Origin: Pseudomonadota bacterium
GTDB taxonomy: Bacteria; Pseudomonadota; Alphaproteobacteria; UBA1280; RI-95
Reading direction: 5' to 3'
NCBI GenBank assembly: GCA_016125375.1
Contig: WGLU01000001.1
Location: forward strand, 62,001-126,000
Length of the DNA: 64,000 nt
How positions within the stretch are numbered: position 1 is the first letter of the stretch; each line of letters starts with the position of its first letter. Positions 1 through 64,000 of this stretch are shown here, piece after piece. The notes under the pieces are model-generated. The model saw only the letters and a list, made by a program, of their open reading frames with translations. It had not been told where the DNA came from and did no database searches. The position numbers and the translations under genes are program-made.

Positions 1-404
1 GCCAGCGAGGTATGGATCTCTGCGCCGTGGCTGAGGGTTTTGTGCACCGGGCATTTGTCGGCGATTTCCAGCAGGCGGGTGAGGGATTCCTCGGTCAGCG
101 AGGTGCTGGAGAAAGTGATTTTGCGGGTAAAGACATCGCCCTTGGTCTCCTCGTCTTTATGGTGAGTGACAACGACGTGAATGTGTCCCACGTCCCAGCC
201 TTTACGGTCTGCGTACATGCGCAGGGTAATACTGGTGCAGGCACCCAGACCGGATGCCACATATTCGTACGGGTTGGGGCCGGTGTCCTGGCCGCCCAGC
301 TCGGCAGGTTCGTCCGCTGCCAGCGTATGGCGTCCGTCTGTAACGGTATTGCTGTACAATCCCTTGCCGGTTTCAAAAACTTCTACGCGGATGGCATGGC
401 TCAT
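1..404 (-). CDS. OsmC-family peroxiredoxin-like protein (3' end outside window)
   Basis: Translation starts [15 protein letters not shown] and runs 134 codons to the window edge, so the C-terminus is missing. Two OsmC/Ohr hallmarks are visible: a buried segment with Cys in [16 protein letters not shown] (about residues 51-66) and a second Cys in [11 protein letters not shown] (about 114-124). In OsmC/Ohr proteins such a Cys pair reduces organic hydroperoxides. The start ATG overlaps the leuC stop (ATGA), so it is probably cotranscribed and coupled with leuC. The closest match in character is the YhfA-like OsmC subgroup. Substrate is unknown. Confidence 0.85.
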
Positions 405-1804
405 TTAATGAACTCCCGCACGTCGGCAAGGTGGCCGGTAATGGCAGCGGCGGCGGCCATGGCCGGGCTCATCAGGTGGGTACGTCCACCGCGGCCCTGA
501 CGGCCTTCAAAGTTACGGTTGGAGGTGCTGGCGCAGCGCTCGCCCGGCTCAAGGCGGTCGGCGTTCATGGCCAGACACATACTGCACCCGGGCTGGCGCC
601 ATTCAAAACCGGCCTCGGTAAAGATTTTATCCAGCCCTTCCGCTTCGGCCTGCTTACGCACTAGGCCGGAGCCCGGTACCACTAGCGCCTGAACATTTTT
701 GGCCACATGGCGGCCTTTGGCGATGGCGGCTGCGGCGCGCAGATCCTCGATACGGGCATTGGTGCAGGAGCCGATAAAGACCTTATCCACGGCAATGTCT
801 TCGATTTTCTGGCCGCCTGTGATGCCCATGTAGTCGTACATACGTTCCATGGCGGCTTTATGCTCGGCATTATGGGCGGCGTCTGTTGTGGGGACGTTAG
901 CGGTAATGTCGGCCACAGTCTCCGGGCTGGTGCCCCATGTGACTTGCGGGGGCATGTCCGTTATGTCCAGCCGGTATTCCACGTCGTAGGCAGCCCCTTT
1001 GTCGGTTTTCAGGGTACGCCAGTAGGCGACGGCCTTGTCCCAATCGGCGCCTTTGGGTGCCATCGGGCGGCCTTTGAGGTAGGCAAAGGTGATGTCGTCC
1101 GGGGCAATCATGCCTGCGCGGGCACCAGCCTCGATAGACATGTTACAGATGCTCATCCGCGCTTCCATGGAAAGCTTCTCAATCACGGGGCCTGCAAACT
1201 CGATCACGTGGCCGGTGCCACCGGCGGTGCCAATCATGCTGATGAGTTTGAGGATAATGTCTTTGGACGTGACTCCTTTACCCAGCGTGCCATCTACGTG
1301 TAGCAACATGGTTTTGGACTTTTTGAGCACGAGGGTCTGGGTTGCCAACACGTGTTCCACCTCGCTGGTGCCGATGCCGAAAGCCAGCGCGCCGAAGGCA
1401 CCGTGGGTGCTGGTGTGGCTGTCGCCGCAGACAACGGTTGTGCCGGGCAGGGTAAAGCCCTGCTCGGGGCCGACAATGTGGACGATACCCTGCTGGTCGC
1501 TCATCAGGTCAAAATAGGGGACGCCGAACTCCTTGACGTTATGCTCCAGCGTTTGCACCTGCTCGCGGGATTCCGGGTCGGCAATACCGTTTTCGCGGCC
1601 TACCGTCGGCACGTTATGGTCGGCCACGGCGAGTGTGGCATCCGGACGGCGGACCTTGCGGCCGCTCATGCGCAGGCCCTCAAAGGCTTGGGGGGAGGTT
1701 ACCTCGTGCACCAGATGGCGGTCGATGTAAATCAGGGCGGTACCGTCGGGGCGGTCTTCGACCACGTGGGCATTCCAGACTTTGTCGTACAGGGTGTTGG
1801 GCAT
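401..1804 (-). CDS. leuC: 3-isopropylmalate dehydratase large subunit
   Basis: The 467-residue protein begins [15 protein letters not shown], the usual LeuC start. I chose this ATG over one 21 bp upstream because AGGGGA lies about 8 nt before it. Aconitase-type [4Fe-4S] ligands are present: Cys in [11 protein letters not shown] and the pair in [10 protein letters not shown] near the C-terminus. It isomerises 2-isopropylmalate to 3-isopropylmalate in leucine synthesis and needs the small subunit LeuD. leuD is not the next gene here, which is OsmC-like. Upstream on the same strand is gluQ. Confidence 0.97.
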
Positions 1805-1875
1805 GGGGGTTCCCCTTCTTGTCATATCAAAACGTATCTATCAAACCCGAAAGGGGGGAGGGTGGTCAAGCGCCG

Positions 1876-2724
1876 TCAATCAAGCCCGACCATATGACGC
1901 ACGTCGGCCCGTGTTTTGCCACCTGCCCGCAGTTCTTGCAACGTGACGGACCGGTAGCTTTTGGCGTAGCGTTTGCCTGTGGTCGGGTCAATCATCAGGG
2001 GGTGGTGGTTATATGTTGGGGTCGGCAGGTCCAGCAATGCCTGGAGTATACGGTGAATGCCCGTGGCGCCGAACATATCCATGCCGCGGGTAACGTGGGT
2101 GATGCCTTGCAAGGCGTCGTCAACCGTGACGGAAAGGTGGTAGCTGGTTGGCGTTTCCTTGCGGACAAGAATGACATCGCCAATAAAGTCGCCCTCTACG
2201 GGCACGGTGCCGGCGTGCATGTCCTGCCATGTGAGCGCGCCGGTATGAGCGAGGGCCTTATCTGTTTTCAGCCGCCAGCTATGCGGTACGCCAGCATCCA
2301 TGCGCCGTTGCCGTTCCGCCGCGCCCAAATGGCGGCAGGTGCCGGGGTAGATGGGCCCGTCCGGTCCTTCCACGGTCTGCTGCGGCTGGGCGGCGGCAAT
2401 CTCCGCCCGGGTACAAAAGCAGGGGTAGAGCATATCCAGTGCGTGGAGCTTATCTATGGCCTGACGATAGTCATCCATATGATGGGACTGGATGCGTACA
2501 GGCTCCGGCCATGCCAGCCCCAGCCAGTGCAGGTCGTCGAGAATGAGGGGAATGTTCTCGTCCTTGCAGCGGGTGGGGTCGATGTTCTCGATACGTAGCA
2601 GGCATGTTCCGCCAAGACGTTCTGCCAACCCAAATGCTGCATACGCCGCGTAGGCATGGCCGGGGTGCAGCAGGCCAGTGGGGGAGGGAGCAAAGCGCGT
2701 GATAACTGTCATAGGTGACATCAT
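1876..2724 (-). CDS. gluQ: Glutamyl-Q tRNA(Asp) synthetase
   Basis: A short class I glutamyl-tRNA synthetase-like protein of 282 residues that lacks the anticodon-binding C-terminal domain, as GluQ-RS does. The N-terminal RFAPSPTGLLHPGHA carries the HIGH-like motif; GKRYAKSYRS near residue 250 replaces KMSKS. CFC near residue 102 and a later Cys in YPGTCRH fit the zinc site. The family attaches glutamate to queuosine in tRNA(Asp). MMSPMTV offers starts at 2724, 2721 and 2712; none has a clear Shine-Dalgarno and MTVITRFAPSP at 2712 is the family-like start. Confidence 0.93.
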   Translation of the reverse strand: MMSPMTVITRFAPSPTGLLHPGHAYAAYAAFGLAERLGGTCLLRIENIDPTRCKDENIPLILDDLHWLGLAWPEPVRIQSHHMDDYRQAIDKLHALDMLYPCFCTRAEIAAAQPQQTVEGPDGPIYPGTCRHLGAAERQRRMDAGVPHSWRLKTDKALAHTGALTWQDMHAGTVPVEGDFIGDVILVRKETPTSYHLSVTVDDALQGITHVTRGMDMFGATGIHRILQALLDLPTPTYNHHPLMIDPTTGKRYAKSYRSVTLQELRAGGKTRADVRHMVGLD

Positions 2725-2863
2725 GGCGTGGTCGGGCAGGTGGCGTCAACCTATGAGAAAGGTGTTATGTTGCGTTGCAGCGACGGAAATCCTTAGTTTA
2801 TGCGTGCGTTTTGGGTACAATGCACCTCGTCTTTTTGGCAATGCAACGTAATGAGGCCCGCAC

Positions 2864-4582
2864 ATGACTTTGTCCTACACGCCCGAGACTGCCCGTAAAA
2901 TCGACCAAGCCCGTACTGTTCATGGCCGAGCGTTCAGCGACACACTGGCCAAATGGCCCAACTTTGCACACCTGTTCAAGTCGCAGGTAGTGGCCCGCGG
3001 TGACCAGACATACCTTATTTACCGCAACGGTGATGAACGCCAGAAGCTGACCTACCGCGAGATGTTCACCCGCATGTGCCGTACGGCGCATTTTATGCGC
3101 GACAAGCTGGCACTCAAAGCAGGCGACCGGATTGTGACTGTGGCCTACAACCACGTGGATACTGTCGTGGCGACCTTTGCCGCATGGATGATTGGCGCCA
3201 CAGTAGTGCCCTTCAACGCGGGCGAGGCGGATGAGCGGCTGGTCTTTGCGGTGAACAACGCTGACACCAAAGCCATTTTTGTGATGCCGGACATGGTAGC
3301 GCGGGTAGAGGCTCTGCGTGACCAGTTCGAGCAGGTGCCCAACTACGTGCAGATTAACGGCGAGCTGGTGAACGCCGAATACCTGTCCATGAGCATTGAA
3401 TGCCAGTACGGGAACCCGGATGAAGCATCCTTGATGAATCTGGCAAACCTGAACACCGAGGCGCTGATTGTTTACACGTCAGGCACCACAGGTGCGCCGA
3501 AAGGCGTTGTGCTGGACCAGCAGAACATCATCGTCTGCTGCCAGAGCATTGCCGATTGGCACCGTATCACGCCTGAGCACCGCTTTATGCTGGTGCTGCC
3601 CATCCACCACGTTAACGGCCTTATGGTCACGCTGGTCACACCGGTTGTGGCAGGAGCGTCGACAGTGCTCAACCACAAGTTCAGCGCCTCCAATTACTGG
3701 CGTGTTGCAGCGGAAGAGAAAGCCAACTGCGGTAGCGTGGTGCCAACAGTGCTGTCATTCCTGTGCGAGGCAGGTAAGGACAACTTTACCGCCGCCAAGT
3801 GCGGGATTGAGTTCCTGATTTGTGGTGCCGGCCCCCTGACCGTACAAACGGTCGAGCGTTTTGAAGATGCGTTCGGTGTGGAAGTGGTGCACGGCTACGG
3901 CCTGTCCGAAACGACTGTGTACACCTGTTACATCCCGCGCGGCCTGCCGAAGGCCGAGCATGACAAATGGCTGCGGTCGTTCGGGTATCCGGCCATCGGT
4001 ATCCCCATTTCCTGTAACGAGATGGATATTCAGGACCCGATGGGCAAATCCGTCCCCGAAGGCGAAAAGGGCGAAATCGTCATTCGCGGTCAGAACGTCA
4101 TGAAGTGCTATTACAAGCGCCCGGATGCCAATGCCGACAGCTTTACCCACGGCTGGTTCCGCAGCGGTGACGAAGGCTTTTTTAAAAAGGATGCGCAGGG
4201 GAATAAGTACTTCTTTATCACCGGCCGTCTGAAAGAGCTGATTATCCGTGGTGGCGTGAACTATAGCCCGCTGGAAATCGACGAGGTTATTAACCGTATC
4301 CCCGGCGTTAAAGCCGGCATGGCTGTCGGGTTCGAGAACAACATGTACGGCGAGGAAATCGGCGCCTACGTGGTCAAAGAAAACCCAGCCCTGACCGAGC
4401 AGGATGTGCTGGATGCCTGCGCGAAGGAGCTGTCGTTCTCCAAGCGCCCGAAAGTCGTGGTGTTCGGGGACGAGTTCCCGGTCACCAGTACAGGCAAGTA
4501 CCAGCGTCTTAAACTCAAAGGCCTGTTTGCCCAGTGGAAGGACACCCAGTTCCGCGACAGCAGTAAACAGAAAACTGCTTAA
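2864..4582 (+). CDS. AMP-dependent acyl-CoA synthetase (ANL superfamily)
   Basis: A 572-residue adenylate-forming ligase. The P-loop YTSGTTGAPKG lies near residue 204, HGYGLSETT near 345, the hinge GRLKELIIRGGVN near 455, and the catalytic Lys in TSTGKYQRLK near 543. It activates a carboxylate to acyl-AMP and then acyl-CoA. The substrate cannot be read; the fold resembles crotonobetaine/carnitine- or medium/long-chain ligases. Its position just upstream of the leucine degradation genes suggests a branched-chain acid or acetoacetate, but that is inference. A TACAAT at 2816-2821 is a possible -10. Confidence 0.9.
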   Translation: MTLSYTPETARKIDQARTVHGRAFSDTLAKWPNFAHLFKSQVVARGDQTYLIYRNGDERQKLTYREMFTRMCRTAHFMRDKLALKAGDRIVTVAYNHVDTVVATFAAWMIGATVVPFNAGEADERLVFAVNNADTKAIFVMPDMVARVEALRDQFEQVPNYVQINGELVNAEYLSMSIECQYGNPDEASLMNLANLNTEALIVYTSGTTGAPKGVVLDQQNIIVCCQSIADWHRITPEHRFMLVLPIHHVNGLMVTLVTPVVAGASTVLNHKFSASNYWRVAAEEKANCGSVVPTVLSFLCEAGKDNFTAAKCGIEFLICGAGPLTVQTVERFEDAFGVEVVHGYGLSETTVYTCYIPRGLPKAEHDKWLRSFGYPAIGIPISCNEMDIQDPMGKSVPEGEKGEIVIRGQNVMKCYYKRPDANADSFTHGWFRSGDEGFFKKDAQGNKYFFITGRLKELIIRGGVNYSPLEIDEVINRIPGVKAGMAVGFENNMYGEEIGAYVVKENPALTEQDVLDACAKELSFSKRPKVVVFGDEFPVTSTGKYQRLKLKGLFAQWKDTQFRDSSKQKTA

Positions 4583-4588
4583 ATGAGA

Positions 4589-4616
4589 AAAACCCCCGCC
4601 ACATGGCGGGGGTTTT
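4589..4616 (+). terminator. Intrinsic terminator, probably bidirectional
   Basis: Perfect 12-bp stem AAAACCCCCGCC / GGCGGGGGTTTT with an ACAT loop lies between converging genes. It ends the acyl-CoA synthetase transcript and, read in reverse, the unknown gene at 4625-5308. Confidence 0.85.
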
Positions 4617-4624
4617 GCGTTTGG

Positions 4625-5308
4625 TCAGAAGTGCATGACCAGCATGACTTGGATGGTCAGGTCGCCCTGCTCGTAGGTGTTGATACTGGCATCCAGACCC
4701 AGCTCCGCACAGGCCTCCTTAAACGCCAGAAAGGTCGGCGTCAGGTTGGTCAGTTGGTTGTTGGGCACGCCGGCGATGACGTACTTGGCCGAGAAGGTAT
4801 TCCCGAGGCTGGTCGGATCGCGTGCGTCCACCTCGGCGGTGATGTCGGCCTTGACGCGTGCCAGTGTGGGCATGCGGCCAGTCAGCAGTTGGTTCAGCTC
4901 ACGCAGCCCGTCACGGAAAGCCAGCGTCAGCTTGATGCCGTTGGGCTTGCCGCCAATCCGGCCGTAGCCCATGTTCTCGGGCTTGTTCAGCTCTTCATCG
5001 CTCATTGGCTCGATGTGGCGGGTCATGTACAGGAAGTACCCCTGCACAGCCGCACGGCGTACCAGCTCTTGCCACAGGGGCAGGTCACGCAGGTAGGCAT
5101 GGGCATCGTCTGCGGACAGGCTGATGTCCTCAAAGTCGGGGAGGGGGGTGCCTGTCTCGATGTGCAGAATCTGCGGCAGCACTTGTGCCGTCAGGTACGC
5201 CGCAAAGCGGTTTGCCTGTGCGGCTTTTTCCGCTGCGGTATTGCCCTTGTTGGCGGCGTGTCTGCGGTTCAAGAAGGATTGGCTCAGGGTATTGGCGAAG
5301 GATGTCAT
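4625..5308 (-). CDS. Hypothetical protein, 227 aa
   Basis: Not recognised. The start MTSFANTLSQSF was chosen because GGAGG lies 8 nt upstream; an in-frame ATG at 5344 has no such site. The protein is soluble-looking, with no signal peptide or long hydrophobic segment. It has an Ala-rich helical N-terminus (AEKAAQANRFAAYLTAQV), a middle with GYGRIGGKPNGIKLTLAF, and a C-terminus ending in a beta-like EQGDLTIQVMLVMHF. It stands alone, with its own TTGACA-type promoter and a private terminator. Confidence 0.7.
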   Translation of the reverse strand: MTSFANTLSQSFLNRRHAANKGNTAAEKAAQANRFAAYLTAQVLPQILHIETGTPLPDFEDISLSADDAHAYLRDLPLWQELVRRAAVQGYFLYMTRHIEPMSDEELNKPENMGYGRIGGKPNGIKLTLAFRDGLRELNQLLTGRMPTLARVKADITAEVDARDPTSLGNTFSAKYVIAGVPNNQLTNLTPTFLAFKEACAELGLDASINTYEQGDLTIQVMLVMHF

Positions 5309-5371
5309 GGTAATGCCTCCGTAGAGGGGGAGGGGAAAGAACACGGGAAAAACGGAAAATATTTGTCGCTG

Positions 5372-5400
5372 AAACTAACAGCCCATCAGATACCTGTCAA
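5372..5400 (-). promoter_or_regulatory. Sigma70-type promoter for the 227-aa unknown gene
   Basis: Minus-strand TTGACA, a 17-bp spacer, then TAGTTT. This places transcription start about 55 nt before the ATG at 5308. Confidence 0.5.
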
Positions 5401-5404
5401 AAGG

Positions 5405-5433
5405 AAAACCCCCGCCACAGGCGGGGGTTTTTC
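5405..5433 (-). terminator. Intrinsic terminator
   Basis: Stem AAAACCCCCGCC / GGCGGGGGTTTT with a 3-nt loop, just after the 3' end of the gene at 5442-5867. The stem is nearly identical to the one at 4589-4616. Confidence 0.8.
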
Positions 5434-5441
5434 TCGTTCGG

Positions 5442-5867
5442 TTACTCGGGCAGGCGGAAGACGGTGCTCTCATCCACAATTATGCCGTAGCGTCCGCAAT
5501 CGTAGGCGTCGTACACGCCGCCGAAGTCCACCGCTTGGGTGATGTTCATATCAGCGTAGCGTTTGCGCAATCCCTTGATCATGTCGTCTTCGTCGGTGCC
5601 AAAGGACTGGAACAGGCGCTCTAGCGGGACCAGCTTACCGGGGGTAAAAATCTTTATGTTCTCGGGCTGACCTTCGTAGGTCACGCCGTTCAACGTCACG
5701 TCGGTTCGGGTGCAGATGGCGTAGCTCAAGTCGCTCCGGTGCATGGTAATCTGCGCCCCTTGCGGGTGGGGCCTCCATGGCTTACGGACACGGCGGTCAA
5801 TCATGGCGATGAAACGACCAATTGTAACCGTAGTAGCAACTCGACCGCTGAAGAGAATGTGCGTCAT
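5442..5867 (-). CDS. Hypothetical protein, up to 141 aa
   Basis: Not recognised. The frame is open from MTHILFSGR at 5867. The candidate promoter at 5887-5915 would leave a leader of only about 13 nt, so an inner start is possible: MIDRRVRK at 5804, or MHRSDLSYA at 5744, which has AAGGGG 11 nt upstream and would give 100 residues. The C-terminal half contains GGVYDAYDCGRYGIIVDE. There is no membrane segment. It is a solitary gene with its own terminator. Confidence 0.6.
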   Translation of the reverse strand: MTHILFSGRVATTVTIGRFIAMIDRRVRKPWRPHPQGAQITMHRSDLSYAICTRTDVTLNGVTYEGQPENIKIFTPGKLVPLERLFQSFGTDEDDMIKGLRKRYADMNITQAVDFGGVYDAYDCGRYGIIVDESTVFRLPE

Positions 5868-5886
5868 GTCAAAACACTTTCACCGG

Positions 5887-5915
5887 GTTGTACCGGATCT
5901 CGGGGTTGTTGTCAG
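5887..5915 (-). promoter_or_regulatory. Candidate promoter for the gene at 5442-5867
   Basis: Minus-strand CTGACA, a 17-bp spacer, TACAAC. If used, it favours one of the downstream start codons of that gene. Confidence 0.35.
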
Positions 5916-6031
5916 ATGTTGGCTAGGCTTATTCGGTCATGGGGAAAGAAAGGAAACGGGAACACAAATATCCTCGAGTCCACTTGGGGATTACTGTGCA
6001 TGTCGTCAAGTGATCTGGCGGTTTTTCATTT

Positions 6032-6060
6032 TTGCGGCGGGCCGGCAGTTGTGCTACTGT
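6032..6060 (+). promoter_or_regulatory. Candidate promoter for the MCC beta gene
   Basis: TTGCGG, a 17-bp spacer, TACTGT, followed about 28 nt later by AAGAGG and the GTG start. The match is only moderate. Confidence 0.35.
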
Positions 6061-6094
6061 TTTCGCTGCTTGAACAAACAAGAGGTTTGCCGCC

Positions 6095-7702
6095 GTGACC
6101 CGTCTTAAAACCAATGTGAACACCCGTGCTGAATTGTTTAAGGTCAATGCCGCACACATGCAGTCCTTGGTTGACGATTTGAACGGCGTGATGGCGACCG
6201 TGTACATGGGCGGTGGCGAGAAAGCCCGCGCCAAACATACCGCCCGTGGCAAGTTGCTGCCCAGAGAGCGCATTGACGCCTTGCTGGACGAGGGCAGCCC
6301 GTTTCTGGAGGTCGGCGCACTGGCCGGCCATAACCTGTATGATACCGATGTGCCCGCCGGCGGCATGATTTGCGGCGTGGGCCGTGTGAGTGGTGTGGAG
6401 TGCATGATTGTGGCTAATGACGCGACGGTCAAAGGCGGTACGTACTTCCCCATCACCGTTAAAAAGCACCTGCGCGCGCAGGATATTGCCGAGCAGAACC
6501 ACCTGCCGTGCATCTATCTGGTAGACTCGGGCGGCGCGTTCCTGCCCAAGCAGGACGAGGTCTTCCCCGACCGTGACCACTTTGGCCGCATCTTCTTTAA
6601 TCAGGCGAATCTTTCCGCCAAAGGCATCCCGCAGATTGCGGTGGTGATGGGCAGTTGCACCGCGGGTGGCGCCTATGTACCGGCCATGAGCGATCAGACC
6701 ATCATTGTGAAAAATCAGGGCACCATTTTTCTGGGCGGCCCGCCGCTGGTGAAAGCTGCAACAGGCGAGGTGGTGAGCGCCGAGGATCTGGGCGGCGGTG
6801 ACCTGCACACCAAAACATCCGGTGTTGCCGACCACTTGGCGAATGATGACGCGCACGCGCTGTCCATCGCCCGTCGTGTGGTGGCCAACCTCAACCACGT
6901 CAAACCCGACGTGCCGAACCTGATCCAGAGCGCCCCGCCGGCCTACGACCCGACCGAGCTCTACGGCATTGTACCCACCGATACCCGCACCCCGTACGAC
7001 GTGCGCGAGGTCATCGCCCGCATTGTGGACGCGAGCGAGTTTGACGAGTTCAAACCCCTCTATGGCGATACGCTGGTGACAGGTTTTGCCCGCATTTGGG
7101 GGCACAAGGTGGGCATTGTGGCGAACAACGGTATTTTGTTCTCCGAATCCGCCCTTAAAGGCGCCCACTTTATCGAGCTGTGCGCCCAGCGGAAAATCCC
7201 GCTGGTCTTTCTGCAGAACATCAACGGCTTTATGGTCGGCAAAAAGTACGAATCCGGCGGCATTGCCAAAGACGGTGCCAAAATGGTCACCGCCGTTGCC
7301 TGCGCCAACGTGCCCAAGTTCACCGTTGTGATTGGTGGCTCGTTCGGGGCAGGTAACTACGCCATGTGTGGCCGTTCTTACAGTCCGCGCTTTATGTGGA
7401 TGTGGCCGAACTCACGTATTTCCGTCATGGGGGGCGAACAGGCGGCCCGTGTGCTATCTACCATCAAGCGTGACCAGATGGACGCTGAAGGCAAAAAATG
7501 GAGCGAGAAAGAAGAGGATGCCTTCCGCGAACCGCTGCGCCAACAGTACGAGGATCAGGGGCACCCGTATTACTCGTCCGCGCGCCTGTGGGATGACGGA
7601 GTGATTGACCCTGTCCGTACGCGCGAGGTGTTGGGCTTAGGCATTTCCGCCGCCATGAACAAGCCGATTGAAGAAACCAGGTTTGGTGTGTTTAGAATGT
7701 AG
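6095..7702 (+). CDS. mccB: 3-methylcrotonyl-CoA carboxylase beta subunit (carboxyltransferase)
   Basis: A 535-residue acyl-CoA carboxyltransferase of the two-crotonase-fold type. It starts at GTG with AAGAGG about 9 nt upstream. Landmarks are [12 protein letters not shown] near residue 48, the glycine-rich [16 protein letters not shown] near 185-200, and [14 protein letters not shown] near 416-429. With the biotin-bearing alpha subunit encoded at 9404-11392 it carboxylates 3-methylcrotonyl-CoA in leucine degradation. The neighbouring hydratase and HMG-CoA lyase favour this over propionyl- or geranyl-CoA. An unknown minus-strand gene separates it from the rest of the cluster. Confidence 0.94.
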
Positions 7703-7728
7703 AAAAAGGGCGCCTAGGCGCCCTTTTT
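7703..7728 (+). terminator. Intrinsic terminator, bidirectional
   Basis: Stem AAAAAGGGCGCC / GGCGCCCTTTTT with a 2-nt centre lies between converging genes. It ends mccB and the reverse-strand gene at 7728-8291. Confidence 0.8.
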
Positions 7729-8291
7729 TATGCAGCTTCTACACTAAAGGTCACAACACCGGTATAGGGGTCATCTTCCTGCGGTCGGCAGGCGCGCAAA
7801 GGCCGGATGATGATTTGCGTCCCGAAACGGCCACCGCATTTATCACACTTCTCACCGCAGTTCGTCCCTAAAAAGGTGGCAATGTGAGGCTTGAGAGGGA
7901 CATCACCGCTCGGCGTTTGGGCGATAATCTCCAGCGGTACCGTATGTTTGCTGTTATGCATGATGAACGTATCGTCCATGTACGGCCCGCTGACCGTCAC
8001 AAGTGCATCATCCACATAGTTGTGACAAAGGGTGAGCGTGTTCTCTCCCGCAGTGCAAAGGTATGCACCTAATTGGCTGTTTGTCTGTACAGGTGCGGGT
8101 GTGTCTGACGGTTCATCAGGTTGCGCAAGGCTCACATAGCCGCCCGGACCAATTGTAATGGAAATACTGATGCTGCCTGTGCTGGTATGGCCCCGTGTCC
8201 CATCTTTTGTTGCCCAAGCATGTCCAAGAGCCGCTTCTTCAAGCTCGCCGACCACGAGTCCGGACAGGAAAATAAACTGTCGCTTAATCAT
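7728..8291 (-). CDS. Hypothetical Cys-rich protein, 187 aa
   Basis: Not recognised. The N-terminus MIKRQFIFLSGLVVGELEEA is only weakly hydrophobic, so secretion is uncertain. The body is beta-rich (GSISISITIGPGGY) and holds several cysteines, including the cluster NCGEKCDKCGG near residue 144-154, which could bind a metal or form disulfides. It ends YTGVVTFSVEAA, a beta strand. It sits on the opposite strand inside the leucine degradation cluster and converges on mccB. The start has only a weak ribosome site. Confidence 0.65.
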   Translation of the reverse strand: MIKRQFIFLSGLVVGELEEAALGHAWATKDGTRGHTSTGSISISITIGPGGYVSLAQPDEPSDTPAPVQTNSQLGAYLCTAGENTLTLCHNYVDDALVTVSGPYMDDTFIMHNSKHTVPLEIIAQTPSGDVPLKPHIATFLGTNCGEKCDKCGGRFGTQIIIRPLRACRPQEDDPYTGVVTFSVEAA

Positions 8292-8380
8292 AATGTGGTA
8301 CTCTTTTGGTTGTTTTTCTCTTCCTGCGCAATTTATGATGGTGGCGGTGGGGTAAACATTTCAAGTCATCTACCCCATCA

Positions 8381-8409
8381 TTGCCTTTTCATGGGTATCC
8401 GCCTAAAAT
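8381..8409 (+). promoter_or_regulatory. Promoter for the hydratase-MCC alpha-HMG-CoA lyase operon
   Basis: TTGCCT, a 17-bp spacer, TAAAAT. The leader would be about 20 nt and would include the AGGGAG ribosome site. Confidence 0.55.
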
Positions 8410-8437
8410 TGCACGTCAAAATGAAGGGAGAATACCC

Positions 8438-9235
8438 ATGGCCGAACGCTTTGTCGAGGTGCTCAAAAATGCCAGCGGCGTTGCGACTATCACGCTGAAC
8501 CGCCCGGATGTGCATAACGCCTTTAACGAGGACGTGATTATGCAGTTCACCGAGGCCTTTAAAAAGCTGGGCGCGGATAACACCGTGCGTGTGGTGGTCT
8601 TACAGGCAAACGGCAAAAGTTTCTCCGCCGGTGGCGATCTGAACTGGATGCGCCGCGCAGCCGGATACGGCTACGGCGAAAATGTGGCGGACGCCCAAAA
8701 ATTGGGCGACATGCTGCACAGCCTTGCCAACATGCCCAAGTTGACCATCGCCAAGGTGCAGGGCGCAGCCTACGGCGGTGGCGTGGGTCTTGTTGCCGCG
8801 TGCGACGTGGCCGTGGCACACAAGGACGCCAGGTTCTGCCTGTCGGAGGTGCGACTGGGGCTTATCCCTGCTGTTATTTCGCCCTATGTTGCGGGTGCAA
8901 TGGGCACGCGCCATGCCCGCCGCTATTTTATGACGGCCGAAGTCTTTACCGCCAAAGAGGCGCAGCGGGTGAATCTGGTGCACGAAGTGGCAACCAGCGA
9001 GAAGAACCTGCAAGACAAGGTGGACGGCCTGATTAAAGCCGCGCTCGGCAATGCACCGGGAGCTGTAGCAGAGGCTAAAGTGCTGGTGGATACAGTCACC
9101 AACCGCCGCAAGGTCGACGACAAGCTGGTGCTGGAGACCGCAACCCTGATTGCCCAGCGCCGCGCCACGCCTGAAGCGAAAGAGGGTATTGGCGCTTTTC
9201 TGGAAAAACGTAAACCGAACTGGGTAAAAGCATGA
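8438..9235 (+). CDS. liuC: Enoyl-CoA hydratase, probable methylglutaconyl-CoA hydratase
   Basis: A 265-residue crotonase-fold protein. The start MAERFVEV was chosen over an upstream in-frame ATG because GAAGGGAG lies 7 nt before it. The oxyanion-hole segments are SAGGDLNWM near residue 61 and AAYGGGVGLVAACD near 108. The Glu-bearing stretch CLSEVRLGLIPAVISPYV matches the AUH/LiuC subgroup. It would hydrate 3-methylglutaconyl-CoA to HMG-CoA, between MCC and HMG-CoA lyase. Its stop overlaps the next small gene (ATGA). Confidence 0.88.
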   Translation: MAERFVEVLKNASGVATITLNRPDVHNAFNEDVIMQFTEAFKKLGADNTVRVVVLQANGKSFSAGGDLNWMRRAAGYGYGENVADAQKLGDMLHSLANMPKLTIAKVQGAAYGGGVGLVAACDVAVAHKDARFCLSEVRLGLIPAVISPYVAGAMGTRHARRYFMTAEVFTAKEAQRVNLVHEVATSEKNLQDKVDGLIKAALGNAPGAVAEAKVLVDTVTNRRKVDDKLVLETATLIAQRRATPEAKEGIGAFLEKRKPNWVKA

Positions 9236-9399
9236 TTTCTAACCTGAAAGAAGGTTTTCTGGGCTTTTTATTACAGCCGAAAACACCGGAAGAAAAGTTC
9301 CACCGTGCGATGGTGGTAGGATTTGTGTTTTTGCCGGTTGCCGGTACGCTGACTTTTATCATTTACGCCTTTATGACCATGCCGAGCGGAGGATACTGA
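9232..9399 (+). CDS. Small single-span membrane protein, 55 aa
   Basis: Its ATG overlaps the hydratase stop (ATGA) and its stop lies 4 nt before the mccA start, so it is embedded and probably translationally coupled. The protein starts MISNLKEGFLGFLLQPKTP. It has an amphipathic N-terminus, the charged stretch EEKFHRA, one hydrophobic segment (MVVGFVFLPVAGTLTFIIYA, residues 27-46) and a short tail MPSGGY. I know no matching family. It could tether or modulate the carboxylase, but only the operon position supports that. Confidence 0.65.
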   Translation: MISNLKEGFLGFLLQPKTPEEKFHRAMVVGFVFLPVAGTLTFIIYAFMTMPSGGY

Positions 9400-9403
9400 G
9401 CCA

Positions 9404-11392
9404 ATGTTTACCAAAATCCTGATTGCCAACCGGGGCGAGATTGCCTGCCGTGTGATGTCTACCTGCCGCAAGTTGGGCATTAAAACAGTTGCCGTGTATT
9501 CGGATGCCGACAAGGACGCCATGCACGTCCATATGGCGGACGAGGCCGTTCATATCGGTGGGGCGCAGGCGGCGGACAGCTACCTGAAGGTTGACGCGAT
9601 TCTGGACGCCGCCAAGCGCACGGGCGCGCAGGCCATTCACCCGGGTTACGGCTTCCTGTCCGAAAACGCGGGCTTTGCAAAGGCGTGCAAAAAAGCGGGC
9701 GTTGTGTTTATCGGCCCGTCCGAGCAGGCAATTATCGACATGGGCAGCAAATCCGGCGCTAAAGCCATTATGGAAAAGGCAAAGGTGCCCACGCTGCCCG
9801 GCTATCACGGCGAAAATCAGGATGCCGACTTCCTCAAAAAGCAAGCCGACAAAATCGGATATCCAGTGCTGATTAAAGCTGTCAGCGGCGGCGGCGGGCG
9901 CGGCATGCGCCGTGTGAACACCCCGTCCGAGTTCGCCGAGGCACTTGCCTCCGCCCAGCGGGAGGCCAAAGCCTCCTTCAGCGACGACCGCGTACTGATC
10001 GAAAAACTGCTCGAAGAACCGCGTCACGTTGAGGTGCAGGTCTTTGCCGACAGTCACGGCAACGCCGTTTACCTGTTCGAGCGGGACTGCTCGGTGCAGC
10101 GCCGCAACCAGAAGGTCGTGGAAGAAGCCCCGGCCCCCAACTTTGACCCCAAACTCCGCAAACAGATGGGCGAGGCCGCCGTGGCCGCCGCCAAAGCCGT
10201 GGGGTACGAGGGCGCAGGCACGGTGGAGTTCCTGTTCGATGGCGACAAGGGCTTCTACTTCATGGAAATGAACACCCGCCTGCAGGTGGAGCATCCGGTG
10301 ACTGAGCTCATCACCGGCACCGACCTCGTGCACTGGCAGTTGATTGTCGCCGCTGGCGGCAAGCTGCCCAAAACACAGGACGAACTGGCTATTGGCGGCC
10401 ACGCGGTGGAGGTGCGCCTCTACGCCGAAGACCCGGACAAAAACTACCTGCCGGGCACCGGCCTGCTGCAACTGTTCGACCTGCCGACCGACCTTGAGGG
10501 CGTGCGGATTGATACCGGCTTTAAAACCGGCGATACCGTGACCCCGTATTACGACGCGATGCTCGCCAAAATCATCGCCTGGGGGCCGGACCGTAAAACG
10601 GCCATCCAGCGCCTGCTGGGCGCGCTTGCCCGCACTCGCGTGGCGGGGCCCAAGGTCAATACGCGCTTCCTGAGTGCCATCTGCGGCCATCCCGCCTTTA
10701 TCGCGGGGGAGGTGAACACCAAGTTTATCGACACCCACGCCGGTGCCCTGTTCCACAAACCCAGCGCCGTGACGAGCACCGCGCTGGCGCTGGCTGCGGT
10801 GGCCGAACTGCTGGAAAACCCCGCCGCCGATGTGCGCGACCCGTGGGGCATGACCAATGGCTGGCGCCTGTGGGGTAATGCCCCGCGCATGGTGCGGCTG
10901 GGCGAGGGGGAGGATACCCTCCATACCGTTGCCGTTCAGGTGCTGGAAAATAACACCTACAAGGTGACCGCGCTGGGGCAGAGCCATTTTGTCAGCGCCA
11001 CGCGCGCCGGCGCGCTGCTTACCGCCACGGTAGACGGCCAGAGCCTGACCGTGACGCTCAGCGACGATGGCGAAACCCTGCGGCTGGAAAGTGCGGCGGG
11101 CGAGTGGGTGTTTACGCGCCGCGACCTGCTGGCCGATGCCGAAGCGGCGGCCGAAGGCGCCATTGGCGGCCTCAACGCCCCAACGCCGGGCATGGTGATT
11201 AAGGTTAACGCGAAGGTAGGCACGAAGGTTGTCAAAGGCACCGGACTCATGGTGCTGGAAGCCATGAAGACCGAGCACCACATCATCGCCCCGGCCGACG
11301 GCGTGATTGACGCCATCAACTTTGCCGTGGGCGACCATGTGGAAAAAGACGCCGAGTTGATTAAGTTCACCCCTATGGAGGGCGCGGCCTGA
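9404..11392 (+). CDS. mccA: 3-methylcrotonyl-CoA carboxylase alpha subunit (biotin carboxylase + BCCP)
   Basis: A 662-residue protein. A biotin carboxylase/ATP-grasp module fills the first 450 residues (ILIANRGEIACRV; HPGYGFLSENAGFA near 80; GGGGRGMRRV near 165; MEMNTRLQVEHPVTE near 287). A linker follows and then a C-terminal biotinyl domain with EAMKTEH, the Lys near residue 620. It carboxylates biotin for MccB. The 3' end touches the HMG-CoA lyase start (TGATG). The single-chain BC-BCCP layout is typical of MCC, PCC and geranyl-CoA carboxylase; context favours MCC. Confidence 0.94.
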   Translation: MFTKILIANRGEIACRVMSTCRKLGIKTVAVYSDADKDAMHVHMADEAVHIGGAQAADSYLKVDAILDAAKRTGAQAIHPGYGFLSENAGFAKACKKAGVVFIGPSEQAIIDMGSKSGAKAIMEKAKVPTLPGYHGENQDADFLKKQADKIGYPVLIKAVSGGGGRGMRRVNTPSEFAEALASAQREAKASFSDDRVLIEKLLEEPRHVEVQVFADSHGNAVYLFERDCSVQRRNQKVVEEAPAPNFDPKLRKQMGEAAVAAAKAVGYEGAGTVEFLFDGDKGFYFMEMNTRLQVEHPVTELITGTDLVHWQLIVAAGGKLPKTQDELAIGGHAVEVRLYAEDPDKNYLPGTGLLQLFDLPTDLEGVRIDTGFKTGDTVTPYYDAMLAKIIAWGPDRKTAIQRLLGALARTRVAGPKVNTRFLSAICGHPAFIAGEVNTKFIDTHAGALFHKPSAVTSTALALAAVAELLENPAADVRDPWGMTNGWRLWGNAPRMVRLGEGEDTLHTVAVQVLENNTYKVTALGQSHFVSATRAGALLTATVDGQSLTVTLSDDGETLRLESAAGEWVFTRRDLLADAEAAAEGAIGGLNAPTPGMVIKVNAKVGTKVVKGTGLMVLEAMKTEHHIIAPADGVIDAINFAVGDHVEKDAELIKFTPMEGAA

Positions 11393-12294
11393 TGCTGACC
11401 GCCAACTGGCCGAAGGCTGTAAAAATTGTCGAGGTCGGCCCACGCGATGGCCTCCAGAACGAAAAAACCACCTTGTCGACCGAGGTGAAGGCCAAGCTGA
11501 TTGAGCTGCTGGCCGACGCGGGTACAAAAGTGGTGGAAGCCGGTGCTTTTGTATCGCCCAAGTGGGTGCCGCAAATGGCCGATACCGCGCAGGTGCTGGC
11601 CGCTATGGACAAGCGCAAGGGGGTGACGTACCCCGTGCTGGTGCCGAACGAGAAGGGGCTGGAACTGGCCATTGCCAACGACGCGGACGAGATTGCCGTG
11701 TTCACCGCAGCCTCCAACACCTTTAACCAGAAGAACACCAACGCGACCATAGACGAGAGCTTTGAGCGCCTCGCCCCTGTTATGGAGCGCGCCATTGCCC
11801 ACGGCCTGCGCGTGCGCGGCTATGTGAGCTGCGTGGCGAGCTGCCCGTTCGAGGGGGAGATTGACCCCGCCGTGGTCGCCAGCGTCACCCGCCGCCTGCT
11901 GGACTTGGGCGCCTACGAGGTGAGCCTCGGCGATACCATCGGTGTGGGCACCCCCGTTAAAATCGAGCGGATGCTCGATGCTGTACTGGCTGTCGCCAGC
12001 GCGGACGAATTGGCCATGCACTTTCACGACACCTACGGTCAGGCGCTGGCCAACATCATGGTGGGGCTGAACAAGGGCATCGCGGTTATCGACAGCAGCG
12101 TCGGCGGCCTCGGCGGCTGCCCCTACGCCCCCGGCGCCGGCGGCAACGTCGCGACCGAGGATGTGCTGTACATGCTCCACGGCTGCGGCGTAAGCACCGG
12201 CATCGACCTCGCCAAAACAGTCGATACCGCCCGCTGGATCAGCAACCAGCTCGGCCGCGATGTAGCGAGTAGAGTTGGGAGAGCTTGGAAGTAA
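11392..12294 (+). CDS. mvaB: Hydroxymethylglutaryl-CoA lyase
   Basis: A 300-residue HMGL-like TIM barrel. The metal/substrate motif VEVGPRDGLQNEK is at residues 12-24, SLGDTIGVGTP near 180, HFHDTYGQALAN near 206, and the lyase signature GLGGCPYAPGAGGN near 240 with the active-site Cys. It cleaves HMG-CoA into acetoacetate and acetyl-CoA, the last step of leucine breakdown. The start overlaps the mccA stop (TGATG), so it is the last clear gene of this operon. Confidence 0.95.
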   Translation: MLTANWPKAVKIVEVGPRDGLQNEKTTLSTEVKAKLIELLADAGTKVVEAGAFVSPKWVPQMADTAQVLAAMDKRKGVTYPVLVPNEKGLELAIANDADEIAVFTAASNTFNQKNTNATIDESFERLAPVMERAIAHGLRVRGYVSCVASCPFEGEIDPAVVASVTRRLLDLGAYEVSLGDTIGVGTPVKIERMLDAVLAVASADELAMHFHDTYGQALANIMVGLNKGIAVIDSSVGGLGGCPYAPGAGGNVATEDVLYMLHGCGVSTGIDLAKTVDTARWISNQLGRDVASRVGRAWK

Positions 12295-12380
12295 TGCTAG
12301 CGACTATCCTGTACGAGCTACCTGCAAAGGTGAAGGTCGGCAAAGAGGCGGCTAACAAAGTTGTTAACGAGGCTGCATAG
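12294..12380 (+). CDS. Possible 28-residue coupled ORF
   Basis: A TAATG overlap with the mvaB stop opens a 28-codon frame beginning MLATILYELPAKVKVGKEAA and ending at 12380, just before the convergent XRE gene. It reads as a Lys/Ala-rich helix. It may be a short coupled peptide or chance; nothing beyond the overlap supports it. Confidence 0.2.
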   Translation: MLATILYELPAKVKVGKEAANKVVNEAA

Positions 12381-12389
12381 GCATAGCTT

Positions 12390-12746
12390 TTATTTCCTGC
12401 TAAGCAAGAGCAGGAGTAGCGCTCCAAGAGCAGCGCCTGCCAGAAAAGTCTTGGTGTTGTCTTTTCCGGTGTCTTTATCCAATACGGCGACGTTTTCCTG
12501 ACGCAGGTGCTGCGTAATGTCCGCAATGTCTTTCATAATATCGTTCGGGTTGATTTCCAGAACTTCTGCGGCCTGTATCAGTTGCGGAACGCTGAGAGTG
12601 AGCTGCCCGTTCTCAATCCTTGATAGGGTGGCTTGGCTGATGTGAAGTAGCTCCGCAAAGACCTTCTGTTCCAGTCCCCGCTCTTTCCGCCGTGCTTGGA
12701 GTATCTGACCCAAGATTGCAGCATATGATGTGGTTTTAGTAGCCAT
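12390..12746 (-). CDS. XRE-family regulator with C-terminal membrane anchor, 118 aa
   Basis: The start MATKTTSYAAIL was chosen over an ATG 30 bp upstream because the promoter leaves a normal leader and GAGG lies about 9 nt before it. A helix-turn-helix of the Cro/CI type spans about residues 10-65 (QKVFAELLHISQATLSRIEN). An acidic linker follows (MKDIADITQHLRQENVAVLDKD) and then a hydrophobic end, TFLAGAALGALLLLLLSRK. That makes it a tail-anchored repressor candidate. It is divergent from an LRAT-like membrane protein across an AT-rich spacer with repeated operators, and base composition is lower in GC than the flanks. Confidence 0.8.
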   Translation of the reverse strand: MATKTTSYAAILGQILQARRKERGLEQKVFAELLHISQATLSRIENGQLTLSVPQLIQAAEVLEINPNDIMKDIADITQHLRQENVAVLDKDTGKDNTKTFLAGAALGALLLLLLSRK

Positions 12747-12763
12747 ACCCCTTGACCTCACAG

Positions 12764-12815
12764 AATATTTATGCAAATATGCATTTATATGTGTTTAATA
12801 ATATTTATGCAAATA
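12764..12815. promoter_or_regulatory. Duplicated operator in the XRE/LRAT divergent spacer
   Basis: A 16-bp sequence, AATATTTATGCAAATA, occurs exactly twice as a direct repeat at 12764-12779 and 12800-12815, 36 bp apart. A related inverted core (ATGCAT at 12779-12784) lies between. One copy overlaps the -35 of the XRE promoter, the other its start region. These are the likely binding sites of the divergent XRE protein. Confidence 0.6.
12784..12812 (-). promoter_or_regulatory. Promoter of the XRE regulator gene
   Basis: Minus-strand TTGCAT, a 17-bp spacer, TATAAA. The -35 lies inside the second 16-bp repeat, which suggests autorepression. A plus-strand TTGACC at 12752-12757 may be the -35 of the opposing LRAT gene. 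Confidence 0.55.
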
Positions 12816-12840
12816 ACAGCAAGGTAAAGGTTTTTTTTGA

Positions 12841-13224
12841 ATGAGACAAGAGCTTTATGTGGGTGATGAGTTGGTTTTCCAGATATATCCATGGCTGCCG
12901 TTCTTTAGGCACCATGGTTTCTACTTGGGTGGTAACAGGGTGATTTCAAACAGCGAACGTCGTGGCGGTGTTGCTATTGATTCTTGGAATGATTTTGCAC
13001 AAGGGCGCCCAGTGTATAGGACTGGCAAAAATATTGGTGTTAAAGGGCTTAACTACGCGCTAGGTAAGGTTGGTCAAGAGTGGCGTTTGTTGGATTATAA
13101 TTGCGAGCACTTTGCTAATGAGTGTAAAACTGGCAAGGTTCAAAGCATTCAGTTGAATGCGACTGTGTTGGCTGTCGTGTTCGTGGGCGCACTCTTGTTA
13201 ATAGGGAAAGGACGAATTGCATGA
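12841..13224 (+). CDS. LRAT/NlpC-P60-like protein with C-terminal membrane segment, 127 aa
   Basis: The His-box HHGFYLGGNRVIS (residues 24-36) and the Cys-box YNCEHFANEC (about 86-95) match the permuted NlpC/P60 fold of lecithin:retinol acyltransferase-type proteins, where His and the Cys of NCEHF are catalytic. A hydrophobic segment (TVLAVVFVGALLLIG) near residues 108-122 would anchor it with the enzymatic part on one face. Bacterial members are thiol acyltransferases or hydrolases of unknown substrate. The stop overlaps the ogt start (ATGA). GC is visibly lower than the neighbours. Confidence 0.7.
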   Translation: MRQELYVGDELVFQIYPWLPFFRHHGFYLGGNRVISNSERRGGVAIDSWNDFAQGRPVYRTGKNIGVKGLNYALGKVGQEWRLLDYNCEHFANECKTGKVQSIQLNATVLAVVFVGALLLIGKGRIA

Positions 13225-13718
13225 CCCATTTTTACACCACCACACCATCCCCCGTGGGGGAGTTGACGCTGATTGCGAACGGTAAGGCGATTGTTGGGCT
13301 GTACTGGGATATCTCCGACGTGGACAGTCTGCTGGCGGGCGCCAAGCGGGACGACACCCACCCCGTGCTGAAGCAGGCGCTGGCGGAGCTGAAAGAATAT
13401 TTTGCGGGCAAGCGCACCACCTTTGACGTGCCGGTGGCCTTTGACCACGGGACGGATTTTCAGCGCCAATGCTGGGAAGCGCTGAAAGCCATCCCCTACG
13501 GCAAGACCTATAGCTACGGCGAGCAGGCGGGGCGCATCGGCAGGCCCAAAGCCGTGCGCGCCGTTGGCGGCGCCAACGGGCAGAACCCCATCAGCATCAT
13601 TGTGCCGTGCCACCGTGTGGTTGGGGCGGACGGGTCGCTCACCGGTTTTGGCGGCGGGATTGAACGTAAGGCTTACCTGCTGAACTTGGAGCAGGGCCAA
13701 AAAGGGTTGGCTTTGTAA
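13221..13718 (+). CDS. ogt: Methylated-DNA-protein-cysteine methyltransferase
   Basis: A 165-residue protein with the active-site motif IIVPCHRVVG near residues 126-135, whose Cys accepts the alkyl group from O6-methylguanine or O4-methylthymine. Upstream are YGKTYSYGEQA and the Arg-finger region KAVRAVGGANGQNP. The start ATG overlaps the stop of the LRAT-like gene, so it is probably translated from the same message, though its GC-rich composition matches the chromosome rather than the island. Confidence 0.95.
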   Translation: MTHFYTTTPSPVGELTLIANGKAIVGLYWDISDVDSLLAGAKRDDTHPVLKQALAELKEYFAGKRTTFDVPVAFDHGTDFQRQCWEALKAIPYGKTYSYGEQAGRIGRPKAVRAVGGANGQNPISIIVPCHRVVGADGSLTGFGGGIERKAYLLNLEQGQKGLAL

Positions 13719-13818
13719 GCATTGTATGTTGCAATGGCACAAATGGGCTCGTGTAATGCGAGCCTGTTTTTGTTAGGATAGGTTGTATTAGATATTTACA
13801 TAACAAAGGAGCCGACCC

Positions 13819-14034
13819 ATGCAGGAACCGCAAGCAGGCCAGACATACTGCCTGATTAAAATTGGCGGCAAATATGCCCAAGTCAGCCCCGATGGTACCT
13901 CCATCACCATGCTTGCCTCTATGGAAGGGGCAACGCTCTTCCCGCCGGAAATCGCCAAACAGCTCATCGAGGCCCTTAAGTCCCACGGGGTACAGGGTGG
14001 GATAGAGTTGGAAGAAATCACCCCACAAGGCTAG
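13819..14034 (+). CDS. Small hypothetical protein, 71 aa
   Basis: AAAGGAG lies 7 nt before the ATG and an intrinsic terminator follows directly, so this reads as a genuine small gene. It starts MQEPQAGQTYCLIKIGGKYA. The N-terminal half looks like a short beta sheet (TYCLIKIGGKYAQVSPDGTSI); the C-terminal half is helical (PPEIAKQLIEALKSHG). There is no signal peptide. Not recognised. Confidence 0.7.
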   Translation: MQEPQAGQTYCLIKIGGKYAQVSPDGTSITMLASMEGATLFPPEIAKQLIEALKSHGVQGGIELEEITPQG

Positions 14035-14068
14035 AAAAAGGGATGCCGCTTCTGCGGCGACCTTTTTT
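14035..14068 (+). terminator. Intrinsic terminator
   Basis: GCCGC-TTCT-GCGGC core, extended by AAAAAGG / CCTTTTTT, directly follows the 71-aa gene. Confidence 0.75.
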
Positions 14069-14069
14069 A

Positions 14070-14183
14070 TCGTCTTGCGCCTGTGCTGCTCACGTACCCT
14101 TAAGTACGCTGCGCGCCACGAGCGTTAACAAATAAGCATCTCCTCCCGCTGCCCTGCGTCCTGGGATAGTGGTTGGCGGCATT
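14070..14183. other. Non-coding stretch between two terminators
   Basis: No coding frame is convincing here. It contains the near-palindrome CGTACCCTTAAGTACG flanked by GC-rich words (CTGCTCA and CTGCGCG). Because a second terminator follows at 14184, a short plus-strand RNA could be made from it, but I found no clear promoter. Confidence 0.25.
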
Positions 14184-14212
14184 AAGCTCCCATCTTTATG
14201 GGAGCTTTTTTG
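14184..14212 (+). terminator. Intrinsic terminator with no assigned gene
   Basis: Stem AAGCTCCCA / TGGGAGCTT with a TCTTTA loop and a T run, 44 nt upstream of glpD. The nearest upstream gene already has its own terminator, so this may end a small RNA or block readthrough into glpD. Confidence 0.6.
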
Positions 14213-14255
14213 TGCGCTATACTTGGCGGCCTGTAACACAAACAAAAAGCAGCAC

Positions 14256-15707
14256 ATGACCCCAACCACTTACGACATTGCAATTATTGGCGGCGGCATC
14301 AACGGCGCGGGCATCGCGCGCGATGCGGCGGGCAGGGGGTACAAAACCATCCTGATTGAAAAGGGCGACCTTGCGGGGGGAACATCCTCCGGCAGTACCA
14401 AGCTGATTCATGGCGGATTGCGGTATCTGGAGTACTACAAGTTCTCTCTCGTGCGGGAGGCGCTGCTGGAGCGCGAGAAAATCCGCAAAATCGCCCCGCA
14501 CATCACATGGCCTCTGGGGTTTGTGCTGCCTGTAACGGCAGGCATGCGCCCGGCGTGGATGCTGCACCTCGGCCTGCTGCTGTATGACGCGCTGGCCGGC
14601 CTTAAGAATACCTTCCCGCGGAGCGGGCGTGTGCGGCTGGACAAGAGCCCCTTCGGCACGCCGCTGGCCTATGGCGGTACCGGTTTTACTTATAGCGACG
14701 GCTGGGTGGACGATAGCCGCCTGGTGGTGCTCAATGCCCTGTCCGCTCAGGAAAAGGGTGCAACCATCCGCATCCGCACAGCGCTGGAGGGCGCAACCCA
14801 TAACCACGAAGGCTGGATGCTGGCCCTGAGCGACGGCACCACCGTCCGCGCCCGCGTGCTGGTGAATGCCACCGGCGCATGGATGAACGCCACCGCGCCC
14901 CTTGTTGCGGGGGTGGAGCCTGCGCATATTCGCGCCAGCAAGGGCAGCCATATCGTGGTGAAAAAGCTGTTCGACCACGACCATGCGTACATTCTGCAAA
15001 ATACGGATGGCCGGATTGTTTTTGCCATTCCGTATGAACAGGATTTTACCCTTATCGGCACCACGGACGGCGATTATACAGGCGAGCCGGAAGGGCTGAC
15101 AGTCACCGATGCAGAGGTGGATTATCTTTGCACCGCTATCAATCGCCATTTCAAAAAGCAGATTACCCCTGCCGACGTGGTGTGGCGCTACACGGCGGTG
15201 CGCGGCCTGTATGACGACGGTAATGCCAACCCGTCTGCCGTGACGCGCGAGTATGTGCTGCAAACCCGCCAGCCGCCGGATAGCAGTGCTGTTCTGCTGA
15301 ATGTACTGGGCGGAAAAATCACCACCTATCGTCATCTGGCTGAAAAAGCGCTGGAGCGCATCGAGCAGCATACCGACCGCACCACGCAGGGCTGGACGGC
15401 GAGTGCGCCGCTGCCCGGTGGCGACATGCCCGACTTTGCGACCTTTGTTGCCGAGCTCCTGAATGCACACCCCCATGTGCCGCAGGCCGTTGTGCGGCGG
15501 ATGGCCCACGCTTACGGCACACGCGTGAAGGGGATTCTGGATGCGTTGGGTGCCGAAGTCGTCCCCGGTTTGTACGCGGGCGAAATTACCTACCTGCAAC
15601 GGCATGAGTGGGCGCAGACGGCGGAGGATATCCTCTGGCGGCGGACAAAACTGGGCCTGCACCTGACGGCCAAGGACGTGAAAAAACTGGAGGCGTATCT
15701 AAAATGA
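14256..15707 (+). CDS. glpD: Glycerol-3-phosphate dehydrogenase (FAD, aerobic)
   Basis: A 483-residue flavoprotein. The start [19 protein letters not shown] puts the FAD-binding [17 protein letters not shown] at residues 10-27 and excludes the preceding terminator from the gene. [20 protein letters not shown] near 46-65 is a GlpD signature. It oxidises sn-glycerol-3-phosphate to DHAP at the membrane and feeds electrons to quinone. The stop overlaps the glpK start (ATGA). No glpF or glpR is nearby. Confidence 0.95.
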
Positions 15708-17200
15708 CCGCAACCCCGTATCTATTGGCCATTGATCAGGGCACAACCAGCAGCCGGGCGCTCGTTTTTGGCGTGGACGGCGCCATTTTGGGGCTCGCCC
15801 AGCAGGATTTTAAACAATACTACCCGCACTCCGGCTGGGTGGAGCACGACGCTGACGAAATCTGGTCCACGACCAAACAGGTTGTGACCGAGGCCGTACA
15901 GCGCGCCGGTAAAAACATCACCGCCATCGGCATTACCAACCAGCGCGAGACCACCATCATCTGGGATCGCAAGACGGGCAAGCCGATTCACAGGGCGATT
16001 GTCTGGCAGGACAGGCGCACGGCGGACATGTGCCTTGCGCTTAAGGCCGACGGGGTGGAGGCGGAAGTGACGGCGCGGACGGGTCTGCTGCTGGATCCTT
16101 ACTTCTCGGCCACCAAAATCGGCTGGTTGCTGGACAATGTGGAGGGCGCGCGCAGTCGTGCCGAGCGCGGCGAACTGGCCTTTGGCACGGTGGATACGTT
16201 CCTGCTGTGGCACCTGACCGGCGGCCGTGTGCATGCGACGGATGTAACCAATGCCAGCCGGACGATGCTGTTTAATATCCATACCCTGAGCTGGGACCCC
16301 GAGCTGCTCGCCCTGTTTGGGATTCCGCACCGTTTGCTGCCCGAGGTAAAGCCCAACGTTGCCGATTTTGGCCTGACGGACGCCGACGTTATCGGCATGG
16401 CGGTACCCATCACCGCGATGGCTGGCGACCAGCACGCGGCCACGGTCGGGCAGGCCTGTTTTAAACCGGGTATGATGAAGAGCACCTACGGCACAGGCTG
16501 CTTTGCCGTGTTGAATACGGGTGAAAAAGCCGTCACCTCGCAGAACAAAATGCTCACCACTATTGCCTATCAGGTAGGTGCCAAGCCTGTGTATGCGCTG
16601 GAAGGCAGCATCTTTAATGCAGGTACGGCCATTCAATGGCTGCGGGACGGGCTTAAGCTGATTACCAGCTCTGGCGAATGCGAGGCGTTGGCCAAATCCA
16701 TCGCCGGAACGCGCGGCGTGTACATGGTGCCCGCCTTTACGGGGCTGGGCGCCCCCCATTGGGATGCGGATGCCCGTGGTGCTCTGCTGGGGCTGACGCG
16801 TGACACAGGTATTGCCGAAGTGGTGCGAGCGGCGCTGGAGGCTGTCTGCTACCAGACCCATGACCTGACGGATGCCATGTGCAAGGATGCGGGCATCAAG
16901 CTCCATGCCTTGCGGGTCGACGGCGGCATGGTGGTGAACGACTGGCTGGTGCAATTTTTGGCAGATGTGCTGAATGTGCCCGTCGACCGCCCTACGATTA
17001 CCGAGACCACCGCACTGGGTGTTGCCTATCTGGCAGGTCTTGGGGCAGGGGTGTATGCCTCGCTCGACGATATTGCCGGTCACTGGCAACTTAACCGCCA
17101 TTTTAAGCCGCAGATGGATAACATTACGCGTGGTCAGCTGTTACGCGGCTGGCAGAATGCTGTGGGGCGCGTCAAGACACAGGACATAGAGAATACATAA
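15704..17200 (+). CDS. glpK: Glycerol kinase
   Basis: A 498-residue FGGY-family kinase, coupled to glpD by an ATGA overlap. The N-terminus [19 protein letters not shown] carries the ATP-binding [21 protein letters not shown] near 83, the Asp of [12 protein letters not shown] near 241-252, and [11 protein letters not shown] near 264 are typical. It phosphorylates glycerol to the GlpD substrate. Together the two genes form a minimal glycerol utilisation operon. Confidence 0.96.
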
Positions 17201-17276
17201 TTCCTGCTTTGCCCGCGCTTGGCGTAAGGGTAAGATAGGCTGGTCTATTAAGAAGAAAAATAAAGGAATATGCCCT

Positions 17277-17849
17277 ATGTCCGCACCTGCGCGTTATAAC
17301 TGTGTTGCCGTTACCCTGCACTGGGTCATTGCGCTGGCCTTTCTGACTATGTTTGTGATCGCCTTTACGGGTATGGAGCTGGATGGCAAAACAGGCGAAA
17401 TGCTGCTGGGCCTCAAACGCTGGGACTGGTATGTGGTGCATAAATCCCTCGGTGTTGCCATTTTTGTACTGGTTGCCCTGCGTATTGTCTGGCGCTTTAC
17501 CACGCAACTGCCGACGGATGATACATCGCCGAAGTGGGATGTTTATATCAGCCGCCTGAACTTTGTGCTGCTGTACGTAGTAATGATTGGTATGCCATTG
17601 ACCGGCTACGTGATGTCCGCCGCAGGCGGTCACCCCATCAACTGGTTCTGGCTGGGCGAACTGCCCAACCTGCTGCCGTTGAACAAGCCGCTAGCCAGCA
17701 CGGCGCATGACGTGCACACCGACGTGATGCCGATTGTGATTTACGTCATTGTCGGGCTGCACTTTGCAGGCGCCATGTTCCACTACTTTATCTTCAAAGA
17801 TAACGTACTGTGGAAAATGCTGCCGCTGAGCTGCCTGAAACGCCGCTGA
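17277..17849 (+). CDS. Cytochrome b561
   Basis: A 190-residue protein with four predicted membrane spans and histidines placed for two b hemes: VTLHWVIA (span 1), VVHKSLGVAIF (span 2) and AHDVHTDVMPI...LHFAGAMFHYFI (spans 3-4). This is the bacterial YodB/YceJ-type cytochrome b561, a quinol-linked membrane electron carrier. It begins 77 nt after glpK and ends 1 nt before the FkbM gene, probably cotranscribed with it. Confidence 0.9.
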   Translation: MSAPARYNCVAVTLHWVIALAFLTMFVIAFTGMELDGKTGEMLLGLKRWDWYVVHKSLGVAIFVLVALRIVWRFTTQLPTDDTSPKWDVYISRLNFVLLYVVMIGMPLTGYVMSAAGGHPINWFWLGELPNLLPLNKPLASTAHDVHTDVMPIVIYVIVGLHFAGAMFHYFIFKDNVLWKMLPLSCLKRR

Positions 17850-17850
17850 T

Positions 17851-18537
17851 ATGCTGTTCCGCAAACCCAAGCCCCACAAGACGCGCGCAGGTAAAATTGT
17901 CCTGACGCTGAACGCCCACGGCATTGATACAGTGCTGGACATTGGTGCGAATGTGGGGCAGACGGGGCGCGAATTGCGTGAGCACGGGTACAAGGGACGG
18001 ATTATATCCTTTGAGCCGGTACCATCTGCCCATGCCCAGCTCCTTAAAGCTGCTGCCAAAGACCCGTTTTGGGAAGTAGCCCCACGCACAGCTGTGGGCG
18101 CCAAGACAGGCGAAGTACTGCTGCACGAGTCCGAAAGCTCGGATATGAGCAGCGTGCGTGCGCCGGAACCTGCCCTCATGGAAGCCTTGCCGAAAACCCA
18201 TGTGGTGGGTGAGCACCCCACACCCATCTGCACCGTGGCGGATATTGTGGCGAAATACTGTCCGGACAGTGCCCGCATATTTGTGAAGGTGGATACACAG
18301 GGGTACGAGAAACAGGTGCTTGAAGGCTTTGCAGAGGCCTGGCCGCGTATTCTGGGCATTCAGATGGAAATGTCGCTCTTCAGCCTGTACACGGGCGAGG
18401 CGCTGTTTATGGAATTGACCAAGCGGATTATGGATGAAGGGTTTGAACCCCACCTGATGCTGGAAACCACGTTCAGCCGCCGTTTGAACCGTCAACTGCA
18501 GGTTGACGGTGTTTTTTATCGCCCATCCGCTAAATAA
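17851..18537 (+). CDS. FkbM-family SAM-dependent methyltransferase
   Basis: A 228-residue protein. The SAM motif VLDIGANVGQTGREL is near residues 29-43, ISFEPVPSAHAQL near 52, and FVKVDTQGYEKQVLEGF near 148-164, the FkbM signature. Substrate is unknown; O-methylation of sugars or small metabolites is common in the family. The last codons contain a full intrinsic terminator (18488-18517), and the 3' end overlaps the convergent umuC by 8 bp. Confidence 0.88.
   Translation: MLFRKPKPHKTRAGKIVLTLNAHGIDTVLDIGANVGQTGRELREHGYKGRIISFEPVPSAHAQLLKAAAKDPFWEVAPRTAVGAKTGEVLLHESESSDMSSVRAPEPALMEALPKTHVVGEHPTPICTVADIVAKYCPDSARIFVKVDTQGYEKQVLEGFAEAWPRILGIQMEMSLFSLYTGEALFMELTKRIMDEGFEPHLMLETTFSRRLNRQLQVDGVFYRPSAK
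18488..18517 (+). terminator. Intrinsic terminator inside the fkbM coding end
   Basis: Perfect 9-bp stem ACCGTCAAC / GTTGACGGT with a 5-nt loop, followed after one G by six T, all inside the reading frame and 18 bp before the stop. It is the only hairpin seen at the end of this operon. Confidence 0.6.
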
Positions 18538-19795
18538 CCTTACGGATATCCGACCAGTTTGTTGTGTAGGCTGCCGAGCGCAGGGTGCTTTTGGGCATCC
18601 AGACGTTACGGTCTTTCTGCGTGCCGGTACTGCCGTAAAAGAGGGTGTTGTCCCCGTAACGCCGGTTCAGGCGGTCTAAACACCCCATCAGGTTAATCCG
18701 TTCTGACAGATTACGCGCCGTGCTGAACAGGCTGCTTTGGGTATGTTGGCGCTCGGTCAGGTCAAACAGGCAGATACCTGCTTTTTTGAAATTGGTGTTG
18801 GGGCGGAATATGTGCTGTAAACCGGCTTCTACCGCCTGCAGAAAGGCTGCTGTATCGTCGGTTGCTTCTGGCAGGTTCAGGGTATATGACTCGCCGTAAA
18901 AAGGTTCTTTGGCAAACTGGCTGGTACGGGCATAAACAGTAATGCAGCCAGCCAAGAGGCCATCCTCCCGCAATTTGCGTCCCGCGCGGTGCACGAAAAA
19001 AGAGAGGGCTTGCCGCAGCTGCGCAGCGCTGGTGACAGGCTCGCCGAACGAGCGGGAGCAAATGACGGTTTTGCGGCTGCCGGGGGCACTTTCCATGGAA
19101 AAACAATCCTGTCCGGCCAGTTCGCGGATGGTACGTTCCATCATCACGCTGTAGCGTTTGCGCATGTGCGTGGGGTTGGCATTGGCAAGGTCGAGGGCTG
19201 TTTTAATACCTTCTAGCTTTAGACTGAAAGATAGTTTGCGGCCAATCCCCCATACATCGTCCACATCCATCAGGGCCAGTGCCTTCTGGCGGCGTGTGGG
19301 GTCGCTCAGGTCAAGGACACCTTGCGTATGCGGGTACCTTTTGGCCAGATGGTTGGCAGCTTTGGCCAGCGTCTTTGTCGGCGCGATACCCACACATGTC
19401 GGCACGCCAACCCACTTGAGGATTTTTTGACGCATGGCCTGTCCGTAGACGGTGCGGTCACCGTCGTAGCCCGACAGGTCAAGGAATGATTCGTCAATGG
19501 AATATACATGTACATGGGGGCTGAATGACCGCAGGGTATGGACAATCCGGGCCGACAGGTCACCGTAGAGAATAAAGTTGGCCGAGAAAACAGCGACGTT
19601 ATGCTGCTGTAAAATATCCTTCACCTGATAGACAGGCTGACCCATTGCGATGCCAAGGGCCTTGGCTTCGGGGCTGCGGGCAATGGCGCAGCCGTCGTTA
19701 TTCGACAGCACAATAGTAGGGTGCTGTGCAAGGTCTGGCCGGAACACCCGCTCGCAGGACACAAAAAAGTTATTGCCGTCCACCAATGCATACAT
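18530..19795 (-). CDS. umuC: DNA polymerase V catalytic subunit, UmuC-like
   Basis: A 421-residue Y-family polymerase. It starts MYALVDGNNFFVSCERVF with the metal-binding Asp and the steric-gate region, and has VLSNNDGCAIARSPEAKALG near 30-49 and the catalytic YSIDESFLDLSG near 97-108. HhH motifs follow near 175-200. It performs error-prone translesion synthesis together with processed UmuD. The gene starts 2 nt after the umuD stop, the classic umuDC order. Confidence 0.95.
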   Translation of the reverse strand: MYALVDGNNFFVSCERVFRPDLAQHPTIVLSNNDGCAIARSPEAKALGIAMGQPVYQVKDILQQHNVAVFSANFILYGDLSARIVHTLRSFSPHVHVYSIDESFLDLSGYDGDRTVYGQAMRQKILKWVGVPTCVGIAPTKTLAKAANHLAKRYPHTQGVLDLSDPTRRQKALALMDVDDVWGIGRKLSFSLKLEGIKTALDLANANPTHMRKRYSVMMERTIRELAGQDCFSMESAPGSRKTVICSRSFGEPVTSAAQLRQALSFFVHRAGRKLREDGLLAGCITVYARTSQFAKEPFYGESYTLNLPEATDDTAAFLQAVEAGLQHIFRPNTNFKKAGICLFDLTERQHTQSSLFSTARNLSERINLMGCLDRLNRRYGDNTLFYGSTGTQKDRNVWMPKSTLRSAAYTTNWSDIRKVI

Positions 19796-19797
19796 GG

Positions 19798-20313
19798 CTA
19801 TACCGTCCGCACAACGCCTGTGACAACACCCCAGATGACGGTTTCCAGTTCGGCAGTGACAGGGATGGGGTCAAACTTCGGGTTTTCCGGCATCAGGAAA
19901 ATACCGCTTTTGCCGATGTGCAGGCGTTTGACAGTCAGCTCGCCACCGATGGCAGCAATGACAATCTTGCCGTGTCGCGCCGTCTGGCTGCGGTCGACCA
20001 CTAGCACATCGTTGGGCAGAATACCCGCACCGATCATGGATTCACCCGTGGCCCGCACCATGAATGTTGCCGCCGGATGACGGATGAGCAGCTCATCCAG
20101 GCTAAGACGATTCTCGATGAAGTCATCCGCCGGAGAGGGAAAACCTGCCTGAACCCTGCTGGCATACAGCGGGTAGCGCAGCCCTTTGCTTTCCAGAAAA
20201 CGGGCTACGTCGTCCGCCATGCTTTGGGGGATGCGCATCACGGCTGTGGCCTCGCCAAACTTGCCGCTGCCTTTGGGTCTGCCTGCGCCTGCGCGCTTGC
20301 CGCCGCGTGTCAT
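19798..20313 (-). CDS. umuD: UmuD-like S24 peptidase with basic N-terminal extension
   Basis: A 171-residue LexA/UmuD-type autoprotease. The cleavage site is the Ala-Gly in SRVQAGFPSPADD near residue 55. The Ser of GESMIGAG (near 90) and the Lys of ELTVKRLH (near 127) form the dyad. It is longer than E. coli UmuD (139 aa) because of an N-terminus RGGKRAGAGRPKGSGK, a basic DNA-binding-like stretch. After cleavage it would activate UmuC. No LexA box is evident upstream. Confidence 0.92.
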   Translation of the reverse strand: MTRGGKRAGAGRPKGSGKFGEATAVMRIPQSMADDVARFLESKGLRYPLYASRVQAGFPSPADDFIENRLSLDELLIRHPAATFMVRATGESMIGAGILPNDVLVVDRSQTARHGKIVIAAIGGELTVKRLHIGKSGIFLMPENPKFDPIPVTAELETVIWGVVTGVVRTV

Positions 20314-20376
20314 GACTCACCTATGAATAATGTTACTTAAATCAAAATAGGCCCGGACGACTGTCTTGTCAATCGT

Positions 20377-20410
20377 ACAAAAAAACACCCCTGCCTGAGC
20401 AGGGGTGTTT
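20377..20410 (-). terminator. Intrinsic terminator
   Basis: Stem AAACACCCCTGC / GCAGGGGTGTTT with a 4-nt loop and, on the minus strand, a long T run. It ends the small gene at 20422-20745. Confidence 0.8.
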
Positions 20411-20421
20411 ACGATAACGGC

Positions 20422-20745
20422 TTAGTGGCCGAGGAACACCGCGGCCAGCCAGACGATCAGCAGCAGGATCATGCCGGCGTTGCCGATGCGGTTGGCCAGC
20501 TTGAAGCCGCTGGTTTCCGCTTCGGTCGGCGGGTTGAGGCTGTCGCGCAGCTCGAGGCGGGCATCGCTGTCGGTGGCGAGCTTGATGGCGAGGTCGGTGC
20601 GGGCTTCCTCGCTCAGGGTGGCGAGGTGGGCGCGGACGCCGTCCTCGGTCAGGGCGCGGGCATGGCGCAGGCGGGCGGCCTTGTTCTTGACGAAGATGCC
20701 GCCGACCATGACTGCCATGGCCAGAATGAGACCGAACATGAACAT
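20422..20745 (-). CDS. Small membrane protein with two spans, 107 aa
   Basis: The start MFMFGLILAMAVMVGG was chosen because AAGGGA lies 8 nt upstream and the promoter at 20801-20829 excludes longer frames. Span 1 is at residues 3-17. A charged middle follows (LTEDGVRAHLATLSEEARTDLAIKLATDSDARLELRD), then span 2 (AGMILLLIVWLAAVFLG) at the C-terminus. Not recognised. It has a private promoter and terminator. Confidence 0.7.
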   Translation of the reverse strand: MFMFGLILAMAVMVGGIFVKNKAARLRHARALTEDGVRAHLATLSEEARTDLAIKLATDSDARLELRDSLNPPTEAETSGFKLANRIGNAGMILLLIVWLAAVFLGH

Positions 20746-20800
20746 GGGTTGGGTTCCCTTGAGGGCTGGTGATATGAAAAGAGAAAGGGGATTGGTCTGA

Positions 20801-20829
20801 CGTATACAAACTATACGGGTGAACATCAA
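20801..20829 (-). promoter_or_regulatory. Promoter of the 107-aa membrane protein gene
   Basis: Minus-strand TTGATG, a 17-bp spacer, TATACG. Confidence 0.5.
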
Positions 20830-20832
20830 TAA

Positions 20833-20859
20833 GAAAATACCCCCGCATGCGCGGGGGTA
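20833..20859 (-). terminator. Intrinsic terminator
   Basis: Stem TACCCCCGC / GCGGGGGTA with an ATGC loop and a T-rich tail on the minus strand, 8 nt after the stop of the gene at 20867-21358. Confidence 0.75.
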
Positions 20860-20866
20860 CGGTTGT

Positions 20867-21358
20867 TCAGGACAGGGGGACGCGCACAAAATGGGCCCAT
20901 CCGCGGTCGAACCAGAGCTCCAGCACGTCGGGCTGGTGATCGTCGGCGACGAGCACGGCTTCCACCAGTGTGGAACCCTGTGCGTACGTCAGCCGCCAGT
21001 CTGCGCCGATGCGTGCGCTGTCGGTATCGAACCCGGTGTGGGTGCTGCCATCCTGTGGGCGGGGTTTGAGGGCAAGTGCCATGCCCGTGGGAGTCACATG
21101 GATACGCCGTGGTATGCCATAGGTGGCACCCGGATAGGGGTGGACCGTAATCACCCAATGGCCGCTGCCGTTGTACAGGACATCGAACAGGCTGGCCGGT
21201 GCGGGTGAAAAGGCGCCATTCTGACGGATTTTCAGGTGCAGGGTACCGTAGGCCGGTGCTGCCTTGCGTTTTTGTATGCCTGCCCAAACGGCAGCCAGCA
21301 TAAAGGATGCAGTGGCCGCACAAAGGGACAGAAAGAGGATCCAGATGTCGAGAGCCAT
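20867..21358 (-). CDS. Hypothetical membrane-anchored protein, 163 aa
   Basis: Not recognised. The likely start MALDIWILFLSLCAATASF gives an N-terminal membrane segment (residues 5-27) followed by KRK, so the rest may lie in the cytoplasm or the periplasm. The body is beta-rich with short charged turns (HWVITVHPYPGATYG; DWRLTYAQGSTLVEAVLV). No strong ribosome site precedes this ATG, and the frame stays open upstream to 21460. A private terminator follows. Confidence 0.6.
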   Translation of the reverse strand: MALDIWILFLSLCAATASFMLAAVWAGIQKRKAAPAYGTLHLKIRQNGAFSPAPASLFDVLYNGSGHWVITVHPYPGATYGIPRRIHVTPTGMALALKPRPQDGSTHTGFDTDSARIGADWRLTYAQGSTLVEAVLVADDHQPDVLELWFDRGWAHFVRVPLS

Positions 21359-21428
21359 AGGAGAAGGTGCTTTCTGCGCCGCAGGCGCGATGGAAACGGA
21401 ATAGAGGAGAGAAGTGAGACTGGGCCGG

Positions 21429-21457
21429 ATTATGCACACGGACCGTGTGTTTGACCA
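21429..21457 (-). promoter_or_regulatory. Promoter with palindromic operator in its spacer
   Basis: Minus-strand TGGTCA, a 17-bp spacer, CATAAT. The spacer holds the perfect inverted repeat CACACGG-A-CCGTGTG (21435-21449), the position a MerR- or repressor-type regulator would use. It would drive the 163-aa membrane protein gene. Confidence 0.4.
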
Positions 21458-21477
21458 CAAAAAATATGCGCAGACAA

Positions 21478-21506
21478 TTGACGTAAGGGGCTGTTCAGAC
21501 TATATA
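21478..21506 (+). promoter_or_regulatory. Promoter of ndk
   Basis: TTGACG, a 17-bp spacer, TATATA, then a leader of about 35 nt with ACAGGACAGG before the ATG. Confidence 0.65.
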
Positions 21507-21546
21507 CGGGGCATCGCTTTATGTAAGTAACAGGACAGGTGACCAA

Positions 21547-21969
21547 ATGACCAAGCAACGTACGCTCTCCATCATCAAGCCGGACGCAGTTAAAAAAGGC
21601 AAAATCGGCGCTATTATCCAGCGCTTTGAAGAAAAAGGCCTCAAGCCGATTGCCATGAAAAAAATGATGCTGTCCACTGAACAGGCTCAAGGCTTTTATG
21701 CCGAGCACAAAGACCGCCCGTTCTTTGGTGATCTGGTTTCCTTCATGACCTCCGGCCCGGTTGTTGTTCAGGTGCTCGAAGGTGACGAAGCCATTATCAA
21801 AAACCGCGAAATCATGGGCGCTACCGATCCTAAGAAAGCCGCCCCCGGTACCATCCGTGCCGACTTCGCCGAAAGCATCGACGCAAACGCTGTACACGGC
21901 TCCGACGCTCCGGAAACCGCTGTGCGCGAGATCAACTACTTCTTCAAAGCAGAAGAGTTGGTTGGCTAA
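21547..21969 (+). CDS. ndk: Nucleoside diphosphate kinase
   Basis: A 140-residue protein of normal length. It starts [18 protein letters not shown], and the phosphate-accepting His is in [12 protein letters not shown] near residue 117. [17 protein letters not shown] is the conserved nucleotide loop. It moves the gamma-phosphate from ATP to other NDPs, the step after guaB/guaA/purA products are made. It has its own strong promoter and terminator. Confidence 0.97.
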
Positions 21970-22000
21970 TTGCCTTTTCGGCACAACGCCGCTATGCTGA

Positions 22001-22028
22001 CGAGGCCTTGAAAAAGGCCTCGTTTTTT
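22001..22028 (+). terminator. Intrinsic terminator of ndk
   Basis: Stem CGAGGCCTT / AAGGCCTCG with a GAAA loop and seven T. Confidence 0.85.
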
Positions 22029-22050
22029 TATCCGACCGAGAGGGACCGAG

Positions 22051-23232
22051 ATGCGCCGTTTTCTGACACTGTTCTGCCTTGGGCTGCTGGCTTTTGCTGG
22101 TATGGCCCATGCCGCTGTGGACGAAATTCCCGAAGGGGAGGAAAACCCGTATGTCATTTCCCCCGTAACGGTAAAGCTGAAGAATCCTGACCCGGTCAAA
22201 GCGCGCGAAACAGCGCTCAATCAGGCTGTGGAGGAAGGGTTTACACGGATGCTCCGTGCCCTGACGGCACAAAGCGCCTGGAACCGGTTTGATGAGGTGC
22301 GCAACCACGTCAGCTACAACGATGCGCTGGAAAAGTTTAATATCCTCGAAGAAAAAACCGGACGCGAGTACGAGTTGACGCTGGAATTGACCTTTAATCG
22401 CGATTTGATGCGTAAGGCCCTACAGGATCTGGGTATTCCGTTCTCCGAGGTGGGGGCTGGGCCAGTGCTGGTTCTGCCGCTCATGGATGACTCTGACAAG
22501 GGACTGATGCTCTGGCAGGAGGAAAACCCGTGGCGGGATGCCCTGTATAACGCAGCCAATACCAAGGCAGGGCTTGTCCGGTTTATCCTGCCCATTGGCG
22601 ACCCCAAGGAAATGATGATGCTGACGGCCGAAATGGCTGCTTTTGGCGCGGGTGACATGATTAACGAGGTCGCCCACGGCTATGCGGCTGATGAGGTTGT
22701 GGTCCCCCGCCTGCGTGTGACCGAGCGGATGGGACGGCGTGTGCTGGATGTAGAGGCCACATGGTACGGTAAAAAGGCCATCGACCCTGTTGTGTTGGAA
22801 TTGCCATATCCGGAAGATATGACGCTGGCCGCCGCAGTGAACATGGCGGCGGAGAAGCTGATTTTCTCGCTGGAAGATGCCTGGCGGGATATTTATCTGC
22901 TCACCTTTGACCAGCCGGGCAGCATGATGCTGTCCTATAAGGTCAAAACACTCCCGGAGCTGTTGCAGATGCAGGAGCGTATCACTTCCGTGCCGATTGT
23001 GCAGAAGGTCTGGCTGCGGTCGGTTAACCGGACCGATGCGATGTTCCAGGTGGACTATTTTGGCGAGACATCACGCTTTGCCACGCTGGCGCTGGAGAAG
23101 GGGTTGAATATTTTCAATACAGGTGAGGAATGGCAGGTAGCCCTGCAAAGTGACATGCCCAAGGCAGAAGCCCCTGCCGAGGCGACGACGCTGACCATCC
23201 CGCAAGTGACAGAAACGCCGATTTTCCCGTAA
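22051..23232 (+). CDS. DUF2066 family exported protein
   Basis: A 393-residue protein with a clear signal peptide (MRRFLTLFCLGLLAFAGMAHA, cut near residue 21). The mature part matches the DUF2066 pattern as I know it: ARETALNQAVEEGFTRML near 53, then LELTFNRDLMRKALQDLGIPF and GPVLVLPLMDD. Function is unknown. Its place directly in front of hda, with stop and start touching at 23232, is a recurrent alphaproteobacterial arrangement. Confidence 0.8.
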   Translation: MRRFLTLFCLGLLAFAGMAHAAVDEIPEGEENPYVISPVTVKLKNPDPVKARETALNQAVEEGFTRMLRALTAQSAWNRFDEVRNHVSYNDALEKFNILEEKTGREYELTLELTFNRDLMRKALQDLGIPFSEVGAGPVLVLPLMDDSDKGLMLWQEENPWRDALYNAANTKAGLVRFILPIGDPKEMMMLTAEMAAFGAGDMINEVAHGYAADEVVVPRLRVTERMGRRVLDVEATWYGKKAIDPVVLELPYPEDMTLAAAVNMAAEKLIFSLEDAWRDIYLLTFDQPGSMMLSYKVKTLPELLQMQERITSVPIVQKVWLRSVNRTDAMFQVDYFGETSRFATLALEKGLNIFNTGEEWQVALQSDMPKAEAPAEATTLTIPQVTETPIFP

Positions 23233-23894
23233 TGCAACAGCTTGTCCTATCTTTCCCGCGTAAAACCAGCTTTGAGGTAGAGGACTATATGCCCTTTACC
23301 AGCCATGGGTCTGCGCTGGCCCTGTTGGCACAAATGGCGCAGACCGGCGGCATGGGCTATGTCTACGGTCCCGAAGGGACGGGCAAAAGCCACTTCCTGC
23401 ATGTGGCGGCCGGGCGTTTGGGTTTGCCTTATTACACGCCGGCAACGCTCCCTGCCGACCCGACCCGCCTGAGTGAGGCCGTGATTGACGATGTGCATGC
23501 CCTTGATGCCGTCCGCCAGCAGGCTGTCTTCCATTTGTTTAACCGGCTGAAAGAGGAGGGTGGCGTGCTGTTACTGGGTGCCGCTGTGCCGGCAGCGTCC
23601 CTGACGTTGCTGCCGGACCTGACATCCCGCCTGCGCACACTGACGCAGGTGGAAATACCCCTGCCGGAAGAAGCTGACCTGAACATCCTGTTGGCCAAGC
23701 TTGCCTATGACCGCCAATTGCTGATTGAACCGGCTGTGGGCAAATACCTGATGACCCGCGCAGAGCGCTCCCCCGTGGTGATAGAAGGCGTGCTGGACAG
23801 GCTGGATACCCTTTCGCTTGCCCGTAAAAAGGGGATTACCATCCCGATGGTGCGTCAGGTGCTGGACGGTGCCGAGGCCACATCATGCGCCTGA
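23232..23894 (+). CDS. hda: DnaA regulatory inactivator Hda-like protein
   Basis: A 220-residue AAA+ protein homologous to the DnaA core. The N-terminal QLVLSF (residues 3-8) is a beta-clamp binding motif, as in Hda. Walker A YGPEGTGKSHF is near 46 and the Walker B-like VIDDVHALD near 85. The Arg-bearing sensor SRLRTLTQVEIPLP is near 130. It would promote ATP hydrolysis on DnaA after clamp loading. It overlaps the next gene by 10 bp. Confidence 0.88.
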   Translation: MQQLVLSFPRKTSFEVEDYMPFTSHGSALALLAQMAQTGGMGYVYGPEGTGKSHFLHVAAGRLGLPYYTPATLPADPTRLSEAVIDDVHALDAVRQQAVFHLFNRLKEEGGVLLLGAAVPAASLTLLPDLTSRLRTLTQVEIPLPEEADLNILLAKLAYDRQLLIEPAVGKYLMTRAERSPVVIEGVLDRLDTLSLARKKGITIPMVRQVLDGAEATSCA

Positions 23895-24391
23895 CGCGTG
23901 ATACGTTGCTCCGCTTGCTGGAAGATGAGGGGGTCAGCGCCACCACCTATACCCATCCGCCTGTGTTTACGGTGGAAGAGTCCAACGCCCTGAAGCTGGA
24001 TATCCCTGGCGCGCACATCAAAAACCTGTTCCTCAAGGACGAGAAGGGCGCACTTTTTCTGGTCGTCGCCCATCATGATACGGCGATTAACCTCAAACAA
24101 CTGTGGCGGGACCTTGGCTGCAAACGCCTGTCCTTCGGCAGGCCGGAACTGCTTTGGGACGTACTTGCCGTCCGCCCCGGGTCCGTGACGCCGCTGGCGC
24201 TGCTGAATGCGCAGGGCGGGGCCATTACCTTTGTCTGGGACGGAGCGCTGGACGGTTACGACCTGATTGCCGCCCACCCGCTGGAGAATACGGCCTCTAC
24301 CGTGATGCCCCGTACACAACTTCTCGCCTTGCTGGACCGGTACGGTCATGCGGCGGTACGCCTGCCCGAAAGTGCTTGCGCCACAGGGTAA
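23885..24391 (+). CDS. Prolyl-tRNA deacylase of the YbaK/ProX family
   Basis: A 168-residue single-domain editing protein. THPPVFTVEESNAL near residues 22-35, GAHIKNLFLKDEKGALFLVV near 42-61, GSVTPLALLNAQ near 98 and HPLENTASTVM near 131-141 fit the ProXp-ala/PrdX-type proteins, which hydrolyse mischarged Ala- or Cys-tRNA(Pro). The start ATG lies inside hda, so translation is probably coupled. Exact specificity cannot be read. Confidence 0.88.
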   Translation: MRLTRDTLLRLLEDEGVSATTYTHPPVFTVEESNALKLDIPGAHIKNLFLKDEKGALFLVVAHHDTAINLKQLWRDLGCKRLSFGRPELLWDVLAVRPGSVTPLALLNAQGGAITFVWDGALDGYDLIAAHPLENTASTVMPRTQLLALLDRYGHAAVRLPESACATG

Positions 24392-24404
24392 GCGCCCCTA
24401 CAGT

Positions 24405-24432
24405 GGGAGCGTTGACTTGTTGCTCCCTTTTT
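24405..24432 (+). terminator. Possible terminator after the deacylase gene
   Basis: GGGAGC and GCTCCC separated by 11 nt, followed by five T. The stem is short and the loop long, so efficiency may be partial. Confidence 0.45.
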
Positions 24433-24458
24433 CCATGCCCCACTTACAGGCATTGCCC

Positions 24459-24833
24459 ATGTCCCGTAAAACCGAAACCCATAAGCGTTTGCAAAAGCGC
24501 TTCCACGCCTTTGTGCGTGACATGAAACTCACCCCGGCTCAGGCTGCTGCCCTGTGCGGCATGACGGTGGACTACATCAACGGTCTGCCCGATACCCTGC
24601 TGGATGACCTGCCCGAGGTGGTTGAACACCGCATGCGCCTTGTGGCCCATATCCACGAACAGCTGGATATGATGTGCGACTCCCGCAAAGAGGTCTACGA
24701 GTGGATGACCACCAAGCACGGTGTGTTCGGCGGTAAAACGCCGCTCAACTACTTGCTGGAGTCGCCCTTTGCCGAGGAGGCGCTCATCAGCCTCAGCGAC
24801 TATCTGGACCACTACATCTACCGGATGTGGTAA
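24459..24833 (+). CDS. Small HTH protein, Xre/ParS-like layout, 124 aa
   Basis: The start MSRKTETHKRLQKRF has AGG 8 nt upstream; an earlier in-frame ATG at 24435 lacks a site. The N-terminal half reads LTPAQAAALCGMTVDYINGLPD, a helix-turn-helix-like segment. The C-terminal half, EWMTTKHGVFGGKTPLNYLL, then a helical end, resembles the DUF2384 toxin-binding domain of MbcA/ParS/Xre antitoxins. No RES or other toxin gene is adjacent. The family link is tentative. A private terminator follows. Confidence 0.55.
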   Translation: MSRKTETHKRLQKRFHAFVRDMKLTPAQAAALCGMTVDYINGLPDTLLDDLPEVVEHRMRLVAHIHEQLDMMCDSRKEVYEWMTTKHGVFGGKTPLNYLLESPFAEEALISLSDYLDHYIYRMW

Positions 24834-24839
24834 CAAGCG

Positions 24840-24867
24840 AGCTGCCCTTTCCGGGCAGCTTTTTTTT
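24840..24867 (+). terminator. Intrinsic terminator
   Basis: Stem AGCTGCCC / GGGCAGCT with a 5-nt loop and nine T, after the small HTH gene. Confidence 0.85.
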
Positions 24868-24904
24868 GTGGTTTTTGATGTGTAAATGGCGCAAAGTAGT
24901 GGCC

Positions 24905-26386
24905 ATGGAACTGGCTATGCCCTTACGTTTTCTGCACCCTGAGACACCGCCCCACCATAGTGGACGTCTGGCGGTTATTGATATTGGGTCCAGCTCCATC
25001 CGCCTTGTTGTTTACGAGGATGTGGCCAACTATCCCTACATGATTCTCAACCAGAAAGTCTGGGTTGCCCTCGGCGAGGGTAAAGGCGAGGGTGCCTTCA
25101 CTATCGATGCTGACCGGATTGACCGTGCAAGTGCCGCCATCGAATGGTTCTTGTGGGTGGCAAAAGAGGCACGTGCCAAAGCGGTACTGGCCATTGCCAC
25201 ATCCGCCGTGCGCGAGGCCGTTAACGGCCATGACTTTGCCGAGGCCCTCCGCCGCCGTACAGGCCTGCATGTCCATATTATCGATGGCGAAGCAGAAGCG
25301 CGCCTTGCCGCCGTGGGCGCGTGTGTAAGCATTCCCGATGCAACAGGCCTTGTGGTGGATTTGGGCGGTGGCAGTCTGGAGATTTATGACACCACCAGCA
25401 AACTGTTCGAAAGCCTGCCGCTGGGCGTGCTGAGCCTGAAAGTGCTTTCCGGCGATGATCCGCTCAAGGCCGCGGATATCCTCTACAAACGCATTCACGA
25501 TCTGGGGTGGCCGGAAAAAGCCAAAGGCAGCATCGTTGCGATTGGCAGCGGCATGCGGGCCATTGCGCGTCTGCATATGGACCATGTCGGTTATCCGCTC
25601 AAAATCCTGCACGATTACAAACTGGGTAAAAAGCAGGGGTTGACCTTCTGCGATGATATTCTGCACAACAATATCAGCCTCAAGAGCGAGGATATGCGCA
25701 AGAAGCAGTACCGCGAGGTGATGCCCTACCGGGCAGCGGCGCTCCATGCCCTGCTGAGGCTGAAAGAGGCGACCTGTGTCCGGTTTGCGACCTTTGGCCT
25801 GCGTGAGGGGGTATTGTTCTCCCAGGTCGGGGATTGCCCGATTATTGCCGACCCGCTGCTGGCCTTTGCAGCCGACTGGGCGGACCGCGAAGGATTGGGG
25901 GCCGACGCAGCGCTGCGTCAAGCAAGCTGGGTCCGGCCTTTCATGCCGGATGCTAACCCGCGCTGGCTGCAATCTGCCTGCCTGATGGGGCAGGTGGTCT
26001 GGCGGGAACAACATGCCTACCGCGCACGTACAGCCTTTGACCGGGTTCTTGGTGGCGCCTATGTGGCGGCGGACCACCATACCCGTGCGATGCTGGCCCT
26101 TGCGGTCTATCATATCCACGAGAACAAGCCGAGCGAGAGCCTGTTGGCCGAGATCAAAGGCGTCTTGACGGAAGAGCAGATTTTGCAAGCCCGCAGGCTT
26201 GGTGCTCTGGTTGCCCTGACCATGGCGCTGGATCCGGGTGGCAAAGGGCTGCTGAACCAGTTTGAGTTGGCGAGGGACGACAAGGGCCACTTTACCCTGA
26301 AGGGGCCGTCGTCGTTCATGGCCATGAAGTCGGAAGAAGTGGAGAAACGCCTGAACGAAGTTCAGGATGTGTTCAATCTGGGGTAA
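24905..26386 (+). CDS. ppx: Exopolyphosphatase / guanosine pentaphosphatase (Ppx/GppA)
   Basis: A 493-residue ASKHA-fold phosphatase if it starts at MELAMPLRF; MPLRFLHPE at 24917 is equally possible. Motifs: LAVIDIGSSSIRLVVYE near residue 22, TSAVREAVNGHDF near 98, and GLVVDLGGGSLEIYD near 147, the phosphate-binding loop. A C-terminal HD-like helical part follows near 300-400. It degrades polyphosphate and/or pppGpp. Which activity dominates is not readable. Confidence 0.88.
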   Translation: MELAMPLRFLHPETPPHHSGRLAVIDIGSSSIRLVVYEDVANYPYMILNQKVWVALGEGKGEGAFTIDADRIDRASAAIEWFLWVAKEARAKAVLAIATSAVREAVNGHDFAEALRRRTGLHVHIIDGEAEARLAAVGACVSIPDATGLVVDLGGGSLEIYDTTSKLFESLPLGVLSLKVLSGDDPLKAADILYKRIHDLGWPEKAKGSIVAIGSGMRAIARLHMDHVGYPLKILHDYKLGKKQGLTFCDDILHNNISLKSEDMRKKQYREVMPYRAAALHALLRLKEATCVRFATFGLREGVLFSQVGDCPIIADPLLAFAADWADREGLGADAALRQASWVRPFMPDANPRWLQSACLMGQVVWREQHAYRARTAFDRVLGGAYVAADHHTRAMLALAVYHIHENKPSESLLAEIKGVLTEEQILQARRLGALVALTMALDPGGKGLLNQFELARDDKGHFTLKGPSSFMAMKSEEVEKRLNEVQDVFNLG

Positions 26387-26420
26387 TCCCCTCCATAAAC
26401 AAAGCGTAAGAGGTCTGAAG

Positions 26421-27848
26421 ATGAATAAGAAAATCGTTCGTGCATTCTTTGCTTCTGTTGTTCTTGCAACTGCTGCCGCCGCGGCAACACCCGTGCAGGC
26501 GGACATCCGCGCTGCCGGTGGGGAGCTGCGCAGCTCATTCTCGGATGTGGTGGCCCGTGTATCACCGGCGGTCGTGAATATTTATGCCAATAAAGTGGTG
26601 CAAAGTCAGGTATCACCTTTCGCAGGTGATCCGTTTCTGCAGATGTTCTTTGGCAATCAGGGTGGCGTTGGTGGCCAAATCCGCAGTCGTGTGGAGCGCT
26701 CCCTTGGTTCCGGCGTGATTATCCAGCCGGACGGCCTGCTTGTGACCAACTACCACGTCATTAAAGACGCAAACGATATCCGGGTCGTCTTCCACGACCG
26801 GACCGAGAAGACCGCCAAACTTGTCAACGCCGATACAAACGCCGATATCGCCATTTTGCAGGTTAATCTGGATGCGGGGGAAAAGCTCCCGTTTGTGGAG
26901 TTCGGGGATTCCGATTCGCTGGAAGTGGGCGACGTTGTTCTGGCGATGGGCAACCCCTACGGTGTGGGGCAAAGCGTGAGTATGGGCATTGTGTCAGCCC
27001 TTGGCCGTAGCAATCTGGGGGTTTCCGATTCGGAGAACTTTATTCAGACCGACGCCGCCATCAACCCGGGCAATTCCGGCGGTGCGCTGGTGGACTCCAA
27101 CGGTCTGCTGATGGGCATCAATACCGCGATCTACACCAAGAATGGTGGCTATATGGGTATTGGCTTTGCCACACCGTCCAACCGCGTGCGGACCATTGTC
27201 AACAGTGTGCTGACTACGGGTGAGATTCAACGCGTGTGGCTGGGTGCTATGGGGCAGGACTTGACGCAGGATATTGCAGAAAAGCTGGGCCTTAAGTCCC
27301 CCAATGGTTACCTGATTAACCGCGTGATTGACAAGAGCCCGGCAGCGGATGCCGGCCTTATGGTCGGAGATATTGTTCTGGGCGTTGAAGGCAAGGAAAT
27401 CACAGGTCTTAAAACCATGAATGCTCGCTTGGCTGAGATTCCCATTGGCCAGCATGCCCAGTTGGATGTGTTCCGTGACGGGCAGCACAATATCGTCAGT
27501 GTGACCATGAAAGGCCTGCCTCCACGCAGGGCTGAGGACCAGTTTGTTCTTGGGGGGGCCGGGCATCCGTTCGTGGGCTATACGGTCGAGCAGCTTTCGC
27601 CTTCGTTGTGTAACGATTTGGGCCTGCCGATAGAGGAGCAGGGCGTCGCCATCGTTGCGCTGCCCAACTCGCTGGCAGGATTGCTTGCAGCAACGGGTCT
27701 GCAACCCGGTGATATTCTTGTGGGCATCAACAGGCAGGAAATCAAAACCATCAATGACCTGCGCCGCGCGCTGGAAGTTAAAGCCCGTGCCTGGGAGATT
27801 ATCTACAAGCGGGGCACGCGCTTGTACCGCTTTACCATCACGGGATAA
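26421..27848 (+). CDS. degP: Periplasmic serine protease, DegP/HtrA family
   Basis: A 475-residue protein. The start MNKKIVRAFF follows AAGAGG and gives a signal peptide ending near TPVQA (residue 27). The catalytic triad is in VTNYHVIKD (His near 112), TNADIAILQV (Asp near 142) and NPGNSGGAL (Ser near 217). Two PDZ domains follow at about 265-360 and 375-470. It degrades or refolds damaged envelope proteins. rarA starts 4 nt after its stop. Confidence 0.93.
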   Translation: MNKKIVRAFFASVVLATAAAAATPVQADIRAAGGELRSSFSDVVARVSPAVVNIYANKVVQSQVSPFAGDPFLQMFFGNQGGVGGQIRSRVERSLGSGVIIQPDGLLVTNYHVIKDANDIRVVFHDRTEKTAKLVNADTNADIAILQVNLDAGEKLPFVEFGDSDSLEVGDVVLAMGNPYGVGQSVSMGIVSALGRSNLGVSDSENFIQTDAAINPGNSGGALVDSNGLLMGINTAIYTKNGGYMGIGFATPSNRVRTIVNSVLTTGEIQRVWLGAMGQDLTQDIAEKLGLKSPNGYLINRVIDKSPAADAGLMVGDIVLGVEGKEITGLKTMNARLAEIPIGQHAQLDVFRDGQHNIVSVTMKGLPPRRAEDQFVLGGAGHPFVGYTVEQLSPSLCNDLGLPIEEQGVAIVALPNSLAGLLAATGLQPGDILVGINRQEIKTINDLRRALEVKARAWEIIYKRGTRLYRFTITG

Positions 27849-27852
27849 TGCG

Positions 27853-29154
27853 GTGACACAAAAGAACCTTTTACTGGATGAGGGGCCAGCCTATGTGCCG
27901 CTGGCGGACCGTCTGCGGCCTAAGAGTCTGGCAGAGGTCGTCGGTCAGGACCATGTGCTGGGCGATGGCGGGTTCATCACCCGGTGCGTCCGTGCCGGCA
28001 AACCCGCGTCCATTGTCCTGTGGGGGCCTCCGGGGTGCGGAAAAACCACACTGGCACGGCTTTACGCACAGGCTTTTGGCGCACGTTTTATCCAGCTGTC
28101 CGCCGTATTCAGTGGTGTTAAGGACCTTCGAGCTGCGGTAGAAGAGGCTGCCGCCCACCGCAGCCAACAGGCAACGGTGCTGTTTGTGGACGAGATTCAC
28201 CGCTTTAACAAAGCCCAGCAAGATGCCTTTTTGCCTTATGTAGAAGATGGCACGGTGATTCTGGTTGGTGCGACGACCGAGAACCCTTCGTTCGAGCTTA
28301 ACAATGCGCTCCTGTCGCGGGTGCAGGTGCTTACCCTCAAGGAACTGACGGTGAGTGCGTTGGATACCCTGCTTGCCCGCGCCGAAGCCGTTATGGGGCC
28401 TATGCCTGTGACGGAGGATGGTCGTGCGGCTTTGGTAGGTATGGCGAACGGGGATGGCCGTTACCTGCTGGGGCTTGTGGAGGCAGTCTATCACATTGCG
28501 CCCGAAGAACAGCTTTCCGCCGATGACCTGAACAAACTCCTGAGCCAGAAGTCCGCCCTTTATGACCGGGCGGGCGAGGGGCATTACAATCTGATCTCCG
28601 CCTTGCACAAGTCGGTCCGCGGGTCGGATCCTGACGCGTCGCTTTACTGGTTCTGCCGGATGCTGGAAGGCGGAGAGGACCCGCTGTTTATCGCCCGCCG
28701 CCTGATACGCATGGCGAGCGAGGATATCGGCCTTGCCGACCCGCAGGCGCTGCCGCAGTGTATTGCCGCGCGGGATGCTTACCACACGCTCGGTTCGCCG
28801 GAAGGGGAGCTGATGCTGGCGCAGGCAGTGATTTATCTGGCACTGGCACCCAAATCGAACGCCACATACACCGCCTATAAGGCTGCCCGTAAAGCCGCTG
28901 AACAAAGTGGCGAGATGAACCCGCCAAAGGTTATTCTCAACGCACCGACCAAACTCATGAAGTCGGAAGGCTACGGGGACGGTTACCAATATGACCACGA
29001 CACACCTCACGCATTTTCCGGCCAGAATTATTTCCCGGACGGCATGCGCCGCCCGCGATTCTACCAGCCTGTAGAACGTGGCTTTGAACGGGACATGGGT
29101 AAGCGTGTGCAGTATTTTGATAAGTTAAGAAAAGAATTGAACAAGAGTAAGTAA
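27853..29154 (+). CDS. rarA: Replication-associated recombination protein RarA (MgsA)
   Basis: A 433-residue AAA+ ATPase. The start is GTG at 27853, 4 nt after degP; it gives VTQKNLLLDEGP then PLADRLRPKSLAEVVGQDH, the usual RarA opening. Walker A LWGPPGCGKTT near 56, Walker B VLFVDEIHRFNKAQQD near 112, sensor 1 VGATTENPSFELN near 141. The C-terminal tetramerisation region includes ASEDIGLADPQAL. It acts at stalled replication forks with single-strand binding protein. Confidence 0.95.
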   Translation: MTQKNLLLDEGPAYVPLADRLRPKSLAEVVGQDHVLGDGGFITRCVRAGKPASIVLWGPPGCGKTTLARLYAQAFGARFIQLSAVFSGVKDLRAAVEEAAAHRSQQATVLFVDEIHRFNKAQQDAFLPYVEDGTVILVGATTENPSFELNNALLSRVQVLTLKELTVSALDTLLARAEAVMGPMPVTEDGRAALVGMANGDGRYLLGLVEAVYHIAPEEQLSADDLNKLLSQKSALYDRAGEGHYNLISALHKSVRGSDPDASLYWFCRMLEGGEDPLFIARRLIRMASEDIGLADPQALPQCIAARDAYHTLGSPEGELMLAQAVIYLALAPKSNATYTAYKAARKAAEQSGEMNPPKVILNAPTKLMKSEGYGDGYQYDHDTPHAFSGQNYFPDGMRRPRFYQPVERGFERDMGKRVQYFDKLRKELNKSK

Positions 29155-29155
29155 C

Positions 29156-30064
29156 TTGCTGTATAAAATATATAAATCAGAAAAGAAAAACGCACCTTAT
29201 CTGCTCATGTTGCCCGGGGTTGCTTGCGGCGGGTTTGTGTTTGAAGGGGCGTTACCGTTGCTGACGGCGCATTTTCATGTGGTGTTGTTCAACAATCCGG
29301 GTACAGACGGGGCGCCGCTCGACCGGACGATGAGTGTGATGAGTGTTGCCCGTCAGGCGCTACACGTCATGGATGAGCTCAAGGTGCCCACGTTCCATGT
29401 GTTCGGGCATTCCATGGGCGGTTTTGTTGCCCAGCGTATTGCGCTGGAAGCGCCGGAGCGGGTGCTGCGTATGGTGCTGATGAGCACATCCTACGGCGGC
29501 ATGCAGACAGAGCGGGATACCCACCGCGTCATGCAGGATTTTGTGCATCATATGCGCGTCTTCCACGAGCTTTACCACCAGCGGCCGGAGCGGGTGCTGG
29601 AAATGATGGTCGCACCAGAGTTTGCTGCTAAATATCCGGAGCAGATTACCGCCATGGCGGAGCTTTTTGCCGGCCATAAAACAAATCCGGCTGCGGTTGC
29701 CGCGCACTTTATGTGCGGGGCCAGATTCTCCGCCTTTGGGGAGGTGGATAATATCACCGTACCGGCGCTGGTTATTCACGGCAGCGCGGATACGATTGTC
29801 AGCGTTCATGGTGCGCGCGCGCTTGCACGACACCTGCAAAAAGCCCGTTATCTAGAGCTGGCAGGCGGGGGGCATGTGCCGTTTATCGAAAAGCCGGAGG
29901 TGATGGCCGATGTGTGCGCTTTCCTGACCGGGGATAATACCATCGGCGAAGCCCTTGGCCGGGCCGAACGGCCCACGATGCCGGAAGTGATGGCCGACGG
30001 CCTATGGCGCGCAGGGCAGGAATCTCTGGGTGGCATCCGTTCACTCTTAGCCATGTTTGACTGA
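29156..30064 (+). CDS. Alpha/beta hydrolase
   Basis: A 302-residue alpha/beta-hydrolase fold protein that appears to start at TTG, 1 nt after rarA, giving MLYKIYKSEKKNAPYLLML. The nucleophile elbow is FGHSMGGF (Ser near 86), the acid is in HGSADTIVSVHG (Asp near 206), and the His is in AGGGHVPFIEKPE (near 238). A C-terminal tail after residue 258 lies outside the fold. Substrate is unknown. Confidence 0.85.
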   Translation: MLYKIYKSEKKNAPYLLMLPGVACGGFVFEGALPLLTAHFHVVLFNNPGTDGAPLDRTMSVMSVARQALHVMDELKVPTFHVFGHSMGGFVAQRIALEAPERVLRMVLMSTSYGGMQTERDTHRVMQDFVHHMRVFHELYHQRPERVLEMMVAPEFAAKYPEQITAMAELFAGHKTNPAAVAAHFMCGARFSAFGEVDNITVPALVIHGSADTIVSVHGARALARHLQKARYLELAGGGHVPFIEKPEVMADVCAFLTGDNTIGEALGRAERPTMPEVMADGLWRAGQESLGGIRSLLAMFD

Positions 30065-30071
30065 AGAAAAC

Positions 30072-30096
30072 GAAAAACGCCCCCGTCAGGGGGCGT
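30072..30096 (-). terminator. Intrinsic terminator, probably shared
   Basis: Stem ACGCCCCC / GGGGGCGT with a GTCA loop. The T run is better on the minus strand, so it mainly ends the gene at 30107-30481, and may also stop the hydrolase transcript. Confidence 0.75.
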
Positions 30097-30106
30097 CGTC
30101 GTTTGT

Positions 30107-30481
30107 TTAGCCGAGGGCCTTCTTGCGCAGACCCATGTGGCAGAGGAAGAACAGGCCGCCGGAGCCGGCCAGCCACATCAGGGCTTCCTTGGCCATACCG
30201 GCGGTATCGCCGTTCAGCAGGGCGGTGTAGCCGTTGTCGGCGCTGACGGTGATCCACAGCATGGCGACAAAGCCCCACATGCCGACGCGGAAGGTGTTGA
30301 GCGCGCGCTCCTTCCAGCTCAGGCCGATGAGGCCGAAACACCAGACGGTACCGATAGCCATCATGATGTACAGGCCGGCGGCGCCGGTGCCGAAAAGGGT
30401 ATCTCTCAGACCGAGCAGAGTGCACAGCGCAACCATGAAGGCGGCAACGCCGTAAGCGTACTTGTTGAGAAGGTCCAACAT
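30107..30481 (-). CDS. Small polytopic membrane protein, 124 aa
   Basis: Not recognised. The start MLDLLNKYAYGVAAF has GAGGA 5 nt upstream. Four hydrophobic segments are visible (AYGVAAFMVALCTLLG; GLYIMMAIGTVWCFGLIGL; VGMWGFVAMLWITV; ALMWLAGSGGLFFLCHMG), with a basic LRKKALG end. It resembles YiaA/YiaB-like small membrane proteins in shape only. Private promoter and terminator. Confidence 0.7.
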   Translation of the reverse strand: MLDLLNKYAYGVAAFMVALCTLLGLRDTLFGTGAAGLYIMMAIGTVWCFGLIGLSWKERALNTFRVGMWGFVAMLWITVSADNGYTALLNGDTAGMAKEALMWLAGSGGLFFLCHMGLRKKALG

Positions 30482-30546
30482 GTGTTCCTCGATAGGCTGG
30501 AACGAAAACTTAGATGAGAAAAACGGGAGTACGGGGGGATGAGAGG

Positions 30547-30575
30547 ACTGTATATCTGCGGGTACCCGGCGTCAA
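30547..30575 (-). promoter_or_regulatory. Promoter of the 124-aa membrane protein gene
   Basis: Minus-strand TTGACG, a 17-bp spacer, TACAGT. Confidence 0.45.
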
Positions 30576-30577
30576 CG

Positions 30578-30607
30578 AAAAAGCCGCCCCAACTGAGGGC
30601 GGCTTTT
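30578..30607 (-). terminator. Intrinsic terminator
   Basis: Stem GCCGCCC / GGGCGGC with A/T flanks on both sides, immediately after the gene at 30609-31118. Confidence 0.8.
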
Positions 30608-30608
30608 A

Positions 30609-31118
30609 TTATTTGCGCTTGTTCCATGGAAAGTCCATGGTCTTGCCGTTTTGCAGCCACCGCGCGAAGCGGGGCTTCATCTCCAGCAGGAGGATATCGA
30701 CCTCGGCCGTGCCGTTGAGGTAGGCTTCGGCATGGCGGGCCACGTCCAAGCAGCGGCTAAGGAAGTAGCCGCTGGCCAGACAGCCGACCATGACCAGGGC
30801 GATACGCAGGTTGCCTGCCTCCACGTTGAAGGCGATGCATCCAGCGAACAGGGCGCCGAGCAGCGTCCACATGAAGCAGAACTGGCCGCGGTAGGCCAGC
30901 GCATCGTTGTAGGCTTGCTGCGGCAGGAAGGTGTCGTGAATCTCGGCCTCGAGGTGCAACGACCAAAGAAGGATGATCATGCCGAAGAAGGCCGTCAGCA
31001 CGAGGGGCAACAGGAACGACGCCACAACCAGCATGGCAGCGACCGGAAGGACGTAAAACAGCACATCCTCAGTGTTGAGGAAGAGGCGAAAATACTGCAC
31101 AAGGGCTTTGCGCAACAT
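30609..31118 (-). CDS. Hypothetical membrane protein, 169 aa
   Basis: Not recognised. The start MLRKALVQYFRLFL is preceded by a weak GAAAGA. Four hydrophobic stretches occur as two pairs (DVLFYVLPVAAMLVVASFLL and VLTAFFGMIILLWSL; GQFCFMWTLLGALFAGCIAF and LRIALVMVGCLASGYFL), separated by a charged HLEAEIHDTFLPQQ segment. The C-terminus is cytoplasmic-looking and basic. Own promoter and terminator. Confidence 0.65.
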   Translation of the reverse strand: MLRKALVQYFRLFLNTEDVLFYVLPVAAMLVVASFLLPLVLTAFFGMIILLWSLHLEAEIHDTFLPQQAYNDALAYRGQFCFMWTLLGALFAGCIAFNVEAGNLRIALVMVGCLASGYFLSRCLDVARHAEAYLNGTAEVDILLLEMKPRFARWLQNGKTMDFPWNKRK

Positions 31119-31187
31119 GGCAGTTATCTTTCGTATCAGGGGTGATAAAAAACAGCGGAAACGGGAAAAACAATTCATAGGCCTTAC

Positions 31188-31216
31188 GTTTTAGGTGCGC
31201 ACGGCCTACGCGTCAA
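31188..31216 (-). promoter_or_regulatory. Promoter of the 169-aa membrane protein gene
   Basis: Minus-strand TTGACG, a 17-bp spacer, TAAAAC, about 70 nt before the start. Confidence 0.55.
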
Positions 31217-31228
31217 CCCCGAAAGCCA

Positions 31229-32692
31229 TTATTTGGACTTTACGAGATCCAGAAGTTTTTTGTACTGACCGGATTTGAAGGCAATCAACATCAGCGCCCA
31301 TTTGTGTTGGAAGGTCGAGCGGGAAACATAAGGCGGCTTGAAAATGCCCTTTGTCACGGCAATGACCTGTGGGCGGGTCATGCTGCGGATGCTCCAGCTA
31401 CCATGGCGCATACCGAAGCCGGACATGCGGCGTGCGCCGAAGGGCACACTCATATCCGCCACAGCAGTGGACACGTTGTTGATCATAATGTTGCCGATAT
31501 CCAGCTTTTTGGCGATATCGTAAGTGGCCTTGGCATTTTTGCCCCAAACGCTGGCGGTAATGCCCAGCTTATGGCTGTTAACCCAGCGAATGGCCTGACT
31601 GATGTTATCGAACCTGCGGAGCGTAATAATCGGTGCCCAGATGTCCTCTTGCTCCAAGCGCATACTGTCCGTCACCCCTTCAAGCACGGTGGGCGCAAAG
31701 AAGTGGCCTTGGATCTCTGTCATGCGGTGGCCGCCAATCAACAGGCGTGCCCCTTTTTTAGTGGCATCGGTGACAATCATCTCGGCAAAGCGGGTGAGGG
31801 GGTCGTTCATCATTGGGCCCAGTTGCGTATCGTTACGGTCAACGCTGCCGATTTTGATTTCCGGAATCTTTTTCAGGAGCTGTTCTTTGAACGCATCATA
31901 AACAGCTGCGTGGATAAAAATACGGGCTGGTTTGATAGCCGTTTGTCCGGAGTTGTTGCACATGCCCCAGATGCACGCCTTTACGGCCGCGGCAATATCG
32001 GCATCTTCAAGCACAATCATGGCATCCTTGCCACCCAGTTCAAGGTCGAGCGGCGTGACGTGGTGCGCGGCCTGGGCCATGATTTTACGCCCTGTAACGG
32101 TGGAGCCGGTAAAGATGACCTTATCAACAACCTCGAGCGTCAGGGCCTGGCCAATGTCCGGTCCGCCATCAACAATCTGGATAACGTTCTGGGGCAAGCC
32201 TTCAAACAGATATTTCATGGCTGCCGTTGTACGGGGCATGAACTCCGACGGCTTCCAGATGACGGTATTGCCTGCAATGATGGCTGCAATTAGCGGGTCG
32301 ATGTTCAGGAAAAGGGGGAAGTTCCACGTGCCGATAATCACGACCACGCCATACGGCTGGCGGTGCACTTTCACTTTCCGGGAGCCAAGATAGAACTGGC
32401 TGAGACCTGTGCCGACGGAAGAATCCGCAAGCTCTTTACCAGCGCTGCTGAGCATACGGTTAATGCTGTCGAGGGCGGGAAGCACCTCGCCCATCATGGC
32501 GGATTTGACGGATTTGCCCACATCCTTGTGGATGGCCTCGGCTAAATCGTCGCAGCGCTCGGCAAGGCGGTAACGGATGGTGCGGACAAGGTCCAGACGG
32601 TCTTTAAGAGGTTTCTCCGACCATTCGTAAAAGGCGGCACGGGCCTTTTTCTGGGCATCCTGCGCGCGAATTTCGGGTGCTTTATCGGCCAT
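31229..32692 (-). CDS. Aldehyde dehydrogenase-like protein lacking the catalytic cysteine
   Basis: A full-length 487-residue ALDH-fold protein. The Rossmann and substrate motifs are intact: IGTWNFPLFLN near 120, VIWKPSEFMP near 146, FTGSTVTGRKIM near 195, and LELGGKDAM with the general-base Glu at 218. The catalytic Cys expected 34 residues later in a GQxC motif is Ala252 (GQTAIKPAR). The C-terminal GARRMSGFGMRHG segment is also normal. It is therefore a probable pseudoenzyme, or uses another residue. In overall form it resembles class 3/coniferyl aldehyde dehydrogenases. Confidence 0.85.
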   Translation of the reverse strand: MADKAPEIRAQDAQKKARAAFYEWSEKPLKDRLDLVRTIRYRLAERCDDLAEAIHKDVGKSVKSAMMGEVLPALDSINRMLSSAGKELADSSVGTGLSQFYLGSRKVKVHRQPYGVVVIIGTWNFPLFLNIDPLIAAIIAGNTVIWKPSEFMPRTTAAMKYLFEGLPQNVIQIVDGGPDIGQALTLEVVDKVIFTGSTVTGRKIMAQAAHHVTPLDLELGGKDAMIVLEDADIAAAVKACIWGMCNNSGQTAIKPARIFIHAAVYDAFKEQLLKKIPEIKIGSVDRNDTQLGPMMNDPLTRFAEMIVTDATKKGARLLIGGHRMTEIQGHFFAPTVLEGVTDSMRLEQEDIWAPIITLRRFDNISQAIRWVNSHKLGITASVWGKNAKATYDIAKKLDIGNIMINNVSTAVADMSVPFGARRMSGFGMRHGSWSIRSMTRPQVIAVTKGIFKPPYVSRSTFQHKWALMLIAFKSGQYKKLLDLVKSK

Positions 32693-32710
32693 GCGGGGCG
32701 TGCTCGCTAC

Positions 32711-32758
32711 GTTATTTGTTGTTCTTTACGAAATCATCTATTATTTACCACAAATAAC
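32711..32758. promoter_or_regulatory. rluC promoter flanked by a 9-bp inverted repeat
   Basis: TTGTTG, a 17-bp spacer and TATTAT (32716-32744) form a good plus-strand promoter. It is bracketed by GTTATTTGT (32711-32719) and its exact inverse ACAAATAAC (32750-32758). The arrangement could be an operator pair controlling the divergent ALDH-like gene and rluC. Confidence 0.45.
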
Positions 32759-32784
32759 GGATTTTCAAAAGGTATTGCCATATT

Positions 32785-33759
32785 ATGAATATATCAGCCC
32801 AGAACAGCCCCGAAAATCAAGAGCACATCGTTACTGCCGATGATGCGGGCCAACGTCTGGATAAAACCCTGCAAAAGCTGTTCCCGGCCATTACATTCGG
32901 GATGGTACAGACCTTATGCCGCAAGGGGCAGATACGGCTGGACGGCAAGCGCGTAAAAGGGAACGAACGCCTGGAAGAGGGGCAGCGCCTGCGTATCCCG
33001 CCGCAAATCCGCGTGGCAGTGCCTACTGTGCGCGAACAGGTTGATCTGCGCCCGACGGATGCCGAGAAGAAGGTGCTTAAAAACGGCGTGCTGTACGAGG
33101 ACGAGCATTACATCATCCTGAACAAGCCCGCTGGGATGCCCGTGCAGGCCGGCAGCGGACATGTGCGCAGTCTGGATAGGCTGGCACCGTTGGTCTTCCG
33201 TGACGGTGACCTACGGTTGACGCACCGTCTGGACAAAGAAACATCTGGCTGTCTGGTGCTGGCACGCAGTGCCCGCGCTGCCAGTGCAATCGCCAAGATG
33301 TTCCGAGACCATGAGGTGCAGAAAACCTATTGGGCTGTTGCCGTTGGCGATATGTATGACAGCAAAGGTACGATTGATTTTGCCTTGCTGAAGTCCGGTG
33401 CGCCGGGGCAGCAGCGGGTTATCGCCCACGCTGACGGTGTGGACGCTGAAACGGATTATAGGCGCCTTGCCAGAAGCGGTGACCTGAACTGGCTGGAATT
33501 GATGCCAAAAACGGGGCGTACGCACCAGATTCGCGCGCACCTCTCCGCATTCGGGGTGCCGATCTTGGGCGATGGCAAGTACGGTGGGGATGACCTGTGC
33601 CGCTATGGTGAGGAAAAAATCAAAAACCTGTACCTGCACGCCCGTCGGATCCAGTTCATTCACCCGGAAACCGGGCAGGAGATTGATGTAACAGCTGGCG
33701 TACCCGAGCACTTTGCCCGCATGTTTGACCGGTTGCACTGGCAGGAACGGAAAAAGTGA
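32785..33759 (+). CDS. rluC: 23S rRNA pseudouridine synthase, RluC/RluD family
   Basis: A 324-residue protein with an N-terminal S4 RNA-binding domain (GQRLDKTLQKLFP near 18) and a RluA-type catalytic domain. The catalytic Asp is in THRLDKETSGCLVL near residues 147-160, and GRTHQIRAHLSAFGVPILGD near 248 is the conserved RNA-contact loop. It isomerises uridines in 23S rRNA. Start and stop fit; the stop overlaps the next gene (GTGA). Confidence 0.93.
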   Translation: MNISAQNSPENQEHIVTADDAGQRLDKTLQKLFPAITFGMVQTLCRKGQIRLDGKRVKGNERLEEGQRLRIPPQIRVAVPTVREQVDLRPTDAEKKVLKNGVLYEDEHYIILNKPAGMPVQAGSGHVRSLDRLAPLVFRDGDLRLTHRLDKETSGCLVLARSARAASAIAKMFRDHEVQKTYWAVAVGDMYDSKGTIDFALLKSGAPGQQRVIAHADGVDAETDYRRLARSGDLNWLELMPKTGRTHQIRAHLSAFGVPILGDGKYGGDDLCRYGEEKIKNLYLHARRIQFIHPETGQEIDVTAGVPEHFARMFDRLHWQERKK

Positions 33760-34214
33760 GCTGGCAGCTGATTATTTTTGATGTCAGCGGCACGCTGCTG
33801 GACGGGCTTGACGCAGGGGAGCTTTACCCCGGGGCGCTGGAGTTTGTACAGGCGGCGCACAGGAAAGGCATCGATCTGGCGTTGGCAAGCAATCTGGGGC
33901 GGGGCAGCTTGCAGAAATTTGTGCATAACTATGGCCTGACGCCATATGTACAGGTGGCTGTCAGTGCCGATGATGCGGCTTTTAAACCCGCGCCCGACAT
34001 GATAGAGTTGGTGCTGTCTTTAACTGGATACACAGCCGATGCTGCGTTGATGGTCGGCGACAGCGCCTCTGATATGCAGGCCGCCCGTGCCGCCCGAGTA
34101 ACAACATGTGCCGCGCTGTGGGGAGGGGAGGACCCGCGCTTAGCCGCCGTATCTCCCCGGTACAAAGTAAAAAATTTCAACGAACTCGCACACCTTGTGG
34201 GGGTCGACGGTTAA
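33756..34214 (+). CDS. HAD-superfamily protein with altered motif I
   Basis: A 152-residue protein that starts at GTG overlapping rluC. Motif I reads FDVSGTLLDG, not the usual DxDGT: the nucleophile Asp9 is kept but the acid/base Asp two residues on is Ser11. Motif II Ser (LASNLG), the Lys of AFKPAPDMIE and the metal-binding Asp of MVGDSASDMQ are present. Known HADs with a changed second position are often not simple phosphatases. A HAD gene after rluC and before the ATP12 gene is common in alphaproteobacteria. Confidence 0.85.
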   Translation: MSWQLIIFDVSGTLLDGLDAGELYPGALEFVQAAHRKGIDLALASNLGRGSLQKFVHNYGLTPYVQVAVSADDAAFKPAPDMIELVLSLTGYTADAALMVGDSASDMQAARAARVTTCAALWGGEDPRLAAVSPRYKVKNFNELAHLVGVDG

Positions 34215-34233
34215 CAAGAACCAGCTAGGAAAA

Positions 34234-36219
34234 ATGGCCGTGAAAGCAATCAAGATACTCGTCATTCTGTTTATTGTGCTCTTTCTGGGTGCCGGTGGCG
34301 CCCTGTACATCGTGCCCAACTATCTGGACTGGAATGCCTACAAACCTCAGGTAGAGGCTTTCCTGAAATCCGTTACCGGATACACAGTGCAGCTTAAGGG
34401 CGACATGAGCATCAAAACGATGCCTGAGGCAAGCATCAGCCTTGGCGGTGTCGTGGTTAAAGGATTCCAGGGTGATGAAAACCTGCTGGAGACCGGGCCG
34501 ATTGCCGCCCAACTGGACCTGAAGAACCTGCTGTTTATGCGTGTGGAGTTCAAGCGCCTGTCGGTTGAAAAACCAACGGTCATGCTGACGCGTGACGACG
34601 CGGGCGTTGCCAATTGGGAACCTAAAACCAAATCTACACGCCAGAGCGCCGCACCGACTGATCTGGGTCCTATCAAGGCACTGGGTGATGTTGTACTGAG
34701 CAACATCAACCTGACGTTTGCGGATGCCCAGAGCAAAGTGACCCACAAGCTGGAAAATGTGCAGCTCTCTGCCGATGGCCATAACCTGTCCAAAGTGACT
34801 TATAACCTGTCTGGTACGCTCAATACTGTGCCATTCAAGCTGAATGGCTGGGTGGGCCTGAGCCTCCTGCAGGATATTCCTCTGGAAATCAACGCCGCTG
34901 TCGATGACAGCAACACATTGGCTGCGCGTGGCTTTGTGATTGAGCCTTTTGGGCACGCCGGCCTCAACTTCAGCCAGTTCGACCTCGTTGCGCCAAAACC
35001 TTTCGAGCTCATGCAGCGTCTGGGGCTTATGGCAACAACGCCTGCGATCATCGTGCAGGGCGTTGATCTCAAAACCAAGCTGCAACTGGAAGCAAACAAG
35101 GTTGAGCTGAACCAAACCCAGTTGATGGTAAACAACACCAAAATCGTTGGCGATATGAGCTATGAAACCGGCGATAAAGTGAACTTTATCAAGGCAGCAC
35201 TTAAACTGAACGATTTTGACATGGCTAACTTTTTCCCTGCCCGGGAAGAGGAGAAGAAGTCCGACCGTATGGGGCCGCCATGGAATGACGATCTGATTGA
35301 TACCAGTTTCTTCCGTCGCAACAACATGCGCGTTGATCTGGAGGTCGGTAAGCTCAAAGGGCTGATGACACCGGTACTGGAAGATGTTCAGGTAAAACTG
35401 AATGTGGAGAATGGCGTGGCGCTGCTGGATACCGCGTCCTTCAAGGTTGGCAAAGGCGAGTTCCGTGGCAATGGACGTCTGGACGCCGGTTCGCCCGCCC
35501 GTTACCAGTTCCGTGGCAAATACAGCATGCTCCCGCTCGAGAAGTTTATTTCCGGCGGCAAGGCAGATTATCTGGAACTGCCGCTGTCCGGTGAGATGGA
35601 GTTCCTGTTCAGCGGTAATAACACGCAGGAGATTGTCGAGAGTCTCGGCGGTAAGGTATCTGCACAGGCGGATGCAGGTCTGGTCAAGGGTGTGAACCTT
35701 GCTGACCCGGCCATCGCGCTGACCAACTTCCTGACTGGCAAAAAAGTCCTGGATAAGCAGGAGAAAATCGCCAGTCTGAGCGCAAATCTTGATATCACAA
35801 ACGGTGTTATCCGTAATGATGACCTGTCCTTTGATGCGCTCAACATGACCTTTAAAGGCAAGGGCAAGATTGATCTGGTCAAGTGGACAATCGGCTACCG
35901 TCTGGACCCGATTACCAAAGGTGACTCTCTGGCGAACATCGTCTTGGGTGTGCGTGTGCAGGGGAGTCTGGACAGCCCGCTGGCTGTGCCGATTATGGAT
36001 AGCAAAACCACTGGTGCTGCAATCGGCACCGCACTGGGCGGTCCTGTCGGCGGTGGTGTAGGCGCTCTGATTGGTTCCATGCTTGATGGCAACAAAGAGC
36101 AGGAGAAAAACCAAAAGCCCGCACAAGGCCAAAGTGGCACAGTGAACTTGCCGTTTGACTTCTCTGACGTGAACAAGCTGGACGAGAACGTGCGCAAATT
36201 CCTCAGCCAAGGCAAATAA
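34234..36219 (+). CDS. asmA: AsmA-family envelope protein
   Basis: A 661-residue protein. The start MAVKAIKILVILF has AGGA 4 nt upstream and gives an N-terminal membrane anchor (residues 6-28). The AsmA N-terminal pattern follows (YLDWNAYKPQVEAFLKSVTGY, then GDMSIKTMPEASISLGGV). The C-terminal part near 450-600 carries the second AsmA-like domain and a glycine-rich segment (GAAIGTALGGPVGGGVG). The family bridges the envelope in phospholipid transport and outer-membrane assembly. Confidence 0.88.
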   Translation: MAVKAIKILVILFIVLFLGAGGALYIVPNYLDWNAYKPQVEAFLKSVTGYTVQLKGDMSIKTMPEASISLGGVVVKGFQGDENLLETGPIAAQLDLKNLLFMRVEFKRLSVEKPTVMLTRDDAGVANWEPKTKSTRQSAAPTDLGPIKALGDVVLSNINLTFADAQSKVTHKLENVQLSADGHNLSKVTYNLSGTLNTVPFKLNGWVGLSLLQDIPLEINAAVDDSNTLAARGFVIEPFGHAGLNFSQFDLVAPKPFELMQRLGLMATTPAIIVQGVDLKTKLQLEANKVELNQTQLMVNNTKIVGDMSYETGDKVNFIKAALKLNDFDMANFFPAREEEKKSDRMGPPWNDDLIDTSFFRRNNMRVDLEVGKLKGLMTPVLEDVQVKLNVENGVALLDTASFKVGKGEFRGNGRLDAGSPARYQFRGKYSMLPLEKFISGGKADYLELPLSGEMEFLFSGNNTQEIVESLGGKVSAQADAGLVKGVNLADPAIALTNFLTGKKVLDKQEKIASLSANLDITNGVIRNDDLSFDALNMTFKGKGKIDLVKWTIGYRLDPITKGDSLANIVLGVRVQGSLDSPLAVPIMDSKTTGAAIGTALGGPVGGGVGALIGSMLDGNKEQEKNQKPAQGQSGTVNLPFDFSDVNKLDENVRKFLSQGK

Positions 36220-36225
36220 AGCACG

Positions 36226-36894
36226 ATGCTGCACTTTGACGTTGCAGAGCTGCCAACCGGCGGCTGGGAGCTGAAAGGCACAAAAACGACCGCCCGTACC
36301 AAGGGCGGTCAACCTTTGGTGCTCCCCACAAAGCCATTGGCAGAGAAGATGGCCGGGCAATTGAGCGAACTTGGCGCCAAAAGCCCTTTGTTCCTACTGG
36401 CCAGCGCCACCATAGATACAGTCATGCCGGAACGGGCTGCACGTATTGCCGAACTTGGGTCGTTTCTGGACACAGACCTTGTTTTTTACCGTGCGCCGGA
36501 TCCGGCAGATCTGCGGGCGCGACAAGATGCTGCTTGGGATGCTGCCATAAACTGGGCCATAGGAAACGGCGCTGGCGGGCTAACGGTGACGGAAGGGTTG
36601 GTTCGTATCCATCAGCCCGAGCAGGCGCACAGCATGCTGGCACAGGTTCTGGGGCAAATGTCCGACTGGCAGTTGCTGGTGGCGCATCGGGCCGGGCATC
36701 AGGCTGGCAGTGTTATCCTTGGATGCATGTTTGCGCAGAAAATGCTGGATGCGCAAGGCCTCTTCGAGGCTGCAAATGTCGAGGAGCTGTACCAAACATG
36801 GCGATATGGTGCCGATGCGGAACTTGATAAAAAGCTGGCACACACACGAACCGTTCTAGACCAATTGCAGACTTTTAGAGACTTATTGGCTTAA
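36226..36894 (+). CDS. ATP12-family F1-ATPase assembly chaperone
   Basis: A 222-residue protein. [14 protein letters not shown] near 33-46, [15 protein letters not shown] near 83-97 and [13 protein letters not shown] near 99-111 are the ATP12 hallmarks. In mitochondria ATP12 binds the F1 alpha subunit before hexamer assembly, and alphaproteobacteria keep an orthologue. It follows asmA by 6 nt and closes this operon. Its presence is one of the better taxonomic clues in the window. Confidence 0.88.
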
Positions 36895-36898
36895 GCTC

Positions 36899-36927
36899 TT
36901 TACATCCGTAGCTGGATAGGCTACACA
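36899..36927 (+). promoter_or_regulatory. Promoter of tRNA-Pro
   Basis: TTTACA, a 17-bp spacer, TACACA, ending 11 nt before the first base of the tRNA. Confidence 0.5.
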
Positions 36928-36938
36928 CAAACGACCGT

Positions 36939-37015
<77 letters not shown>

Positions 37016-37017
37016 TT

Positions 37018-37047
37018 AAAAAGGACCGCCTTGTGGCGGTCCTTTTT
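37018..37047 (+). terminator. Intrinsic terminator of tRNA-Pro
   Basis: Stem AAAAAGGACCGCC / GGCGGTCCTTTTT with a TTGT loop. Confidence 0.9.
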
Positions 37048-37125
37048 AATGGTCGGGGAAACGGAAGAGCGGTTTTCCGAAGGAGGTTCGACAGCGCAGG
37101 CGCAGGCATCGTACAACGCTTTTGG

Positions 37126-37154
37126 TTGACAATGCAGATATTGTATACAAAACT
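37126..37154 (+). promoter_or_regulatory. Promoter of the 155-aa membrane protein gene
   Basis: TTGACA, a 17-bp spacer, AAAACT; CAAAAC with a 16-bp spacer is an alternative -10. The spacer contains the palindrome TTGTATACAA (37141-37150), possibly a regulator site. Confidence 0.45.
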
Positions 37155-37218
37155 GCTGCGAGTTTTTAGTGCCACCTGCCGAACTTTTCCCTGTTCCCCT
37201 TGCAAAAGAGGCAAAGTC

Positions 37219-37686
37219 ATGTTCTCACGTATCGCGTCTGTTTGGGGGAGTACGTCCCCTGTTGCCAAGATATGGCTGGGGCTGATTGTCCTTGTCGTAC
37301 TGAGCATCTACGGCGTGTTGGCCCTGACGTCGCCGAAAGGTATCGTCGTTTTCAGCCTGATCGCATCGATGCTGTGCCTTATCGGGAGCTGGATGGCCAC
37401 TCTCAAGCATCAGCAAAGTCGTCTGATGGACTGGACTGCGGATTTCCCCACATTCATTTGCGGGTTCGTCGCGTTCCTGATCATCATGCTGTCCGGTCTT
37501 CTCGGCGGCATCATTGGTCTGGCTGTTCTGGCCTCCTCGGCTTCGCTGGGTTTGCTGATGCTGCCGGCCATGCTGGCAACGACGGCTGTCTGCGCCGCGC
37601 TCGGCCTTGCGGCTGGCCTGAGCTTCTCCTATGGCCTGCTGCTGATCGACCGCGGTGTCCATAAACTGGCCTACCGTGGCCGATAA
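37219..37686 (+). CDS. Hypothetical polytopic membrane protein, 155 aa
   Basis: Not recognised. The start MFSRIASVWGSTSP has AGAGG 8 nt upstream and lies after the candidate promoter. Four hydrophobic segments are visible: KIWLGLIVLVVLSIYGVLAL, IVVFSLIASMLCLIGSWM, FICGFVAFLIIMLSGLL with IIGLAVLAS, and ATTAVCAALGLAAGLSF. A short charged loop LKHQQSRLMDWTADF lies in the middle. Solitary gene with its own terminator. Confidence 0.7.
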   Translation: MFSRIASVWGSTSPVAKIWLGLIVLVVLSIYGVLALTSPKGIVVFSLIASMLCLIGSWMATLKHQQSRLMDWTADFPTFICGFVAFLIIMLSGLLGGIIGLAVLASSASLGLLMLPAMLATTAVCAALGLAAGLSFSYGLLLIDRGVHKLAYRGR

Positions 37687-37695
37687 ACAAACGTC

Positions 37696-37729
37696 AGCCC
37701 CGCGGTTATCCGCGGGGCTTTTTGTTTTT
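37696..37729 (+). terminator. Intrinsic terminator
   Basis: Stem AGCCCCGCGG / CCGCGGGGCT with a TTAT loop and a T-rich tail. Confidence 0.85.
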
Positions 37730-37783
37730 GGCAGAAGCCGGATGTGATACTGTTAGAGCACATAAAACCAGATTCGGATAAAG

Positions 37784-38425
37784 ATGAAGACGCTTCTCCC
37801 TTTCTTGATGTTACCGTTGGTTGCAGCATGTGCGCTGGTGCAGGAAGATACGCCGCAAACAGAAGCCGCACCTCCCGTCCCCTTGATGTTCCAGTGCGGT
37901 CAGACAGCAGTAACAGCAACAGTGCTGCCTTACGGTCTGCTGAAGCTGGCTGTGGATGGTCAGGAGTTGGAGCTGTCGGCGGTAGCGTCCGATGGCGGCG
38001 CACGCTATGAGGTAGAGGCCGGTGGCCAGACAGTAAGCTTTTTCCAGCGCGAGGCAACGGCGCTACTAAGCGTCAATGGTAACAACTACCCCACCTGCCA
38101 GCTGGCAGGTAGCCAGCAGGTGGTAGAGCTGAACAGTTATCACGCCATCGGGCAGGAGCCGGGCTGGCATCTGTTCCTGGATGGCAAAACCATGACGTTT
38201 ATTGGTGGAAACGGAACGCAGAAGCTGGTGGTTGAACAACCGCCTGCGCAAATGACAGGCGATGGCTCAACCTATACGGCACAGGGTATGGTGCTGACAA
38301 TCTGGCATAACCCATGTCAGGATACGATGGACGAGCAGTTGTACCCGGATACCGTCAGCGTGGCGATTGATGGACAAACCTATGCCGGGTGCGGTGGTAC
38401 GGCAGTAGAAGGAAAGGTGCAATAG
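37784..38425 (+). CDS. Lipoprotein with MliC-like domain
   Basis: A 213-residue protein with a lipoprotein signal; the lipobox LPLVAAC puts the lipidated Cys at residue 16. An MliC-like lysozyme-inhibitor pattern follows (PLMFQCGQTAVTATV to NGNNYPTCQLAG, residues 33-107). A second part beginning GQEPGWHLFLDG near 127 matches COG3650-type domains often fused to MliC. It probably protects the envelope against host or phage C-type lysozyme. Domain calls are from memory of the family patterns. Confidence 0.75.
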   Translation: MKTLLPFLMLPLVAACALVQEDTPQTEAAPPVPLMFQCGQTAVTATVLPYGLLKLAVDGQELELSAVASDGGARYEVEAGGQTVSFFQREATALLSVNGNNYPTCQLAGSQQVVELNSYHAIGQEPGWHLFLDGKTMTFIGGNGTQKLVVEQPPAQMTGDGSTYTAQGMVLTIWHNPCQDTMDEQLYPDTVSVAIDGQTYAGCGGTAVEGKVQ

Positions 38426-38428
38426 GCG

Positions 38429-38776
38429 ATGATGGCGCTGCTCCCGGTCCTTAAGGTTGCCATTGCCGCCTGTGTGATCAGCATCACGTCGTGGCTTGCC
38501 GGTAAACGCCCTGAATTGGCAGGTTTTATTATTGCGTTACCCATTGCGTCGCTGCTGGCTTTGGCTTTCAGCCATCTGGAGCATCACAATACGCAGGCCA
38601 GTGTCACTTTTGCCAAGAGCATCCTGATCGGTGTACCCGTGTCATGGCTATTCTTCGCGCCGTTCTTTGTGGCTGAACGCTGGGGGTTGGGGTTCTGGGG
38701 CGCATACGCGCTGGGAATTGCCTTGCTGGTAAGCGGCTATTTTGTACATAAGTACGCCTTAGGGCTTATTTCATAG
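38429..38776 (+). CDS. DUF3147-like small membrane protein, 115 aa
   Basis: Four hydrophobic segments with the pattern KRPELAGFIIALPIASLLAL near 27-46, then VPVSWLFFAPFFVAE and GFWGAYALGIALLVSG, as in DUF3147 proteins. Function is unknown. It starts 3 nt after the lipoprotein stop, so the two are probably one transcript. It converges with the transporter gene. Confidence 0.6.
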   Translation: MMALLPVLKVAIAACVISITSWLAGKRPELAGFIIALPIASLLALAFSHLEHHNTQASVTFAKSILIGVPVSWLFFAPFFVAERWGLGFWGAYALGIALLVSGYFVHKYALGLIS

Positions 38777-38781
38777 CCAGT

Positions 38782-39669
38782 TCATGAAGCGCTGAGGATG
38801 ACCAGTGCGATAATCGCTAGTGTAAGTACTGTGCCTGCAAGCGGGCTTGCATCGTCTTTAATACCAATAGCCTTGTGGTAAAACAGCATGAGCACGGGCG
38901 TCAGCAGAAAAACTGCATTGGCATAGCCCGGATTTGGAGCAAGGCCGATGGCGAGCCAGCTGACATAGCAGCCTGAGCCACCCCAGAAGGCCATAATCAC
39001 CATTCCCTTGTGCATTTTGGGCGGGAAGAGGGGGTAGGGTGTTGCCTCGCGTGCATGGTGGCGGGCGGTGCGCAGCATGAGGGCGCCGGAGAATAGTGTC
39101 TGCGTAACCATAACCAGAAATGAGATGACGACAATACTGTCTGTCAGTGTGCCTTCATGAGAGATGGCAAGCTTGCCTGCAATCCCGGAGGCGGTTGCCA
39201 GCATCGACACGGGGACAATAATCCGCAGTGTGTCTGCCCCAATGCTATGACGTTGCATGGCCACCATGCACAAGGATGCGCAAAGCAGGCAGGCCGCAAT
39301 CGCCGCAACCTGCAATGGAGCCTGTTGCACCATGACCGGAAATCGCGTGTCAAAAGGCAGCCAGGCAAGGAATGTCATGAGCGTTGTGATGGGCACCTGC
39401 AACAATGCAACGCGACCATTAAAACGCGCCGACATGGTAAAAATCGCAATCGAGGCAACCGCGGAAGCGACACCGCTAAAAAGTGCGGCGACATAAAAGC
39501 CGTTTGCGTGGGGCCATGGTACATAGCAGGCCGGAATGGAAAAAAGACCGGAAAGGAGCAGGGTGCGCCAAAAGTTCAAGCGCACGCCATCCAATTGCAG
39601 ACGGCGGTTGCTCTCTGCCATCCCGGCAGACAGGAAGACCTGTAAAAGACTGAAGTAGACCCAGTTCAT
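38782..39669 (-). CDS. EamA/DMT-type transporter
   Basis: A 295-residue protein with about ten membrane spans in two repeats, the drug/metabolite transporter layout: MNWVYFSLLQVFLSAGMAE at the start, VALLQVPITTLMTFLAWLP at the end of the first half, and PNPGYANAVFLLTPVLMLF near 248-266. Substrate is unknown. It is a single-gene unit on the minus strand. Confidence 0.75.
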   Translation of the reverse strand: MNWVYFSLLQVFLSAGMAESNRRLQLDGVRLNFWRTLLLSGLFSIPACYVPWPHANGFYVAALFSGVASAVASIAIFTMSARFNGRVALLQVPITTLMTFLAWLPFDTRFPVMVQQAPLQVAAIAACLLCASLCMVAMQRHSIGADTLRIIVPVSMLATASGIAGKLAISHEGTLTDSIVVISFLVMVTQTLFSGALMLRTARHHAREATPYPLFPPKMHKGMVIMAFWGGSGCYVSWLAIGLAPNPGYANAVFLLTPVLMLFYHKAIGIKDDASPLAGTVLTLAIIALVILSAS

Positions 39670-39737
39670 GTGTGGCCCTTGTAAGCCGTTATGTTAGGCT
39701 ATTCTTATAGCGGAAACCTCCAAAAGGGAAGCGGCAG

Positions 39738-40031
39738 ATGTACGACAGGCTGGACCATGTGGCAATTCAGGTAGAGGACATTGCCAAAGCCGTGGCCTGG
39801 TACACGGAAAAGTTCCGCGTCAAGGTGACTTATCAGGATGCGACGTGGGCATTGTTGACCTTTGAAAATGCCTCTCTGGCGCTGGTTGTTGCCGACCAGC
39901 ATCCACCACATATTTCTGTCCTGCGAGAAGATGCGGCATCTTTTGGTCCTCTCAAGCCGCATAGGGATGGCACCGCGTCCATCTACCTCTCTGACCCCGA
40001 TGGCAATCAGGTCGAAGTCCTCAAGCGCTGA
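39738..40031 (+). CDS. VOC/glyoxalase-family protein, 97 aa
   Basis: A short vicinal-oxygen-chelate fold: LDHVAIQVEDIAKAVAWYTEKF at residues 5-26 gives the first His, and DGTASIYLSDPDGNQVEVLK near 77-96 the C-terminal metal-side Glu. One module only, so a homodimer is expected. Function could be glyoxalase-, epimerase- or resistance-like. AGGGAAG lies about 8 nt before the ATG. Confidence 0.85.
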   Translation: MYDRLDHVAIQVEDIAKAVAWYTEKFRVKVTYQDATWALLTFENASLALVVADQHPPHISVLREDAASFGPLKPHRDGTASIYLSDPDGNQVEVLKR

Positions 40032-40035
40032 GAAA

Positions 40036-40057
40036 AACTCGCGAGTTCATATTTTTT
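40036..40057 (+). terminator. Weak intrinsic terminator
   Basis: Palindrome AACTCGCGAGTT followed by a TTTTTT run, 5 nt after the VOC gene. Confidence 0.35.
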
Positions 40058-40071
40058 AGCCCTGTTTAGGG

Positions 40072-40100
40072 TTGACAATCCTGCCAACAAGTCCCAAAAC
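40072..40100 (+). promoter_or_regulatory. Promoter of the Ser/Cys-tailed protein gene
   Basis: TTGACA, a 17-bp spacer, CAAAAC. The leader to the ATG at 40191 would be about 85 nt. Confidence 0.45.
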
Positions 40101-40190
40101 GCACGTTTGTAATTGGAATATCCTTCGCACCTGCGAACCTCACTTTTCTCCCTCCTACTCTTTTTCCCCATGCACGAGAGGACTCTGCAG

Positions 40191-41051
40191 ATGGAAATCT
40201 TCTTCATCGCCGCTGGCATCCTGCTGGCGATCATCATCTTGGTGGCCGTCTTCGGCCGCAGCTCGACCGTCGTCGAGGAGGAGGTCGTGACGACCACCCG
40301 CACCACGACCAACGGCCGCACCACCACGACCGTCACCCGTTCGCGTCCGCGCGTCGGCGTCGCCGGTTATGACCCGATCTACTACGGCGGCTACTCCTAC
40401 TACCCGATGCCGGGCGGCTACTACGGCTACTACGATCCGCTGTCGGGTCTGCTGACCTACATGCTGATCAGCGACATGATGAGCCACATGGCCCATGACG
40501 CGGCGGCCTGTGCGGCCATCAGCGCCTACGAAACCGGCTATGTCGCCAGCCATGGCGCCCTGCCGGTCGAAGCTCCGGCGCCGGCCCCGATGGACCAGAG
40601 CGACTTCGACGCTGCCGTCGAGGCGCCGTCGGTCGCGATCGAGGACGCTTCCGCCGAGAACGCGGTCGAGGACGTGGTCGCCGACGCCGAGCCCGACATG
40701 GGTGACGCCGATGCCTCCGCCGACGAAGTGACCGACACCGCGCCGGATACCGGCGACGAGGGCGGCAACACCGACGACGTGGCCGACGCCGCGCCGGACA
40801 CCGGCGACGAAGGTGGCAACACCGACGACGTGGCCGATGCCGAGCCGGACTTCGGTGCCGACGAAGGTGGCAGCGATGACGTGGCCGACGTCGAGCCCGA
40901 TATGGGCGACGACAACCCGTCCAGCTGCTCCTCGGGCGGTGACGACGGCGGTTCGAGCTGCTCTTCGGGCGGCGATTCGGGCGGTTCGTCCTGCTCGTCC
41001 TGCTCGTCGTCGAGCTGCTCGTCGTCGTCCTGCGGCGGTTCGAGCGAGTAA
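40191..41051 (+). CDS. Membrane-anchored low-complexity protein with acidic repeats and Ser/Cys tail, 286 aa
   Basis: The start MEIFFIAAGILLAI has GAGAGG 9 nt upstream. Parts in order: a membrane span (2-22); a Thr/Arg-rich stretch (TTTRTTTNGRTTTTVTRSRPR); a Tyr/Gly-rich stretch (DPIYYGGYSYYPMPGGYYGY); a helical part with His and Cys; five 17-residue acidic units of the type VADxxPDxGDxxxxxDD (163-247); and a tail of Ser, Cys and Gly ending SSSSCGGSSE. Composition is more GC-rich than the neighbours. No family recognised; a surface or metal-binding role is only a guess. Confidence 0.75.
   Translation: MEIFFIAAGILLAIIILVAVFGRSSTVVEEEVVTTTRTTTNGRTTTTVTRSRPRVGVAGYDPIYYGGYSYYPMPGGYYGYYDPLSGLLTYMLISDMMSHMAHDAAACAAISAYETGYVASHGALPVEAPAPAPMDQSDFDAAVEAPSVAIEDASAENAVEDVVADAEPDMGDADASADEVTDTAPDTGDEGGNTDDVADAAPDTGDEGGNTDDVADAEPDFGADEGGSDDVADVEPDMGDDNPSSCSSGGDDGGSSCSSGGDSGGSSCSSCSSSSCSSSSCGGSSE
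40677..40931 (+). repeat. Five tandem 51-bp units inside the coding region
   Basis: Units start at 40677, 40728, 40779, 40830 and 40881, each 17 codons. The three middle ones are most alike, the outer two degenerate. Each begins GTSGCCGAC or close to it and encodes V(A/T)DxxPDxG. The exact period keeps the frame, so unit gain or loss would lengthen or shorten the acidic domain. Confidence 0.8.
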
Positions 41052-41059
41052 TCGACCAT

Positions 41060-41086
41060 AAGGAGCGCCCTTCGGGGCGCTCCTTT
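41060..41086 (+). terminator. Intrinsic terminator
   Basis: Stem AAGGAGCGCCC / GGGCGCTCCTT with a TTCG tetraloop. The next gene starts 52 nt later without a clear promoter, so some readthrough is likely. Confidence 0.8.
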
Positions 41087-41138
41087 CTCGCACCTACTTC
41101 CTGCATTTTTCTCAGGCAACCTCGTGAGGTATATCCCC

Positions 41139-41579
41139 ATGCTGGATACCATCAAGAACCTGCCCAACAAGACCAAGCTCATCATCGGCGGCGCCATCGC
41201 GGCGGTCCTGCTGGTGGCCGTGTTCGCCTTCAGCGGCGGCAAGAGCTACGAGGGCACCCCCTGCGCCGGCCTCGAACAGACCGTCTGCCAGCAGGTCGAC
41301 AGCATCAAGTTCAAGTCCGAAGAGGGCTGGCTGAAGTGGACCGTGAAGTGGGACAATGGTGAGGTGTTCACCATCAGCTCCCGCAACACCGAAGCCGGCC
41401 AGCGCTTCAAGGCGTCGATGGACACCTACGTCGCGACCATCAAGTCCGGCGGCAAGGTCTACTATCGCATCGCCCCGAAGAAGCTGTTCGGCGGCAACCT
41501 GACCGAGCTGAACTTCCAGTTCGCTCCGGCGTACTCGGCCAAGGCCGACAAGCACGTCGAGGGCTTCCTGCTCCGCTAA
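41139..41579 (+). CDS. Hypothetical membrane-anchored protein, 146 aa
   Basis: Not recognised. The start MLDTIKNLPNKTKLIIG has GAGG 9 nt upstream. One membrane span (LIIGGAIAAVLLVAVFAFSG, residues 14-33) is followed by an exported-looking domain with a Cys pair in TPCAGLEQTVCQQVDSIKF, a possible disulfide, then beta strands (WLKWTVKWDNGEVFTISS; VYYRIAPKKLFGGNLTELNF). Its codon use resembles that of the Ser/Cys-tailed protein before it. Confidence 0.65.
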   Translation: MLDTIKNLPNKTKLIIGGAIAAVLLVAVFAFSGGKSYEGTPCAGLEQTVCQQVDSIKFKSEEGWLKWTVKWDNGEVFTISSRNTEAGQRFKASMDTYVATIKSGGKVYYRIAPKKLFGGNLTELNFQFAPAYSAKADKHVEGFLLR

Positions 41580-41593
41580 GCGCAACGATCGAG

Positions 41594-41622
41594 AAAGGCC
41601 ACCCTCCGGGGTGGCCTTTTTT
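41594..41622 (+). terminator. Intrinsic terminator
   Basis: Stem AAAGGCCACCC / GGGTGGCCTTT with a TCCG loop and a T run. Confidence 0.85.
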
Positions 41623-41638
41623 CTATGCGTAAAAGGGG

Positions 41639-41667
41639 TGGACGCAAGGGACGGTGATGCCTATATG
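41639..41667 (+). promoter_or_regulatory. Promoter of the 161-aa gene
   Basis: TGGACG, a 17-bp spacer, TATATG, 64 nt before the ATG at 41731. Confidence 0.4.
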
Positions 41668-41730
41668 TGGGGTTAAGCATTCCATGCTCTTTCTTCCCGT
41701 TTCCTCACACCGGCAGTATCAGGAGTTCCT

Positions 41731-42216
41731 ATGACTGCGAAAGCTCCGACCTTCATCACGGATGACAGGGTGGCCTGGGCATACATCAAGTCCATGGACT
41801 TCTCCCTCATCCGCGACAAAATCCGCAAGAGCCATCCCCACTGGGATGATGCGTTCATCGCCGCGGCCATTCGTGCCTACAAGCAGTTCATGTTCGTCAG
41901 CCGCAAGGCGCGCGAGCAGAACATGGTGGTAACGCCGCATCTGGCTGTGGACGAGGTCTGGCACGAGCACGTGCTTTGTACCCGCCGCTACATGGCCGAC
42001 TGTAACGCCATACTGGGTGGCTATATGCACCACAGCCCCGGCGAGGTCGGCAAACCCAGCGATGGCGACAAGCAGGCCTTTGCCGATACCAATCGACTCA
42101 TTCGCAGGTACTTCGGCCAGAACGAGGACCCGCGTGTGACGCTGAAGCACATGCCCTGCGGCTGTGATGCCTGCATGCAGGTATTCTATGCAGGCAAGGT
42201 GACAGCCTCCGCCTGA
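41731..42216 (+). CDS. His-rich protein resembling glycine-rich-domain (GRDP-like) proteins, 161 aa
   Basis: AGGAG lies 6 nt before the ATG. The core VDEVWHEHVLCTRRYMADCN near residues 73-92, then GGYMHHSPGE, recalls the DxxWHxHxxxTxxYxxxC signature of COG4278/GRDP-like proteins. The C-terminal CGCDACMQVF adds three more Cys. The spaced His/Cys suggest a metal site. There is no signal peptide or membrane span. Function in bacteria is unknown. Own promoter and terminator. Confidence 0.6.
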   Translation: MTAKAPTFITDDRVAWAYIKSMDFSLIRDKIRKSHPHWDDAFIAAAIRAYKQFMFVSRKAREQNMVVTPHLAVDEVWHEHVLCTRRYMADCNAILGGYMHHSPGEVGKPSDGDKQAFADTNRLIRRYFGQNEDPRVTLKHMPCGCDACMQVFYAGKVTASA

Positions 42217-42227
42217 ACGACAAACGC

Positions 42228-42255
42228 AAAGCCGGCCCTTCGGGGCCGGCTTTTT
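42228..42255 (+). terminator. Intrinsic terminator
   Basis: Stem AAAGCCGGCCC / GGGCCGGCTTT with a TTCG tetraloop. Confidence 0.88.
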
Positions 42256-42361
42256 GTATGCGGGAAATAAATAAAGCCGCCTGCGTTTGGCGACTATTTT
42301 TTAACTCTATCACACCATCTTTGGTGTATGCAACAAAAAAACACCACAAGAAGTGAAAAAA

Positions 42362-42415
42362 GTTATGTGTGACATAACGATTGGCGTTGACAGTAGGGGG
42401 AATTAGGCATAAAAC
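42362..42415 (+). promoter_or_regulatory. Promoter with upstream inverted-repeat operator
   Basis: TTGACA (42387), a 17-bp spacer and TAAAAC precede the 141-aa gene. Just upstream lies the perfect 7-bp inverted repeat GTTATGT-GTG-ACATAAC (42362-42378), centred 17 bp before the -35, a position suited to an activator. The surrounding 42260-42400 is AT-rich and non-coding and also holds the hairpin ACACCATCTTTGGTGT (42311-42326). Confidence 0.5.
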
Positions 42416-42483
42416 ACGCTCTTCTGTTCAAGAAACACCCCCTTTTTACGTTTTCCTTATCACTCCTGCTGAGGGTCCACCCA

Positions 42484-42909
42484 ATGTCCAAGAGCAATCG
42501 TTTGCCGAAAGAGGTGCCGGTGAAGATGCGCAAGCATGTTTATCTGGTCGCCCTGATGCCCGGCGGTCACGAAGCCCCGCCCGTCGAAGTGAAGTCCCGT
42601 CGCCTCAAGGGCGTCAAGCTTCCCTCCGGTGCCTACGGCTTCTACTTCTATGACCAGTACCAGGGCACGCTGCCCGACGGTGACAAGGTCTTTGGCCCCG
42701 TCGTTAACCGTTCGCCGACCCACATCGTGGGCGAGCTGATCAACCGCGACAACATTCAGGACAAGATCTCCGAAGACCTGCGCACGTCCATCGTGCGGGA
42801 TATGGTCCACTACGGTGCGGAAAATGTCGTCCTGCTGCGCGCGGGCTACACCATGCACCGCGGTGAACGCGTGATCTCCCCCAATGCGATTGGCGGTTAT
42901 GCCGCCTGA
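42484..42909 (+). CDS. Hypothetical basic soluble protein, 141 aa
   Basis: Not recognised. It starts [20 protein letters not shown], and the N-terminal half is rich in Lys/Arg. Beta-like stretches ([29 protein letters not shown]) are followed by an alpha/beta C-terminal half ([37 protein letters not shown]). No signal peptide. It has a well-formed promoter with an operator and a dedicated terminator, so it is probably regulated and expressed as a single gene. Confidence 0.7.
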
Positions 42910-42913
42910 TGAG

Positions 42914-42957
42914 AATACCCTGCATCGCCCGTGTGGCGTTTGCGGGGTATTTTTTTT
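42914..42957 (+). terminator. Intrinsic terminator
   Basis: AATACCC-TGC pairs with GCGGGGTATT around an inner CGCC/GGCG stem, followed by eight T. It separates the 141-aa gene from guaA. Confidence 0.75.
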
Positions 42958-43004
42958 GTTCAAAATCCTGCTGCGCGGGGCAGGGGGGTATGGTATTTAT
43001 TTGT

Positions 43005-44558
43005 ATGGAACAGATTCACGACAGACTCCTTATCCTCGATTTTGGGTCCCAGGTGACCCAGCTCATCGCCCGCCGCCTACGAGAGGCCGGCACCTACTGC
43101 GAAGTGATGCCCTTTAATACCCCGCCGGATCGGATTACCGAGTTTGCCCCGCGGGGTTTTGTTTTGTCCGGTGGTCCGGCATCTGTGACAGAAGATTTTT
43201 CGCCGAGGGTTCCGGATGTTGTCTGGCAGATGAATGTACCCGTGCTGGGCATCTGTTACGGCCAGCAGAGTATGTGCGCGCAGCTTGGCGGCAAGGTGGA
43301 AACAGGCACCCATCATGAGTTTGGACGTACCGAGCTGAGGATTGCTGACAGTTGCGGGTTGTTTGATGGTTTGTGGCCGAAAGGCAGCAACCAGACCGTC
43401 TGGATGAGCCACGGGGACCGTGTAACCCGGTTGCCCGCAGGGTTCAGGGTTGTGGGCACCAGCAAGGGCGCACCTTACGCAGCGATTGCAGATGAAACCC
43501 GTCATTATTACGGTGTGCAGTTCCACCCCGAGGTTGTGCATACGCCGGATGGCGCCAAACTGCTCGCCAATTTTGCCAGACTCTGTGGCAGCAAAGGCGA
43601 CTGGACCATGGCGGCCTTCAAGGATCGCGCCATAGAGGCTATTCGCAAACAGGTTGGCAGCAGCAAGGTAATTTGTGGCTTGTCCGGCGGGGTGGATTCC
43701 TCTGTTACCGCGGTTCTTCTGCACGAGGCGATTGGCAGCCAGCTTACTTGTGTTTTTATCGATAACGGCCTGTTGCGCCTGAACGAGGCGGACGAGGTGG
43801 TCAAGCTGTTCAAAGGCCACTACAACATTCCGCTGATACACCGTGATGCGTCGGGTATTTTTCTCTCTGCCCTCAAGGGTGTTACAGATCCCGAGGTGAA
43901 ACGCAAAACCATCGGACGGCTGTTCATAGAAGTGTTCGAGGAAGAGGCCAAAAAGATTGGCGGTGCCAAGTTTCTGGCGCAGGGCACACTGTATCCGGAT
44001 GTTATCGAGTCGGTTTCGTTCATCGGCGGCCCTAGTGTCACCATTAAAAGCCACCACAACGTGGGTGGACTGCCCGAGCGGATGAACCTGAAACTGGTTG
44101 AGCCCCTGCGTGAGCTGTTTAAAGACGAGGTGCGTGCACTGGGGCGAGAGCTGGGTTTGCCTGAAACACTGGTCGGGCGTCATCCGTTCCCCGGTCCGGG
44201 GCTGGCGATTCGTGTGCCTGGCGAGGTAACAAAAGAACGGCTGGATATTTTGCGGCAGGCCGACCGGATTTATATAGAAGAAATCCGCACCGCCGGCCTC
44301 TACGACAGCATCTGGCAGGCCTTTGCGGTATTGCTGCCAGTCCGCTCTGTCGGCGTGATGGGCGACGGTCGCAGCTATGACTGCGCCTGCTCTCTCCGCG
44401 CCGTCACCAGCACCGACGGTATGACGGCGGATGTGTATCCGTTCGATGTGCCGTTCATCACCAAAATCTCTACCCGTATCGTCAACGAGGTGCGCGGCAT
44501 CAACCGCGTGCTGTACGACGTGACCACCAAACCCCCCGGTACGATTGAATGGGAATAA
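43005..44558 (+). CDS. guaA: GMP synthase (glutamine-hydrolysing)
   Basis: A 517-residue protein if it starts at [19 protein letters not shown], the family-like N-terminus; MVFICMEQ at 42990 is possible. The class I amidotransferase Cys is in [11 protein letters not shown] near 82, with His/Glu in QFHPEVVHT near 172. The ATP-pyrophosphatase P-loop is [13 protein letters not shown] near 225. The C-terminal dimer domain ends in KPPGTIEWE. It converts XMP to GMP, the step after guaB encoded 1.2 kb downstream. Confidence 0.97.
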
Positions 44559-44560
44559 CC

Positions 44561-44974
44561 ATGGCCGAAAAGAAGAAACACCGTGTGCTTTTGCCCCTTT
44601 GGGTGAAACTGGAAAGCTACGAGGAGGCCGTAAGTGTGATGCGGTATGCCGTCGTCATATGCGGCATCATGGCTTTTTCAGAGGGGGTATCGGCTTTGCA
44701 TAATGGGCTCATACATCAGCATCGGTTGATGTATGCCGCCCTGATGCTGTTCGTACTTTTTGCAGCGCTGGGTGTGCAGATATACAGGAGGAAGTGGTAC
44801 GGGACGATATCGTTTATCGCTGTTTGGTTCATGATTGAGGGCCTTTTTCGGATTGTTTATGCGGTAGACGGTTTTTCCGGCATCATTGGCGCGATTTTTA
44901 TGCTGGCGGGGTTCTCTGTATTCAAGGCATGGCGCTATGTGCGCAGGCACGCACCGACTGAGACGGGTGAGTAA
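44561..44974 (+). CDS. Hypothetical membrane protein, 137 aa
   Basis: Not recognised. The start MAEKKKHRVLLPLWVKL lies 2 nt after the guaA stop. Four hydrophobic segments are visible (YAVVICGIMAFSEGVSAL; LMYAALMLFVLFAALGV; GTISFIAVWFMIEGLFRI; GIIGAIFMLAGFSVFKAW) with a basic N-terminus. It is probably cotranscribed with guaA and the two following membrane protein genes. Confidence 0.65.
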   Translation: MAEKKKHRVLLPLWVKLESYEEAVSVMRYAVVICGIMAFSEGVSALHNGLIHQHRLMYAALMLFVLFAALGVQIYRRKWYGTISFIAVWFMIEGLFRIVYAVDGFSGIIGAIFMLAGFSVFKAWRYVRRHAPTETGE

Positions 44975-44979
44975 GAGAC

Positions 44980-45366
44980 ATGGATGTCCAGCATATTCAC
45001 CTGCTTGTTTGCACCTCTCATCTCGTCAACGTGATGGTTGCCGGTGCATTTGGTGTGTTGCTATTCAGAAACCTCGTCGAGAACTTTCCGCCTGTATCTG
45101 CGCGGTTGGAGGCCGTCTATGGAACCGACGCACCTGCAAGGCGGATACTGGCGTGCGTGTATCTGGCGATTGCGCTGATGAGTGTGGCTTGCCTTGCCTC
45201 AGCTGAAGTGTTATACGCTGTTTCCGCGCCCCTGTTCGTGATGCAGATTGTCTATAAGGTGCTGACGTCGGCAAGCGTCGGTACGCTCAAGCATCCGGTC
45301 GTGGTGGCGAACCTGCTTATCAGCGTACTGCACGCCGTATCGGTTTATTTTTTGATAACAACATAG
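44980..45366 (+). CDS. Hypothetical membrane protein, 128 aa
   Basis: Not recognised. Four hydrophobic segments (HLVNVMVAGAFGVLLF; ILACVYLAIALMSVACLA; EVLYAVSAPLFVMQIVY; VVVANLLISVLHAVSVYFLI). It begins 5 nt after the previous gene and ends 13 nt before the MAPEG gene. The phosphopantetheine-free, all-membrane layout resembles DUF-type proteins found near MAPEG genes, but no link can be shown. Confidence 0.65.
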   Translation: MDVQHIHLLVCTSHLVNVMVAGAFGVLLFRNLVENFPPVSARLEAVYGTDAPARRILACVYLAIALMSVACLASAEVLYAVSAPLFVMQIVYKVLTSASVGTLKHPVVVANLLISVLHAVSVYFLITT

Positions 45367-45379
45367 ACTGGAACAACAA

Positions 45380-47258
<1,879 letters not shown>

Positions 47259-47267
47259 GGGGACGTG

Positions 47268-48995
47268 ATGAGACTTTTTACCGCTGCCGTACTGGCCGTC
47301 AGCCTGATTGCAACACCGGTTGCGACCTTTGCCCAACAGGCACAGGACCCGATTTACAGTCAGATGAGCCGGTTCCATCCGGTTTATGCCAAGAACGGGA
47401 TGGTGGCTTCTCAGGAGCGACTGGCAAGTGAGGTCGGCGCACAGATCCTCGCAAAAGGCGGTAACGCCGTTGATGCGGCGGTCGCTGTGGGCTTTGCGCT
47501 TGCTGTTACGCTACCGCGGGCCGGGAACATTGGCGGCGGGGGCTTTATGCTTGTCCATATGGCCGACCCCAGTACCACAGTTGCGATTGACTACCGTGAA
47601 GTTGCGCCACAGGCCGCCAGCAAGGATATGTTTCTGGACGAAAAAGGGGATGTAGATACCCATAAGTCCCAACACAGTTACCTGTCGGTCGGTGTGCCCG
47701 GTACAGTGGCCGGCCTGACCTATGCCCTGAAAAAGTACGGCACCATGAGCCTGCCCGATGTTATGGAGCCAGCCATTAACCTTGCCGAGCAGGGGTTCCC
47801 CGTCGGGTATGACCTCGCTGCGTCCCTTGAGGAGAACCGCAAGCATTTCGAGGCCTCTGCCGCGGCCATGAAAACGTTCTTCAAGCCGTTGGGCGGTGCC
47901 TATCAGCCCGGTGAGGTGCTTCAACAGAAAAATCTGGCACTGAGCCTGAAACAGATTGCCCAGCAAGGGCCGGATGTTTTCTATAAAGGTGAATTGGCGC
48001 AGAAAATTGTAACGGATATTCAAGCCAACGGTGGTCTGATATCAGCGGCGGATATGGCGTCCTACACGGCCATCGAGCGGCCTGTTGTCTGGGGCAGTTA
48101 CAAAGGTTATGACATTGCCACCATGCCGCCACCAAGCTCGGGCGGTGTGCACCTTATCCAGATGCTCAATATGCTCGAAACTTATCCGATGGAAAAGTGG
48201 GGCCATAACAGTGCGCGCAGTATTCATCACCTTGCAGAAGTAATGCGGCTAGCCTATGCGGACCGTAGCAAGTATCTGGGCGATCCCGCCTTTACCGAAG
48301 TGCCTGTGAACGGGCTGACCAGCAAGGCTTACGCCAAAAAACTGGTGAAGAAAATCAACGCATGGCACGCAACGCCTTCCGCCAAGGTAGGGCCGGACAA
48401 TCCCCTGCCGTACGAGAGCAATGAAACGACACACTTCTCCGTCATGGATAAGGCGGGGAATGTGGTGACCAACACCTACACACTGAACTTTAGCTACGGC
48501 AGTGGCCATGTGGTCGCTGGGACGGGGATTTTGCTGAATGATGAGATGGATGACTTCTCCGCCAAGCCCGGCGTGCCAAACGCCTATGGCCTGATTGGCG
48601 GCGATGCGAACGCCATTGCCCCGGGCAAGCGGCCGTTGAGCTCCATGACACCGGTGATTGTGTTCAAGGATGGTCAACCGTTGTTGGCCACCGGCAGCCC
48701 CGGTGGTAGCCGGATTATTACCACGGTTCTCCAGACACTGCTGAATGTGCTGACCTACGATATGGATGTGGCGTCGGCTAGTGCGGCCCCGCGGGTGCAC
48801 CACCAGTGGCAGCCGGATGAACTGCGTATCGAAGAGGGTATCAGCCCTGATACCGTCAAGCTGTTGGAGAAGATGGGCCACAAGGTCGTCCTGAAAGAGG
48901 CGATGGGCAGCACCCAGAGCATCATGTGGAAAGACGGCCTGTTCATGGGCGCATCTGACCCGCGCAGGCCGGACAGTGCCGCGGTTGGTTACTGA
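47268..48995 (+). CDS. ggt: Gamma-glutamyltransferase
   Basis: A 575-residue Ntn hydrolase. The ATG at 47268 is preferred over an adjacent GTG because AAGGGG lies 5 nt upstream. The signal peptide is MRLFTAAVLAVSLIATPVATFA. The autoprocessing and catalytic Thr is in NETTHFSVMDKAGN near residue 387, and GSPGGSRIITTVLQ is near 475. It is exported and cleaves or transfers the gamma-glutamyl group of glutathione. It starts 9 nt after guaB. Confidence 0.94.
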   Translation: MRLFTAAVLAVSLIATPVATFAQQAQDPIYSQMSRFHPVYAKNGMVASQERLASEVGAQILAKGGNAVDAAVAVGFALAVTLPRAGNIGGGGFMLVHMADPSTTVAIDYREVAPQAASKDMFLDEKGDVDTHKSQHSYLSVGVPGTVAGLTYALKKYGTMSLPDVMEPAINLAEQGFPVGYDLAASLEENRKHFEASAAAMKTFFKPLGGAYQPGEVLQQKNLALSLKQIAQQGPDVFYKGELAQKIVTDIQANGGLISAADMASYTAIERPVVWGSYKGYDIATMPPPSSGGVHLIQMLNMLETYPMEKWGHNSARSIHHLAEVMRLAYADRSKYLGDPAFTEVPVNGLTSKAYAKKLVKKINAWHATPSAKVGPDNPLPYESNETTHFSVMDKAGNVVTNTYTLNFSYGSGHVVAGTGILLNDEMDDFSAKPGVPNAYGLIGGDANAIAPGKRPLSSMTPVIVFKDGQPLLATGSPGGSRIITTVLQTLLNVLTYDMDVASASAAPRVHHQWQPDELRIEEGISPDTVKLLEKMGHKVVLKEAMGSTQSIMWKDGLFMGASDPRRPDSAAVGY

Positions 48996-49002
48996 AATAA
49001 AG

Positions 49003-49024
49003 AAGCCCCCGTTCGGGGGCTTTA
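49003..49024 (+). terminator. Intrinsic terminator, shared by ggt and tetR
   Basis: Stem AGCCCCC / GGGGGCT with a GTTC loop and A/T flanks on both sides, between converging genes. Confidence 0.7.
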
Positions 49025-49028
49025 TCTG

Positions 49029-49655
49029 TCAGGAGTACGCTTTGATGAAGCGCGTGACAACTTCGTCCAGATGTTGTTTGAGGGCCTTCTCGGATGTATC
49101 CACATCCACACCAATCATCAGCTTCAGGTGCAGGGGCTGGCACAGCATGGCGTAAAAGGTTTCCGCAGCTGCCGACGTATTGCTGATCTTCAGCGTGCCG
49201 GCCTTTACATAGGCGTCCAGCAGGTCGGAAAGCAGCTTGTTGGTAAACTTTGGCCCCTGTTCATAGAAGATACGGCCCAGCTCGGGGTTTCGTGTGCTCT
49301 CGCTAATGACTAGGCGGAACAGCCCCATGGCGTCGGGCAGGGCAATCAGGCGCAGTTTCTGCATACCGAGGGCGCTCAAAGTATCTGCTGGCGATTTGCC
49401 TGCCTGCGCTTCTCCGAGCATACATTCCATCGGGTAGCCGTAACGGCAGCACATGCCTTCCATCATACCAACGAACAGGTTTTCCTTGTTCTGGAAGTGG
49501 GCATAGATGGTTTGTTTGGAAACACCTGCATGGTCGGCAATGGCATCCATGCTGGTCGTGGCATAACCGTTTTGCATGAACAGCTCTTCCGCCGCGCGTA
49601 GGATGGCGCGGTGTTTGTCTTCATTGCGGGTATCTTTTGCGGCTACAGCTGTCAT
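49029..49655 (-). CDS. TetR-family transcriptional regulator
   Basis: A 208-residue protein. The N-terminal HTH covers about residues 16-62 (RAILRAAEELFMQNGYATTSMDAIADHAGVSKQTIYAHFQNKENLF). The C-terminal ligand domain is helical. The regulated partner is not obvious: it converges with ggt and lies downstream of the lysR gene. A palindromic operator and a good promoter precede it, pointing to autoregulation. Confidence 0.9.
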   Translation of the reverse strand: MTAVAAKDTRNEDKHRAILRAAEELFMQNGYATTSMDAIADHAGVSKQTIYAHFQNKENLFVGMMEGMCCRYGYPMECMLGEAQAGKSPADTLSALGMQKLRLIALPDAMGLFRLVISESTRNPELGRIFYEQGPKFTNKLLSDLLDAYVKAGTLKISNTSAAAETFYAMLCQPLHLKLMIGVDVDTSEKALKQHLDEVVTRFIKAYS

Positions 49656-49688
49656 GGCTTCAAATACGTTTAACGGTTAATCTGCGTT

Positions 49689-49704
49689 TGGACTCACCAG
49701 TCCA
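49689..49704. promoter_or_regulatory. TetR-type palindromic operator
   Basis: Perfect TGGACT-CACC-AGTCCA, 34 nt before the tetR start and just downstream of the predicted -10. TGGACT/AGTCCA half-sites are common for TetR regulators of the NemR/AcrR kind. Confidence 0.65.
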
Positions 49705-49720
49705 TATATGTTCTACCATG

Positions 49721-49749
49721 AATTTAGGCGGAAACTAAAGGCTTTTCAA
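49721..49749 (-). promoter_or_regulatory. Promoter of the tetR gene
   Basis: Minus-strand TTGAAA, a 17-bp spacer, TAAATT. Transcription would begin about 10 bp before the palindromic operator. Confidence 0.55.
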
Positions 49750-49786
49750 GCGATGAAGCACTGTTAAAAATGCTGCAGGGCAGCAT

Positions 49787-50716
49787 TTAGACCGTATGAG
49801 GGTGGCCTTTGACCTGTTTGTCCCAGTTTGGCGTGATGCCAAAATACTCGGTCAAAAACTCGGTCAGTACCCGCACTTTGCTGCTGACCAGTGTGCGGTG
49901 CGGGTAAACGGCATTAATATTAAACCGCTGCGGGCAGTAGTCGGTCAGGATGGGGACAAGCCGTCCCGCAGTTACAGACTCGGCAATGATAAAGCAGGGC
50001 TGCATGACAATACCAAGGTGATGCTCTGCGGCGGTGGTCAGTACCTCGCCATTATTGGCGCGGAGCTTAGGCGTAATGGTGACACGGTATTCCTGCTCGT
50101 CTTTCTGGAAGACCCAAACGTTCTGGGTGGTCAGGTAGCTGTAGTGCAGACAGTCGTGGTGGGCGAGGTCTGCCGGTGTTTTGGGCGTGCCATTGGTTTG
50201 CAGATAACGTGGAGAGGCACAGACCACCAGGCCGGAACTGGCAATCTTTTTGCTGATAAGGCTGGAGTCGGCACTGCCGCCAATGCGGATGGCCATGTCG
50301 TATCCCTCGCCGACAATATCCACAAACGTATCGGACAGGCTCAGGTCGATGGTCAGGTCAGGGTAGCGCTCCACAAACTTGGCAAGGGCCGGGCCCAGAT
50401 GGAGCTTACCAAAGCTCATCGGTGCGCTCAGGCGCAGAGTGCCTTTGGGCTCGAGCTGGCGGCTGGCAGCGGCGAGCTCGGCCTCCTCAAACTCCTGCAG
50501 CAGATTGCGGACGTAGGTGTAATAGGTCTGGCCGGCTTCGGTCAGGCTCAGGGTGCGGGTGGTACGATTGAACAAGCGGGTACCTATGCGTTCTTCCAGG
50601 CTCGCAACGTATTTGCTGACCGAGGGGGTGCCCATGTTCATGTCCTGCGCGGCACCGCTGAAACTTTGCAGCTCTGCCACACGCACAAACACTTCCATTG
50701 CCGTCATTCTGTCCAT
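49787..50716 (-). CDS. LysR-family transcriptional regulator
   Basis: A 309-residue LysR protein. The winged HTH spans residues 1-60 (MTAMEVFVRVAELQSFSGAAQDMNMGTPSVSKYVASLEERIG), with an effector domain from about residue 90. It belongs by look to the DhcR/AaeR-like group. It is divergent from doxX-nitroreductase-pirin across 120 bp, the usual layout for a LysR activator and its targets. The spacer contains the palindrome AAGATATCTT (50739-50748). Confidence 0.93.
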   Translation of the reverse strand: MDRMTAMEVFVRVAELQSFSGAAQDMNMGTPSVSKYVASLEERIGTRLFNRTTRTLSLTEAGQTYYTYVRNLLQEFEEAELAAASRQLEPKGTLRLSAPMSFGKLHLGPALAKFVERYPDLTIDLSLSDTFVDIVGEGYDMAIRIGGSADSSLISKKIASSGLVVCASPRYLQTNGTPKTPADLAHHDCLHYSYLTTQNVWVFQKDEQEYRVTITPKLRANNGEVLTTAAEHHLGIVMQPCFIIAESVTAGRLVPILTDYCPQRFNINAVYPHRTLVSSKVRVLTEFLTEYFGITPNWDKQVKGHPHTV

Positions 50717-50761
50717 GTTATTATTTCCTGTGTAGAAAAAGATATCTTCATTTTTGTATTA

Positions 50762-50790
50762 TTGTTTCTTTTTATGCGGATGGCTAGATT
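50762..50790 (+). promoter_or_regulatory. Promoter of the doxX-nitroreductase-pirin operon
   Basis: TTGTTT, a 17-bp spacer, TAGATT, 46 nt before the doxX start. The -35 is poor, as expected if the divergent LysR regulator activates it. Confidence 0.45.
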
Positions 50791-50836
50791 AAAAATCACA
50801 AGGGCGAACACATGATTTGAATTGAGGAGAACAACC

Positions 50837-51310
50837 ATGAACACACAAACGTTGACCACTACCCGCCGCGTTATCCCGCTGGCTGCAAAAGTAACCGATG
50901 TTTTTACTCCGCTGGCCGACCCGATGGTACGCGTTGCCACAGGCCTGATGCTGATGCCACACGGCGCGCAAAAGCTGTTCGGCATGTTTGGCGGCTACGG
51001 ACTGGAAGGCACCGCAGGCTGGCTGGCCTCGGTGGGCTATCAGCCCGCGTATGAGATGGCGCTGGCCATCGGCACGCTGGAGTTTTTTGGTGGCCTTGCA
51101 CTGGCACTCGGCTTCCTGACCCGTCCGGTTGCGTTTGCGGTGGTTGTTTTTATGGCTGTTGCCGCTTTCAACTTCCACTGGGCGAACGGGTACTTCTGGC
51201 CGAACGGCGGTTTTGAATACCCGCTGTTCTGGGGGATTATCGCACTTTCCTATGCCATTAAGGGCGGCGGCAAGCTCTCCCTCGACCGTTTGCTGAAAAT
51301 CGAGTTTTAA
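50837..51310 (+). CDS. DoxX-family membrane protein
   Basis: A 157-residue protein. The start MNTQTLTTTRRVIPL has GAGGAG 7 nt upstream. Four spans; DPMVRVATGLMLMPHGAQKLFG near 34-55 and GTLEFFGGLALALGFLTRP near 82-100 are the DoxX pattern. These proteins act with redox partners in thiol or quinone stress. It is the first gene of a three-gene unit with a nitroreductase and a pirin. Confidence 0.88.
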   Translation: MNTQTLTTTRRVIPLAAKVTDVFTPLADPMVRVATGLMLMPHGAQKLFGMFGGYGLEGTAGWLASVGYQPAYEMALAIGTLEFFGGLALALGFLTRPVAFAVVVFMAVAAFNFHWANGYFWPNGGFEYPLFWGIIALSYAIKGGGKLSLDRLLKIEF

Positions 51311-51333
51311 TCTGGCTAAGAAAGGATAAGACC

Positions 51334-51930
51334 ATGACCAAGATTGCACAAACCAACGCACATGTTATCGACGCTGTTGCCCATCGTTGGAGTCCGCGCG
51401 CTTTTACCGATAAGTCCGTCAAGGCCGTAGATCTGAAAAGCATTCTGGAGGCAGCACGCTGGGCAGCTTCAGCTTATAACGAGCAGCCGTGGCGCTACAT
51501 TGTTGCGACCCGCGACAACGAGGCCGAGTTCAACAAACTGCTGGGTGTGCTGGTAGAGGCTAATCAGGCGTGGGCCAAAGGCGCGCAGGTCCTGATGCTG
51601 AGCCTTGCCAAAAAGACCTACACCTATAACGGCAGCAACAACCGTCATGCCTGGCACGACGTAGGTATGGCGGATGCACAGCTGAGCCTGCAAGCAAGTG
51701 CCCTGGGGATTGCGACCCACTGGATGGCGGGCTTTGACGGAGAGAAAGCGCGTGATGTGTATAACATTCCGGATGAGTTCGAGCCCGTTGCCGCGCTGGC
51801 CATTGGTTACGAGGGCGACCCGGAAACCCTGCCGGAAGGCTACCGCAAGGCAGAAGTTGCCCCACGCGAGCGTAAAACCCATGACCAGCTGTTCTTTACC
51901 GGCAGCTTTGGTCAACCGACAAAATTGTAA
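51334..51930 (+). CDS. Nitroreductase-family protein
   Basis: A 198-residue FMN-dependent oxidoreductase. RWSPRAFTDKSVKAVDLKSI near residues 22-41 and AARWAASAYNEQPWRYIVAT near 44-63 form the FMN phosphate and ring contacts; DVGMADAQLSLQASALGIATHWMAGF near 108-133 is the dimer/flavin region. It likely reduces quinones or nitroaromatics with NAD(P)H. Second gene of the LysR-linked operon. Confidence 0.92.
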   Translation: MTKIAQTNAHVIDAVAHRWSPRAFTDKSVKAVDLKSILEAARWAASAYNEQPWRYIVATRDNEAEFNKLLGVLVEANQAWAKGAQVLMLSLAKKTYTYNGSNNRHAWHDVGMADAQLSLQASALGIATHWMAGFDGEKARDVYNIPDEFEPVAALAIGYEGDPETLPEGYRKAEVAPRERKTHDQLFFTGSFGQPTKL

Positions 51931-51956
51931 ACGAGAGAGAAGAGGAGGATAAAACC

Positions 51957-52649
51957 ATGATGACGCACCGTCCCGCCGCAGAGCGCGGCAAAACCAAACT
52001 GGACTGGCTGGATAGCTGGCACAGCTTCTCCTTTGCCGAGTACCGTGACCCCAGCCATGTGCGCTTCCGCACCCTGCGGGTGATTAACGAGGATATTGTC
52101 GCACCGGGAGCAGGCTTTGGCATGCACGGTCACCAGGATATGGAGATTATCACCTATATGCTGGGCGGCACGCTGGAGCATAAGGACAGTATCGGCTCCA
52201 TCGGGCAAATTACACCGGGTGAGGTGCAGCGCATGAGCGCCGGTACGGGCATCCGCCATAGCGAGTATAACGCCTCGGACGACGTACCTGCCCACCTGCT
52301 GCAAATCTGGGTATTCCCGCGCCGTAACGGGCTCCAGCCCGGCTACGAGCAGAAGCAGATCGACTTCCAGCCCGGCAAGCTGAGCCTGATTGCAGCCCCC
52401 GATGGCGGCACCCACGCGGTGACCATTCATCAGGACGCGTGGATATCTGCCGCGCGGATGCAAAAAGGTGAAAGCATCACCCACAAGCTCGAGCGTGCGC
52501 CGCACGTGTGGGTGCAGGTTGCCAAGGGCACACTAACGGTGAATGGACAGGCCGTTGGTGCCGGTGACGGCCTCGGCATCAGTGATGAACAAACGCTGAT
52601 GCTGAGCGCGACAACCGACGCTGAAGTGCTTGTGTTCGAGCTGGCCTAA
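51957..52649 (+). CDS. Pirin-family bicupin
   Basis: A 230-residue YhhW-type pirin. The N-terminal cupin carries the metal ligands in FGMHGHQDMEIITYML (His near 57 and 59) and TGIRHSEYNAS (His near 101, Glu near 103). Such proteins can have quercetin dioxygenase activity and often respond to electrophiles. AGAGGAGG lies before the ATG pair. It ends the operon and has its own terminator region. Confidence 0.93.
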   Translation: MMTHRPAAERGKTKLDWLDSWHSFSFAEYRDPSHVRFRTLRVINEDIVAPGAGFGMHGHQDMEIITYMLGGTLEHKDSIGSIGQITPGEVQRMSAGTGIRHSEYNASDDVPAHLLQIWVFPRRNGLQPGYEQKQIDFQPGKLSLIAAPDGGTHAVTIHQDAWISAARMQKGESITHKLERAPHVWVQVAKGTLTVNGQAVGAGDGLGISDEQTLMLSATTDAEVLVFELA

Positions 52650-52656
52650 GCTGCAA

Positions 52657-52686
52657 CGAAAAACACCCCCGCATCGCGGGGGTGTT
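52657..52686 (-). terminator. Intrinsic terminator, shared
   Basis: Stem AACACCCCCGC / GCGGGGGTGTT with a 3-nt loop. The T run is better on the minus strand, so it ends the gene at 52706-53365 and probably also the pirin transcript. Confidence 0.75.
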
Positions 52687-52705
52687 ATCGTTTGTTTGGA
52701 TGCGA

Positions 52706-53365
52706 CTAGTCGTCGCTCGTCATCAGAGCAGGGTCCTTGCGTGTATCGGGATCACCCGTAATCTCGAGTGTTCCAGAGAAGTTCGTCGTGCCCGTGACCT
52801 GGATGTTGCCAACGATCTTGACGCTACCATGAACGCGCGCTTTACCGTACACGCAGGTGCGCCCGCCCAGAACCGCATCACCGAAGACATGAGCGCCTTC
52901 TGCAACCAGAGCACTTTCGCCCAGGCGTGCCCGGTCAAAGATGAGGGCACTGTTGAACACCCAGGCGGTGTCCCTGACTTCGGCATTGTCGAACACGCGA
53001 GCATTGCCGAAAATCTGGGCCCGGTCACGAATCACGGCGTTACCGTAGACGCGTGCTTGCTGGTACACCATGGCGTAGCCATCAACGCGGGCGGTATCGC
53101 CCACAGAGGCCAGACCGAAAACCAGCGCATCAGGGCCGATGTAGGCCGTCGGAGCGACAGTTGCCGTATTGGCAACCCAGCCGCCCTGAGATCCATCGGG
53201 ATTGACGTGCCGATGTGCCGGTATGGGGCCACCACCTGAGTAAGGGAAGAGGTGGCTCTGCACCTGCTCGTCGGTGGTGTTGGGGGTAATCGTTTGCGCG
53301 CTGGTGGCGTTGGACAGCCCGAAAATGAGCATCGCTGCCAGCAGGGTGCGTACAAACAGCTTCAT
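52706..53365 (-). CDS. Exported left-handed beta-helix-like protein, 219 aa
   Basis: A signal peptide MKLFVRTLLAAMLIFGLSNATSA is followed by a hexapeptide-like repeat region from about residue 65: VAPTAYIGPDALVFG, VYQQARVYGNAVIRD, AQIFGNARVFDNAEVRD and similar turns to about 195. These stack as a left-handed beta-helix. No acyltransferase loop is seen, so it may be structural or surface-exposed. The ATG at 53365 lacks a ribosome site; a GTG at 53380 is in frame. Own promoter and terminator. Confidence 0.75.
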   Translation of the reverse strand: MKLFVRTLLAAMLIFGLSNATSAQTITPNTTDEQVQSHLFPYSGGGPIPAHRHVNPDGSQGGWVANTATVAPTAYIGPDALVFGLASVGDTARVDGYAMVYQQARVYGNAVIRDRAQIFGNARVFDNAEVRDTAWVFNSALIFDRARLGESALVAEGAHVFGDAVLGGRTCVYGKARVHGSVKIVGNIQVTGTTNFSGTLEITGDPDTRKDPALMTSDD

Positions 53366-53460
53366 AGGAGAAAACCGCACTACTTGCGCATGCGGCTCCC
53401 TGTAGGAAAATGTGCTAACGAATACTCAGAAAAACGACAATGTATACAATATGACTTTAT

Positions 53461-53489
53461 GTTATAGGGTGATTAGCCAGTACTGTCAA
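53461..53489 (-). promoter_or_regulatory. Promoter of the beta-helix protein gene
   Basis: Minus-strand TTGACA, a 17-bp spacer, TATAAC, one of the best promoter matches in the window. Confidence 0.65.
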
Positions 53490-53499
53490 CGATGCGTTT

Positions 53500-53522
53500 G
53501 GGAGAGTCTCCCTGATTTTTTT
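53500..53522 (+). terminator. Terminator-like hairpin with no upstream plus-strand gene
   Basis: GGGAG-AGT-CTCCC followed by TGA and seven T on the plus strand, touching the purE stop. It has no T run on the minus strand, so it does not fit purE. It could stop antisense transcription into the purine operon. Confidence 0.4.
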
Positions 53523-54027
53523 ACGCGGCAGCGCCTTTTTGCCAACCTGTGGGTTCTTCCGGCACGGCAGCCGTTTGGGCGGCGCGGAACGCTTTTACTT
53601 TTTCGGCCATTTTCGGGTCGCTCATGGCCAGCGTCTGGGCTGCCATGACGGCTGCGTTTTTGGCACCTGCTTTCCCAATGGCAAAGGTCGCAACCGGAAT
53701 GCCGCCGGGCATTTGCACGGTAGAGAGCAAACTGTCCAGCCCGTCCATGGCGCCGCCCGCCAAGGGGACGCCGAACACGGGCAGGTGGGTCAGAGCGGCG
53801 GTCATACCCGCAAGGTGCGCTGCCATACCTGCGCCGCAGATGAACAGCTTGATGCCGCGTTCGGCCGCGCCGGTTACATAGGCGTGGTGGCGGTCCGGCG
53901 TGCGGTGGGCGGAGGTGATTTTACATTCGTGGGCAATGCCCAGTTCGTTCAGCGTCAGGCTGGCATGTTCCATCACGCTCCAGTCGCTCTGGCTGCCCAT
54001 CAGGATGCTCACAATCGGTTGGCTCAT
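53521..54027 (-). CDS. purE: N5-carboxyaminoimidazole ribonucleotide mutase
   Basis: A 168-residue protein with class I PurE motifs: [12 protein letters not shown] near 7-18, [12 protein letters not shown] near 39-50, [11 protein letters not shown] near 65-75 and [17 protein letters not shown] near 102. Class I enzymes need PurK to make N5-CAIR, but no purK is present here. It is the last gene of the minus-strand purine operon, 13 nt after purC, with AAGGAG before the ATG. Confidence 0.95.
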
Positions 54028-54040
54028 GCGGGTTTACTCC

Positions 54041-54937
54041 TTACACAAAGGTTTTGGTCAGTTCGGTTACAAGGGCGTAGTTCTCGGTCACCTGGCTCAG
54101 CGGGTCGCCATCACGGAATGCCTGCTTGTCCAACCCTTTGGCAGGGTCTCCACCGGGCCAGATGCGCCAGCTGTCGTTATCCACCACATCGGCCAGTATC
54201 AGTTGCTTGTCGCTCTTGCGGCGACCAATCTCGAACTTGATGTCGGCCAGCCGCACGGGGCCGTGGGCGGTCTGCACGCGCTCCCAAGCGCTTTCCAGTG
54301 CCATGAAAGCAGGCATGATGATGGTGTAGACGATGTGCTCCAGCTCCGCTTCCGTCAACGGGGCAGGGATGTTGAGCAAGGGTTCTGCCGTGGCCTGATC
54401 TGCCTTGGCGCTGTACAGATGCCAGCGGTCATCATCACCCATGCGGATGTAGGGGTCGGTGTAAATGCCGTCAGCCCAGCCGTCCTCGCTCAGGTAGCGG
54501 CTGCGGGCCTCGTTCTCGGGCATCATGGTGGTCATGGGCGCTGTGGGTGCCGCAACAACCGCATGCTTGTGGAACATCTCCCAGACCGGAATATCAAAAC
54601 GGTGGGGCGTAGCGCCTGCATAGGCAGGATTGCGCTTGAGGTAGCTGCCCCACGCATAGCGGCGGACCACAAACTCGATGGGCAGCATGTCACAGTCATA
54701 ACAGACAAGGCTGTCCGGTGTGTCGTTGGTCAGGAAGGCGGTGGGGATGCTCTCGCTGTTGAGGTAGGCAAAGGTGTTGGCTGCCTGCATGGTCTTGTGG
54801 GTGCCGATTTTATGCAGCACGGCCACTTTGGCGGCGTCGCCTGCGGTCAACGTATCCTTGGCGACCAGACGGACGGTACCGGGCATAGGGCCTTGTTCGA
54901 TGGTTTTGGTTTTACCTTCCAACGGTTGCGGGTGCAT
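54041..54937 (-). CDS. purC: Phosphoribosylaminoimidazole-succinocarboxamide synthase, animal-like type
   Basis: A 298-residue SAICAR synthetase, longer than the 237-residue E. coli form. The start MHPQPLEGKTKTIEQ has AAGGAGG 8 nt upstream. EGKTK near residue 7, PIEFVVRRYAWGSYLKRN near 93-110, DIKFEIGRR near 235 and ADVVDNDSWRIWPGGD near 249-264 recall the SAICAR domain of animal PAICS rather than common bacterial PurC. It ligates aspartate to CAIR. It is followed by purE, the same order as in fused PAICS. Confidence 0.92.
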   Translation of the reverse strand: MHPQPLEGKTKTIEQGPMPGTVRLVAKDTLTAGDAAKVAVLHKIGTHKTMQAANTFAYLNSESIPTAFLTNDTPDSLVCYDCDMLPIEFVVRRYAWGSYLKRNPAYAGATPHRFDIPVWEMFHKHAVVAAPTAPMTTMMPENEARSRYLSEDGWADGIYTDPYIRMGDDDRWHLYSAKADQATAEPLLNIPAPLTEAELEHIVYTIIMPAFMALESAWERVQTAHGPVRLADIKFEIGRRKSDKQLILADVVDNDSWRIWPGGDPAKGLDKQAFRDGDPLSQVTENYALVTELTKTFV

Positions 54938-54951
54938 GGGCGTCCTCCTTT

Positions 54952-56244
54952 TTATGAATTGTTTTTCAAGGCGCGCCAGCCAATGTCGCGGCGGCAGAAA
55001 CCTTGGGGCCAATGGATGGTATCAACGGCGGCGTAAGCACGCTTCTGCGCCTCGGCAAGGGTTGCCGCTGTTGCTGTAACGCCAAGTACACGCCCACCAG
55101 CGGCCACGAGGTCATTCCCCTGTTGCCGGGTCCCTGCGTGGAAGAGGGTGATGCCTGTCATATTTGCTGCCGCGTCTACATTGCCGATGACGCTGCCTTT
55201 AACAGGTTCGCCCGGATAACCCTGCGCGGCGATGACTACACACAGGCTGGGTTCCGGCGTCCATGACAGGGGCGGCAGGCTCTTGAGCGTACTGGTAGCT
55301 GTGGCATACAGCACATCCACCAGATCGGTATTCAGGCGTGGCAGAATGGCCTGTGTTTCCGGATCGCCGAAGCGGGTGTTGATTTCCAGCAGTTTGGGGC
55401 CTGTTTTGGTGAGCATCAGGCCGAGGAATAGAACACCGTTATAGGTAAAGAAGGTATCCTGAATGGTCTCTGTCAGCGGGTAGACAATCTGGGCGAGAAC
55501 CTGCTTTTCCAACTCCGGCGTTAGTACGGGTGCGGGGGAATAGGCACCCATGCCGCCGGTATTGGGGCCGGTATCACCGTCACCGACCTGTTTGTGGTCC
55601 TGTGCCGACGTCAGCACCAAGGGTTCCTGATACGGACAGAAGAGGACGAAGTAGCTGACTTCCTCACCCTCTAAAAACTCCTCTATCACCACCGTCTGCC
55701 CAGCGCTGCCGAGGGTGCCGGCAGTCATCATATCGTCAATGGTGGCAAGGGCGGCCTCAAGGTTATGTGCAATCACAACGCCTTTGCCTGCGGCAAGGCC
55801 ATCCGCTTTTATAACAATGGGATACGATGATGTCTTAAGGTATTCTCTAGCCTTTTCGCTTTCATTGAAAGTGCGATAGTCCGCTGTGGGAATGCCATTG
55901 GTCAGGCACAGGTCCTTCATGAACTTTTTGGAGGTCTCCAGCAGGGCGGTGCGGGCGGTTGGACCAAAAACAGGGATGTCAGCCTCGCGCAGGGCACCGG
56001 AAAGATTGGCAGCCAGCGCGGTTTCCGGCCCAATAACGACCAGCCCAATATCGTGCGTCTGACAGTAGGCAACAATACCGTCCGTATCGGTAGGGGCAAT
56101 ATCCACGCATGTGGCCACCTGCGCGATGCCCGCATTGCCGGGCAGGCAGTGGAGCGCACCGCAGCGCGGGCTTTTTGCAATGTACGTGCACAGGGCGTGT
56201 TCGCGCCCGCCGCTACCGATGACTGCAATGTTCATCTTTTTCAT
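54952..56244 (-). CDS. purD: Phosphoribosylamine-glycine ligase
   Basis: A 430-residue ATP-grasp enzyme. AVIGSGGREHALC at residues 7-19, GLVVIGPETALAANLSGAL near 72-90, YPIVIKADGLAAGKGVVIA near 142-160 and GPNTGGMGAYSP near 227. It makes GAR from phosphoribosylamine and glycine. The start overlaps the purF stop (TAATG) and AAGG lies 7 nt upstream; a second ATG at 56235 is possible. Confidence 0.96.
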   Translation of the reverse strand: MKKMNIAVIGSGGREHALCTYIAKSPRCGALHCLPGNAGIAQVATCVDIAPTDTDGIVAYCQTHDIGLVVIGPETALAANLSGALREADIPVFGPTARTALLETSKKFMKDLCLTNGIPTADYRTFNESEKAREYLKTSSYPIVIKADGLAAGKGVVIAHNLEAALATIDDMMTAGTLGSAGQTVVIEEFLEGEEVSYFVLFCPYQEPLVLTSAQDHKQVGDGDTGPNTGGMGAYSPAPVLTPELEKQVLAQIVYPLTETIQDTFFTYNGVLFLGLMLTKTGPKLLEINTRFGDPETQAILPRLNTDLVDVLYATATSTLKSLPPLSWTPEPSLCVVIAAQGYPGEPVKGSVIGNVDAAANMTGITLFHAGTRQQGNDLVAAGGRVLGVTATAATLAEAQKRAYAAVDTIHWPQGFCRRDIGWRALKNNS

Positions 56245-57677
56245 TAAGATGCCTTTTTAATATTTTGATTTTCTTTATTTAAATCTGTCAGTTCTATCGG
56301 ATATTCTCCGCTAAAACAGGCATCGCAGAACTCTCGCTTGGGGGTATTGCGGGCACTTGCCGCGACGGCTTTATACAGGCCATCCAGACTGATATAGGCC
56401 AGACTGTCCGCGCCGGTGAAGGCACGGATTTCTTCCAGCGAATGGTTGGCTGCGGTGAGCTGGCTTTTATCCGGCGTGTCGATGCCGTAAAAGCAAGGGT
56501 GGGCAAACGGCGGACTGGAAATACGCACATGCACTTCCAGAGCGCCAGCGCGGCGGAGCATATCCACAATCTTGGGCATGGTGGTACCGCGGACGATGCT
56601 GTCATCTATCAGCACGACGCGGCGCCCCATGACGTTGGCGGCATTCACACTCAGTTTGAGGCGCACGCCCGCGTGGCGGGTGTCGCTGGTCGGCTCAATG
56701 AAGGTCCGGCCCACGTAGTGACTGCGAACAAGTCCCTGTTTGAACGGGATGCCTGCGGTTTCGGCATAGCCGACCGCCGCGTGGATGCCACTGTCCGGCA
56801 CGGGAATGACCACATCGGCAGGCACATGGGATTCACGGAAGAGCTCGGCGCCGATGCTCTCGCGCACATGGCTGACGTATTTGCCGCCAAAGCGGCTATT
56901 GGGGCGCATAAAGTAGATGTACTCGAACACGCAGAAGCGGTTGGGCTCAGGATTGGGGAGCTGTTGGCTGGTCAGGCCTGCTTCCGTAATCGTTACCAAC
57001 TCACCGGGTTTAACGTCACGCACAAAGTCGGCGCCGAGCATGTCCAGCGCGCAGGTTTCGGACGCGAGGACGTAACTGCCATCCAGCATGCCGATGACCA
57101 GCGGCCGCACACCCGCAGGGTCGCGCACGCCCATCAGGGTATCTGCCGTCAGCACGACAAGGGAATAGGCGCCTTTGAGGTACCCAAGGGCATCCACCAG
57201 CCGTTCCTGCACGGTAGGCTTTTGGCTTTGTGCCAGCAGGTGGACAATCACCTCCGTATCCGATGTAGACTGGAAGGATTGGCCCTCTGCCATGAGCGTA
57301 TGGCGGAGCGCATCCGCATTGGTCAGGTTGCCGTTATGGGCCAGTGCCACCTGACCCAACTGGGTATGGACCATAAAGGGTTGGATATTAGCCTCGGTAT
57401 TGCCGCCGGCCGTGCTGTAGCGCACGTGGCCAATGGCTGCCGTCCCCTGCACGGTGTGCTGGGTTTTGGCGTTATAGACTTCCGACACCAGGCCGCGTGC
57501 CTTGAGCAGGGTAAAACCTGCTCCGTCTACTGCAGCGATGCCCGCAGCCTCTTGTCCACGGTGCTGGAGGGCGTGCAGGCCAAGCGCCGTATTGCCCACG
57601 GCCTGCGGGTGGTCAAGAATACCGAAAACCCCGCACTCCTCGTGCAGGGTATCCGGATGCAGAATCTCCACACGCAT
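56244..57677 (-). CDS. purF: Amidophosphoribosyltransferase
   Basis: A 477-residue Ntn-type glutamine PRPP amidotransferase. A propeptide precedes the nucleophile Cys in LHEECGVFGIL (residue 15). The PRPP loop is VVLIDDSIVRGTTMPKIV near 352-369. Cys residues in FCDACFSGEYP near the C-terminus are consistent with the Fe-S type. It catalyses the first committed purine step. The start overlaps the purA stop (TGATG). Confidence 0.96.
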   Translation of the reverse strand: MRVEILHPDTLHEECGVFGILDHPQAVGNTALGLHALQHRGQEAAGIAAVDGAGFTLLKARGLVSEVYNAKTQHTVQGTAAIGHVRYSTAGGNTEANIQPFMVHTQLGQVALAHNGNLTNADALRHTLMAEGQSFQSTSDTEVIVHLLAQSQKPTVQERLVDALGYLKGAYSLVVLTADTLMGVRDPAGVRPLVIGMLDGSYVLASETCALDMLGADFVRDVKPGELVTITEAGLTSQQLPNPEPNRFCVFEYIYFMRPNSRFGGKYVSHVRESIGAELFRESHVPADVVIPVPDSGIHAAVGYAETAGIPFKQGLVRSHYVGRTFIEPTSDTRHAGVRLKLSVNAANVMGRRVVLIDDSIVRGTTMPKIVDMLRRAGALEVHVRISSPPFAHPCFYGIDTPDKSQLTAANHSLEEIRAFTGADSLAYISLDGLYKAVAASARNTPKREFCDACFSGEYPIELTDLNKENQNIKKAS

Positions 57678-58975
57678 CAGGCGGCGGCCTTTTTGCCGCT
57701 GACGGAGCGGGTGATGAGGCTGTCACGCTCCGGCCCGACGGAGACGATGCTGATGGGGCAGGCGATGAGCTTCTCGATCGTCAGCACATAGTCCTGTGCG
57801 GCCTTGGGCAGGCTGTCCCATGTGCGGCAGGTGCTGATGTCCTCGCTCCAGCCCGGCATGTCCATGTACACGGGCTTGGCACGTTCCAGCTTGTGGGTGA
57901 GGGGGAAGGTGGTGATTTTCTCTCCATCAACCTCGTAGTGGGTGCAGATGCGCAGGGTTTTCTGACCGCTCAGGCTGTCGAGCTTGGTGATGGCGACCTC
58001 GGTAGCGCCCTGAATCAGCGCACCATAGCGGCTGGCCACCGCATCGAAGTGGCCGATGCGGCGCGGACGGCCTGTGGTGGCACCGAACTCGCCCGCGCTC
58101 TTACGCAGGTCATCTCCCCATGCGGTGGTGTCCTCGCTGACGAAAGGACCGGCACCCACGCAGGTGGAGAACGCCTTCATCACGCCCATCACACGGGTCG
58201 GGGCGTGGCGGAACAGGCCGCCACCCACACAGGCGTAACCTGCCAGCGTGGAGGAGGAGGTGGTCATCGGGTAAATGCCGTGAATCACATCGCGCAGGGC
58301 ACCCAGTTGTGCCTCGAACAGGATGCGCTTGCCGTCGGCGGCAAGGTCTTCAAGCACCTGCGTGGTATCGCAGATGTAAGGGCGCAGTTTTTCGCCCCAC
58401 TTGGTGCACCAGTCCATCACGTCTGCCACTTTGATGGCGTCTTTTTTACCGTAGATGCCAAGGGCGACGGTGTTCTTCCAGTCCACAATGCTGACAAGGC
58501 GGGATTTGAGGTGCTCGCTGTCCAGCAACTCGCCCACTTGCAGGGTTTTTTTCAGGTAGCGGTCGCCGTAGGCCGGAGCGATGCCCTGACGGGTTGAGCC
58601 GTAAGCGGCTTTGCCGAGGCGTTCTTCTTCCCAGACGTCCTCCATCTGGTGGAAGGGGAAGCAAATGGTTGCCCGGTCGGAAACGCGCAAGGATTTTGTC
58701 GAAATACCTGCCGCTTCAAGTTCGTCAATCTCCTTGCACAGGGCCTCGAGGTTGATGACGGTGCCGGGGCCGACAATGTTAACGGCGCTGGTGCTGAAAA
58801 TACCGGACGGAATCAGGTGCAGCTTGAAGGTGCCGTGGCTGTTGATAACGGTATGTCCTGCATTGTTACCTCCTTGATAGCGCACAACGGCGTCGGCGTT
58901 CTGCGCCAGATAGTCAATCATCCGGCCTTTGCCTTCGTCGCCCCAGTTGATGCCAACAACAACTTCAATGCTCAT
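57677..58975 (-). CDS. purA: Adenylosuccinate synthetase
   Basis: A 432-residue GTP-dependent ligase. VGINWGDEGKGRMIDYL at residues 7-23 is the P-loop-like GDEGKGK variant with Arg in place of Lys, followed by GGNNAGHTV near 36. GATTGRPRRIGHFDAV near 297-312 binds IMP. It forms adenylosuccinate from IMP and aspartate, the branch to AMP. The start overlaps the purN stop (ATGA). Its place in a purine operon next to purB is unusual for alphaproteobacteria as far as I know. Confidence 0.96.
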   Translation of the reverse strand: MSIEVVVGINWGDEGKGRMIDYLAQNADAVVRYQGGNNAGHTVINSHGTFKLHLIPSGIFSTSAVNIVGPGTVINLEALCKEIDELEAAGISTKSLRVSDRATICFPFHQMEDVWEEERLGKAAYGSTRQGIAPAYGDRYLKKTLQVGELLDSEHLKSRLVSIVDWKNTVALGIYGKKDAIKVADVMDWCTKWGEKLRPYICDTTQVLEDLAADGKRILFEAQLGALRDVIHGIYPMTTSSSTLAGYACVGGGLFRHAPTRVMGVMKAFSTCVGAGPFVSEDTTAWGDDLRKSAGEFGATTGRPRRIGHFDAVASRYGALIQGATEVAITKLDSLSGQKTLRICTHYEVDGEKITTFPLTHKLERAKPVYMDMPGWSEDISTCRTWDSLPKAAQDYVLTIEKLIACPISIVSVGPERDSLITRSVSGKKAAA

Positions 58976-59577
58976 GATACTTTCCTTTCAGGGTGGGGTT
59001 TTGCTGCCAGCTGGCTGACCAGCATGGCAAGCGCTTGGGGATAGGCCACATGTTCGGCCTGCAGAATACGCTCGGCGAGCGTAGATTCGGTATCGCCGGC
59101 CCGCACGGGTACGCGGGACTGGACGAGGATATCGCCGCTGTCCACTTCCGCCGTGACGCGGTGGACGGTGCAACCGCTCTCGCGCACGCCGGCAGCGAGG
59201 GTACGGGCATAAACATTGGTGCCTGCAAAGTCGGGCAGGAGGGAGGGGTGAATGTTCAGAATGCGCCCTTCCCACAGGTTCACAAAATCGGCACTCAGGA
59301 TGCGCATGAAACCCGCAAGGCAGATGATGTCGGTCTTGTAGTGTTTCAGAATCGCTTGCAGGTCAGCCTCGAACGCTGCTTTGCTGCGGCCTGCGTGGGG
59401 TACAACCGCGGTGGGGATGCCAAACCCTGCGGCACGGTCTAACCCCGGCGCGTCCGCAATGTTACTGATGACAACACCCACATTGGCGGGGATGACCTTG
59501 CTGTCACACGCGCTGGCTAGTGCTTCCATGTTGGAGCCGCGGCCGGAGATAAGAATACTGACGGTCGGTTTTATCAT
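58972..59577 (-). CDS. purN: Phosphoribosylglycinamide formyltransferase
   Basis: A 201-residue protein. The start [20 protein letters not shown] gives the substrate loop GRGSN at residues 12-16. The catalytic Asn/His/Asp are in [13 protein letters not shown] near 105-117 and [13 protein letters not shown] near 137-149. It uses 10-formyl-THF to formylate GAR. Overlaps at both ends (ATGA with purM and with purA). Confidence 0.95.
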
Positions 59578-60611
59578 GCCACCACCACACAATCCGCGCC
59601 GCAGGTATGGGGCGCAAGCTCGCCGATGACGCTGCCGCCGGTGAGGGCGCACAGGTTGCCCGCGTCGGCGGCGGCGGCGACCAACACCATGCCGATGCCG
59701 CAGTTGAAGGTACGGGTCATCTCGGCAAAGTCCACGGGGCCGGTGGCCATCAGCCAGTTGAAGACGGGGGGCATCACCCAGCTCTTGGCGTGGATGACGG
59801 CGCGCAGGCCATCCGGCAGGATGCGGGGAACATTCCCCTCGAACCCGCCGCCCGTGATATGCGCCATGCCCTTAACCTTGCCGCTGCGGGACGCCTTCAG
59901 GCAAGCGCTCACATAAAGCGCCGTTGGTGTGAGCAGCGCCTCCGCCAATGACTGTGTGGGCGCAAAGGGTGCCGGGTCGGTGAGCTTAAGGCCGCTCTTG
60001 GCCACCACTTTGCGCACCAGAGAGTAGCCGTTGGAATGGATGCCGGAGCTGGGCAGGCCAATCAGAACGTCACCTGCTTTCATGGTGTCCGGCTTGGGCA
60101 GAATGTCCGCGCGCTCGACGGCGCCGACGGCAAAGCCCGCAAGGTCATAGTCACCGTGTTGGTACATATCCGGCATTTCGGCGGTCTCTCCGCCGACGAG
60201 GGCGCAACCTGCTGCCTTGCACGCCGCTGCAATGCCTTCGATGACTGTTGCGGCGGTGTGGGTATCCAGCTTGCCGGTGGCAAAGTAATCCAGAAAGAAC
60301 AGAGGCTCAGCCCCTTGGGTGACGAGGTCGTTCACGCTCATGGCAACCAGATCCTGCCCGATGGTGACATGCAGGCCACTTTCAATCGCCAGTCGCAGCT
60401 TGGTGCCCACGCCGTCGGTGCTCGATACCAGAACCGGGTCGGTATAGCCCGTGGCCTTGAGGTCGAACAGGGCGCCAAATCCGCCGATGCCCGCCATCAC
60501 GCCACTGCGTTTTGTAGCGGCGCAAGCCGGTTTGATGCGTTCGACAAGGCTATCCGCTGCTTCAATATCCACGCCTGCGGTTTTGTAGGTGAGGGCGGCG
60601 GCGGTGCTCAT
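59574..60611 (-). CDS. purM: Phosphoribosylformylglycinamidine cyclo-ligase
   Basis: A 345-residue AIR synthetase. The start [16 protein letters not shown] has AGGA 9 nt upstream. [18 protein letters not shown] near residues 61-78, [19 protein letters not shown] near 96-114 and [18 protein letters not shown] near 179-196 are the family motifs. It closes the imidazole ring. It lies 4 nt after purB and overlaps purN. Confidence 0.96.
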
Positions 60612-60615
60612 GTGG

Positions 60616-61938
60616 CTATCCTGCTTTGCGTTGTTGTTTGCTTTGGGGCGGGAACACGCGGGCAAAAATGGTGTCGACGTGTTTGCTGTAGGCCGTGGGG
60701 TCGAACAGTTCATCCAGTTCCTGTACGCTCAGGTGTTCGGTAATGGCCGTATTGGTGCCAAGGAGCTGTTTGAAATCTTTACCCGCTTCCCATGCTTCGA
60801 GCGCGGCGGCCTGCACGGCGGCGTAGGCATCTTCACGGCTCATGCCTTTCTGGGTCAGCGCCAGCAGAATACGCTGGGAGTAAACCGTACCGCCCAGCAT
60901 GTCCAGATTCCTGCGCATGGCGTCGGGGTAGACGACCAGCTCCTGCACCATTTTGCCGAGGCGGCGCAGGGCGTAGTCGGTCAGGATGGTGGCATCCGGC
61001 GCAATGACGCGCTCTACGCTGGAGTGGCTGATGTCACGCTCGTGCCAGAGGGCGATATCTTCCATCGCGGGGATGACCGCACTGCGGATGAGGCGGGCAA
61101 GGCCGGTAATGTTCTCGCTGCCGATGGGATTCTTTTTGTGGGGCATGGCGGAGGAGCCTTTCTGCCCTTTGCTGAAAGCTTCCTGCGCCTCGCGCACTTC
61201 GGTGCGCTGGAGGTGGCGGATTTCAGTCACCAGCCGTTCCATGCTGCCGGCCAGCACGCCGAGGGTGGCAAAAAACATGGCGTGGCGGTCGCGCGGGATG
61301 ACCTGTGTGGAGACAGGCTCCACGCTCAGGCCCATTTTTTCGGCTACATAAGCCTCTACCCGCGGGTCGACCGTTGCAAAGGTGCCCACAGGGCCGCTGA
61401 TGGCGCAGGTTGCCACATCGGCGCGGGCATGCTCCAAGCGTGTGCGGGCACGGGCGAACTCGGCATAAAAGGTCGCCAGCTTCAGGCCGAAGGTGGTCGG
61501 CTCGGCGTGGATGCCGTGGCTGCGCCCCATGCACGGGGTGTATTTGAACTCTTCTGCACGGCTGCGCAGGGCGGCCAGCAGCACGTCCAATTGCTCCAGA
61601 ATCAGGTCGGCTGCCTGGGTGAGCTGTACGGCAAGGCAGGTATCCAGCACGTCGGAGCTGGTCATGCCCTGATGGAGGAAACGGGCCTCTTCACCCACGT
61701 GCTCTGTCACGGAAGTCAGGAAGGCGATAACGTCGTGTTTGACCTCGGCTTCTATCTCGGCAATGCGCGAAATGTTAAAACCGCCCCTGTTACGGATGGC
61801 GGTTGCGGCGGTTTGCGGGATGGTGCCGAGCTCGGCCATGGCGTCGGCGGCGTGGGATTCGATGGCGAGCCAGATGTTGTAGCGGTTTTCATCCTGCCAG
61901 ATGGCGGCCATATCGGGATGGGTATAGCGTGGTATCAA
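60616..61938 (-). CDS. purB: Adenylosuccinate lyase
   Basis: A 440-residue fumarase-superfamily lyase. [14 protein letters not shown] near residues 90-103, [14 protein letters not shown] near 142-155 and the signature [12 protein letters not shown] near 267-278. It acts twice in purine synthesis, on SAICAR and on adenylosuccinate. AAAGGAGG lies 8 nt before the ATG. It is the first gene of the eight-gene minus-strand operon and divergent from purH. Confidence 0.97.
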
Positions 61939-61968
61939 AGCGCGCCTCCTTTACCTTGGAAAATGACG

Positions 61969-61997
61969 TTGCGCAGCAACCAACAGGCACGTATCAT
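61969..61997 (+). promoter_or_regulatory. Promoter of purH
   Basis: TTGCGC, a 17-bp spacer, TATCAT, in the 111-bp spacer between purB and purH. I found no clear PurR-like box. Confidence 0.45.
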
Positions 61998-62049
61998 GGC
62001 ACACGCATTCGGTGATGAAAAGCCCCCAAAATAAAAAAAGAGGCCCCCG

Positions 62050-63597
62050 ATGACCATGCCAGTCCATTCGTCCCAAACACCTCGCGACCTTGTGCGCATT
62101 CAGCGCGCGCTGCTGTCGGTATCGGATAAGAGCGGCCTTGTGCCGCTTGCGCATTTTCTGGCTGATAGGGGGGTGGAAATCCTTTCCACCGGCGGGACGG
62201 CGAAAACCCTGCGCGAGGCAGGTATCCCTGTCGTGGATGTAAGCGATGTGACACACTTCCCCGAAGTGATGGACGGACGTGTAAAAACGCTCCACCCCGC
62301 AATCCACGGCGCGCTGCTGGCACGACGGGACGTGCCGGCACACATGCAAACGCTGACAGAGCACGCTTTCAAGCCCATCGACCTGCTGGTGGTGAACCTT
62401 TATCCTTTTGCGCAAACCGTCGCAAGCGGTGCCGACGCAGCTACCTGTATTGAGAATATCGATATTGGCGGCCCTGCCATGTTGCGCTCGGCTGCCAAAA
62501 ACCATGCGGCCGTGACCGTTGTCAGTGATCCCGCGGATTACGAACGCCTGATGGCAGAGATGGAAAAAACGCAAGGCCATACAACCTACGCGCTACGCCG
62601 CGAACTGGCTGCGCACACCTATGCCCGCACGGCTGCTTATGACGCAGCGATTACCGCATGGATGCAGGGACTGCCTGCCGAAGGAGCCGCCGCCACCACG
62701 CCGCTGCGCTACGGGGAAAATCCGCACCAGAGTGCCCACGTCGTCAGGACAGGGGATACAGGCGTGGCTGCTGCGCGCTTTTTGCAGGGCAAGGAGCTCA
62801 GCTATAATAATTTGAACGATGCTTCTGCCGCATGGGAACTTGTCTGCGATTTTGACCTGCCCGCTTGTGCGGTGATCAAGCATACAAACCCCTGTGGGGC
62901 GGCCTTGGGCAAAGATGCGGCAGAGGCCTTTGCCCGCGCACTTGCTGGCGACCCCGTAAGTGCCTTCGGCGGCATTGTTGCCTTTAACACCGTTGTGGAT
63001 GCTGCGGCTGCCGAGGCCCTGACAAAATTGTTCCTGGAGGTTGTGCTGGCGCCAGAGGTAACGACCGAGGCACAGACTATTCTGGCGAAGAAGAAAAACC
63101 TGCGCGTGCTGTGCGTGAAAAAAGATGCGGAGGGTCAGGTGCCGATGACGTTCCGCAGCATCTCCGGGGGCTATCTGACGCAGCAGGCGGATGTGGTACG
63201 CCCAACAACAGACAAATTACAGGCCGTAACAGCCGCCACACCCTCGGCCAGCCAGATAAACGACCTGATATTTGCCCAGACTGTTTGCAAACATGTAAAA
63301 TCAAATGCGGTGGTGCTGGCCAAGGATGGCGCGCTGGTAGGTGTTGGTGCGGGGCAGATGAGCCGCGTGGACGCCGCCCGTATCGCCACCGAAAAAGCAG
63401 GCGACAAAGCCAAGGGCGCAGTCGCGGGATCGGATGCGTTTTTCCCGTTTACGGACGGGGTGGAGGTTTTGGCCGGAGCAGGGGTAGTGGCCGTTGCCCA
63501 GCCCGGCGGCTCCAAGGGAGATGCGGACGTGATTGCCGCCGCCGATAAGGCAGGGCTGGTGATGGTCTTTACCAGCACACGCCACTTTAGACATTAA
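62050..63597 (+). CDS. purH: Bifunctional AICAR formyltransferase / IMP cyclohydrolase
   Basis: A 515-residue protein. The cyclohydrolase (MGS-like) domain fills the first 200 residues (ALLSVSDKSGL; EILSTGGTAKTLREAGI near 42-58; MDGRVKTLHPAIHGALL). The formyltransferase domain follows, with LRYGENPHQSAHV near 218, VIKHTNPCGAAL near 276 and VGAGQMSRVDAARIA near 435. GAGG lies 6 nt before the ATG. It makes the last two steps to IMP. Confidence 0.97.
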   Translation: MTMPVHSSQTPRDLVRIQRALLSVSDKSGLVPLAHFLADRGVEILSTGGTAKTLREAGIPVVDVSDVTHFPEVMDGRVKTLHPAIHGALLARRDVPAHMQTLTEHAFKPIDLLVVNLYPFAQTVASGADAATCIENIDIGGPAMLRSAAKNHAAVTVVSDPADYERLMAEMEKTQGHTTYALRRELAAHTYARTAAYDAAITAWMQGLPAEGAAATTPLRYGENPHQSAHVVRTGDTGVAAARFLQGKELSYNNLNDASAAWELVCDFDLPACAVIKHTNPCGAALGKDAAEAFARALAGDPVSAFGGIVAFNTVVDAAAAEALTKLFLEVVLAPEVTTEAQTILAKKKNLRVLCVKKDAEGQVPMTFRSISGGYLTQQADVVRPTTDKLQAVTAATPSASQINDLIFAQTVCKHVKSNAVVLAKDGALVGVGAGQMSRVDAARIATEKAGDKAKGAVAGSDAFFPFTDGVEVLAGAGVVAVAQPGGSKGDADVIAAADKAGLVMVFTSTRHFRH

Positions 63598-63611
63598 GGA
63601 TTGGATAAAAG

Positions 63612-64000
63612 ATGACATTCCGCATCAAGGTGCTGACAAAGGTTAAAGACGCGCGCGCCGATGTGCTCAAAAGCCGTTTTGGTCTGTCAGGTCTCAAAAT
63701 CATGGATGTGTACACCGTAGATAAACCCTTTGCGCCGGATGTGCGCAAGCGTATCGCCCACGCCCTCCATAACCCCGTCGCGCAGGAGGTGTTTGTGCTG
63801 GGTGACGATATGGCCGAACCCGCAGGCTATACCCAGATGCTGGGGCCCTTTGACAGTGCCGTGGAAACCGGTTACCTGCCTGGCGTGACCGATAATGTGG
63901 GCAAAACCGCCCGCCAGTTGATAGAGGACTTGACCGGTGAAGCCTTTGCTATAGAGGAAGGCGTGTACAGCGGGCGTATTTACCTGATTCAGGGTGACCA
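63612..64000 (+). CDS. purL: Phosphoribosylformylglycinamidine synthase, PurSL-like (5' part)
   Basis: 129 complete codons to the window edge, starting MTFRIKVLTKVKDARADVLK. The N-terminal 80 residues look PurS-like (MDVYTVDKPFAPDVRKRIAH). Then come MLGPFDSAVETGYLPGVTDN and GKTARQLIEDLTG, as in large FGAM synthases with an N-terminal PurS-like region rather than the separate PurS/PurL/PurQ of most alphaproteobacteria. It would convert FGAR to FGAM. It starts 14 nt after purH and is probably cotranscribed with it. Confidence 0.85.
   Translation, partial: MTFRIKVLTKVKDARADVLKSRFGLSGLKIMDVYTVDKPFAPDVRKRIAHALHNPVAQEVFVLGDDMAEPAGYTQMLGPFDSAVETGYLPGVTDNVGKTARQLIEDLTGEAFAIEEGVYSGRIYLIQGD

Follow-up and report, generated by a model that had tools for sequence, protein, structure and literature searches.

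A maintained aldehyde dehydrogenase homologue with alanine at the catalytic cysteine position, kept at the same genome position in two related bacteria

Proteins with the aldehyde dehydrogenase (ALDH) fold that have no catalytic Cys are already known to exist, as two described systems demonstrate. Human ALDH16A1 is presented as having the ALDH fold but no catalytic Cys, and is treated as a binding protein (PMC8160307, PMC10650815). The second AldDH encoded in GRM1 microcompartment loci is described as having this Cys replaced by Ser or Pro, an intact ALDH being encoded in the same locus (PMC4207490). Natural pseudoenzymes of this superfamily are few in the open-licence literature that was searched, from which no natural Cys-less ALDH beyond these two was recovered.

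The same loss has also been engineered in the laboratory. The C302A variant of AldA from P. syringae is described as a tetramer with undetectable activity, in whose crystal NAD+ and indole acetic acid (IAA) are bound. The adenine half of NAD+ is held by Lys191, Glu194, Ser193, Ser245 and Trp167 (and Tyr255), and the nicotinamide is pulled back into a contracted position in which the contact with Glu267 is retained; in wild-type AldA the extended NAD+ is anchored by Glu401 (PMC7745063). On the other hand, human SSADH Cys340Ala is reported to keep at most 0.1% of its activity, and the Cys340 variants of this enzyme are reported as unable to bind NAD+ (PMC11681614). ALDH1A1 C302A is described as inactive as well (PMC5620155). 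As far as these descriptions go, published evidence is in conflict on NAD+ binding by a Cys-less ALDH: AldA C302A binds the cofactor, whereas the SSADH Cys340 variants do not.

The window considered in this work is a stretch of 64,000 nucleotides of alphaproteobacterial DNA, from a genome of 1.98 Mb (9 contigs, 97.7% complete). An intact frame of 487 amino acids fills positions 31229-32692 on the minus strand, with its start side at 32692 and its end at 31229, and internal stops are present in the corresponding frame of the plus strand. The product matches the Pfam family Aldedh (PF00171) with an E value of 2e-116 over residues 9-443, covering profile positions 30-460 of 461, and it is consequently a full-length member of the ALDH superfamily, free of frameshifts, just as a sequence-only reading of this DNA had stated. 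It falls under the curated cut-off of every NCBIfam ALDH equivalog among the matches listed (25 of 41), the best score being 327 bits against the 521 required. The AlphaFold2 model has a mean pLDDT of 94.3; it was built with Cys-bearing relatives, so that an ALDH fold was to be expected anyway. Its best VIA match to a solved ALDH has a Z of 48.6 and an rmsd of 2.2 over 436 residues, and ALDH matches span residues 1-462. Two engineered Cys-to-Ala enzymes are among these structure matches, human SSADH C340A (2w8p) and P. aeruginosa BADH C286A with NADPH (3zqa). Three further ALDHs are encoded in the window's own genome, all of them with Cys. Antisense to the gene, an open frame of 329 codons runs along the plus strand at 31304-32293; no evidence speaks for a gene there, and a shadow frame is the most likely explanation.

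The active site was located using the residue numbers of human ALDH2 (Cys302, Glu268, Glu399, Phe401) as they appear in PMC8160307, which were placed on the window protein by motif and alignments. The nucleophilic Cys302 of the GQxC motif, a hallmark of active ALDHs, is missing: residue 252 is Ala, in GQTA, 34 residues past Glu218 of LELGGK. The corresponding codon, GCT, is the complement of the window letters at 31937-31939 on the minus strand, and in both respects the sequence-only reading was accurate. The general-base Glu268 and the oxyanion Asn169 are present as Glu218 (GAA, 32039-32041, minus strand) and Asn124. The same reading had taken all other motifs to be intact, which is wrong: Glu399 and Phe401, which contact the nicotinamide half of NAD, are replaced by Asp350 (GAC, 31643-31645, minus strand) and Trp352 (TGG, 31637-31639, minus strand), the latter at a position occupied by Phe in 42 of 42 relatives. 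Residues 349-354 read E-D-I-W-A-P instead of the E-E-x-F-G-P of active ALDHs, from which it follows that the Glu399-equivalent residue is Asp; the Phe401 and Gly402 positions are changed too. Two residues past the lost Cys lies Lys254 (AAA, 31931-31933, minus strand), at a position where the 42 relatives have Ala (24), Ser (11), Gly (6) or His (one, L081).

An orthologue is found in G002, a genome of a different family in the same order, with 47% identity over 480 residues. It was the only one among 60 related genomes, in which the remaining matches listed do not exceed 35% identity. The sequence-only reading had called for an alignment with ALDH families and close orthologues, and this gave Ala, not Cys, in the orthologue, in GQSA and with the codon GCA. 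Among 122 aligned ALDH matches (two partial matches of L108 were left out), Cys is present in 119 and Ala in 3, these 3 rows being the query and the G002 orthologue fetched twice (L005, L034); all of the other 119 relatives therefore have Cys. Judged by this alignment, Ala at the Cys position in the query and its orthologue alone is beyond chance. Further loci add Cys in 44 of 44, six of which repeat earlier loci. Short frames of L058, L108 (twice) and L111 were left out of the analysis. Searches were also made more widely: in 385 genomes of the class at E <= 1e-70, only the window's genome, G002 and a single Cys-bearing match of 33% identity were recovered, and in 398 genomes of the phylum at E <= 1e-85, a sample that need not contain G002, only the window's genome. 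In 246 genomes of the phylum of genome G745, matches at E <= 1e-105 occur in 39, and all loci fetched from them have Cys.

The two orthologues have diverged in the manner of functional genes. Differences at the three codon positions are 0.42, 0.31 and 0.68, with 0.76 at fourfold sites; silent sites are thus saturated while the protein has been held. The same comparison gives 0.48, 0.32 and 0.72 for the neighbouring pseudouridine synthase and 0.34, 0.23 and 0.68 for rarA, and the row of ppx was dropped because only 9 codons could be read. (The names rarA, ppx, degQ and asmA are presumptive, having been assigned from sequence and not by search.) Protein identity between the two genomes is 47% for the ALDH, 44% for the pseudouridine synthase and 37% for the HAD protein. 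Conservation of at least 85% among the 42 relatives marks out 62 positions. Both orthologues retain 50 of them; of the other 12, three alone are changed in both, namely Tyr125 to Phe, Cys252 to Ala and Phe352 to Trp. Besides, 25 residues, Lys254 among them, are common to both orthologues and rare in the relatives. The frame and most of the family-conserved residues are therefore kept under purifying selection, and the proposal that the protein is maintained gains support from a syntenic orthologue in which the frame is still open and the Ala is still present. As this Cys loss is shared, at the equivalent locus, by a distantly related bacterium, the protein has apparently been retained for some purpose other than aldehyde oxidation.

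The phylogeny places these two proteins inside a mainly Planctomycetota clade, together with L051 (Armatimonadota) and L049, with SH-aLRT values of 96 and 97 in trees of 87 and 66 proteins. The clade persists, with 25 rows and an SH-aLRT of 98, when three motif regions are removed from the alignment. These trees were quick searches run without bootstraps, and near-duplicates were thinned beforehand, leaving 87 of 119 proteins in the first and 66 chosen rows in the later two. One change on the tree accounts for the replacement of Cys by Ala. At the Glu399 position, 25 of the 66 rows have a residue other than Glu and every one of them belongs to a 26-row clade, whose sole member with Glu is L110; the 40 rows outside it all have Glu. 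Three changes are needed for the states of this position, whose column moves by one residue between two alignments in L054. Since the Glu399 residue is absent from nearly the whole clade while Cys is kept, the loss of Glu399 is likely to be older than the loss of Cys. The Planctomycetota and Armatimonadota subfamily (for example L037, L043, L049, L051, L066) resembles the window protein in its altered Glu399 motif, in its clade membership in the three trees (SH-aLRT 96-98) and in the blocks W-N-[YF]-P, WKPSE and ELSG or ELGG; unlike the window protein, all members seen keep Cys. The position that is Glu399 in other ALDHs is occupied by Ala, Asp, Ser or Gly in this Cys-bearing subfamily, whose handling of the cofactor should differ from that of textbook ALDHs.

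In the window's genome and in G002 the gene order is rarA, alpha/beta hydrolase, ALDH (on the opposite strand), RluA-family pseudouridine synthase and HAD, the families being assigned by profile. The pseudouridine synthase (32785-33759, plus strand) lies head-to-head with the ALDH gene, and the alpha/beta hydrolase (29156-30064, plus strand) flanks its other side in both ALDH-bearing genomes. Downstream of the ALDH gene are two hydrophobic proteins without Pfam or NCBIfam matches, at 30609-31178 (directly downstream) and 30107-30481, both on the minus strand. The larger one, at 30609-31178, was not recovered from any of the five further genomes searched in the order, and a conserved operon of the ALDH with these two proteins is discarded because the larger occurs in one genome of six, the window's own. 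The ALDH gene itself is present in two of the six genomes of the order that were searched. In G003 and G005 rarA directly adjoins the synthase gene, both the hydrolase and the ALDH being absent, and in G001 and G004 the hydrolase adjoins the synthase without the ALDH. As four of the six genomes have no such gene, its function is dispensable in the order.

Several explanations may be put forward for this protein. An error of base calling or assembly at 31937-31939 could be imagined in a 9-contig assembly, and the sequence-only reading had itself proposed that these letters be checked; its probability is practically negligible, since a change from Cys (TGY) to Ala (GCN) takes two base changes and the syntenic gene of a second, independent genome also encodes Ala, with a different codon. 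Gradual decay towards loss would agree with the lack of such a gene at the locus in four of the six genomes, but it is hardly credible given that the frame is open in both orthologues, that the third-position bias equals that of functional neighbours and that 50 of the 62 conserved positions are kept. The orthologue with Ala and the third-position excess thus argue together against both error and decay. A different aldehyde reaction, for instance through an imine, might be provided by Lys254 or by another residue, for which the presence of this Lys in both orthologues and its absence from the 42 relatives speak, together with the retention of Glu218 and Asn124. Nevertheless, nothing else points to catalysis and we give such new chemistry a very low probability. 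A nearby residue restoring the nucleophile, which the sequence-only reading had foreseen as a possible objection, was not encountered either: the orthologue has Thr in place of Cys245, and residue 251 is Thr or Ser, the usual state in ALDHs of the GQTC type, so that neither is a likely substitute.

More weight is due to the idea of a pure scaffold, that is, a ligand-free structural subunit or protein partner retained, as in the case of human ALDH16A1, for the surface or the oligomer that it provides. ALDH16A1 reportedly has none of the catalytic residues and binds maspardin (PMC10650815), which is listed as an alpha/beta hydrolase (PMC4264881), and an alpha/beta hydrolase gene adjoins the ALDH gene in both orthologue genomes; the Cys340 variants of SSADH without NAD+ binding (PMC11681614) would also be in line with it. 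However, the pocket motif residues are kept in the window protein, whereas in ALDH16A1 the entire triad is said to be missing, and the hydrolase without the ALDH in G001 and G004 means that the pairing of these genes is not obligate. This scaffold is considered unlikely.

The explanation that we favour, and that we hold to be reasonably probable as a whole, is a maintained, non-catalytic ALDH acting as a binding protein. The place of the nucleophile is taken by Ala in each of the two syntenic genes, after what was likely an earlier loss of the Glu399-type residue in the wider subfamily. By analogy with the published Cys-to-Ala mutants, formation of the thiohemiacetal would be impossible and no aldehyde would be oxidised; the protein may still fold and oligomerise like an ALDH. 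NAD(P) might be held by its adenine half through Trp123, Lys147, Ser149, Glu150, Ser197 and Glu218, which, by motif only, are the kept counterparts of the AldA residues, with the Glu401 type lost. The nicotinamide could then be pulled back as described for AldA C302A, owing to the altered Glu399/Phe401 anchor. With the adenine-half residues kept and the Glu401 type gone, such a contracted NAD(P) complex is plausible, and the protein could serve as ligand holder, sensor or protein partner. To judge from the SSADH Cys340 variants, the window protein may likewise have lost the ability to bind NAD. Because the evidence on NAD+ binding is in conflict, the parts of this explanation are graded apart: the protein very probably performs no ALDH chemistry, and the chance that binding of NAD(P) or of a ligand is the retained function is put slightly below even. 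The designation as pseudoenzyme, already proposed from the sequence, is strongly supported by extrapolation from mutants described as inactive (PMC7745063, PMC11681614, PMC5620155). Against the binding-protein explanation count the fact that no partner or ligand was found for the window protein, that the known Ala-bearing orthologues are two only and that the gene is dispensable in the order, being absent from four of the six genomes.

The window protein may be compared with the described systems. AldA C302A (7JSO), SSADH C340A (2w8p) and BADH C286A (3zqa) share the substitution and the fold with the window protein, and two of them have been seen with cofactor; they are, however, laboratory mutants of active enzymes, whereas the window protein belongs to a natural lineage with further changes at the Glu399 and Phe401 positions. 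ALDH16A1 has in common with it the ALDH fold without the catalytic Cys, but no part of the triad is said to remain there, whereas the window protein keeps Glu218 and Asn124. ALDH16 is further characterised by an extra C-terminal ALDH-like domain (PMC8160307), while the 487 residues encoded in the window contain a single Aldedh stretch, and this feature of the predicted sequence sets the protein apart from ALDH16. The second AldDH of GRM1 loci, compared by its description only, is another bacterial case of Cys replacement, with Ser or Pro and within a microcompartment locus; the window protein has Ala, stands alone and has other neighbours, none of which suggests a microcompartment locus when tested by profile. 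The Ala-bearing, single-domain, stand-alone bacterial form adds to a class already known. This compact case, with its general base kept, its Cys-bearing relatives and its ordered history (Glu399, then Cys), would allow one to ask for what the ALDH fold is kept once oxidation is gone, and whether NAD is still held by a Cys-less ALDH, a point on which published mutants disagree.

Some relatives in the clade have carotenoid genes nearby. A CrtI-family carotenoid desaturase gene is in reach in 7 of 35 clade loci (L049, L051, L162, L164, L169, L174, L175), which suggests that some ALDHs of the Glu399-less clade are carotenoid-aldehyde dehydrogenases. C30 carotenoid pathways are described as employing an aldehyde dehydrogenase, AldH (PMC10448405). 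In the window's order, CrtI-family (TIGR02734) or squalene/phytoene-synthase (PF00494) genes are found in none of the six genomes (controls were positive in 8 and 7 of 14), so that a C30 carotenoid role for the window protein is unsupported and the Cys-less pair has left this setting, if it was ever part of it. A viral origin was considered as well and rejected: the ALDHs of five contigs from a viral contig collection (L114-L118) are only 26-28% identical to the query and all have Cys. These contigs may be host DNA or may bear carried genes, and two of their ALDHs group in the tree with the ALDH encoded at L002 in the window's own genome.

Finally, the pseudouridine synthase that lies head-to-head with the ALDH gene differs between the groups. 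It is of the RluA family in the window (gap 32692-32785) and in G002, and it is TruD, directly head-to-head, in 17 of the 35 clade loci (L037-L113); several of these loci are near-copies and their flanks differ in length, hence the counts of CrtI and TruD are not independent. For some of these CrtI and TruD genes the family was assigned by profile. That related ALDHs have two different pseudouridine synthases as neighbours may be due to chance or to a link with RNA modification. A more far-reaching proposal, to which we assign a low probability, would take this pairing (RluA-family here, TruD in the clade) as a real RNA-modification link. It would picture a stand-alone bacterial ALDH lineage that lost catalysis stepwise: the Glu399 anchor, which the subfamily already lacks, would have gone first, and the Cys would have followed in a single event within this order. 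The protein would then have been re-used as a regulator responsive to NAD(P) or aldehyde, or as a covalent aldehyde holder by means of the new Lys254.
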